Assembly (NCBI GenBank): GCA_018821305.1
Contig: JAHJMN010000059.1
Location: forward strand, 1 to 36,147
Reading direction: 5' to 3'
Length of the DNA stretch: 36,147 bases
From: Myxococcota bacterium
GTDB taxonomy: Bacteria > Myxococcota_A > Polyangia > HGW-17
This document shows positions 1 to 36,147 of this stretch, one piece after another. A program made the translations under genes and the position numbers. The notes beneath the pieces are model-generated. The model was not told where the DNA came from and did not search any database. It saw only the letters and a list, made by a program, of their open reading frames with translations. Numbering within the stretch: position 1 is the first letter of the stretch; each line of letters begins with the position of its first letter.

Positions 1-137
1 ATTTTAAACAGGGACTCAGGAAGTCAGGCAAACAGGGACAGGCGCAGGTCATAAACATGTAATATCAATTTAAAATTACAAAAACTTGAAGCAAATATTC
101 ACTTTTTAGATTTCGATCCTTTTACTCATGAAGCGGT
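1..137 (-). repeat. Family-1 dispersed repeat (MITE-like), copy A, cut by window edge
   Basis: This is the inverted copy of the repeat at 14367-14673. Positions 1-36 match the reverse complement of that copy with two mismatches, and positions 88-136 match with one mismatch. It contains the CAGG-rich arm (CAGG words at roughly 9-45) and the outer inverted-repeat end CGATCCTTTTACTCATGAAG at 114-133 followed by CGG. The other arm lies outside the window. No coding capacity is seen. Confidence 0.8.
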
Positions 138-189
138 ATAGATCCCAATCAATAGGAATTAACAAAAACGCCATGGACGTATAGAATTT

Positions 190-215
190 AAAAAAAATCC
201 TTCGCGAAGCGAATT
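190..215 (-). terminator. Terminator-like hairpin at the end of a family-2 repeat
   Basis: Read on the minus strand, the sequence just after the stop codon at 230-228 runs through a TTCGC-TTC-GCGAA stem-loop into a tract of eight T. This is the form of an intrinsic terminator for the outer-membrane protein gene. The same hairpin text recurs at 5034-5050 inside a family-2 repeat, so the terminator appears to have come with the mobile repeat end at 212-230. Confidence 0.5.
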
Positions 216-227
216 ACAGGACATTAA

Positions 228-1022
228 CTATTTAAAAAATGGGCCCGTGCGGAAGGAGATTCCCGCTACAAGGATGTGATCGGTTTTCTTAACAGAAATG
301 GGTGGGTTTGACTGGCGGGAGTAATTATAATTGATGACGAGGGAGAGCATTTTATTGATAGAGAAATATATATCGAAGTCCAGATTCATATTGAAATCTT
401 TAAAATCGGCGAATTGCGGTTGATAGTACGCCGTGGCAATGAATCGCGTGGTTTTTGTGATGGTTGTATTTATGGTAATGTAGTTATTCCACCGGTGCTC
501 TTTCCAGATATCCCCGGAGTCCGCAAATTCCCCTGTGGAAAGTTCATTGTATTCATACATATAAGTAGAACCAAAGAAGATGTCAAACTTCTTTTTATCC
601 AGGATGTGCCAGTAAAGCCCCGCACCGGAAATGAACCGCAAATTAAGGCGCCTAAACTCGTTGAATTCATGCTGGACAAAGCAATCAAAACCAAAATCGC
701 CATAGAAATTCCAGCGGTATCTCAAATGCTCGAAGTGCCTGTTTGTGAAAGAATTCTGAGATTTTTCCGCGTATTCAACATTAGCAGCCCCAAGGACTGT
801 ATGAGTGCTTTTCCGGTACCGCAGGACAGCTTGAGCTGAATAATATTCATAATCGATATTTCCCTTTTTTATTTCAGTTTTGCCATTGATACCAAGGATA
901 AGACCTTCTTTGGAATCATTCAGAAACATTTCCTGAACGTTTACTATCTGGGCTTTTGAAGTTTGGGGAATGAGCAGCAGTGCTGCATGAAGAAGTAGGG
1001 CTATTATAAATCTGTAATGCAT
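228..1022 (-). CDS. Predicted DUF481-type outer-membrane beta-barrel protein
   Basis: The 264-residue product starts with a clear Sec signal peptide (MHYRFIIALLLHAALLLIPQ, then TSKA and the cleavage). The mature part is a run of alternating amphipathic strands rich in Y, F, W and N, ending in ISFRTGPFFK with a terminal-strand-like aromatic pattern. This resembles the DUF481/YdiY family of small outer-membrane barrels, whose function is poorly known. I chose the ATG at 1022 rather than 1088 because the signal peptide begins there and a GGACAGGA ribosome site precedes it. The stop codon TAG at 230-228 coincides with the first three bases of a family-2 repeat end, so the natural C-terminus may have been altered by insertion. 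It is divergent from the radical SAM gene. Confidence 0.7.
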   Translation of the reverse strand: MHYRFIIALLLHAALLLIPQTSKAQIVNVQEMFLNDSKEGLILGINGKTEIKKGNIDYEYYSAQAVLRYRKSTHTVLGAANVEYAEKSQNSFTNRHFEHLRYRWNFYGDFGFDCFVQHEFNEFRRLNLRFISGAGLYWHILDKKKFDIFFGSTYMYEYNELSTGEFADSGDIWKEHRWNNYITINTTITKTTRFIATAYYQPQFADFKDFNMNLDFDIYFSINKMLSLVINYNYSRQSNPPISVKKTDHILVAGISFRTGPFFK

Positions 1023-1172
1023 TTTAAAATCCTGTCCATTGACAGTATGTTTGAACAGTTTAAAAACGTTTATTTTTGAACTATTCAAAAACAGTTATTC
1101 AGGTTAACAGTATTCATTGCCTGAAAGCGGTTCTCCGTATCTTTATTTCAAGGCTCGAATACTCTGGAATTA

Positions 1173-1198
1173 AATTGAATTTCAGGACACGAAATAAC
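1173..1198 (-). repeat. Diverged family-2 repeat end
   Basis: On the minus strand this reads GTTATTTCGTGTCCTGAAAT followed by TCAATT. It matches the family-2 end TAGTTCGTGTCCGGAAATTC (4858-4877) apart from a few changes. It lies in the 195-base divergent region between the barrel protein and the radical SAM gene, where no clear promoter pair was recognised. No partner end is visible nearby, so it is probably a remnant. Confidence 0.4.
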
Positions 1199-1217
1199 TT
1201 ACATATTGCGGTATGCC

Positions 1218-2723
1218 ATGTCAACCCTTGTGACCCTTGTTACTATAAATGCCCGATATCATCACCGAAGTGCTGCACTTCAGACGTTGAAAGCAAACGC
1301 CGGTAATCTCATTGATTCCATAGAAATAATGGAATTCTCTCTGGAGGACCGTCCCGAAGATATTGTGGAGAAAATAATCGAAAGTTGCTGCAGGATTGTT
1401 GGATTTTCCGTATATATTTGGAATTACGTTGAAATTTTGCGAGTGGTCTCATTACTGAAGAAGGTTGCACCGGACATCATAACTATTCTTGGAGGTCCGG
1501 AAGCATCATTTGAGTATGAGAACTCGGAAATTTTTGAATTAACTGATTATCTGATTTGCGGGGAGGGCGAGGAAGTTTTTCCACAGTTGTGCAGTGATAT
1601 TCTGGCTGGTCGCAAACCAGATAAAGTTATCGTAGCCGAGCCCTGTGATTTGAAAAAACTTAAGTTTCCCGATGTATCCGCCCTGGAGTCCGTTGCGGGC
1701 AGGATTGTGTATATTGAAACTTCCCGCGGTTGTCCGTTTAACTGTCACTTCTGTATCAGCGGGGAAGACAAACGGGTGCGCAGGTTTGAAACAGAGCAGG
1801 TTATCGATTACCTCGGTAGATTGTACGAAACAGGGTTGAATCATTACAAATTCCTGGACCGGAGCATGGTTAACGGGCCCTACAGAGAAGTATTGCAGTG
1901 GTTTGCAACAATTGACTCATCAGACATTTCCGTCCATTTTGAGTTGAATCCGGATTCCATTCCGCCTTCTTTCTTCGAGGAACTCTTTAAATTGAGGAAA
2001 ATGAGCATCCAACTGGAACTGGGGATTCAGACCTTCAATGAGGAAGTGCTTGAGCGAATAGGGCGAAAGCAAAACAACGACCTCGCTGTCAGTAACATAG
2101 GTCGGCTTTTAGAAAAACCAAATATTCACATCCACTCGGATATCATTGCCGGATTACCTGGAGAATCGCTTGACAGCATTTCCCAGTCTTTTGATACTCT
2201 TTATTTTTCCGGCGTTCATGAAATCCAGTTTGGGATTCTCAAACGCCTGAAAGGGGCCGCAATTTCAAAGCACACTGATGAATTTTCCATGGTTTACTCT
2301 TCTTTTCCTCCATACAATGTGCTTTCAACATCCACCATAAGTTTTAATGTAATGCAGAAGTTGCGACGATTTGCACGGTATCTGGATCTGGTCTTCAATT
2401 CCGGAAATTTTTACAATTCCTCTCGACTCATCATGGGCGACAGGCCCTTTGTGAACTTTATGGAATTTACGAAATGGCTTTGGAAGGGTTCGGGGCAAAC
2501 CCATAAATTGTCGCGGGATCGTCTTGCGGCATACATATTTAATTATCTCAATGAGAAGGCGGAAAGTGACTCGTCTTTAGTTATTAAAAGCGATTATGAA
2601 AGGCTGAATCATATTTTTCCGTCGAAAATTCTGGAACCCGAGTCTCCCAAACGCCCCGTGGTTTTCTTCCGCCGTCAGAAAAAGCATTCTCAGGGGGATG
2701 GGTCTGACAATCGGATAAAGTGA
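1218..2723 (+). CDS. B12-binding-domain radical SAM protein (DUF4080-like)
   Basis: The 501-residue protein has an N-terminal cobalamin-binding-like Rossmann part (about residues 1-135, with ILGGPEASFE and CGEGEEVF). A radical SAM core follows, with CPFNCHFC (C172, C176, C179; a CX3CX2C iron-sulfur site). In such enzymes this cluster cleaves S-adenosylmethionine to a 5'-deoxyadenosyl radical. QLELGIQTFNEEVL and DIIAGLPGES are the usual later core motifs. The C-terminal ~150 residues resemble the DUF4080 tail of this subfamily. The substrate is unknown; methyl transfer or tRNA/lipid modification is possible. A TTG at 1206 is in frame, but the ATG at 1218 fits the family start better; neither has a strong ribosome site. 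It stands alone on the plus strand. Confidence 0.85.
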   Translation: MSTLVTLVTINARYHHRSAALQTLKANAGNLIDSIEIMEFSLEDRPEDIVEKIIESCCRIVGFSVYIWNYVEILRVVSLLKKVAPDIITILGGPEASFEYENSEIFELTDYLICGEGEEVFPQLCSDILAGRKPDKVIVAEPCDLKKLKFPDVSALESVAGRIVYIETSRGCPFNCHFCISGEDKRVRRFETEQVIDYLGRLYETGLNHYKFLDRSMVNGPYREVLQWFATIDSSDISVHFELNPDSIPPSFFEELFKLRKMSIQLELGIQTFNEEVLERIGRKQNNDLAVSNIGRLLEKPNIHIHSDIIAGLPGESLDSISQSFDTLYFSGVHEIQFGILKRLKGAAISKHTDEFSMVYSSFPPYNVLSTSTISFNVMQKLRRFARYLDLVFNSGNFYNSSRLIMGDRPFVNFMEFTKWLWKGSGQTHKLSRDRLAAYIFNYLNEKAESDSSLVIKSDYERLNHIFPSKILEPESPKRPVVFFRRQKKHSQGDGSDNRIK

Positions 2724-2836
2724 CAGTTGCGTACGATTTTCAGTTTTTTTTCCGGCAAAAACTCAGGAAATTCACACTGTTTGCCGATGATGTATCCTGG
2801 AATTAACTTCCTGATTAATGCGATTTTTACAATGTA

Positions 2837-2866
2837 TTGAAAATAAAGATTAAAATCTGGTATACT
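2837..2866 (+). promoter_or_regulatory. Sigma70-type promoter for the lipoprotein gene at 2917
   Basis: TTGAAA at 2837-2842 and TATACT at 2861-2866 are separated by 18 bases and end about 50 bases before the ATG at 2917. An AAAGGAG ribosome site sits between. Confidence 0.6.
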
Positions 2867-2916
2867 TTGATGTCACGATTATTGCTCAAAACCGGCACCA
2901 ACGAAAGGAGTCTCCC

Positions 2917-3909
2917 ATGAAGATCTCAACTAAAAACATTTTTTTGCTGATTATTACTTCAATCTTTTTTATTTCCTGCACCACCGATGACATTGTAAGT
3001 AAATTTCGTAGCGGGTTTCCGGAAGAAAACATGGTAAAGCTTGATATTCCTGAAAATACGAAGAAAGCGTTGAACGATACATCCGCCTTTTATCTTCTTA
3101 CGCTTCAGACTACGAGGGATGTAAACTACGCCATTATTAACTGGCTTGCCATGGTTAAGTTGATCATTTCATATCCCGCCACGGACTCGGGAGAAGACTC
3201 CGCTGTCTGGGGGCCCTGGCTTCCGGATGATGGTCTGAGTTTTGTGGAATATAAGTTCGAAGTGGAGAAAAATGCCACGAACGGGTATGACTACTCCCTC
3301 TCCATGCGAACACGAAACCCCGTGGGAAGTTGGAATCCAGTTTATACCGGAAGTTTCATAAGCAGTGATGAAAATGCTTTTAATGAAGGAACCATGAGTT
3401 TCAACTTTACTCTGGCTTCCTCTGTGGATCCCGCCATCAGGCAGTCCGGTGAGATTTCAGTTTCTTATAATTATTCAAACGGCGGCAAAGACAATCTTGT
3501 TTCCTTTGTGGATTTCGTAGATGAGCATGGAAATGGCCCCGTTAATGCGGATTACCATTATGTTGCTGCTTCCGCAGGCAACGGATTTTTCGATTATGAG
3601 GCAACTGCGGACATTCATACGGATGATCCCGATGGGGCTTCCTATCCGCTCAAAGAACATCTTGCCCTGCGCAGTCGCTGGACTGCAAATGGTGCTGGCA
3701 GAACGGATGCAACTGTAACGGAGGGTGATCTTCCGTCCCTTTCGATAACTGATTACCGCATAAGTGAATGCTGGGGTAATACCTTTTCAAGTGTCTATAT
3801 GGAAGAATGGGCTTCTTTTACCACGGCAGACCCCTGGAATGAAGTAAAATGGGGTGAAGCGTCCAGTTGTGAAAGTACAATGCAGAGTTTTGAAGAACCA
3901 GAGTTTTAG
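2917..3909 (+). CDS. Lipoprotein of unknown function
   Basis: The 330-residue product begins with a lipoprotein signal (hydrophobic run FLLIITSIFFISC, predicted lipidated C21), so it should sit on the periplasmic face of a membrane. The rest is a soluble, acidic, probably beta-rich domain with many aromatic and Gly/Asn turns (for example VWGPWLPDDGLSFVEYKFEV and GSWNPVYTGSF). I recognise no catalytic motif or named family. The start is well supported by AAAGGAG seven to eight bases upstream and a good promoter. The gene converges on the CPBP protease gene with only three bases between the stop codons, and no terminator hairpin is evident there. Confidence 0.75.
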   Translation: MKISTKNIFLLIITSIFFISCTTDDIVSKFRSGFPEENMVKLDIPENTKKALNDTSAFYLLTLQTTRDVNYAIINWLAMVKLIISYPATDSGEDSAVWGPWLPDDGLSFVEYKFEVEKNATNGYDYSLSMRTRNPVGSWNPVYTGSFISSDENAFNEGTMSFNFTLASSVDPAIRQSGEISVSYNYSNGGKDNLVSFVDFVDEHGNGPVNADYHYVAASAGNGFFDYEATADIHTDDPDGASYPLKEHLALRSRWTANGAGRTDATVTEGDLPSLSITDYRISECWGNTFSSVYMEEWASFTTADPWNEVKWGEASSCESTMQSFEEPEF

Positions 3910-3912
3910 AAA

Positions 3913-4650
3913 TCAGCGCCAGAAATTACAAGTTAGAAAGTCCATCGTTCCCGCCACCATAAAATGAAGCCACACTCCGGGGAAAATAGAGCGTCCGTCC
4001 AGAGAAAGCCTGCACAGGATGAATCCCGCGGCTATGGCACCGAAGATTTCTCCCTGGGGTTTGCCAAGATGCACTATAACAAAGGGCATCGTTGAAAGAA
4101 GGATTGCACCTTCTCCGTAGTTCTTTTTGAAACCGAAGAGCAAAAAGCCCCTGAAGAAAAACTCCCAGCTCACCCATTTAATGAGATAAAGAGCCTGATA
4201 AATCGCAAAATATCCGAAGTTATCCTTTATTATTTTGAGCTTAGGGTATTTCGCTTGAAAGGCCGGAGTTTGAGCAATCCACAGAAGTAAAGGAAGGAAC
4301 AGGAGGTACATTACTAATACGACAATAAACTCTTTAGATGCACCCTTCATGTTGAGGCCGTACTCTGATGGTTTTTCCTTGAAGACGGCGGTAATAATTA
4401 CCAATGGCGTTATGAAAAGGAGGAAAAAACTCATTAAATGAGACCAGGCCCAGGATGCCAGACCTGCCTTTGCAGGAATTAGATCACCAGCCAATTGAGG
4501 CATGTATTTGAAAAATCCCGATGGTTTTCCCTGATAAAGAAAAAGGATAAGTAAAACAGACGCACTTATCGTTAGAAAGACATCTCGGAATTCGAGGCCG
4601 GGAAATTTACCCGCAAGCCAGCGCCATGGTGCAGTGTTTTTTAAGGTCAT
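3913..4650 (-). CDS. CPBP-family intramembrane protease
   Basis: This 245-residue polytopic membrane protein has about six to seven hydrophobic segments. It carries the CPBP (CAAX protease and bacteriocin-processing) motifs: WEFFFRG (E163, R167, a W-E-x-x-x-R form of the usual E-E-x-x-x-R), PFVIVHLGKP (H194) and PGVWLHF (H229). Members are glutamic-type intramembrane endopeptidases. Some relatives, the myxosortases, are thought to process MYXO-CTERM-tagged proteins. A MYXO-CTERM-like tag occurs in the giant protein at 14729-18847, so that role is possible here but is inference. The start ATG at 4650 has only a weak upstream purine run. It is a single gene, converging on the lipoprotein gene at 2917. 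Confidence 0.85.
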   Translation of the reverse strand: MTLKNTAPWRWLAGKFPGLEFRDVFLTISASVLLILFLYQGKPSGFFKYMPQLAGDLIPAKAGLASWAWSHLMSFFLLFITPLVIITAVFKEKPSEYGLNMKGASKEFIVVLVMYLLFLPLLLWIAQTPAFQAKYPKLKIIKDNFGYFAIYQALYLIKWVSWEFFFRGFLLFGFKKNYGEGAILLSTMPFVIVHLGKPQGEIFGAIAAGFILCRLSLDGRSIFPGVWLHFMVAGTMDFLTCNFWR

Positions 4651-4857
4651 CTAGTGATCTTTCTATATATTTTGTTAACGGCATAAAATGCTTCAGGAAA
4701 GAGCCTCTCTAAAGCATTCCGCTGCGCGAAATTGCCTACCTGATTTCCCTGTTTCTGCTGCTAATTTCCTGCGTTCCTGATTTTTTTACAGGGATTCAGG
4801 TAGTCAGGAAACCAGATTCAGGAGCCAGTTCGTAAACATTCAACATCAATGCATAAT

Positions 4858-5014
4858 TAGTTCGTGTCCGGAAATTCAATTTTTATCAAAATTGAGCATG
4901 TTTACGAAAACATGCTATTCAGAACACTACAATAATTTCAAGGTCTTCATTCTTAATGTCCTGTGCAGAAATTTGGCCTAAACTTGAAAACTTGGTATAA
5001 CAGGACATTAACTA
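4858..5014 (+). repeat. Family-2 element, unit 1 (MITE-like, three hairpins)
   Basis: The left end is TAGTTCGTGTCCGGAAATTC (4858-4877). The right end reads TAGTTAATGTCCTGTTATAC when reverse-complemented (4995-5014). Inside are three perfect stems: 4876-4883 with 4888-4895 (8 bp), 4896-4903 with 4908-4915 (8 bp), and 4953-4964 with 5000-5011 (12 bp). No reading frame of note is present. TAAT occurs at 4854-4857 and again at 5165-5168, a candidate target duplication around the tandem pair. Confidence 0.75.
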
Positions 5015-5016
5015 GT

Positions 5017-5162
5017 TAGTTCGTGTCCGGAAATTCGCTTCGCGAAGGATTTTATTAAAAATTCTATCCGGCCACTACTAGTAAATTCAACACCTTGCGG
5101 TTACTGTCCTGAGCAAAAATAAGGCGAAAAATTTGATTTTGGGTATTTCAGGACAGTAACTA
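5017..5162 (+). repeat. Family-2 element, unit 2
   Basis: The left end TAGTTCGTGTCCGGAAATTC (5017-5036) is identical to unit 1. The right end reverse-complements to TAGTTACTGTCCTGAAATAC (5143-5162). A perfect 13-bp stem joins 5100-5112 (GTTACTGTCCTGA) with 5148-5160. At the position where unit 1 has an A/T pair, both strands differ together in unit 2, so the pairing is conserved while the sequence changes. The terminator-like hairpin TTCGCTTCGCGAAGGATTTT is at 5034-5053. Confidence 0.75.
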
Positions 5163-5303
5163 ACTAATACAAAAGAACGTGATGTTCCACTCACTTTGAA
5201 ATCCCGATCTTTTTACTCAGGAAGCGGTCTTATTGAACCTGAGTTTATTCCGGTAATTCCTACCATATTTAAATTATAAACTGCAATGAAAAGATGAGGA
5301 AAA

Positions 5304-8054
5304 TTACAGGTTGAGGAATTCCCCAGTGATGCTTGAGGGGTTTCGAGAGATTTCTTCGGGACTTCCTTTAGCAATTATCATTCCTCCGTTGATCCCGCCT
5401 CCTGGGCCAAGATCAACAATGAAGTCGCTGGCTTTTATCACGTCGAGGTTGTGTTCAATGGTTATAACCGTGGCCCCTTTATCCACAAGGCGGTTTAGAA
5501 CCTCAATTAGTTTTCCCACTTCATGCATATGGAGCCCTGTTGTGGGTTCATCGAGAATGTAGACAGTGCCCGGAAGGCGGGTTTTTCCAAGCTCACGGCT
5601 GATTTTTATACGCTGTGCTTCACCACCGGATAGGGTTGTGGCACTTTGGCCGAGTTGAATGTATTCAAGTCCCACATCCATGAGCATACCGAGTTTGCGT
5701 TTCAATGAGGGTAATGCATCGAAAAACTCAGATGCCTGACGAACTGTCATTTTGAGAACGTCGCTTATTGATTTTCCCTTGTAGCGAATTTCGAGAGTTT
5801 CCCTGTTGTATCGTTCGCCGGAACATTCTTCACAGGTAATATAGACATCGGGGAGAAACATCATTTCAACCCGAATTTCGCCATCTCCTTCACATTTATC
5901 ACACCTTCCACCCTTGACATTGAAACTGAAGCGGCTTTTTGTGAATCCGCGAACTCGACTTTCCGGGATTTGGGCAAAAATATCACGAATATCATCAAAT
6001 ATTTTCGTGTATGTTGCGGGATTTGAGCGGGGAGTTCTGCCGATGGGAGTTTGATCGATGATCACCGTGCGTTCGACGCCTTCAAGGCCAGTGATTGAGT
6101 CAACCTGTCCGTAGGAATCGGGAATGATTCCCCGGGAAAGGGCAAGATTCCCGTAAAGGGTATCTACCACGAGACTGCTTTTGCCTGAACCACTGACACC
6201 GGTAACGCACACTAGACAACCCTTGGGGAAGTCCACATCAATTTTTTTCAAATTGTTGGTTGATGCTCCCCGGATTGATATGAATCCGCATGGCTCCCGA
6301 CGTTTTTCAGGGACGGAAATTTGCAGTTCACCTCGTAGATAGCGTCCCGTGAGGCTTGTAGATTTAAGAAGATTTTTAACGGTTCCCTCGAAAACAATTT
6401 CTCCCCCGAGGTTTCCGCTTCCGGGGCCGAGTTCAAGTACGTGATCAGCATTGAGAATGGTCTGTTCATCATGTTCAACAACAATTACAGTATTGCCGCG
6501 GTTTCGAAGCTCCATGAGGGTTTCCAGAAGTCGGCGGTTGTCTTTCTGATGAAGGCCGATACTCGGTTCATCCAGCACATACGTTACACCCGTAAGGCCA
6601 GTTCCCAGTTGGCTTGCAAGGCGAATTCTCTGGGCTTCACCTCCCGACAGTGTCGACATCTCCCGGCAAAGGGTTATGTAATCGAGGCCCACCCGACTCA
6701 GAAAACTTATTCGATGGGTCAACTCGATGATGAGTGGTTCAGCTATCATGAGGTCGACGCCGTGAAATTCGGTGGTTTCAAGCCACGATAAAGCATCGGC
6801 AATGCTTAATGTTGTGAAATCATGTATGTTTTTGCCATCGATAAGTACGCTCAAAGCCCGGGGATTCAGTCTTGCCCCTTCGCAGGTCCTGCACTTCATG
6901 GTGCGTCGATACTTTGAAAGTTTTTCATAGTAGAATTTTCCAAAGGACTCGCCGCTTTTGAACATGGCAATAATTCCATGCCAGTCTATAGCTGAATCAC
7001 CATGAAAAATCGCATTAAAGCCATCTACGGATATGTTTTCCAGAGGCGTATCCGCATTGAAACCGTATCGGGCTCCAACTTCCTTAATCTTAGGCATGAG
7101 TGCATTTTTTACGGCGGGGTCTGGAAACTCAATGGCACCTGAGTTTATGGATTTTTTTCGATTTGGTGCGATGAGATCTGGATCGTAATACATGACAGAT
7201 CCAAGCCCCCAGCAATCGGGGCAAAACCCCGTAGGAGTATTAAAGGAAAAAAGTGCCGGAGTAATGCGATCAATATTAAAATTATGTTCCTGACAACCAC
7301 CATGAACGGAAAAACTGTAAATATTCTCTTCTCCTTCAAGAACAAAAAGAGTACCCGAACCTGCTGCTACAGCCTGTTCTATGCTCTGGGCAAGACGACT
7401 GCGGTTAGTTTCCTGAGCCGTGAGACGATCTATTACAGCTTCAATGTTGTGTTTGTATGTTTTTGCAAGGGGATGGACTTCCTCCGTTCTTTGAATAAGA
7501 CCATCCACTCGGACCCGGGAGTAGCCGCGAACCATCAGATCTGACAGTACATCTTTGTGCAATCCCTTTTGATTGCGGATGATTGGGGCGAGAATTATGA
7601 TGCTTTGTCCTTCAAACTGACGAAGGATTTCGTCCTGAATCTGTTTTTGTGTAAGAGCAGAAACTGGTTTTCCACATACGGGGCAGTGTGGAGTGCCGAT
7701 TCGTGCCCAGAAGACCCGGAGAAAGTCATAGATTTCGGTTACAGTTGCCACAGTTGAACGCGGATTACGACTCATGGAATGCTGTTCAATGCTTATTGCC
7801 GGGGATAATCCTTCGATTTTCTCAACTTTAGGCTTGTCCAGTTGAGGCAGAAACTGTCTGGCATAGGCACTGAGGGATTCCACATAACGGCGTTGACCTT
7901 CGGCATAAATGATGTCAAAGGCCAGGGTCGATTTCCCACTACCTGAAGGACCGCATACAACGGTCAGTTCTTCCCGGGGAATGACAGTAGAAATATTTTT
8001 TAAATTATGATGGACTGCATTGATAATTGTTATAAAACGGCGATTATTTTTCAC
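5304..8054 (-). CDS. uvrA: Excinuclease ABC subunit A
   Basis: UvrA finds bulky DNA lesions with UvrB and starts nucleotide excision repair in the cytoplasm. The protein has two ABC ATPase halves with Walker A motifs GPSGSGKST and GVSGSGKSS, and two LSGGEAQRI signatures followed by LDEPSIGLH and LDEPTTGLH. It has the essential C-terminal zinc finger (CDKCEGDG ... CEECSGERYNRETLEIRYKG). The first zinc-finger position reads C-x2-H-x20-C-x2-C, with His in place of the second Cys. Length (~916 residues) fits the usual ~940. A GTG at 8066 is also in frame. I prefer the GTG at 8054 because GGTGGAG lies six bases upstream and the product then starts like other UvrA proteins. It overlaps the end of the upstream membrane-protein gene and is probably the last gene of the run. 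Confidence 0.97.
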   Translation of the reverse strand: MKNNRRFITIINAVHHNLKNISTVIPREELTVVCGPSGSGKSTLAFDIIYAEGQRRYVESLSAYARQFLPQLDKPKVEKIEGLSPAISIEQHSMSRNPRSTVATVTEIYDFLRVFWARIGTPHCPVCGKPVSALTQKQIQDEILRQFEGQSIIILAPIIRNQKGLHKDVLSDLMVRGYSRVRVDGLIQRTEEVHPLAKTYKHNIEAVIDRLTAQETNRSRLAQSIEQAVAAGSGTLFVLEGEENIYSFSVHGGCQEHNFNIDRITPALFSFNTPTGFCPDCWGLGSVMYYDPDLIAPNRKKSINSGAIEFPDPAVKNALMPKIKEVGARYGFNADTPLENISVDGFNAIFHGDSAIDWHGIIAMFKSGESFGKFYYEKLSKYRRTMKCRTCEGARLNPRALSVLIDGKNIHDFTTLSIADALSWLETTEFHGVDLMIAEPLIIELTHRISFLSRVGLDYITLCREMSTLSGGEAQRIRLASQLGTGLTGVTYVLDEPSIGLHQKDNRRLLETLMELRNRGNTVIVVEHDEQTILNADHVLELGPGSGNLGGEIVFEGTVKNLLKSTSLTGRYLRGELQISVPEKRREPCGFISIRGASTNNLKKIDVDFPKGCLVCVTGVSGSGKSSLVVDTLYGNLALSRGIIPDSYGQVDSITGLEGVERTVIIDQTPIGRTPRSNPATYTKIFDDIRDIFAQIPESRVRGFTKSRFSFNVKGGRCDKCEGDGEIRVEMMFLPDVYITCEECSGERYNRETLEIRYKGKSISDVLKMTVRQASEFFDALPSLKRKLGMLMDVGLEYIQLGQSATTLSGGEAQRIKISRELGKTRLPGTVYILDEPTTGLHMHEVGKLIEVLNRLVDKGATVITIEHNLDVIKASDFIVDLGPGGGINGGMIIAKGSPEEISRNPSSITGEFLNL

Positions 8055-8694
8055 GGGCTTCTCCACCCGGATGGCGCCGGGTTATATACAGGCTTGTGCC
8101 GATGAATATAATAAGAACAGTTCCGGCAATGGCAATGAGGTATTTGTTACCGGAAATTCCCGCACGGGCGGCAAAGGGATATATCAGGGCCGTTGGAATA
8201 AGACCGAAAAACGTGCCGAGAATGTACTTGAAAAATGGAACTCTGGCGCTGCCTGCAAGTACGCTGACTCCAGCATAGTGGGCCAGAGGCATAATCCTCA
8301 GCATGGCAAAAAGCGGAACTGCTCTTTCAATCATCCAGTCATTTCGTATGGTTTCGAGTCTGCCACGGGAAAAGTGAAGTACTAACTGACCAAAAGATGT
8401 TTTTCCAAGGAAAAAAAGGAATGCTCCAGCAAGGAGGTCCGAGATTACTGTGAGCAATGCTCCAACGAGGGGATGAAATAGTAATCCGGCGGATATGAGG
8501 ATCGTAATTCTGGGTAAAAAAAGGCAGATAGCTGAAAAAGCTGAAACGATGAAAAGTAATGGATTATCCTGTAGCAATTCTCTGAGAGGGTACCGAAAAT
8601 ACCAGCCAAGTAAAATCAGGCCGGGAACTGTAACTGTACCGAAAAGCGCTTTCAGAATTTGAAATTTTGTGAGACGGGAATCAGAATCGGACAT
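8044..8694 (-). CDS. TVP38/TMEM64 (DedA-like, VTT-domain) membrane protein
   Basis: The 216-residue integral membrane protein has about five hydrophobic segments. It shows the VTT/SNARE-associated-Golgi pattern: LFLPRITILISAGLLFHPL, then GALLTVISDLLAGAFLFFLG, then FAMLRIMPLAHYAGVSVLAG, which includes the typical R-x-x-P stretch. Relatives act in membrane lipid transport or envelope homeostasis; the exact role here is not determined. I start at the ATG at 8694, which overlaps the cysS stop by 14 bases and gives the family-like N-terminus MSDSDSRLTKF. The upstream alternative at 8787 lies deep in cysS. Its own end overlaps uvrA, which suggests translational coupling. Confidence 0.85.
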   Translation of the reverse strand: MSDSDSRLTKFQILKALFGTVTVPGLILLGWYFRYPLRELLQDNPLLFIVSAFSAICLFLPRITILISAGLLFHPLVGALLTVISDLLAGAFLFFLGKTSFGQLVLHFSRGRLETIRNDWMIERAVPLFAMLRIMPLAHYAGVSVLAGSARVPFFKYILGTFFGLIPTALIYPFAARAGISGNKYLIAIAGTVLIIFIGTSLYITRRHPGGEAREK

Positions 8695-10318
8695 CCCAGG
8701 TGATATATCCGGGCATATCTTTAAAAAAGATGCCCTTTTCGAGAAGGGAGTCCCGGAGGCTATCTGCCAGTTCGAAGTTTCTCTCATCTTTTGCGGCCTT
8801 CCGCTTAGTCATGACTTCTTCAATTTCGGCAACTGTCATTCCCCGCTTGTTAAGCTCAAAATGCCGCATTTTATTAAGAAATTCCGATGGGTCTTGAGTG
8901 AAAAGACCAAGAACTTTTGAACATGTTGTGAGTTCATTAAGGAGAATACTGAGGGTTAAATAATAGCTCTCCTCACCGATTTTTCGTACTTCCTTGGGTC
9001 TGAGGGAGACGAGTTCGTTAATTGATTTTGCCGTTTCTCCGAGATAACTGATGGCAATAGCTGTGTTGAAATCGTCATCCATGGCTTCATTGAACTTGGA
9101 AACGAGTTTTCCAGCGATATCCGGTTTAACGAGAGGTACATCGGGAATTATTTCAACATCTTTTAATATTTCATTCGCCCGCTCAATGGTTTGATAGAAA
9201 TAGTGAACTCTCTCAGCAGCTACATCAACGGAACCACGTAGAACATCACCGTTTTCATTGGTTTTTGTCATGGAGAAGTCGATGGGGCTTGAATAATGAA
9301 CACTTAAAATGAGGTAACGCCATACTTCCGGCATTGCGAGGCGGTTTGCGTCATCAAGGGAAAGGAAGTTACCGAGAGATTTTGACATTTTGACGCCGTC
9401 AACGGTAACAAAACCGTTATGAAGCCAGTATTTGGAAAACTTATGACCGTATCCCGCTTCACTCTGGGCGATTTCGTTTTCGTGATGGGGGAAAATGAGG
9501 TCTTTTCCTCCACCGTGGATATCAAAAGTCTGACCGAGGAAATGGCAGCTCATGGCACTGCACTCGATATGCCACCCGGGACGTCCTTTTCCCCAGGGAC
9601 TGTCCCAACTGACTTCGCCGGTCTTGGCTGCTTTCCATAGTGCAAAGTCAACACCGTTTCGTTTAAGATCACCAGGGGTTACCCTTGCTCCTTCGCGAAG
9701 TTGACTGTAATCGCGGCGGCTTAATACTCCATAATTACCAGTTTTTGAATGGTACGCTTCCACATCAAAATAAACATCACCCCCGGACTCATAACCGAAA
9801 CCGTTATCGATTATTTTCTCAATGAGATCAATGATGTCATTCATGTTTTCGCTGACTCGAGGCTCTTCATCAGGCTCACGCATGTCAAAGGGGCTATAGT
9901 CATTGTGAAACTGAGTTATAAAATAGTCGGAAACGTCAAGTGCAAGAGGTCTCCCGGACTGAGCATTAATTTTCCGAATATTTTCATCATCTGAATCTCT
10001 GAGAACCCAATCAGAGTCTGTGAAAGTATTGTATCTTTCGGATTTCCGCCATGAACCAGTTGGTCCTTCTTCAATTTCTGCACTGCGTCCGAGAATTTTG
10101 TCATCGATATCTGTGAAGTTGCGCACATAAGTAACTTTGTAACCACGATATTCAAGATGCCTTACAATAGCGTCAAAGGACAGACTGCTTCGAAGATGGC
10201 CTATATGACAGCGATCATAAACGGTGACACCACAAACGTAAATACCGGCTTTTCCCGGATCTCGAGGAAGGAATTCGACTTTTTTTCCCGACAGAACATC
10301 ATTAATTATAACAGGCAT
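8681..10318 (-). CDS. cysS: Cysteinyl-tRNA synthetase
   Basis: This class I synthetase charges tRNA-Cys. The HIGH motif is CHIGHLRS (H38-H41) and the KMSKS motif is intact (residues 310-314). Zinc ligands are C29, C253 (IECSAM), H278 and E282 (HHENE). FTDIDDKI and PGWHIECSAMSC are also typical. At 545 residues it is longer than the usual 460-490. The extra length includes about 40 residues (roughly 82-121, containing PTGSWRKSERYNTFTDSDW) inserted after the DIDDK motif. The start is firm: AGGGAG lies six bases before the ATG, and the upstream RSH gene ends three bases before the cysS start. It is followed by the overlapping membrane-protein gene. Confidence 0.97.
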   Translation of the reverse strand: MPVIINDVLSGKKVEFLPRDPGKAGIYVCGVTVYDRCHIGHLRSSLSFDAIVRHLEYRGYKVTYVRNFTDIDDKILGRSAEIEEGPTGSWRKSERYNTFTDSDWVLRDSDDENIRKINAQSGRPLALDVSDYFITQFHNDYSPFDMREPDEEPRVSENMNDIIDLIEKIIDNGFGYESGGDVYFDVEAYHSKTGNYGVLSRRDYSQLREGARVTPGDLKRNGVDFALWKAAKTGEVSWDSPWGKGRPGWHIECSAMSCHFLGQTFDIHGGGKDLIFPHHENEIAQSEAGYGHKFSKYWLHNGFVTVDGVKMSKSLGNFLSLDDANRLAMPEVWRYLILSVHYSSPIDFSMTKTNENGDVLRGSVDVAAERVHYFYQTIERANEILKDVEIIPDVPLVKPDIAGKLVSKFNEAMDDDFNTAIAISYLGETAKSINELVSLRPKEVRKIGEESYYLTLSILLNELTTCSKVLGLFTQDPSEFLNKMRHFELNKRGMTVAEIEEVMTKRKAAKDERNFELADSLRDSLLEKGIFFKDMPGYITWDVRF

Positions 10319-10321
10319 TTC

Positions 10322-12595
10322 TTACTCCCTGACAAAAGAAATCTTTCTGACTTCTTTGACTTTTCTTAAAAGCCGGATGCAGGAGACAAACCTCTTCCGG
10401 TCAATATCTTCATTTTCGTCGGTGCGGAGTTTGAGGGTGATAAGAATTTCAAGCAGTTCATTAACAACGGGTGTGCTGTCTGCTTTCAGGGCAATAATGT
10501 TCAGATGGCTTTTTCCAATGAGGCTGGTAATCCTGCCTACAAGGCCAACGGAATCCGTGACAAAAATTTGCATTGTCAGTCGCGAAGGGAATTTGACGTC
10601 CCATTCGATTGGGATCTGAGGAATTTCCTCAGACAGCGCCGGACAGCTTGCCAGATGGAGTTGGATTAAACCCAACTGATTGAAATCACTCTCAACTCTC
10701 AGATGCTGCATAACAACATTTTCATCAACCAAAGGAACAATGTTGCAGCAGTCCGGATACTGATACATCAAATCAAAGAAACTGTCTATCTTGCGTGGGA
10801 TCTTTCTCCAGGTTTTTCTGAAAATTCCCTGCACCGGTATGTGGATCCCATGGGATTCAAAAATTTCTGACACTGTACATTTTCCAAGACCCACATCAAT
10901 TATTTCATCAACGGAAAGCAGTGATGTTTCGTCAGATTCATCAAAAATTATTACATCCTGCATCTGGTTGAATTCCAGGAATCTTTTACAGACAGCTTTT
11001 CCTAGTTCATACGCTTTTCCCGTGTAGTAGGTTCGCACGGTTTTGCGATAGTTTTCAATGGCTATGCGGCTTTTCATTATGTGCAGAAAACTCTCGCTTA
11101 TGACTGGCTCGGAGCCCGTGATAATTTCCACGTGATCTCCGTGTCTCAGTATTTGAAGTCTGGTCACTTCGCGGCCGTTGACGGAAGCTCCGGAGCAGTA
11201 TAAGCCAAGGTCTCCATCAAGAATGTAGGCCAGGTCGAGAACTGTTGAATCCTTTGGTATTCTAAGGAAACGGTTGTTGTAAAGCCGCACTTGAATATCC
11301 GTTACGGCATTAATGGCTTCCTGCTGGAGTTCATTGTAGTGCATGTCGGATATTTCAATGATATTATTAATAAATGCATTTAAAGAGCGGGAATAGAACT
11401 GCCGGAGTTCAGCGTTTTTAAAATCACTTAATATACCCCAGTCAATGACTCCCTCGGTTTCCATGGAAACAATTTCAAGCTGCCATGCATTATTATTAAA
11501 GAAAATTTGGGTGTTGAGGGCTTTATAACCATTAGCAAGCGGACTTACAACATAATCCTTCCAACTGTCGGGAATAATGTGAAGTTTGCCTTCCATATTG
11601 CGATCGGGGCTGGTAGCCGCTCCGTGAATCAGGCCGAGGACGGTATACATGTCTGGAATTGAAGGAACTCTTACCCTCAGTTTCAATGGAAGCCCAGAAA
11701 ATTTAATGGTTTTGGTGGAATGATCGAGGAAGTCCGCCATTGTGGGATACAATGGGTGAAATTTCACATTTACTTTCTCGTTAATGGCGGATTTCAGCAG
11801 TTCTTGAACATGATTTCGATCGGCGATATAGTTGTTCTGCCGCTCGGTACTTCTTAAGGAAAGACGCTGATACTCCGAAGAGAAAAACGGTTTCATACTC
11901 TTGGTTGTAAGCTCCGTTGCGATTTCCCGCATTCCAAGTATGTTCGCCAGGGAGGAGTATATATATATTGTCTCTCTGGCATAACGCTGCTGCTTTTCTT
12001 CGCGGAAAACCTCGACGGTTTTCATATTGTCGAGGCGATCGAGGAGTTTGATTAAAACCGTCCTGAGAAGATTGTCCTCACTTGATGCACCCATGATCTT
12101 GAAAAATGTTGCAACTTTGTCACGGTCGATAAAATCTTTATTGTCGCTCTTAACTTTGCTGAGTCCATTGACGATTTCTGCCACATCTTTGCCGAAGTCG
12201 TTAACAATAATATCTTCAGTATATTCAGTGTCTTCTATCACATCATGCAATAGAGCTGCAATGATACCATCCCGGTCGATGCCATGCTCTGCGCAGGCAG
12301 TGGCAACATTAATCGGGTGAGTAACATAGGGTTCACCGGTCTTGCGGGGGCTTTGCCCGGAGTGGGCCAGAATTGCAAATAGAAGTGCTTTTTCTATATC
12401 TTCAAATATATTTTCCTGGTTTCCCCAGTGACGCCACACAAAATTCAGGAGGTTTGAACACGCTCTTACAAGGGAATTTATGTGTCGTTCACGGGTGCCT
12501 TCGTCTTCCCAGAATTGTTTCCAAGGTTCCCAGACTAGTTGTTTTATTTCAGGTTTTAACGCATTTGCTCTTGCCGCAGGACTGAAAAAATTCAT
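10322..12595 (-). CDS. Long RelA/SpoT homologue with intact hydrolase and degenerate synthetase
   Basis: RSH proteins make and break the alarmone (p)ppGpp. The N-terminal HD hydrolase looks complete: TGEPYVTHP (H93), LLHDVIEDT (H117, D118, E121, D122) and LLDRLDNM (D186, N190). The synthetase region (about 275-387) is recognisable from KDYVVSPLANGY, but key motifs are lost. The usual basic GRPKHIYSIY segment is FHPLYPTMADF, the D of the D-x-x-A-x-R segment is missing (LPLKLRVRV), and QIRT with the following A-E-x-G is absent (LEIVSMETEGVIDWG). A TGS domain (about 431-495) and a C-terminal ACT domain (about 685-757) follow. I infer a SpoT-like alarmone hydrolase. GGTGAT precedes the ATG; cysS follows after three bases. 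Confidence 0.9.
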   Translation of the reverse strand: MNFFSPAARANALKPEIKQLVWEPWKQFWEDEGTRERHINSLVRACSNLLNFVWRHWGNQENIFEDIEKALLFAILAHSGQSPRKTGEPYVTHPINVATACAEHGIDRDGIIAALLHDVIEDTEYTEDIIVNDFGKDVAEIVNGLSKVKSDNKDFIDRDKVATFFKIMGASSEDNLLRTVLIKLLDRLDNMKTVEVFREEKQQRYARETIYIYSSLANILGMREIATELTTKSMKPFFSSEYQRLSLRSTERQNNYIADRNHVQELLKSAINEKVNVKFHPLYPTMADFLDHSTKTIKFSGLPLKLRVRVPSIPDMYTVLGLIHGAATSPDRNMEGKLHIIPDSWKDYVVSPLANGYKALNTQIFFNNNAWQLEIVSMETEGVIDWGILSDFKNAELRQFYSRSLNAFINNIIEISDMHYNELQQEAINAVTDIQVRLYNNRFLRIPKDSTVLDLAYILDGDLGLYCSGASVNGREVTRLQILRHGDHVEIITGSEPVISESFLHIMKSRIAIENYRKTVRTYYTGKAYELGKAVCKRFLEFNQMQDVIIFDESDETSLLSVDEIIDVGLGKCTVSEIFESHGIHIPVQGIFRKTWRKIPRKIDSFFDLMYQYPDCCNIVPLVDENVVMQHLRVESDFNQLGLIQLHLASCPALSEEIPQIPIEWDVKFPSRLTMQIFVTDSVGLVGRITSLIGKSHLNIIALKADSTPVVNELLEILITLKLRTDENEDIDRKRFVSCIRLLRKVKEVRKISFVRE

Positions 12596-12640
12596 ACATC
12601 ACCAGCAACACATTTTGTGTCGACCAAATGATATACAGTT

Positions 12641-13195
12641 TCAGGGCAATACACAACCATTGATATTATCCTGCACGTTATCAATTGTTACTTTGAGGGT
12701 GTCACATTCATCTTCAAGAGGGCAATCATCGCTTGTTACGCAGGGGGTGTAGCAGACATTCCGAAAACACCAGCCGCTTAAACACTGATCATGGCTGGCA
12801 CATGCGTATCCGCCAAGGCGGCCGTTCTCAATGGGAGGAGAAATGCACCAGTTAGACAGGGAATTATCCGCATCTGCTAGAGCTGTGCACACAAGACCCT
12901 CTTCACAATCAGCTTGAACTGTACATTCGGGAGTTTCAGGAATGGGGGCACAGTAGCCATCAAGACACCCAGTGCCCGACCAGCAAGTTTTATCTTCTGT
13001 CCAGATCATTTCTCCGGAAACTGCGTCTTTGATGCACACGGTAATATTTGTTGAATCCTCACTGCAACTCAGGGCGCCACTCTTACAGGGAGGTGCATAA
13101 TCCGGGTCGTAATCAGGATTTGGCTCTGTGCAGGCATTTAAACTGAAAAACACAAGCAAGGAAGAAGTAATAGTTATGCGGGATAAATATTTCAT
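12641..13195 (-). CDS. Cys-rich lipoprotein
   Basis: The 184-residue product has a lipoprotein signal peptide (SSLLVFFSLNAC, lipidated C22). Its short mature domain is packed with cysteines in repeated D-x-D-C/C-x-x-G-x-C patterns, such as CTVQADCEEGLVC, CASHDQCLSGWC and CVTSDDCPLEDEC. These small disulfide-rich modules are common in secreted proteins of myxobacteria and relatives; no enzymatic function is apparent. The gene starts six bases after the stop of the upstream coiled-coil protein gene, so the two are surely co-transcribed. Only 45 bases separate it from the RSH gene, suggesting one longer transcript. Confidence 0.8.
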   Translation of the reverse strand: MKYLSRITITSSLLVFFSLNACTEPNPDYDPDYAPPCKSGALSCSEDSTNITVCIKDAVSGEMIWTEDKTCWSGTGCLDGYCAPIPETPECTVQADCEEGLVCTALADADNSLSNWCISPPIENGRLGGYACASHDQCLSGWCFRNVCYTPCVTSDDCPLEDECDTLKVTIDNVQDNINGCVLP

Positions 13196-13201
13196 GGGTA
13201 A

Positions 13202-14113
13202 TTAGAACCTCAGACCAAAGTTTATTCCGGCACTGTCTTTTGACACCGTCGGTGTAAAAATGCTTTCTCCCCTTTTTTTCATGCGCAGATACAGCCATGT
13301 TGCTGCTGTTCCGAATACTGCACCGGAAATCAGGAACCCGGCTCCGGCGCCACCTGTTGCGTACCTTTCGGGGCAATGCTGAGTATATTTTGCATCACAA
13401 CTGGCACCGTTATCGAGGGCCAGCAGAACGATTCCTGTAGTTACAGCGGCCAATGACAAAACTGATGAAGACCAGAACCATAATCTTTCCGGTGGTTTGG
13501 GATGATCCCATCCGGGGAGTTTGAGAAGCTGTGGCTTTCCAGGCCGATTTACAACAACAGGGCCCATAGCAAGAAGCTTTTTCTTGAGTTCAGCTTTTTT
13601 CTTCTCAAGTTCTTTAATTTTCTGTTCGTTTAGTGCCTTCTGCTTATCCGCTGCTTCTTTCTTTAATTTTTCAATTTCTTTGCTGTAAATTATTTCCAGT
13701 TTAGCAAGAAGAATAGACCGATGTTCGCTGACACTGTCTTCTGCTTCTGCAATTGTGCAGATCTCGCACTTGCCTTTTACTTCAACTAGAGTCTCGCCAG
13801 TGAGACGACTTATCCACAGTGTGAACAAATAAGTGTTCTCAGTTTTGGAAAAGTGTGAACGGAGAGACAGTTGAAGAGATCCTTCCTGTTTCATGTTCCA
13901 TCCGAGTTTGGTGTCTTTTTCCAGAAGTTTTTTCTCTATACGGTTCTGGACAAACAAAGGCACCTTGTCTACATTTTTCCATTTCGGCGTGTAAACAAGT
14001 AGTTCTTTCAAAGGAGTTACGGGTTTTACAGTACTTTCCTGCTTTGCTGGTTTTTCCTGTGCATTTATTTGTGACGAATAAATTGAAATAAGGATAAAAA
14101 TAATTACTCTCAT
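13202..14113 (-). CDS. Exported protein with coiled coil and two C-terminal membrane helices
   Basis: The 303-residue protein has a signal peptide (MRVIIFILISIYSSQINA). A ~120-residue domain with SLQLSLRSHFSKTENTYLF and the cysteine pair CEIC follows. Then comes a strongly charged coiled-coil run (about 140-182, rich in E, K and A) and two hydrophobic segments (about 213-234 and 254-276) separated by a short loop with two Cys. The closing SKDSAGINFGLRF looks like a final strand. This layout is often seen in myxobacterial envelope proteins of unknown role. It is the first gene of a six-gene minus-strand run. The ATG at 14113 has only a weak ribosome site (AAGTAAG). Confidence 0.7.
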   Translation of the reverse strand: MRVIIFILISIYSSQINAQEKPAKQESTVKPVTPLKELLVYTPKWKNVDKVPLFVQNRIEKKLLEKDTKLGWNMKQEGSLQLSLRSHFSKTENTYLFTLWISRLTGETLVEVKGKCEICTIAEAEDSVSEHRSILLAKLEIIYSKEIEKLKKEAADKQKALNEQKIKELEKKKAELKKKLLAMGPVVVNRPGKPQLLKLPGWDHPKPPERLWFWSSSVLSLAAVTTGIVLLALDNGASCDAKYTQHCPERYATGGAGAGFLISGAVFGTAATWLYLRMKKRGESIFTPTVSKDSAGINFGLRF

Positions 14114-14235
14114 AACTTACTTATTACCACGTCTGGGGAATGATTCAAAACAAATATAACAGATAAAAAACACTTGCATTCATGTGTTAGTTGTGCTAAA
14201 TGCTTGCTTCGCTGAGGCCATGAGTCGCAGTGAAT

Positions 14236-14312
14236 GGAGAGCATAGCTCAGTTGGTAGAGTACCAGGTTGTGGTCCTGGGCGTCGTGGGTTCGATCCCCA
14301 TTGCTCTCCCCA
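14236..14312 (+). tRNA. tRNA-His (anticodon GTG)
   Basis: A complete cloverleaf is visible. The acceptor stem GAGAGCA (14237-14243) pairs with TGCTCTC (14302-14308). The extra G-1 typical of tRNA-His (14236) faces the discriminator C (14309). CCA is encoded at 14310-14312. The anticodon stem CCAGG/CCTGG frames the anticodon GTG at 14270-14272. The T-loop TTCGATC is present with its stem GTGGG/CCCAT. It is a single tRNA between two protein-coding blocks. Confidence 0.97.
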
Positions 14313-14338
14313 AAACGGACTTCGGTCCGTTTTTTTTT
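14313..14338 (+). terminator. Intrinsic terminator of tRNA-His
   Basis: AAACGGAC, a TTCG tetraloop and GTCCGTTT form a strong stem followed by a run of T up to 14338, immediately after the tRNA CCA end. Confidence 0.93.
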
Positions 14339-14366
14339 ACCCCCTATATGGACATTGTTGTTAATA

Positions 14367-14673
14367 GAGCCGCTTCCTGAGTAAAAGGATCGAAATCTAA
14401 AAAGTGAATATTTGCTTCAATTATTTGTAATTATGCATTGATATTAGATGGTTACGCCCTGAACCTGATCCTGTTTGCCTGACTACCTGTGTCCCTGTTT
14501 AAAATTTCAGGGAATCAGGAAATCAGTAGCAGGAACAGGGAGGCTATTTTTGCTTTGCAAAAATGCAAGGTGAAAACAGGTAGGCAATTTCGCGCAGCGG
14601 AATGCTTTAGAGGGGCTCTTTCCTGTAGCATTTCTTTAAACTGAGTCACAATCGTATTACAAAGGAAGCGGGC
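14367..14673 (+). repeat. Family-1 repeat, copy B (reference full-length copy)
   Basis: This 307-base element has imperfect terminal inverted repeats. The left end is GCCGCTTCCTGAGTAAAAGG followed by ATCG (14369-14392). The right end reverse-complements to GCCCGCTTCCTTTGTAATAC followed by GATTG; about 18 of 24 bases match. TAATA flanks both sides (14362-14366 and 14674-14678), a likely target duplication. The centre is an imperfect hairpin with CCTG words on one arm (14460-14495) and CAGG words on the other (14508-14542). No gene lies within it. With short flanks it accounts for the gap between the tRNA terminator and the gene ending at 14729. Confidence 0.85.
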
Positions 14674-14728
14674 TAATACGGCAGTGCCGAGCAGTAGAAA
14701 AATTTTAACCGGATAGGCAGGACAGTAA

Positions 14729-17700
14729 TTATTTGCCGACTATGCCTGTGTAGATGGAGTAGATTTCAACGAAATAGCGCAGGGCAGGGTTTCCAAGGAT
14801 GTCGGGCTGTGCATGAAGATTTACAGCATAATTGGAGATATAAAGCCTTTCTCCGCGGATTTCAGTATCAATGTAGAATCCGAAAGAACCTTGATAGGGT
14901 TCTTCTCCCCCTCGAAGGACCGAAACTGCCCAGGCAGGATCTGCAGCGGAGGCATCGTATTCAGCAATGAAAAGCTCCTGTGTGGTGGAATCCTGCCACA
15001 GGGTCCATATTTTGGGGCCGGCAGTTTCAATGGCACAATCCGCTCCGAAATAATGTTGAACGGGCATGGGAAGGCCTTCCTGATTTGGGCCATCATCGAC
15101 GCGGAAACCGTCATCCATGAGAACTTCCTCAATTTCCAGAGTGGAAAGATTGAGAGTGGAGAACCACAGAGTCTTCTGCATGGAATCCTGATACAGGAAA
15201 TGTACTGTTTCCTGATTCTGTCCATTTATTGAATGAGTGGCAAAAAGACCACGGGGAAGAGATGTCTCAGAGCCTTCGGCAATGATCATTGGATCCGTGA
15301 AATCACCACCAACAACTTCCTGATAACTGAATTTAAGAGCTCCTTCATACTGGTCATACCATGAAATGCTGACTCTACCGTCTTCAAAGCGGGAATGCTG
15401 AACGAAAAGTCCGGTTCCCTGCGGCCAGTCGTCAATAACAGCATTCATGTCCGGGAAGGGATAGTCAACACTTTCAACGGTGTAGAAAGACCAATCAGTG
15501 GGGCTCATGGGAAGGGGTACATTCGCCTGTGCAAAGCGGATTTCACTTGTGAGTCCGGTGCCAGCGGCGTTGGGAATATTGTTTACCATGTAGACAATAC
15601 CGGGAGCAGAATCACTGTCCCGGATGGAAAGATGATTGAAGAATCCGGCAGATCCGAAATCGGTACCGGTGGGATCACCACCATCATCAAGATCGTAGGA
15701 AACGAAGTTAGTACCATCCGTTGAGTATGTTATCCTCAGGGAGCCAGTGGTTGTGTTACGGTGAGCAACAATTGGCTGATTGATTGATAATTTACCAATG
15801 GACGTGTATTCGCCTACATCCTGTCCCGGAGCGGAAATTCCCCATCTTACGTCACTTTGGGGAAGAGCAACGGGGCCCGCGGGAACGCCATCAACGAAAA
15901 ACCAGTCCTGAGGACGAATCATGGTGGGTTCGCTGTCTGAAACCAGAACTTGCGAAAGCATGAGATCCCCATAAGTCATGTTATATCCGCTGACCCAGGC
16001 GTAAGAACCGATGACAGTGATGCTTGAGTGTGGACCGGGAATTCCCCAGGGAATGTCATCAACACAATCACAAAAACCCCCGATACAGAGAGCTATTTCG
16101 TCGTCCGGGCAGGAAACGCCGGCACAGTCGTCGTCAATCTGGCAAGAGGGGTTTGTGTTGTTATTGTCAGATTTTTTGTTATCAGCGCAGCCCGAAGCGA
16201 AAGCCATCACAGCAACGAGAGCAATTGCTGGAATCAGAAAGCGCCTGCGCATTTTAAACGCTGCGAAGAAAGCAAGACCGATAAGGAACATTGGAATGGA
16301 CGATGATTGGTTTTTGCCTGATGAAGAACATCCGAAGCCATACCAGTTTTCCTCCAGTTTGGGAGTGTTACGCAATACAGTAATATCATAAGTACCTACG
16401 TTGCCAGTTTCGTCCATTACCCGGACTTTAAGAATTCCCGCAGTGGACCATTTATCAGCATAGTTCGAAGTGATAACATTGAACGTAGACCAATCAGACC
16501 ATTTTTCACCCTCAAGAATGCTGTATTTGAGGTTTTCCCGTGGAGTAACAAAGTCATTTCCCACGAGGGTTATTTCAGAGCCTTCAGTTTCGGCATAAAC
16601 TGTTGGTGCAACGGAGTCCATTATGAACTCAAGCTCAATGTGATTGAGATTTAAGGATCTGGGAGAACCAATTTTGCGTCCGCGTATGTCAATGCGGTGT
16701 TTTCCCTGAAGGAACAGTGCATAGTCAGTAATTTCGAGCTCGTTTGCATTATGGAAATGGGACCAGGTGCCGTTGTTCAGCCTGTACTGGTATTCTCCAT
16801 CCTGACCTTCAATAGAAATGGTTACCTTCGGCCAAGCATCGTCAAGACCCTTGAGTGTGTTGCGGAGTCTCTCGGGAGAGTAGTTCTTAACTCCGGTAAC
16901 AGCAGCATTGAATTGATGGGGATACATGTCGAGTTTCTTTGTTCCCGGATTCTTGGAAATAACCTTGGCATTGATGAGGAGTGCATCCTGAGCTGTTGTT
17001 GCTTTGAATTCAAGATTGTCAAGTTGTACTATCTTCCAGGTGAGATACTGACCGTTGGAGTTCAACTTGGTAATTTCGTAGTTCGGCATTGGAATAGGCT
17101 GGAGTGCACCCGTGAGCATCGGCATAATCATTGAGAGAATTGACGGGAAGATAGCTTCAATATCTTCGGGGTTTTCACGAATGAGCTCGCTGTTCAAAAT
17201 TCTTGCGGTTATGAGATTTTCGTCAACAGGTCTCAGAACGGGCATAACCGTAACGTTGCCTTCTTCATCGACTCCTTCTTCAAGGTCCATCTGAAGGTGC
17301 ATGTCAAGGGCAAGAGTTAGGGCCCGGGCGTAGCGACCGTTTACAAAAGGATAAAGGTCAATCTGAAAATCCTGAAGATAAACATCGATGAGAGAGTTGG
17401 CTGAATCGCCGCCCATTCCGATGTCAAACTGAATCGCCGTCTGGGGCCTGATTTCAAGAATTAATGGTGCATCACCCGCTTTTCGATCGATAATTTCAGC
17501 CATCGAAGGAATAAGAACGCTGAATGTACCGACTTTAACGAGTTCGTTCTGCTCAGTGCCAAGGGAAATACAGAGTGCTCCGGAGTTTACGAAGTGGAAA
17601 CCCGCCAGATTGAGCATATCTTTGGTGATAGCGATACTGATGTCAGCCATATCGCCGTTTTCAAACTTGAGATAGGCTTGATCGAACTGACCATTGTATT

Positions 17701-18847
17701 CAGTAATAATTGGTTTTGTAAAGGTTTTTTGACGATCCATTGAAGCGCCAGCAACACCGCTGACGGTGGTAAGCCCTGCATTAGAAAGGCTGTGCGTTGC
17801 AATGGGGGGAATGCATCTTGAGCCCTGACTATGCTCAGCTACACCGTAAGAATCAAGGGTCTCACCACGGGTGTCAGGATCTGAATCGGAGTTGAAACCG
17901 GTGATAATACCAGCGGTGATGCCGCCGTTTTTGATGTCTACGTATCCACCGGAAATCATTTTCATTTCCAGGTTTCCCTTTACTCCTGTGAAACCTGCAT
18001 CGGCGAGGAATTTGCCCACGTCAATTTTGCCTTCAAGTCCCACATCGGGAATGAGTTTGTCAATGGTGGGCTGAAGAAGAGGAATTACTATGTTATTGGC
18101 AACCCAGTCAACGATGGCATCGCCAACGAAAGCCTGAACCAATTCAATGTATTGTCCAATATTATCAAGGATGAGTGCATTGAGGAAATCATCAACAAAG
18201 GGGATACAGTCTTCTAAAGATGCACTGAGTCCGCCGAGATCCAGTCGGGTAACTGAGTTAATATCCATGCGAAGGTAGCCGTCTTCCGGGCGTGTGCGCA
18301 GGCCGAGAGCAATGGTGCCTTCGAAGGGGTCATTCTGGAAACCGATATCAATTTCACAGTTGTCGGTAATGTTAGAACCGGCAAAATAGACGTCAATGTC
18401 AAATCCAAGATAGATGTTTGTGTCAACATCAGCCCATACTTCGTCACAATCGGACTGGGACATAATCCCGTCTTTGCACTGGGTAATATTATTTGAATCG
18501 TCCGTATTGTCTTTCAATGTGAAATTGAGATCGACGTTCGAGATGTCGATACCGCATCCGAGGGGGCAGAAATCAATACCGTAACTGTGACCGGAATCTC
18601 CAACCCAGAATCCTGGAATAAATGGTATGTGCCCAAGTTCACCTTCCACAAACTGCGGAAGAATTGTTTTAATTGTATCAAATCCTGATTGCGTTATGCG
18701 GATCTGCACACCGTTTTCAATGACCTGTGATGGGGGAAGGGGACTATCCAGAGGTTCGATTTCAGAGCAGCCTCCACCGGAACAACTGAAGGGCCCTGAG
18801 AAAGCAAAAAGTAGGATAAATGGAAGATAATAATGAAGTTTCCGCAT
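14729..18847 (-). CDS. Giant lipoprotein: two envelope proteins fused in frame across a MYXO-CTERM-like tag
   Basis: The 1372-residue frame opens with a lipoprotein signal (FILLFAFSGPFSC, C22). Residues ~30-835 are a large beta-rich secreted domain with cysteine pairs, ending in an Ig-like stretch (WSDWSTFNV to VMDETGNVGTYDITVL). At ~836-869 it has what should be a C-terminal sorting tag: FGCSSSGKNQ (C840), a short helix IPMFLIGLAFFAAF, then KMRRR. There is no stop codon. M866 begins a second perfect lipoprotein signal (MRRRFLIPAIALVAVMAFAS, then GC, C887), followed by a Ser/Asn linker, a D-x-D-C module and a ~450-residue beta-propeller-like domain. Either two genes have fused, or M866 is a second start (no ribosome site seen before it). 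GGAGG precedes the ATG at 18847. Confidence 0.85.
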   Translation of the reverse strand: MRKLHYYLPFILLFAFSGPFSCSGGGCSEIEPLDSPLPPSQVIENGVQIRITQSGFDTIKTILPQFVEGELGHIPFIPGFWVGDSGHSYGIDFCPLGCGIDISNVDLNFTLKDNTDDSNNITQCKDGIMSQSDCDEVWADVDTNIYLGFDIDVYFAGSNITDNCEIDIGFQNDPFEGTIALGLRTRPEDGYLRMDINSVTRLDLGGLSASLEDCIPFVDDFLNALILDNIGQYIELVQAFVGDAIVDWVANNIVIPLLQPTIDKLIPDVGLEGKIDVGKFLADAGFTGVKGNLEMKMISGGYVDIKNGGITAGIITGFNSDSDPDTRGETLDSYGVAEHSQGSRCIPPIATHSLSNAGLTTVSGVAGASMDRQKTFTKPIITEYNGQFDQAYLKFENGDMADISIAITKDMLNLAGFHFVNSGALCISLGTEQNELVKVGTFSVLIPSMAEIIDRKAGDAPLILEIRPQTAIQFDIGMGGDSANSLIDVYLQDFQIDLYPFVNGRYARALTLALDMHLQMDLEEGVDEEGNVTVMPVLRPVDENLITARILNSELIRENPEDIEAIFPSILSMIMPMLTGALQPIPMPNYEITKLNSNGQYLTWKIVQLDNLEFKATTAQDALLINAKVISKNPGTKKLDMYPHQFNAAVTGVKNYSPERLRNTLKGLDDAWPKVTISIEGQDGEYQYRLNNGTWSHFHNANELEITDYALFLQGKHRIDIRGRKIGSPRSLNLNHIELEFIMDSVAPTVYAETEGSEITLVGNDFVTPRENLKYSILEGEKWSDWSTFNVITSNYADKWSTAGILKVRVMDETGNVGTYDITVLRNTPKLEENWYGFGCSSSGKNQSSSIPMFLIGLAFFAAFKMRRRFLIPAIALVAVMAFASGCADNKKSDNNNTNPSCQIDDDCAGVSCPDDEIALCIGGFCDCVDDIPWGIPGPHSSITVIGSYAWVSGYNMTYGDLMLSQVLVSDSEPTMIRPQDWFFVDGVPAGPVALPQSDVRWGISAPGQDVGEYTSIGKLSINQPIVAHRNTTTGSLRITYSTDGTNFVSYDLDDGGDPTGTDFGSAGFFNHLSIRDSDSAPGIVYMVNNIPNAAGTGLTSEIRFAQANVPLPMSPTDWSFYTVESVDYPFPDMNAVIDDWPQGTGLFVQHSRFEDGRVSISWYDQYEGALKFSYQEVVGGDFTDPMIIAEGSETSLPRGLFATHSINGQNQETVHFLYQDSMQKTLWFSTLNLSTLEIEEVLMDDGFRVDDGPNQEGLPMPVQHYFGADCAIETAGPKIWTLWQDSTTQELFIAEYDASAADPAWAVSVLRGGEEPYQGSFGFYIDTEIRGERLYISNYAVNLHAQPDILGNPALRYFVEIYSIYTGIVGK

Positions 18848-18894
18848 GAGTACCTCCGGGAATAGTGATATCGTATAATAACCAAGCTGACATT

Positions 18895-18923
18895 ATTATA
18901 CCTTGTTTTTGCCTGTTGGGCAT
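18895..18923 (-). promoter_or_regulatory. Candidate promoter for the giant lipoprotein gene
   Basis: On the minus strand a perfect TATAAT (18900-18895) lies about 50 bases before the ATG at 18847. A weak -35 (ATGCCC) sits 17 bases further upstream. The -10 is convincing; the -35 is not. Confidence 0.45.
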
Positions 18924-18979
18924 CTATTTTTTTAATTTATTTCTGGTCAAGAGGGTTCAAAATCAATATATTCCTTGCC

Positions 18980-21900
18980 ATGACTGATACCAAGCACGAC
19001 AAAACATTGATGTTCATTATTTTGATATTATTGCTTTTTTCTGGTTCGGACAGCCTAATATATCAGGTGATCTGGACAAGAATTCTGCATTACTCTTTCG
19101 GTTCAACGGAGATGGCCGCCGCAACGGTACTGGCAACTTTTATGGGCGGATTTGCCATTGGTGGAGCACTGGGTGGCAAAATAGCACCTAAGTTGAAACA
19201 GCCGATTCTTGTATATGGTTTTCTTGAGGGAATTGTTGCAGTATTCGGTATTATTTTTACTCCAATGCTTTACCGGTTGGATGTGATTTACAGCATAACG
19301 GGCCCGGATCCGTCTCCACTCCTTTTGACATCTCTGAAGTTTGCAACCGGAATGGCAATTATGCTTATTCCTACGGTGGCGATGGGGGCAACGCTTCCAA
19401 TAATTGTTCATGGAGTCGTTCCCAAATCTTCCGCCGGCAAGGGTTTTTCTGTAATCTACTTTATAAATACACTTGGTGCAGTGGGCGGAACTCTTCTGGC
19501 TGGCTTTTCGATTATCCCCAAATTCGGACTTGATAAAGGTGTGTATGTTGCTGCGAGCATTGGTATTTTTGTCTTTATCTTTTCCGCATTGATTCAATGG
19601 AAATGGAAACCGGTACCTCAGGCTGCGACGGCAAAAGAGGAAAATGGTGTTCCTGTTGACGAAGCTCCATTTATGACACCCATGGCCCTGAAATACGGAG
19701 CTTACATAGCGCTGGCCATTGCATTTTTTTCGGGTTTTATTTCTCTATCCAACGAAGTTTTGTGGTTCAGGTTATTGGGAATTATTTTAGACGGAACCAT
19801 TTATGGTTTCAGTGCTCTTTTAGGAGCTTTCCTGCTTGGAATTGCTCTGGGGTCCTTCTGGATAAGTTATTATCTTGACCGATGCAAAGACCCCTGGGGA
19901 CTGTTCGTCAAGTTACAGATAGGAGCTGCTGTCGGTTCGGTTCTGACAATTCTGATTATTCCTTTAATTCCATTTATTGTTTCTGGCTATATCAGTGGCG
20001 CACCCAAAGCTCCCGGAGATGTTTTCTTTCTCAAAGTAGTTCTGGTCTTTTTTGTTATTCTCGTTCCGACGTTTTTCTATGGTGCATCATTTCCCGTCCT
20101 TGTGCGTCTTGCGTCCATCAGGGGCAGATTATCAAGTGCCGTTGGTAATGTTTACAGTTTGAATACTGCCGGGTGTATTTTAGGTTCTGCCATGATTGGC
20201 ATGGTTCTAATTCCATGGCTGAAAAACATTAATCTTCTTCTCATGATAATGGTGTTCTTATCCATTCTGCTTGCTTTTGCTGCAATCTTTTTCGCTGGTG
20301 GTGCAAACCCGGAAAAAGCTTCAAACACGAAAATCAAACTGTTTGCTTCAATTGCTGTAATGGTTCTTGGGGTTATTATTCTCAATCCTGATGTAAAAGT
20401 TATCCGTCTGGTTAATTCGCGTTATAGCATTGAGGATTATCAGCATTCCATAGGCAGCAGCGTTAAAACACTTTATGGTGACTCAGAAGACCGTAAAAAC
20501 CTGGTCTTCGAAGCAGAAGGCGCTGTTACTGTTGTTACTGTACATAAGCATAAAGACGGAGGATTCCGTCTTAAAAATAATGGTTTAAATGAAAGTTATC
20601 ATGCGGTTACACAGCCTTATTATGCAGAAGAAATTCTTTACCTTGCGGCGCTGCCGTACCTCCTTCATCCCAAACCGGAAAAGGCCATGCTTATTGGACT
20701 TGGGGGCGGAGGAACCGCAGATGTTCTAAGTCAACTTGAACTGAAAACTGTTGAAGTGGCGGAACTGGAACCGGAAGTCGTGAAAGCAAGTAGGCTTATG
20801 TTTGGCAAAAGAACTCATCCTGCGGATCGTAAACATGTCAAGATGCGTCTGGATGATGGTCGAAATGCTTTGACACGCCATGCCATTGCTAATCCACACA
20901 CTTACGACTTGATAATAAGCCAGCCATCTCATCCCTGGCTTACGGGGGCTTCAAACCTTTATACCGTTGAGCATTTTCGTATAGTAAAGAAAAATCTAAA
21001 ACCCGGGGGTATTTTCTGTCAGTGGGTAAACCTGTTCCGCATGAATGAAACGGGCTTCCGAAGCCTTCTTGCTGCATTTACCATTGCTTTTGAAGATGGT
21101 CATATATTTCAAGTGGATCCAAACTCAGTGTTTCTTATTGGCGCCAATGGGAAGCTTCCTGTGGATCCTGCAGTTATTTCAAAGCATTATAAAGAACCGT
21201 TCATGAAAACGGTGACGAAAAACTACGGCAGTTCAGTAAACCGCATACTTAAAATGTATCGATTCAATTTTGCCATGGCAAAAAAACTTGCGGCGGGCTC
21301 CAAAGTAAACAGTGATCACCATCCGATCATTGAAACAGTTTTGCCCTGGGTAGGTCACAATCAGATGTTTGATGTGCTGGAGTGGCTGGATAAGAAAAAT
21401 GTACCGTACTATTTAAGCCCTGAAGTAATTGTCCAAAGCAGCATGACGAAGGATTCCTACCGGGAATATATTGACTATCTTATCAATGATATAGATATTT
21501 ACAGTCAGGATGCTGATACAATAAAACCGAAAATGGAGCTGGCATTTAAAAATATCGTGCGATGGGAAAAATTCCTCGGAGAAGATGCCCACCGTTTGAG
21601 GGCATCAGTATATAAAAAGATCCTTGACCATCATCGGACTGCGATGGAGCTAAGCAAGATAAAAGCTCCTTCTGATGCGGATCTTCGACACCTTGCATCG
21701 TACAATGTTCTTTCAGGAAACCGTTTTGACGCGTTTTTAATTTATCTGCGTCTTGTGGGAAATGCAAATCCAGGATTTTATACCAGTTGGCTACTCAATA
21801 ATTTGTCCTCATGGATTTTCAGGGAACCAGTTTTAAACGCTCAAACCATGAAAGATGGTGATTTTGTAGAGCTTACGAGACTTCTCGATGGTCTTCCTTT

Positions 21901-22498
21901 ATTGAATGGTCTCATAGACAGTGCAGTTGACCTGATTCGTAAAGATCCGGCTTTTCTTTCAAAACGGAATATATTTATGCTTGAGACAATTCTCAGAAGT
22001 TCATTCCGTCGTAATAAGATTAATCCGCGCGAAGTTGAAGCGTATATAGACGAAGGTGGAGAAAATCGCCGTATTGTCAGGGATATTACTTATTATTACG
22101 TCCTTGCCGGTGACAAAGAAAAAGCGGATTCAGCAATGAGTGTGTTCCGTAATTCGTCATCAATGAGTGCCACAAACTACGAAACTGCTAAAAAGCTTAT
22201 TAAGTTGGATGGAAGACATCAGGCTATGCAGCTATTCACTGAAATTCTTAAGGATACCGAGCATGGGATTGAAAAAGGAGATATCCTGAGGAATATTCTG
22301 GACAACATGATAGAACTCAAACATTTCTCGGGATTTGGAAAATTGTGGCTTCAATTCCGTAAAAACGCCCTTAGTGAAGACAATAAAAAAGCAACTGAAA
22401 ATATATTGAAGAAATTTGATAAGTTCAATCAGGGGCTCATTGAAAAAGGCTTCGACCCCAAAGAGCTGGCGCCAAAACCAACAGCCGTAAAAAAATAA
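18980..22498 (+). CDS. Fused MFS-type membrane / spermidine-synthase-like protein
   Basis: This 1172-residue protein starts with a polytopic membrane part of about twelve segments (to ~residue 460). It includes SLIYQVIWTRIL and GGFAIGGALGG, typical of the fused MFS/spermidine-synthase family. A Rossmann domain follows (LIGLGGGGTADVLSQL from ~570, then VEVAELEPEVV), related to aminopropyltransferases. The catalytic segment reads LIISQPSHPWLTGASNLYT (S647) instead of the V-D-x-T-D-P of true spermidine synthases, so polyamine synthesis is unlikely. The last ~350 residues are helical and repeat-like, possibly TPR-type. Function is unknown in the family. The ATG at 18980 lacks a clear ribosome site; an ATG at 19010 is the alternative. 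It is divergent from the giant lipoprotein. Confidence 0.85.
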   Translation: MTDTKHDKTLMFIILILLLFSGSDSLIYQVIWTRILHYSFGSTEMAAATVLATFMGGFAIGGALGGKIAPKLKQPILVYGFLEGIVAVFGIIFTPMLYRLDVIYSITGPDPSPLLLTSLKFATGMAIMLIPTVAMGATLPIIVHGVVPKSSAGKGFSVIYFINTLGAVGGTLLAGFSIIPKFGLDKGVYVAASIGIFVFIFSALIQWKWKPVPQAATAKEENGVPVDEAPFMTPMALKYGAYIALAIAFFSGFISLSNEVLWFRLLGIILDGTIYGFSALLGAFLLGIALGSFWISYYLDRCKDPWGLFVKLQIGAAVGSVLTILIIPLIPFIVSGYISGAPKAPGDVFFLKVVLVFFVILVPTFFYGASFPVLVRLASIRGRLSSAVGNVYSLNTAGCILGSAMIGMVLIPWLKNINLLLMIMVFLSILLAFAAIFFAGGANPEKASNTKIKLFASIAVMVLGVIILNPDVKVIRLVNSRYSIEDYQHSIGSSVKTLYGDSEDRKNLVFEAEGAVTVVTVHKHKDGGFRLKNNGLNESYHAVTQPYYAEEILYLAALPYLLHPKPEKAMLIGLGGGGTADVLSQLELKTVEVAELEPEVVKASRLMFGKRTHPADRKHVKMRLDDGRNALTRHAIANPHTYDLIISQPSHPWLTGASNLYTVEHFRIVKKNLKPGGIFCQWVNLFRMNETGFRSLLAAFTIAFEDGHIFQVDPNSVFLIGANGKLPVDPAVISKHYKEPFMKTVTKNYGSSVNRILKMYRFNFAMAKKLAAGSKVNSDHHPIIETVLPWVGHNQMFDVLEWLDKKNVPYYLSPEVIVQSSMTKDSYREYIDYLINDIDIYSQDADTIKPKMELAFKNIVRWEKFLGEDAHRLRASVYKKILDHHRTAMELSKIKAPSDADLRHLASYNVLSGNRFDAFLIYLRLVGNANPGFYTSWLLNNLSSWIFREPVLNAQTMKDGDFVELTRLLDGLPLLNGLIDSAVDLIRKDPAFLSKRNIFMLETILRSSFRRNKINPREVEAYIDEGGENRRIVRDITYYYVLAGDKEKADSAMSVFRNSSSMSATNYETAKKLIKLDGRHQAMQLFTEILKDTEHGIEKGDILRNILDNMIELKHFSGFGKLWLQFRKNALSEDNKKATENILKKFDKFNQGLIEKGFDPKELAPKPTAVKK

Positions 22499-22551
22499 TT
22501 ATTGATTCCCTCCTGTTTACATACTAATTTCCTGTAAAGCCCGGAAAAGGG

Positions 22552-22600
22552 TTCATGTCCTGTAATTCGGTTAGCGAAGAAATTTATCTCAGGACATTAA
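22552..22600 (+). repeat. Short family-2 hairpin just upstream of a ribosome site
   Basis: TTCATGTCCTG (22552-22562) and CAGGACATTAA (22590-22600) are inverted repeats matching family-2 ends. The inner text TGTAATTCGGTTAGCGAAG matches the repeat end at 5017-5050 and 230-205. The 8-bp stem ATGTCCTG/CAGGACAT has a 27-base loop. It ends five bases before the AGGAG ribosome site of the next gene, so it could influence translation or carry the promoter. Confidence 0.65.
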
Positions 22601-22615
22601 AAAAAGGAGTAAAAA

Positions 22616-22990
22616 ATGAAAAAAGCTGTGCTGTTTGTTGGAGCTGTTGTATTCATGTTTGCTTTACCAGTCAGTGTAAAAGTGAAGGGGCTTACCAAAA
22701 AGGAGAAGTTCGGTATTGAACTGAAAGCCTGCCAGGAAGCATTTGCAAAAGGAAAACCATCCAAATGTAGACTTTATGGTAAAATTCAATATGTTACATC
22801 ATTTCCCGATGTAAAAGTAAAAGTTGTGGATTCCTTTCCGGATATCAAAGTAAAAATCGTAAATTCTTTCCCGGATAAACCGGGCCTGTGGAAAATCGTA
22901 AATTCTTTCCCGGATTATAAAGTTCAAAAAGTCACATCTTTTCCAGACTATAAAATCAAGTTTGTGACTTCCTTCCCCGGTTGCAACTGA
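22616..22990 (+). CDS. Small exported protein with six SFPD repeats (septoil-knot-like)
   Basis: The 124-residue product has a signal peptide (MKKAVLFVGAVVFMFALPVS), a short Lys-rich helix with two Cys (C39, C51), and a C-terminal array of strand-turn repeats. S-F-P-D (the last is S-F-P-G) occurs at residues 62, 73, 84, 97, 108 and 119. The spacing is 11, 11, 13, 11 and 11; the longer step carries KPGLW. Each unit is a short alternating strand such as VKVKVV. I believe this matches the family now called 7(1) septoil knot (formerly DUF6150), but that is from memory. The biological role is unknown. The start is firm: AGGAG with six bases to the ATG. A family-2 hairpin lies directly upstream. 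Confidence 0.85.
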   Translation: MKKAVLFVGAVVFMFALPVSVKVKGLTKKEKFGIELKACQEAFAKGKPSKCRLYGKIQYVTSFPDVKVKVVDSFPDIKVKIVNSFPDKPGLWKIVNSFPDYKVQKVTSFPDYKIKFVTSFPGCN

Positions 22991-23049
22991 CATTTTTTAA
23001 TCGTCCAAATCCCCTGTGAAAAACCTACAAATACAGCGGTGCCCACGTT

Positions 23050-23271
23050 AGACGGCTTTCGGAGTAATAAGATCGAAATTGTGAAATTGAATTAAAAATT
23101 ACGTTCTTTTAAATTATGAATTGATATTGAATGGTTACACCCTGATCCTGATCCTGTTTCCTGTTTCCTGACTTTCTATTTTCCTGTTAAAAAAATCAGG
23201 TATTCAGGAAATCAGTAGCAGGAACGCTCTGTCCTGAAGCATTTCTTTAAAACGAGTCACTATCGTATTAC
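23050..23271 (+). repeat. Family-1 repeat, copy D (diverged)
   Basis: It follows the layout of copy B: a left end around GGAGTAATAAGATCG, CCTG words at 23141-23187, CAGG words at 23197-23222, and the conserved right part GTCCTGAAGCATTTCTTTAA through CGTATTAC. The right ~33 bases are almost identical to copies B and E. It lies in the gene-free stretch 22991-23625. Confidence 0.7.
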
Positions 23272-23353
23272 TACAGCGATGCCCACTGCTTGTCGCTCAT
23301 TACATTTCACTGTTGTCATTTTCATGCATAAAGCGGTCAGGATATCGCTCACT
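23272..23353 (+). repeat. Family-3 repeat, copy 1
   Basis: The stretch from CAGCGATGCCC through TTGTCGCTCATTACATTTC, CATTTTCATGCATAAAGCGG and GATATCGCTCACTT matches the reverse complement of 30300-30392. It sits exactly between family-1 copies D and E, so it may be a mobile unit of its own or a spacer carried along with family 1. No gene is seen. Confidence 0.65.
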
Positions 23354-23592
23354 TAGACCTTTCGGAATAAAAGGATCGAGAGTAGAACAGTGAATTTATT
23401 CTTCCTGCCTTTGTAATTTTACATTGATATTGGATGTTTATGACCTGACCCTGTTTGCCTGACTACCTGAGTCCCTGTTAAAATATTTCAGGTAACCAGT
23501 AAATCAGTAGCAGGAAACAGGACATTCAGGGGCTCTGTCCTGAAGCATTTTTTTTAAACGAGTCACAATCGTATTATTCCGGAAGCAGTCTA
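23354..23592 (+). repeat. Family-1 repeat, copy E
   Basis: The terminal inverted repeats are clear. The left end is TAGACCTTTCGGAATAAAAG followed by GATCG; the right end reverse-complements to TAGACTGCTTCCGGAATAAT followed by ACGATTG. The CCTG arm lies at 23446-23480 and the CAGG arm at 23490-23522. The element is 239 bases, shorter than copy B. Confidence 0.8.
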
Positions 23593-23625
23593 GAAAAACG
23601 AAGCGGGGCGTTATATTTGGAAGGA

Positions 23626-24168
23626 TTATTTACAGGCTTCTTCGGAATCTTTGGAATATTTGTCGCTGCCGGTGATGTCTTTGCAATCTTTAATTGCGAA
23701 ACATGCGGAATAATCTTTTTTACCGCCAGCTTTGCTCTTTTTAGCCTGTTCTACAACGGCTTCGCATGCTTTAGGAGCAACTTCTTTGCATTTTGCAGCA
23801 ACAAGTTTGTTATTTTTTCCACTGTATTTGCATGTGGAAAGTGCGTCAGAAAATTTCTTTTCATTTAATTTCTTTTCAATGCGTTCAATGTCTTTCTTTG
23901 CCCATTTGGCATCGGATTTTTCTTTTAAGCATTTTTTGTAATCATCACATGAACTTTTCTTGGCACAGGTCATTTCGTCTTTGAAACCTTCTTTGCCCTT
24001 CATTTCTTTGCAAAGAGCCATAAAAAGTTTTTTGCTGAATTCTTTGTCTTTCTTGTCACCGCATTTGCTCATCTTGTCATACATAATTTCGCAATCGTCT
24101 TTTGAACATGCGGCGAAGGCGAAGGTACTGATTAAGGCTGCTGCTACTAAAAAATTGAGAGTTTTCAT
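23626..24168 (-). CDS. Lys/Cys-rich lipoprotein, paralogue of the gene at 24309
   Basis: The 180-residue product has a lipoprotein signal (NFLVAAALISTFAFAAC). The mature part is Lys-rich and helical, with regularly spaced cysteines (CSKDDCEIMYDKMSKC at the start, EEACK at the end). It aligns along most of its length with the neighbouring lipoprotein at 24309-24842: CEIMYDKMSKC against CEKFYDRMTRC, and KDCKDITGSDK against SQCSKLTGNDK. I start at the ATG at 24168, which has AAAGGA upstream and gives a proper signal peptide; the longer frame to 24195 does not. Function is unknown. It is the last of three Cys-rich lipoprotein genes on this strand. Confidence 0.8.
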   Translation of the reverse strand: MKTLNFLVAAALISTFAFAACSKDDCEIMYDKMSKCGDKKDKEFSKKLFMALCKEMKGKEGFKDEMTCAKKSSCDDYKKCLKEKSDAKWAKKDIERIEKKLNEKKFSDALSTCKYSGKNNKLVAAKCKEVAPKACEAVVEQAKKSKAGGKKDYSACFAIKDCKDITGSDKYSKDSEEACK

Positions 24169-24277
24169 TTTTTTCCTTTCGTTGAGAGTCTGCAAAAAGA
24201 CCCTGTGATTAAATTATCATTAAACTACGACAGAAATTTCTACAACAGAACTTTTTAAGTGTAAACAAATTTTTCAA

Positions 24278-24311
24278 ATTTGATAAAAATTGAATTTCCG
24301 GACACGAACTA
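24278..24311 (-). repeat. Family-2 repeat end overlapping a stop codon
   Basis: On the minus strand it reads TAGTTCGTGTCCGGAAATTC from 24311 and continues AATTTTTATCAAA, matching the left end of unit 1 at 4858-4890. Its first three bases are the TAG stop of the lipoprotein gene at 24309-24842. The following bases towards 24169 resemble unit 1 only weakly, so the partner end is degraded or absent. Confidence 0.75.
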
Positions 24312-24842
24312 TTTACAAACTTTGTCCATTTCTGCGTTCAGTTTGTCGTTTCCAGTCAATTTAGAACACTGACTCAGGCGAGTGCATGCATTGAGATCTT
24401 TATTCCCCGCTTTTTTTGCAGCTTTGGCGAGTTCAAAAAGATCGGTGCACACTCCAGGAAGAATTTCTTTACACCTTTTGCGAAAATCATCATTTCCTTC
24501 AGAGTCGCAGAACTTCACAACATCAAAATACTGTTTTTGGGTGTGGAGTTTGTTAAGTTTCTTAAGTTGATTGAAATTTTTCCTTTTTATTGTTTTTTCC
24601 TGTACGCATTTTCGCCATGAAGAACAGGTTGTATTTACCGAACATTCAATTTTATCACTGAGTACGGGATCTTCCTTAACTTCTTCACATTCCACTAAAA
24701 ACTGCTTCTTGGGGATATCAATATACCCTTTTTTATGACATCGCGTCATGCGATCGTAAAACTTTTCGCACTTGTTTTTTTTGCATGAGGATATTGTTAC
24801 CAGAGCAAAAATAATGGAAAACGAAAAATGATAAAACTTCAT
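24309..24842 (-). CDS. Cys-rich lipoprotein, paralogue of the gene at 23626
   Basis: The 177-residue product has a lipoprotein signal (FSFSIIFALVTISSC, lipidated C20). It is a basic helical protein whose cysteines align with those of the next gene downstream (CKKNKCEKFYDRMTRC, then CSSWRKC, CKEILPGVC and DKVCK). The two look like a tandem duplication. Envelope location is expected, and no catalytic motif is seen. Its TAG stop is the first codon of a family-2 repeat end, but the terminal DKVCK still aligns with EEACK in the paralogue, so little or no coding sequence was lost. The 140-base gap to the next gene is repeat-derived. Confidence 0.8.
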   Translation of the reverse strand: MKFYHFSFSIIFALVTISSCKKNKCEKFYDRMTRCHKKGYIDIPKKQFLVECEEVKEDPVLSDKIECSVNTTCSSWRKCVQEKTIKRKNFNQLKKLNKLHTQKQYFDVVKFCDSEGNDDFRKRCKEILPGVCTDLFELAKAAKKAGNKDLNACTRLSQCSKLTGNDKLNAEMDKVCK

Positions 24843-24914
24843 AATATCCTCAGCATATACTTTATAAACTAATAAACAAACTGCCCGGGATCTATTAAAA
24901 ACAAATTGAACAGT

Positions 24915-26123
24915 TTACTTCTTTTTTGCTTCGAGAACGAAGGCGGTTTTTGCTTTCGGGTTGTATATCTGCTTGTAATCTTTCAAAGTTTTGCAGCCTT
25001 GATCTTCACCGTTTTCACAGGCAAGTTTTAAATACTTTTTAGCCTGTTTTTCATCTTTTTTAATCCAGATGCCTCTTGCGTAAGAGTCTCCCAGGGCGAA
25101 ACAAGCGGCGGATTCTCCGTCGTCGCAAGCTTTAACTGATGTTGTTACACCGATTTTGGAAATCTGCCCGAAAAAGCCATCCCGTCGGAATCCGGCTTTT
25201 TCATCGCATGCTTTGCTGAATCCCAGTTCACAAGCTCTTGTGTAGAAGAAATGTGCCTGAGAAGGTTTCCGCTTTACTAAAAGTCCTCTTTCATAAGCCT
25301 GAGCCAGAGCATAGCAGCCTTCAGCTATGTTTCCCGTGCAGGCATTCTGGATCCAGAGAGCTATCTGCCGACCCTCGAGTTTTTGATTTTTCATTTTTCC
25401 ATAAGAATATCGTGCAAGGGGGAGGCACGATTCAAAAAAGTTTCCTTCGCAGGCTTTTTTCAGGAATGTCATGGCCTTTGTTGTGTCCTGTTTCAATTTT
25501 AACCCTGATAAAAAATAATTACCAAGGGCACCGCAGGCCGCGTAAAGATCATTTCGACACGCTTTATCCAGAAGGACAAGGCCTTCTTCGGGATTTCTTT
25601 CAGTTCCGGAACCTTCAATTAGAGATATTCCAATCGCCATGCAGCCGGAATAAACTTTCTTTTCACAGGCAATTCTGAAAAATTCATTAGCTTTAACGGC
25701 GTTTTTAGGGATTACTTTTCCCTCAGCGTAAGTTTCCCCAACCATTATACAGTACTGGGTATTTCCCTTCATGCATTCATTTTCCATCATAGCTAGTTGC
25801 CCGGAATGGTCTTTTTTGACAACTGGTTTTGCTTTCTTTGTATCCCCGGAGACAGGATCATCAGCCTTCTTTTTGTTGCTTTGAGCGGTGAGAAGCTCTT
25901 TAAATTTAATGCAGCAGGATTTGTTTCCTTTTTTACATCCAGTTCCACATGCGAAAGTATCACCTTCAGCGAAACAGACCTTGAAACAGGCATCGGCATT
26001 ATCTTTTTTGCACAACTTTCTGCAGAAATCCATGTCCCCATTATTAAAACATTTATCCATATCCGCATTGCAGGCGGAAAAGATGGAACCAGAGAAAAAG
26101 GTCATAATTATTAGATATCTCAT
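24915..26123 (-). CDS. Sel1-repeat Cys-rich lipoprotein
   Basis: The 402-residue product starts with a lipoprotein signal (MRYLIIMTFFSGSIFSAC, C18). A Cys-dense N-terminal segment follows (CRKLCKKDNADACFKVC), then a Lys-rich linker and about seven Sel1-like helical repeats of ~36 residues (for example GCMAIGISLIEGSGTERNPE and ACGALGNYFLSG). Each repeat carries a Cys pair, as in the Helicobacter cysteine-rich (Hcp) type. Sel1 repeats mediate protein-protein contacts; a periplasmic or surface scaffold role is likely but not shown. GGGAG lies seven bases before the ATG. It is the first gene of the three-lipoprotein cluster and is divergent from the M28 peptidase gene. Confidence 0.88.
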   Translation of the reverse strand: MRYLIIMTFFSGSIFSACNADMDKCFNNGDMDFCRKLCKKDNADACFKVCFAEGDTFACGTGCKKGNKSCCIKFKELLTAQSNKKKADDPVSGDTKKAKPVVKKDHSGQLAMMENECMKGNTQYCIMVGETYAEGKVIPKNAVKANEFFRIACEKKVYSGCMAIGISLIEGSGTERNPEEGLVLLDKACRNDLYAACGALGNYFLSGLKLKQDTTKAMTFLKKACEGNFFESCLPLARYSYGKMKNQKLEGRQIALWIQNACTGNIAEGCYALAQAYERGLLVKRKPSQAHFFYTRACELGFSKACDEKAGFRRDGFFGQISKIGVTTSVKACDDGESAACFALGDSYARGIWIKKDEKQAKKYLKLACENGEDQGCKTLKDYKQIYNPKAKTAFVLEAKKK

Positions 26124-26204
26124 TTAAAGCTCCCTGAACAGATAAAATTTATAACACATGACTATTAGTTGAAAAACAGTTTTTTCTCTGGCATTGTGTA
26201 CACT

Positions 26205-27176
26205 ATGAAAATTATTATTTTAAACCTGAAATTATTTCGAATTTTTATTCTTTTAACGATTACTCTTTTTTCCTGTTGTAAAAGAGGAACTGCCGGCGAC
26301 AGCAATAAAAAAGCATCGGAAAGGAGTGAAACTTCCATTTCTCAATCAACTTTAAGGATAAAAAAATCGATTGAGTTTCTGGTGACTTTGAATGGTCGTC
26401 AAGCGGGGACAGAAGATTCTAAAAAAGCAGCCGCATATCTCGAAAAGGAACTGAAAAAATTGGGAGCCGAACCTTTTGACGGTGCATACATCCACGAATT
26501 TACGTTTCACAAGACTAAAAAAGATCAGAACGTTGTGGGTTGCTTCCCTGGTAAATCGAAAGAAATCATCATTTTGGGCGCTCACTATGATCATCTCGGG
26601 AAAATCAGTAAGGACGTCTATCCTGGGGCAGATGATAACGCATCAGGTACTGCGGCGGTTTTAGAAATAATGAGCCTTTTAAAAGGTAAATCAACACAGG
26701 TCAAAGTCTGCGCAGTTTTTTTCGGTGCTGAGGAAAAACCAATCATGGGATCCAGCCATTTTGTTGAAAAACACTCTGGCATTCTGAAGAATCTGAAATT
26801 ACTTATAAATCTTGACATGGTAGGACGTGAGTTTTTCGGTTCCGCCTTTGGAAAGAATTCCCCCGATGGCGTTGCACTGATTCTGAATAGAATTAATGAT
26901 AAACTATCAACGGACTTGCCCGGGGAGTTTAAAAAATACGGACTTCAGCCCATGGTTGTGGGTGACAAATTTATTCAGAGTTTTGGAGCAGGCTTTTTAT
27001 ATGACAGCATTCCCTTTAATAAGAAGGGTTTTTCAACGATTTTTATCTCAACAGGTTTGCACAAGGATTACCATAAAGTCACAGATACACCGGAAAAGAT
27101 AAAATTTAAAAAAATCGCCTCCATCAGCGCTGCCGTAGTATCAATCGTCGCTTCTTTAAAACCTGAAAGCCTTTAA
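26205..27176 (+). CDS. M28-family zinc peptidase lipoprotein
   Basis: The 323-residue product has a short lipoprotein signal (LFRIFILLTITLFSC) and an M28 aminopeptidase domain. Candidate metal ligands and catalytic residues are all present: ILGAHYDHLG (H127, D129), GADDNASG (D143), FGAEEKP (E176, E177), INLDMVG (D204) and HKDYHKVTDTPEKI (H290). M28 enzymes are di-zinc exopeptidases, here presumably anchored in the periplasm or at the cell surface. The frame extends to a TTG at 26169, but the ATG at 26205 gives a normal signal peptide. No strong ribosome site is seen. The 27177-27397 stretch downstream is AT-rich and holds no gene I can support. Confidence 0.88.
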   Translation: MKIIILNLKLFRIFILLTITLFSCCKRGTAGDSNKKASERSETSISQSTLRIKKSIEFLVTLNGRQAGTEDSKKAAAYLEKELKKLGAEPFDGAYIHEFTFHKTKKDQNVVGCFPGKSKEIIILGAHYDHLGKISKDVYPGADDNASGTAAVLEIMSLLKGKSTQVKVCAVFFGAEEKPIMGSSHFVEKHSGILKNLKLLINLDMVGREFFGSAFGKNSPDGVALILNRINDKLSTDLPGEFKKYGLQPMVVGDKFIQSFGAGFLYDSIPFNKKGFSTIFISTGLHKDYHKVTDTPEKIKFKKIASISAAVVSIVASLKPESL

Positions 27177-27397
27177 ACATCGTTTTTTCGAATTTCCGGA
27201 TAGACAACTCAACCAAAGTGCACCGCCGCAAGATCTTCCTGATCCCTTTATATATGTAATAAAAAATACACTCTTAATTTCAATAAATCGGGAAAATTTT
27301 GATTTCAATGGAAATACTTGAGACAATAAACTTGGAATTCTTGATGTGATCTATTGCAAAATTTTCAAGAAATTCTTTCACTTGTACTTCAATTTTC

Positions 27398-27426
27398 TTG
27401 ACTTGGCGGTTTCTTTAAACTAATAA
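27398..27426 (+). promoter_or_regulatory. Strong sigma70-type promoter for the C1 peptidase gene
   Basis: TTGACT (27398-27403), a 17-base spacer and TAATAA (27421-27426) lie 48 bases before the ATG at 27474. The ribosome site AGGAG is at 27461-27465. Confidence 0.7.
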
Positions 27427-27473
27427 CTGTTCACTGTCTGATGTTTCAACTTATTTTTACAGGAGATTTTTGC

Positions 27474-29429
27474 ATGAAGACACTTAGAAGCCTTTTCTCA
27501 TTTCTTTTTATCTTCTCCCTGAGTGTTGCTTTAGTTAGCTGTGATTCTTCCAGCTCAAACAACAATAACTCCACCGGGGAAGATCCACTATCCGACCTTG
27601 ATACCCTCATGGCTGGAGCCCCCTCCAATGACGAACTTCCCGAAGACGGAAAAACCGATGCGGTTTATCCTCCAACGTTCGATCTCGGTGATTATCAGTC
27701 CCCCATTAAGAGTCAGGGCAGCCGCGGCGTATGCTCCATTTTTGCAACAGCTGCACTCATGGAACACCTTTATATTAAAGAAGGTTCCATGCCCAATCCA
27801 GACTTCTCCGAACAGTTCCTTCAGTGGTCAGTAAAAGCTGAAGTAAAAAGCTTCCTTGACACCGAAGGTTCCAATGCAAGTTACAATCTTCAGGCAATCA
27901 GCCGTTATGGTATCGTTTTAGAGAGTGACTGGCCCTATGAAAGCCGTCCCTGGTCAACTACCAATGATCCAGAATGTACCGGCGAAGATCGCCCGGTAAA
28001 ATGCTACACAAACGGTGAACCTCCCGCAAGCGCACTCTCCGCCACAAGATGGAAACTTCCTGCTGGCCGTTATGTAAACGCTAAAGCCCGCAGTATCAAA
28101 GCTTTCATGTATGAAAACAAAACCGGCGTTGTTGCTGGTATGACTTTCTTCTATCAGAGCTGGAATCACGGCGCTTCACCGCTTCCGGTAAACAAAGATC
28201 ACTATCGTGGGGGCTACATTCTTTATCCCAATGAAAAAGACAAAGAAGAAAGCCTTAAAAAACGCGCTGGTCACGCAATCCTTCTTCTCGGTTGGGATGA
28301 CAACCTCGAAGTTGAACGCATGGACGAAAACGGCAAAGTTATGACGGATGCTGAAGGCAACCCGATTAAAGAAAAAGGCTTCTTCCTTATTAAAAACAGC
28401 TGGGGCACTGGCGGCTTCGGCGCCAATAACCCCTTCGGTAGCGGTTACGGCTGGCTTTCCTACAAATACGTTGAAGAATATGCTTCCGTTTATGGCAGTG
28501 GCCTTCCCACCGTTAATCTTCACGAAGTATGTGACGACGGCAAAGACAACGACCTCGATGGTAAAGTTGATTGTGAAGATTCCGACTGTGCCGAAGACAG
28601 TGCCTGCGATCCTTCCGGCCTGAAATTCTCCAACAATACAAGCGTTGCAATTCCCGATAATAATACAACTGGCGTTTCCTCTGTAATTAACGTTGCTCAG
28701 GAAGGTAACATCGAATCAGTAAGCGTTACCGTTGATATTACCCACACCTATGCTGGTGACGTAACAATCAAACTCGTAGGTCCCGATGGAACTGAAGAAG
28801 TTCTTCAGGAAAAAGTTGGCGGCAGTGCTGATGACATCAAAAAGACCTTTGCTCCTGCAAACTTTGCTAACAAATCCATCACCGGAGACTGGACTTTGGT
28901 TGTAAGTGATACAGCAGGTTCAGATACTGGTACTCTCAACAAATGGTCCCTTGAATTCAAACTCGGCGGAACTCTTCCCCCGGAAGTTTGCGATGACGGC
29001 ATTGATAACGACGGAAATGGTTTCATTGACTGTGCCGACGAAGCCTGCGCAGAAGACGAAGCTTGTCAGACTGCAACGGAAGTTGACATCACTAATTCAA
29101 ATCCCGTCTCCATTCCCGATAACGATGAAAACGGCGCAACAAGCGTAATCAACGTTGCTGACAGTGGTGAAATCACCTCCCTTCAGATCGATGTAAACAT
29201 TACCCACACCTTCAGAGCTGACCTTCTCGTTTCCGTAATCAGCCCTGCAGGCACAGAAGTAGTTCTCTTCGACGCTGAAGAATACGAAGAAAACCTCATC
29301 AGAACCTTCAACGTTACAGATTTCAACGGTGCTGCTGTAAATGGTAACTGGACCCTTAAAGTTGTCGACCGCTTCAATGGCGACACCGGTACCATCAACT
29401 CATGGCGCCTTTATGCTGTAGTGCAGTAA
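27474..29429 (+). CDS. Papain-like (C1) cysteine protease lipoprotein with two P-domains
   Basis: The 651-residue product has a lipoprotein signal (FSLSVALVSC) and a Ser/Asn linker. A C1A peptidase domain follows with the full triad in order: SQGSRGVCSIF (C87), GHAILLLGWD (H267) and IKNSWG (N308). Then come two copies of an acidic E-V-C-D-D-G-x-D-N-D-x-D-G module (at ~351 and ~504). Each is followed by a P/homB-type domain (ITHTYAGDVTIKLVGPDGTE and ITHTFRADLLVSVISPAGTE, each closing with GxWTLxVxD). P-domains often stabilise or target secreted proteases. Codon choice is unusually uniform, with many GAA, AAC, TTC and CTT codons, and together with the promoter this suggests high expression. The ATG at 27474 is fixed by AGGAG upstream. 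Confidence 0.93.
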   Translation: MKTLRSLFSFLFIFSLSVALVSCDSSSSNNNNSTGEDPLSDLDTLMAGAPSNDELPEDGKTDAVYPPTFDLGDYQSPIKSQGSRGVCSIFATAALMEHLYIKEGSMPNPDFSEQFLQWSVKAEVKSFLDTEGSNASYNLQAISRYGIVLESDWPYESRPWSTTNDPECTGEDRPVKCYTNGEPPASALSATRWKLPAGRYVNAKARSIKAFMYENKTGVVAGMTFFYQSWNHGASPLPVNKDHYRGGYILYPNEKDKEESLKKRAGHAILLLGWDDNLEVERMDENGKVMTDAEGNPIKEKGFFLIKNSWGTGGFGANNPFGSGYGWLSYKYVEEYASVYGSGLPTVNLHEVCDDGKDNDLDGKVDCEDSDCAEDSACDPSGLKFSNNTSVAIPDNNTTGVSSVINVAQEGNIESVSVTVDITHTYAGDVTIKLVGPDGTEEVLQEKVGGSADDIKKTFAPANFANKSITGDWTLVVSDTAGSDTGTLNKWSLEFKLGGTLPPEVCDDGIDNDGNGFIDCADEACAEDEACQTATEVDITNSNPVSIPDNDENGATSVINVADSGEITSLQIDVNITHTFRADLLVSVISPAGTEVVLFDAEEYEENLIRTFNVTDFNGAAVNGNWTLKVVDRFNGDTGTINSWRLYAVVQ

Positions 29430-29537
29430 TTATCTTCCCTCGTCATTTCCTTCTTCAAAATCATCATAAAATCAGATAGTATCATTCCTGAAATCTGGAA
29501 ATCACAGATAGTTCCGTCAATCCATCTGGAGGAAATC

Positions 29538-29972
29538 ATGTCCATGAATCTAATATTGATGAAGTGTCCCGGGTGCGGAGCATCCTTAGAACTTATTCCC
29601 GGCAATCAGACTGCCGTATGTGATTATTGCGGAAATAAATTTATGGTGGACTCAGCCTCATCCTCCAACGTGTCTAATCCAAATCCAGCCCCGGAGATGA
29701 GTGTCACTGAAAATAATGCCACGGAGATTAGTCCATACCTCGAGAAAAAGTTAAAACTTTACATTCTAAAGCAATTTAAAAAAGAGACTGGGATAAAACT
29801 TGACGGCGATGCAATGGCTATGAAACGGATAATTGAAGCTTGCCGTAAAGCGATTCCTGAACTGACAAATACTGGTAAATCAGAAATCAATATTCCGTTC
29901 ATAACCGCAGACGGTTCTGGCCCTAAACATGTAAGTCTTGTGGTCAAAGCTTTCGACATGAAAAACCAGTAG
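29538..29972 (+). CDS. Zinc ribbon fused to an Hsp70 (DnaK) subdomain-IIB fragment
   Basis: The 144-residue cytoplasmic protein begins with a zinc ribbon (CPGC at C10/C13, CDYC at C28/C31). After a Ser/Asn/Pro linker, residues ~67-144 closely resemble part of the DnaK nucleotide-binding domain: LYILKQFKKETGIKLDGDAM corresponds to DnaK [20 protein letters not shown], and EINIPFITADGSGPKHVSL to DNLPYITADATGPKHMNI-type sequence. No phosphate-binding motifs or substrate-binding domain are present, so it cannot be an ATPase chaperone. It may be a relic, or a domain that contacts Hsp70 partners such as GrpE; both are inference. GGAGG lies five bases before the ATG. It stands alone, 530 bases before the radical SAM operon. 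Confidence 0.85.
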   Translation: MSMNLILMKCPGCGASLELIPGNQTAVCDYCGNKFMVDSASSSNVSNPNPAPEMSVTENNATEISPYLEKKLKLYILKQFKKETGIKLDGDAMAMKRIIEACRKAIPELTNTGKSEINIPFITADGSGPKHVSLVVKAFDMKNQ

Positions 29973-30100
29973 TAAAGCGATGGCCACGTTAATTGAGTCT
30001 TTGGATCCAGCAATACAGCAAAGCGCAAGATTATTGAACTGTCGAAGTAGAAAAGCAGGCCAATTGTTTAGAATAGAGCGAAATGTAATGAGCGGAAAGT

Positions 30101-30223
30101 TTTCGACGCCGCAGGCGTGGGGAGTCCAGAGGGGGCGTGCCCCCTTTGCGTCGATTCAAGGGGGATTGGGGGGAAATCGAAATCCCCCCAACTGAGAGGT
30201 TTAAGGAGAGCTGCGCTCTCCTT
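30101..30223. other. Cluster of four hairpins, possible structured RNA or mobile-element remnant
   Basis: Successive perfect stems are ACGCC/GGCGT (30106-30118), AGGGGGC/GCCCCCT (30130-30145), TTGGGGGG/CCCCCCAA (30166-30191) and AAGGAGAGC/GCTCTCCTT (30203-30223). An outer pairing CGACGC (30104-30109) with GCGTCG (30148-30153) could enclose the first two. None is followed by a T run. GCGAAATGTAATGAGCG occurs before the cluster (30078-30094) and again after it (30345-30361). The G-rich composition is unlike the neighbourhood. No gene is supportable in 29973-30504. Confidence 0.6.
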
Positions 30224-30299
30224 GAATAAATATGAGAAGATTAATTTTATTATTAAAAACGGCGTTTAAACTCTTTCGCAGAACGAAATGAGCGAAACT

Positions 30300-30392
30300 A
30301 AAGTGAGCGATATCGTGGCCGCTTTATACATGAAAATGGTTGCAGCGAAATGTAATGAGCGACAAGAACAACTAAAGTAGGGCATCGCTGGA
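30300..30392 (-). repeat. Family-3 repeat, copy 2
   Basis: Its reverse complement runs from CAGCGATGCCC through TTGTCGCTCATTACATTTCG, CATTTTCATGTATAAAGCGG and GATATCGCTCACTT. It matches 23272-23353 with a short insertion and scattered changes. It lies between the hairpin cluster and the promoter of the radical SAM operon. Confidence 0.65.
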
Positions 30393-30424
30393 ATGTTCGA
30401 TTTTCGATGTTTTTCAAAAAAACA

Positions 30425-30469
30425 TGGACAACTTTCTTAATTTGTCCACTATAATATTGTTTCTATAAA
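30425..30469 (+). promoter_or_regulatory. Promoter with operator-like dyad for the radical SAM operon
   Basis: TGGACAA (30425-30431) and TTGTCCA (30442-30448) form a perfect 7-bp dyad with a 10-base spacer, the form of a repressor or activator site. It overlaps two possible promoters: TGGACA with TATAAT at 30450-30455 (spacer 19), or TTGTCC with TATAAA at 30464-30469 (spacer 16). The ribosome site GAGGG and the ATG at 30505 follow. Confidence 0.55.
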
Positions 30470-30504
30470 CTGTTATTACAGTAAAAATTATTCGAGGGTT
30501 TTTG

Positions 30505-31854
30505 ATGAACGATGTACAATTTTTAAATGTAAAGAATTCTATTTTTCCACTGGATTGCGCTTACCTTCCCATTTCAAGGGGTAAGTTGCTTGTTTCCCAA
30601 TCTCATGCCGTTTTCTGCAGCGTAAATCATGACGAAGTTGAAGGTCTTACTTCCTTTATCCAGGGTGATACGACGGAAATAAGCGAAGACATTAAACAAA
30701 GGCTTGAAATACACGGCTTTTTCGGACCACCACGGGAAGCAAAAGCTCCCTCAAGAACGGTGCAGATTCAAATTACCAATGGATGCAATCTCAGTTGTAC
30801 TTACTGCTGTACCAATTCCAGAAATCCCCGTAAATCGGAAATAACCTTAGAAGATGCAAAAAATGTTGTTGAGATAACACGTGAAAAATTAGGTGAAGGT
30901 ATCAGAGTTGCAATTCTCGGTGGAGAGCCACTTTTAAAAGACTGGGCGCTTGATTTGGCAAATTATGCTCAGGGGCTTGGTCTCGATGTTACGGTCTTCT
31001 CTAACGGTGTGCCCCTGGCCGATGAAAATATCGCCCGCCAATGTGCCGAATCCTGTAAAAAAGGCGTCAAATTCCGCCTCAGCCTCGCAGGTCCCGTTAA
31101 AGACCTGTGCGATGCTAAATCCGGAGAACCCAGATATGATGCGGTGATTGCCGGTATCAATTATTTATATGCCCATGGGGGCGAGTGCATAATTGACCTC
31201 ATGCTCTTTCCCGAACATGTGGACAGCACTGCGGCCCATCTGCACGAATTACGCGGAAAGCTGCCTGCGGGAGTGCCAATTGCCTTCGGTATTGCCTATG
31301 TGAGCGGCCGCGAAGTCGGGCAGGATCTTTTTGAAAGTCGCCGGGCCCTCGAAGAATCCCTTGATCGCATCGCTTTCGAGGCTGGAGAAATTATTGCCGC
31401 GGTAAAACCCGCCCCCCTGACAGAACGTCGGGAAGGCTGCACTTGCGCTTTGGGGCACCATCTGCATGTGCGTTCCGATGGTTCACTTTTTAACTGTTTC
31501 AAAATGGAAGAAAAAGTTGGTCATCTTACGGAAGAAGGTTTTGAAAATGCCCTTGATTTCGTCCGCTCAAACCCGAATCCAGCAAGCGGTTTGCAAAAAT
31601 GTTCTGACTGCGTGCTGAACACAATATGCGGGAGCGGATGCCGCAGTGATAACTACCTCTACACGGGTAATCCCGAGCTTCCTCTTTGTGATACATGGCG
31701 GGTAAGGGTCATCAGTGAACTTCTAGCTGATGACTGGGTGAGCGCTTTAGAATGGCCACTTCATCACCTCCTCAGTGAAGCGAAAAATATGGGCATTTCC
31801 TGCCCTGACAAAATTGAACCGGTAATAAAATCAAGGCATCTCATTGATACCTGA
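30505..31854 (+). CDS. Radical SAM/SPASM protein-modifying enzyme
   Basis: The 449-residue protein has an N-terminal ~85-residue domain that could be a substrate-recognition module. A radical SAM core follows with CNLSCTYC (C94, C98, C101) and AILGGEPLL. The C-terminal SPASM/twitch region is rich in cysteines (C312, C314, C331, C366, C369, C375, C379, C395; the core is CSDCVLNTICGSGC). SPASM enzymes hold extra iron-sulfur clusters and usually modify peptide or protein side chains. The four paralogous genes directly downstream are the obvious substrate candidates (inference). The true start is the ATG at 30505, with GAGGG upstream, not the TTG three bases earlier. The next gene begins 11 bases after its stop. 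Confidence 0.93.
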   Translation: MNDVQFLNVKNSIFPLDCAYLPISRGKLLVSQSHAVFCSVNHDEVEGLTSFIQGDTTEISEDIKQRLEIHGFFGPPREAKAPSRTVQIQITNGCNLSCTYCCTNSRNPRKSEITLEDAKNVVEITREKLGEGIRVAILGGEPLLKDWALDLANYAQGLGLDVTVFSNGVPLADENIARQCAESCKKGVKFRLSLAGPVKDLCDAKSGEPRYDAVIAGINYLYAHGGECIIDLMLFPEHVDSTAAHLHELRGKLPAGVPIAFGIAYVSGREVGQDLFESRRALEESLDRIAFEAGEIIAAVKPAPLTERREGCTCALGHHLHVRSDGSLFNCFKMEEKVGHLTEEGFENALDFVRSNPNPASGLQKCSDCVLNTICGSGCRSDNYLYTGNPELPLCDTWRVRVISELLADDWVSALEWPLHHLLSEAKNMGISCPDKIEPVIKSRHLIDT

Positions 31855-31865
31855 AAGGATTTATA

Positions 31866-32624
31866 ATGTCCCCAATTCTTGCCATTTGTCTTGAAAACCT
31901 GAATGCAACATCAGAATCTGAGCGTTACCTGAAATGTACAGCACTTACGGGGCGAAAAAACGCCTTGGTCATTGACGCAGATGGTCTTGTTCACTGGAAG
32001 TCTGATAAAAAAGACGGATTTGAACTCTGGGTTAGTGCCGATGAACGGTTGATTTTGTATCTCCCCGAAGGCGTTGAAATGGAAGTTCAAGTCTCCCGCT
32101 CCGGACGGTCGGTGATGGTTCCAAATGCAAAACCTGTGGTACTCATTGATGGCGATGAGATTTCCATGACTCAATTCCGAATCAGGGTCCACGTACATGG
32201 ATTTGTTGAAGATGAATACTCTCCGTCCTGGTACACGGAGCCTCAGGTATCATCCGGTTCCCGCGTGGTGCGGGCTGCGGCAACGGCGGCCCTTGCATTT
32301 ACAGCTATGGTTGGTATTTCCTGTTCGACAAATGATGGCAAAACGGAAAAACCGAAAATTGAAGTACGGGACAGGCCACCTGACGTTGCTCCCGCAAATC
32401 CGCCCATGAATGTTGAAAAGAAACCGGATCCAACTCCCCCCGTGGAAATTCGCGATAAACCTCCGGAAGCTCCCGCAATTCGCGATGAAGCTGTTAAGCC
32501 CGGAAAGAAACCGGAGAAAAAACCTGAAGAAATGAAACCAGCGGAAATGAAGCCGATGCCGCCGCCGATGATCGAAATCCGTGACAAACCCCCGTCACCT
32601 CCTGCTAAAGGCGATGGAATCTGA
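31866..32624 (+). CDS. Paralogue 1: globular domain, internal lipobox, three I-E-V-R-x-x-P-P motifs
   Basis: The 252-residue protein is of unknown family. Residues 1-128 form a beta-rich globular domain (C8 and C24 conserved in all four paralogues; VSRSGRSV and VVLIDGDEIS faintly recall FHA domains). Residues ~137-153 look like a lipoprotein signal placed inside the protein: VVRAAATAALAFTAMVGISC (C153). The tail is Pro/Lys/Glu-rich and carries IEVRDRPP (165), VEIRDKPP (193) and IEIRDKPP (236). If the signal works, the tail would be outside the cytoplasm as a lipopeptide and the N-domain inside. AAGGA precedes the ATG by six bases. It is the second gene of the operon, next to the SPASM enzyme. 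Confidence 0.88.
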   Translation: MSPILAICLENLNATSESERYLKCTALTGRKNALVIDADGLVHWKSDKKDGFELWVSADERLILYLPEGVEMEVQVSRSGRSVMVPNAKPVVLIDGDEISMTQFRIRVHVHGFVEDEYSPSWYTEPQVSSGSRVVRAAATAALAFTAMVGISCSTNDGKTEKPKIEVRDRPPDVAPANPPMNVEKKPDPTPPVEIRDKPPEAPAIRDEAVKPGKKPEKKPEEMKPAEMKPMPPPMIEIRDKPPSPPAKGDGI

Positions 32625-32675
32625 TTTTTTTTGAACTTCAACGCGTGAGTTGAGTCCACAGACCGGAGGTTTAAG

Positions 32676-33458
32676 ATGTCTGAGAATTATGCGATTTGTA
32701 TTGAGGATTTACTTTTTCAGGATGCTGATAAACGATATCTCATGTGTACGGCCCTTGGTGGAACTGAAAAAGGTCTCGTTATTGATTTAAAAGGCGAAAT
32801 ACACTGGAAAGACTCGGAAACCAGTGGTTTTGAAATCTGCATTTCCGGGGATGATCGTCTCATTCTTTACCTTGAAAGCTCTCCCGGACTTCCACTGACC
32901 GTTTCCCGGGGTGGTCGATCAGTTACGGCAGAAGCGAAAAAACCGATAGTACTCCTGGACGGGGATGAGATTTTCTCAGACTCGTTTCACTATAGACTTC
33001 ATATTCATGGCCGCATTAATTATGAGACGGAACCTTCATATTTTACCCAGACGCCTCAAACGGGCAAAGGAATGCGCACTGCTACTGCGGCGGCCCTTGC
33101 ACTCACGGCCATGACCGCATCTGCTTGCACCGGAAACGACACGAAAAAGCCTGAAAAGGAAAAAATTGAAGTTCGCGATAATCCGCCGAAAATGGCACCA
33201 CAGCCTGAGCCGGAAAAACCGCCCCAGGATGATAAAAATAATAATGATATGAAGCACCGCAACGACAAAGAAGGCACCGAAGATATCTCATCTGTTACGG
33301 TCCCGTCCACCAGAGTGGGAGCAGTTGTGTATCCACCAATTGAAGTGAGAACGGCTCCACCGAAAGTAGCCCCTCCGAAAAAACCGCCTATGAAGCCTGA
33401 GGATGAAGAAGATAAACCAATGAAACCACCGAAAAAACCAATTAAAGGTAAGAAGTAG
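32676..33458 (+). CDS. Paralogue 2: globular domain, internal lipobox, two I-E-V-R-x-x-P-P motifs
   Basis: The 260-residue protein is closely related to paralogue 3 in its N-domain (MSENYAICIEDLLFQDADKR; C8, C24; SRGGRSVTAEAKKPIVLLDG) and tail. An internal signal-like segment ends in ALTAMTASAC (C151). The tail carries IEVRDNPPKMAP (164) and IEVRTAPPKVAPP (222), separated by an Asp/Asn-rich stretch and GTEDISSVTVP, which paralogue 3 shares. It ends in Pro/Lys repeats (KPPKKP). There is no catalytic motif. GGAGG lies seven bases upstream of the ATG. The 51-base gap from paralogue 1 shows no terminator, so one transcript is likely. Confidence 0.88.
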   Translation: MSENYAICIEDLLFQDADKRYLMCTALGGTEKGLVIDLKGEIHWKDSETSGFEICISGDDRLILYLESSPGLPLTVSRGGRSVTAEAKKPIVLLDGDEIFSDSFHYRLHIHGRINYETEPSYFTQTPQTGKGMRTATAAALALTAMTASACTGNDTKKPEKEKIEVRDNPPKMAPQPEPEKPPQDDKNNNDMKHRNDKEGTEDISSVTVPSTRVGAVVYPPIEVRTAPPKVAPPKKPPMKPEDEEDKPMKPPKKPIKGKK

Positions 33459-33489
33459 TGATTACGAGGATATAACTGGAGGTTTTCTA

Positions 33490-34275
33490 ATGTCTGAATG
33501 TTATGCAATTTGTATTGAGAATTTGTATTCAACGGATCCGGATAAGCGGTATCTCATGTGCACAGCACTTAAAGGAGCGCAAAAGGGCCTCGTAATAGAT
33601 GCGCAGGGCAATATAAACTGGAAAAATACGGAAGTTGAGGGTCTTGAACTCTGCATTTCCGGCGATGACAGGTTGATCCTCTATCTTGAAACTCCTTTTA
33701 AAGATACATTGACAGTTTCAAGAGGTGGCAGGTCGGTGACGGCGGAACAGAAAAAACCCGTGGTGCTTTTAGACGGGGATGAGATTTACTCAACTTCGTT
33801 TCACTACCGGCTTCACATTCACGGAAAAGTAAACTACTCAAATGAACCTTCATATTTTACCCAGTCATCACAGTCTTCTGCGGGAAAGAAGGCTGCCACA
33901 GCCGCCGTTTTTGCCCTCACGGCAATGATGGGCACTTCATGTACTGGTTCCGGAAGTGATACTAAAAAGCCGGAAAAAGAAAAAATCGAAGTTCGGGATC
34001 AGCCCCCAAGTATTGCTCCGGATCCTGAGCCGCCCAAGCCAAAGGAAGAAAAGAAAGATAACAACGATATGAAGGGAACAGAGGACATTTCATCGGTAAA
34101 TGTGCCGGAGAATAAAGTTGGGGCAAGCATCAATCCTCCCATTGAAGTCAGGCATGCGCCGCCGGTTGTAGCACCTCCGCCCATGAAACCGCCCATGAAG
34201 CCCGACGACAAAAAACCCATGAAACCCCCGAAAAAACCTGATAAGGATAAAAACGGTGGTAAAAATAGCAGGTGA
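33490..34275 (+). CDS. Paralogue 3: globular domain, internal lipobox, two I-E-V-R-x-x-P-P motifs
   Basis: The 261-residue protein is the nearest relative of paralogue 2, probably from a recent tandem duplication: the first 130 residues are very similar (MSECYAICIENLYSTDPDKR). C8 and C24 are kept. The internal segment KKAATAAVFALTAMMGTSC places the lipobox Cys at 151. The tail has IEVRDQPPSIAP (166) and IEVRHAPPVVAPP (218) with the shared GTEDISSVNVP between them, then a Pro/Lys-rich end. GGAGG lies seven bases before the ATG. It is the fourth gene of the operon. Confidence 0.88.
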   Translation: MSECYAICIENLYSTDPDKRYLMCTALKGAQKGLVIDAQGNINWKNTEVEGLELCISGDDRLILYLETPFKDTLTVSRGGRSVTAEQKKPVVLLDGDEIYSTSFHYRLHIHGKVNYSNEPSYFTQSSQSSAGKKAATAAVFALTAMMGTSCTGSGSDTKKPEKEKIEVRDQPPSIAPDPEPPKPKEEKKDNNDMKGTEDISSVNVPENKVGASINPPIEVRHAPPVVAPPPMKPPMKPDDKKPMKPPKKPDKDKNGGKNSR

Positions 34276-34311
34276 AGTGGGATGACCGAAAAACCCTGAG
34301 GAGATATAAAA

Positions 34312-35022
34312 ATGCATGACCCAGTAGCTGTTTGTCTTGAGCGTGTAAACCCAAAGCCCGGAGAAAACCGATTTGTTCAGTGCACTGTAATCACGGGAGC
34401 TGAAACGGGCCTTGGTCTTGATGAGCATGGAAACGCCACCTGGCGTGATATGGCCTCTACCGTAGCGGAGTTTTTCATTTCCGCCGACGACCGTGTTATG
34501 TTTCTGAAGACGGAAAAATGCACCGGAGAAGCAATCGTTTCCCGCGAGGGCCGTAGTCTGGCTGCCCCGGTTAATAAGCCCGTTGTCATTATCCACGGCG
34601 ACACAATAAAAATTGCGGACCGCATCCTGAAAATCCACCTTCATGGTCAAACGGAATATATTCATGCTCCACAGGACCTCATTCCCGAAGTTGATGCTAA
34701 ACCGCAAACCAAAGTCTTGAAAGCTGCCTCTCTGGCGGCGGCCATTGCAGCGACAGCAGTAATTTCAACGGGATGTGCACCAGAGAAAAAAGGAACCGAT
34801 GCGGCAAAAAGCACGGATAATGCTCCCATGCTCCCATCGGGAATGGCCGGAAACATGACCAGCGACGCCACGGACCTCAAAACAATGCAGCCAGATATGA
34901 CAGAAACCATGGCACCGCCTCCAATGATTGAAGTAAGACATCACCCCCCGAAACCAGTAATGCCCAGAAATCCAAATCCCCCAACAGGCAACAAATCCGA
35001 AGACACCGAAGACACCGAGTAA
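34312..35022 (+). CDS. Paralogue 4: diverged member with one I-E-V-R-x-x-P-P motif
   Basis: The 236-residue protein is the most diverged of the four. It keeps C8 and C24 (MHDPVAVCLERVNP, RFVQCTVI), the SREGRSLAAPVNKPVVIIHG strand pair and the internal signal-like segment KAASLAAAIAATAVISTGC (C155). The tail is shorter, Met/Thr-rich rather than Lys-rich, and carries a single IEVRHHPPKPVMP (206) before an acidic end (SEDTEDTE). AGGAG lies seven to eight bases upstream of the ATG. Its different tail composition but conserved motif argues that the motif, not the surrounding Pro/Lys text, is under selection. Confidence 0.87.
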   Translation: MHDPVAVCLERVNPKPGENRFVQCTVITGAETGLGLDEHGNATWRDMASTVAEFFISADDRVMFLKTEKCTGEAIVSREGRSLAAPVNKPVVIIHGDTIKIADRILKIHLHGQTEYIHAPQDLIPEVDAKPQTKVLKAASLAAAIAATAVISTGCAPEKKGTDAAKSTDNAPMLPSGMAGNMTSDATDLKTMQPDMTETMAPPPMIEVRHHPPKPVMPRNPNPPTGNKSEDTEDTE

Positions 35023-35055
35023 AAACCGCACGCTGCAAAGTATCAGGAGATGTTA

Positions 35056-35802
35056 TTGAAACTACTACTTTTAAGCGATCTGCATCTTGAATTCGTCGAT
35101 CTCAGTTTATCTGCCTGCAGGCCTGATGTAGTGGTTTTAGCTGGTGACATAAGTAAGGGGACAGATGGAATTGACTGGATTGTAAGGCAAAAATTTAAAT
35201 GTCCAGTTGTTTATATAGCGGGTAATCATGAGTTTTACGGTCATAAGTATCCTGGTCTCATTTTAAAGATGAGAGAAAAAGCGCAATTCGAAGGTATCTC
35301 GTTTCTGGAAAATGAGAGCGTTGAAATTGGTTATGTGACTTTCCATGGGGCTACTTTGTGGACAAATTTCAGCCTTTTTGGAGATCCGAAAATAAGTGGT
35401 ACAGACTGTCAACTTGGAATGTCCGATTTCCATCGAATAAGAAGGGAACCCTCATATTCAAAAATCCGAGCAATGGACGTTTCAGTTATTCACGAGAAAA
35501 CTATTCGATGGCTTTCCCACAGCCTTCAAAACTCAAATTCAAAAGTTAACGTTGTTGTAACCCATCACGCTCCTTCAATAAAATCAGTAGAATCGAATTT
35601 TTTAAAAGATCCTCTTACACCTGGATATGTAACTAATCTGGAGGATTTCATTCTGGAACATAAGCCTGACCTGTGGCTGCATGGCCATATCCATACAAGT
35701 TCTGATTATAACATTGGCTCCTGCAGGGTTTTATGTAATCCCCGGGGATACATTGGAGAATTCAATCCCAATTTCCGCGAGGATTTCCTGATTGAAATCT
35801 GA
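35056..35802 (+). CDS. Calcineurin-like metallophosphoesterase
   Basis: The 248-residue protein has the complete metal-binding motif series of the family: SDLHLEF (Asp, His), LAGDISKG (Asp), AGNHEFYG (Asn, His), VVTHHAPS (His) and HGHIH (His-x-His). These enzymes hydrolyse phosphomono- or diesters (nucleotides, nucleic acids or phosphoproteins); the substrate is not evident. The start is most likely the TTG at 35056, because AGGAG lies six bases upstream and the product then begins MKLLLLSDLHLE, like many relatives. The ATG at 35050 would place the ribosome site on top of the start codon. It lies 34 bases after paralogue 4 on the same strand and may be the last gene of the operon. Confidence 0.92.
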   Translation: MKLLLLSDLHLEFVDLSLSACRPDVVVLAGDISKGTDGIDWIVRQKFKCPVVYIAGNHEFYGHKYPGLILKMREKAQFEGISFLENESVEIGYVTFHGATLWTNFSLFGDPKISGTDCQLGMSDFHRIRREPSYSKIRAMDVSVIHEKTIRWLSHSLQNSNSKVNVVVTHHAPSIKSVESNFLKDPLTPGYVTNLEDFILEHKPDLWLHGHIHTSSDYNIGSCRVLCNPRGYIGEFNPNFREDFLIEI

Positions 35803-35805
35803 ATC

Positions 35806-35963
35806 CCATCGACATGAATGACAACACCCTGCTCCTGTTCCTGTTCCCTGACTTCCTGCGTTCCTGTTAAAAATTCAGGCATTCAGGTAATCAGGCGCAG
35901 GGACAGGCAATCAGGGTCATTCTCCTGAAGGATTTCAATAAATGAATCATACCGCTTCGAAAA
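35806..35963 (+). repeat. Family-1 repeat, copy F (diverged)
   Basis: CCTG words at 35829-35868 and CAGG words at 35877-35908 form the family hairpin. The right part CTCCTGAAGGATTTC to ATCATACCGCTTC corresponds to the conserved right end of copies B and E. It immediately follows the phosphoesterase gene. The remaining 35964-36147 shows only two small stems (GAGCCAC/GTGGCTC at 36088-36104, and GATTCT/AGAATC near the edge) and no gene I can support. Confidence 0.65.
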
Positions 35964-36147
35964 CCGGGATGACCTGTATGACGACACCTGAATTCAACTC
36001 CGATGTTGAATCCGCGGATCATAAAGAACAAGGAATAACGCGAATTCTGATTCAACCCGCTGACCTCAAAAAGAAACACCGGAAAAAGAGCCACAACGTG
36101 GCTCACACACATTAGCGAAGGGATTAAAGATTCTGCAAGAATCGAAA

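Follow-up and report, generated by a model that had tools for sequence, protein, structure and literature searches.

A radical SAM/SPASM enzyme and its FHA-fold partner proteins as a candidate protein-maturation system

Gene organization of the locus

The window is the whole 36,147-nucleotide stretch of Myxococcota DNA analysed here. Positions 30505-35802 hold a run of six genes, all on the plus strand: a radical SAM/SPASM gene, four paralogous genes (31866-35022) and a phosphoesterase gene.

30505..31854, plus strand: radical SAM/SPASM enzyme, 449 aa, ATG at 30505 (PF04055, E 3.6e-18; TIGR04085; model pLDDT 88)
31866..32624, plus strand: paralogue 1, proposed substrate, 252 aa, three tail motifs
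32676..33458, plus strand: paralogue 2, proposed substrate, 260 aa, two tail motifs
33490..34275, plus strand: paralogue 3, proposed substrate, 261 aa, two tail motifs
34312..35022, plus strand: paralogue 4, proposed substrate, 236 aa, one tail motif
35050..35802, plus strand: calcineurin-like phosphoesterase (PF00149, E 6e-14)

All the genes named in a preliminary description of the locus are present at the short spacing that it reported, with successive intergenic gaps of 11, 51, 31, 36 and 27 bp. Its further statement that they lie behind one promoter was not borne out by a scan. Sigma-70-like sites are rarer than in shuffled sequences and none is found on the plus strand just upstream of 30505. 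Because the scan gave no such site, it is the short gaps that suggest a single transcript. An Rfam scan of 29400-36147 gave no match.

We compared 24 other loci with the window's neighbourhood. The enzyme and the paralogue are the only two families that these loci share with it. The phosphoesterase does sit downstream of the paralogues, as previously described, but it is not conserved with the enzyme-paralogue pair elsewhere, relatives being found in 0 of the 24 other loci. A dedicated exporter or protease was also considered; no third gene family is common to the window neighbourhood and the other loci. As for a viral or plasmid origin, viral contigs and plasmids contain no relatives of the enzyme.

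Co-occurrence of the enzyme and the paralogues

The pair is present in Myxococcota, Chloroflexota, Lentisphaerae/Kiritimatiellae, Zixibacteria and Deltaproteobacteria. The two genes are adjacent in all nine of the nine genomes reached via the enzyme, which belong to several phyla. Within a sample of 284 Myxococcota genomes, nine have the enzyme. A profile of the paralogue N-domain matches six of these nine and none of the 275 genomes without the enzyme (Fisher 1e-10). In the three enzyme-positive genomes missed by the profile, diverged paralogue copies adjoin the enzyme gene. Among 59 nearer relatives, the profile finds 12 of the 13 genomes that have the enzyme and none of the 46 that lack it (Fisher 1e-11). 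Strong N-domain matches occur in only three of 396 Anaerolineae genomes, all with the enzyme. Genome G013, where the enzyme gene is truncated and the N-domain is missing, counts against the proposed system. Enzyme identity tracks N-domain identity (rho 0.83, permutation p 0.0005). Up to 11 paralogues are found per genome, many of them distant from the enzyme gene.

Co-occurrence across unrelated genomes, which had been suggested as a check of the pairing, is thus strongly confirmed. Paralogues lacking any radical SAM gene, which would have spoken against it, were looked for and none was seen in the 275 and 46 enzyme-negative genomes. At the level of sequence, strict co-presence and adjacency support the proposal that the paralogues are substrates of the enzyme. 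The pairing points to an undescribed system for the chemical modification of surface proteins; a search of the open-licence literature on radical SAM enzymes with FHA, lipoprotein or proline-rich substrates found no description of such a system.

Features of the enzyme and of the paralogous proteins

30505..30744, plus strand: enzyme N-terminal domain, likely RiPP-recognition-element-like (RRE-like); three strands and two helices in the model, invariant C38
30784..30807, plus strand: radical SAM CxxxCxxC cluster motif (C94, C98, C101), invariant in 20 orthologues
31438..31689, plus strand: SPASM cysteines C312, C314, C331, C366, C369, C375, C379 and C395, all invariant in 20 orthologues

The PF04055 match and the invariant CxxxCxxC motif place the enzyme among radical SAM proteins, and the C-terminal SPASM cysteine set is also present. 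The SPASM model TIGR04085 is matched by 20 of 20 family members. The closest folds in the PDB belong to CteB, SkfB and SuiB, all of them peptide maturases. CteB (5wgg), which bears an RRE-type N-terminal domain, aligns with the enzyme model from residue 15 on. The N-terminal secondary structure of the enzyme is modelled as strand-strand-strand-helix-helix. No named NCBIfam rSAM equivalog is reached: the best score, 70 bits, falls short of a cut-off set at 500, and the other listed families also fall below theirs. Assignment to a known rSAM family was therefore rejected, in agreement with the preliminary description, which could not match the enzyme to a named system. A family with an unrelated known substrate, which would have counted against the pairing, was likewise not seen among the named families.

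31866..32207, plus strand: FHA-fold N-domain of paralogue 1, residues 1-114, proposed leader (model pLDDT 88)

Paralogues 2, 3 and 4 are 49, 48 and 34% identical to paralogue 1, with C8 and C24 invariant. In an alignment of 21 N-domains, C8, E10, C24, D59, R78, R81, D97, H109, H111 and G112 are invariant. The best 50 PDB matches to the N-domain model are FHA domains or FHA-containing proteins, with Z up to 10.3. The folded N-domain previously claimed is therefore supported and can be specified as an FHA fold. A Pfam search of the N-domain gave no FHA match, and a PDB sequence search with its profile found no FHA chain. The profile (A3) also weakly matches a canonical FHA domain (E 1e-6). Because the PDB sequence search found none, the FHA assignment relies on the fold and on this weak match. 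The S-x-x-H phosphothreonine-binding motif is not retained in the alignment of 21: S77 is not conserved and the histidine is absent in 20 of the 21, the exception being L014 (VSRAHRR). The fold modelled for the N-domain is of a degenerate FHA type.

32271..32324, plus strand: Ala-rich hydrophobic segment in paralogue 1 with a lipobox-like Cys (C153) at its end; full-length relatives have an equivalent
32358..32381, plus strand: tail motif IEVRDRPP, paralogue 1
32442..32465, plus strand: tail motif VEIRDKPP, paralogue 1
32571..32594, plus strand: tail motif IEIRDKPP, paralogue 1
33165..33188, plus strand: tail motif IEVRDNPP, paralogue 2
33339..33362, plus strand: tail motif IEVRTAPP, paralogue 2
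33985..34008, plus strand: tail motif IEVRDQPP, paralogue 3
34141..34164, plus strand: tail motif IEVRHAPP, paralogue 3
34927..34950, plus strand: tail motif IEVRHHPP, paralogue 4

The membrane-export segment proposed earlier is borne out: a signal-peptide-like segment, usually with a lipobox-like Cys, precedes the Pro-rich tail. About 47 of 57 full-length members have the hydrophobic segment with a terminal Cys; a few end without Cys. The segment starts near residue 130, not at the N-terminus as in a bacterial lipoprotein. A signal-peptidase-like site is the sole feature of possible leader cleavage seen in the paralogues.

The motif [IV][ED][VI]RxxPP is found in 103 copies in 62 related Pro-rich tails, versus 0.17 expected from shuffled tails. 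All 103 copies lie within tails and none in N-domains. In a scan of the whole genome (5.2 Mb), eight of ten matches are inside the four paralogue genes. Matches outside were set aside as unrelated single cases (NtrC-type regulator, HPr kinase, HypF-like and others), except for one tail that is truncated where its contig ends. In orthologue pairs with 80-95% N-domain identity, motif positions 1-4, 7 and 8 are at least 95% conserved, compared with 75% at the remaining tail positions. The I-E-V-R-x-x-P-P tails noted earlier thus stand for the eight motifs here and for the relatives above, but they are not universal. Tails of the diverged f49 clade have other repeats instead (xxG[DEKV], some Cys-rich), and in one Deltaproteobacterium the tail motif is PIDTNDTPP; the N-domain is kept in both cases. 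The enzyme of the clade with other tail repeats is 33-36% identical. VxxRxxG[DK] was considered as a clade 2 motif and dropped, the tails being too diverse for a firm consensus.

Proposed mechanism, alternatives and related systems

The observed pairing and co-occurrence, the FHA fold, the SPASM enzyme of peptide-maturase type and the conserved motif in exported-type tails form the base of our proposal. We consider it probable that the two families constitute a radical SAM/SPASM protein-maturation system, in which an FHA-fold leader docks the enzyme and the tail motifs are modified before export. The RRE-like N-terminal domain of the enzyme would bind the FHA-fold N-domain of each paralogue, used as a large folded leader. 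In the cytoplasm, 5'-deoxyadenosyl-radical chemistry would modify the hydrophobic-acidic-hydrophobic-Arg core of [IV][ED][VI]RxxPP. The Ala-rich segment would then carry the tail over the membrane, and signal peptidase, usually type II at Cys, would release it as a tail anchored in the membrane or exposed at the surface. Several substrates, linked and unlinked, could share one enzyme. We infer that the enzyme acts on the paralogues, that it does so on the tail and not on the N-domain, and that events follow this order. We also lean slightly towards a broader reading: this may be a new class of radical-SAM protein modification, with the FHA-fold domain as an all-purpose leader by which many different exported tails are selected and then modified at a motif free of Cys, yielding chemically altered surface lipoproteins across phyla.

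The enzyme might instead modify the FHA-fold N-domain, for instance at the invariant Cys24 or the conserved Arg/His, to give a cofactor or crosslink, with the tail motif binding partners such as those of the envelope. Modification of the N-domain would fit the persistence of C24, the R78/R81 (RxxR) pair and D97 across the two clades, between which the tail motif varies; C8, H109 and H111 are in addition invariant in clade 1. The absence of IEVRxxPP from the f49 clade and its alteration in one Deltaproteobacterium indeed speak against a tail-directed model, as does the signal-like segment, whose position 130 residues into the protein is unusual for Sec export. However, a constant leader with a varying core is the usual pattern of leader-guided enzymes, the motif is repeated one to five times per protein and restricted to proteins bearing the FHA-fold N-domain, and a small folded domain would probably fit a peptide-maturase active site poorly. 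We therefore regard N-domain modification as unlikely.

A role of the paralogues as partners, scaffold or membrane anchors holding an enzyme whose true substrate is elsewhere, seems less probable still. FHA domains are usually protein-binding and the paralogues exceed normal precursor size, but up to 11 paralogues, many unlinked, accompany a single enzyme, their repeated tail motifs are under constraint, and no third conserved gene appears at the compared loci. Finally, the FHA fold and the phosphoesterase within the same gene run would suit a cytoplasmic phosphothreonine reader in a single-pass signalling protein, with phosphoesterase and radical enzyme incidental. The unconserved S-x-x-H, the lack of a Pfam FHA match and the strict co-presence across phyla of the enzyme, and not of the phosphoesterase, make this very improbable.

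The preferred tail-maturation model shares traits with several known systems. Short peptides are the substrates of most radical-SAM peptide maturases described so far, and the modified residue is often a cysteine or an aromatic one. As in RiPP pathways, the putative precursor gene adjoins that of the maturase, but the proposed precursors here are about 200-500 aa and not short peptides giving a small peptide product. The enzyme resembles CteB/SCIFF and the ranthipeptide/sactipeptide maturases SkfB, PapB and StsB in its radical SAM core and SPASM cysteines, and CteB also has an N-terminal recognition domain, as predicted here. In contrast to these enzymes, which act on Cys-containing peptides, the proposed core motif is Cys-free, and the scores are far under the equivalog cut-offs. 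In Halomonas, TvgB forms cyclopropylglycine in repeated TVGG motifs, a case of a SPASM-type enzyme on a repeated motif (PMC9062424). The system here is similarly proposed to act on a repeated Val-containing motif, a likeness of description. TvgA is a peptide with peptidase and transporter genes alongside, whereas the paralogues have an FHA-fold domain and a signal-like segment, with no conserved dedicated exporter. The likeliest class of chemistry would be bond formation without cysteine, for example a Val/Ile cyclopropane as in TvgB or a Glu/Val-Arg side-chain link; epimerisation comes next.

The anaerobic sulfatase-maturating enzyme anSME is a SPASM enzyme that acts in trans on full-size exported proteins, with several substrates per enzyme. 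The enzyme fold is similar, and full-size exported proteins are the proposed substrates here too. However, anSME requires Cys/Ser in a sulfatase motif, and the proposed substrates are not sulfatases. Compared with canonical FHA domains, the N-domain has the same fold without the conserved phosphopeptide-binding residues, and would serve as a leader. RiPPs with Nif11- and nitrile-hydratase-like leaders have a long protein-derived leader common to many precursors and one maturase; they differ from the proposed system in leader fold and in their small peptide product.

The system has only two genes in its parts list. A single enzyme appears to act on as many as eleven exported proteins in one genome by way of the folded FHA-type leader that they have in common, and the proposed target motif contains no cysteine and requires no aromatic residue. 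If the model is correct, unactivated side chains would undergo a new reaction, either bond-forming or stereochemical, and such modifications would reach the cell surface by a new route.

Enzyme and gene run

The window is the entire contig C76 of a 5.2 Mb genome, 97.7% complete. It carries the following gene:

30505-31854, radical SAM/SPASM gene

Next, in the same orientation, come four paralogues and a gene for a calcineurin-like phosphoesterase, with 11-51 bp between neighbouring genes. The preliminary description placed the whole run behind one promoter; a promoter scan did not demonstrate this. The non-coding DNA upstream of the enzyme gene carries an imperfect 23-nt direct repeat (91%; window 30077-30099 and 30344-30366). 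A 144-residue ORF (window 29538-29972) joins a CxxC zinc ribbon to a 65-residue segment whose match to DnaK/HSP70 is confined to residues 225-292 of the latter. Region 27441-29429 of the window encodes a lipoprotein-like secreted protein that combines a papain-type (C1) protease domain with two P domains of the proprotein-convertase type and with acidic double-disulfide repeats.

Across 20 orthologues of the enzyme, every radical SAM and SPASM cysteine is invariant; so are C202 and, in the N-terminal domain, C38. The predicted model (pLDDT 88) gave CteB, SkfB and SuiB as best structure matches. CteB aligns with the model from residue 15 on, over a span covering the CteB recognition domain. None of the NCBIfam equivalogs scored near its cut-off, all being far from it, so the enzyme still has no named rSAM family, as first described.

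Co-occurrence with the N-domain

Relatives of the enzyme at 46-63% identity are found in Myxococcota, Lentisphaerae, Kiritimatiellae, Chloroflexota, Zixibacteria and Deltaproteobacteria (taxa according to record titles). The paralogue domain adjoins the enzyme in 9/9 of these cross-phylum genomes, a figure conditional on prior detection of the enzyme. The pairing is tested independently by whether enzyme-negative genomes lack the domain. A profile of the paralogues' front domain (N-domain) was used for this search; in each genome it scored just the top first-look candidates and may therefore miss weak members. Among 284 Myxococcota genomes, the enzyme is present in nine and the profile matches six, all enzyme-positive. 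The three other enzyme-positive genomes belong to family f49 and carry diverged N-domains directly upstream of the enzyme. Of 59 nearer relatives, 13 are enzyme-positive; the N-domain is found in 12 of these and in none of the 46 enzyme-negative genomes. The exception, genome G013, has a truncated enzyme gene (L056:6946-7542) in which the first ~149 and last ~55 residues are left in a single frame, either a decayed copy or an assembly error. Within f49, the domain occurs in 6/6 enzyme-positive versus 0/2 enzyme-negative genomes. In 396 Anaerolineae, the three strong profile matches all fall in genomes already known to be enzyme-positive; a fourth, weak match is an ordinary FHA protein.

Thus, the proposed pairing of enzyme and paralogues holds across several phyla, and paralogues without the enzyme, sought as counter-evidence, were seen neither in the 284 Myxococcota nor in the 46 enzyme-negative relatives. 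Enzyme and N-domain identities also covary (rank correlation 0.83 overall, 0.78 in clade 1, the relatives with tails like those of the window; permutation p 0.0005). In genomes with a single enzyme the paralogues number as many as 11, and several of them lie on other contigs (11 in G006, six in G004 and G041, five in G025 and G007). When the window neighbourhood was compared with 24 other loci, enzyme and paralogues were the only recurring families; the phosphoesterase recurred at none.

N-domain and tails of the paralogues

The four paralogues have in common C8, E10, C24, a V-S-R-x-G-R-S stretch and H109-x-H111-G. The predicted N-domain structure (pLDDT 88) consists of beta strands throughout, and each of its best 50 PDB structure matches is either an FHA domain or a protein containing one (Z up to 10.3 over ~99 residues). 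The aligned N-domains do not conserve the FHA phosphothreonine motif, and neither Pfam nor PDB sequence search identified the domain as FHA. N-domains of clade 1 and of the diverged f49 clade (clade 2) are related (hhalign probability 97.6) and share C24, two Arg and D97. The N-domain of L010:2786-3766 has a weak, sub-threshold match to Pfam DUF7161 (E 4e-4) that might lead to another relative.

In the four paralogues, a hydrophobic segment ending in Cys precedes divergent Pro-rich tails. Across the family this segment is Ala-rich and follows Lys/Arg; it ends with a lipobox-like Cys in most members and is AxA-like or Cys-free at its end in a few. Clade 1 tails contain [IV][ED][VI]RxxPP one to five times each (103 copies in 62 sequences, 0.17 expected); the N-domains of these 62 sequences contain zero copies. 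Orthologue pairs whose N-domains are 80-95% identical keep at least 95% identity at motif positions 1-4, 7 and 8, versus 75% over the remaining tail. Selection of the pairs for motif presence biases this figure upward; the two variable motif positions, 80% identical, provide an internal control. At locus L014, PIDTNDTPP replaces PIDVRDAPP. Codon-pattern matches outside motif-bearing paralogue-type proteins were unrelated genes. Clade 2 tails bear other repeats, for example xSGDxxP between Cys-rich modules, RLSGKK, RLMGAPK or VTGDVPDP.

Candidate modification

Radical SAM/SPASM modification of proteins is already known. As far as the literature searched goes, there is no description of a leader with an FHA fold, of lipoprotein-like exported substrates of full length encoded across the genome, or of this Cys-free motif. 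The paralogues are very probably the substrates of the enzyme, which is our strongest inference. Modification of the tail is likely but less certain, because the clades share the N-domain and not the tail motif. Leader-guided enzymes usually combine an invariant leader with a changing core, and such a pattern would fit tail modification despite the clade difference. Additional exported domains are present in some tails: the motif-rich part is followed by a LysM domain (L008:9472-10311) or, in Chloroflexota (L009, L010, L012, L015), by an unnamed C-terminal domain, so this part can be a linker. In f49 paralogues (L058, L061, L063, L131, L145), the tails consist of long runs of Cys-rich modules (C..DxxVYxCxxGxW) with xSG[DEV]xxP linkers between them; these may represent another core used by this enzyme type.

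As for the chemistry of the proposed tail modification, the clade 1 motif lacks Cys and any fixed aromatic residue, which disfavours thioethers and aromatic cyclophanes; its fixed hydrophobic positions are Ile and Val. The nearest citable functional precedent is TvgB, a SPASM enzyme that converts Val in repeated TVGG motifs to cyclopropylglycine (PMC9062424).
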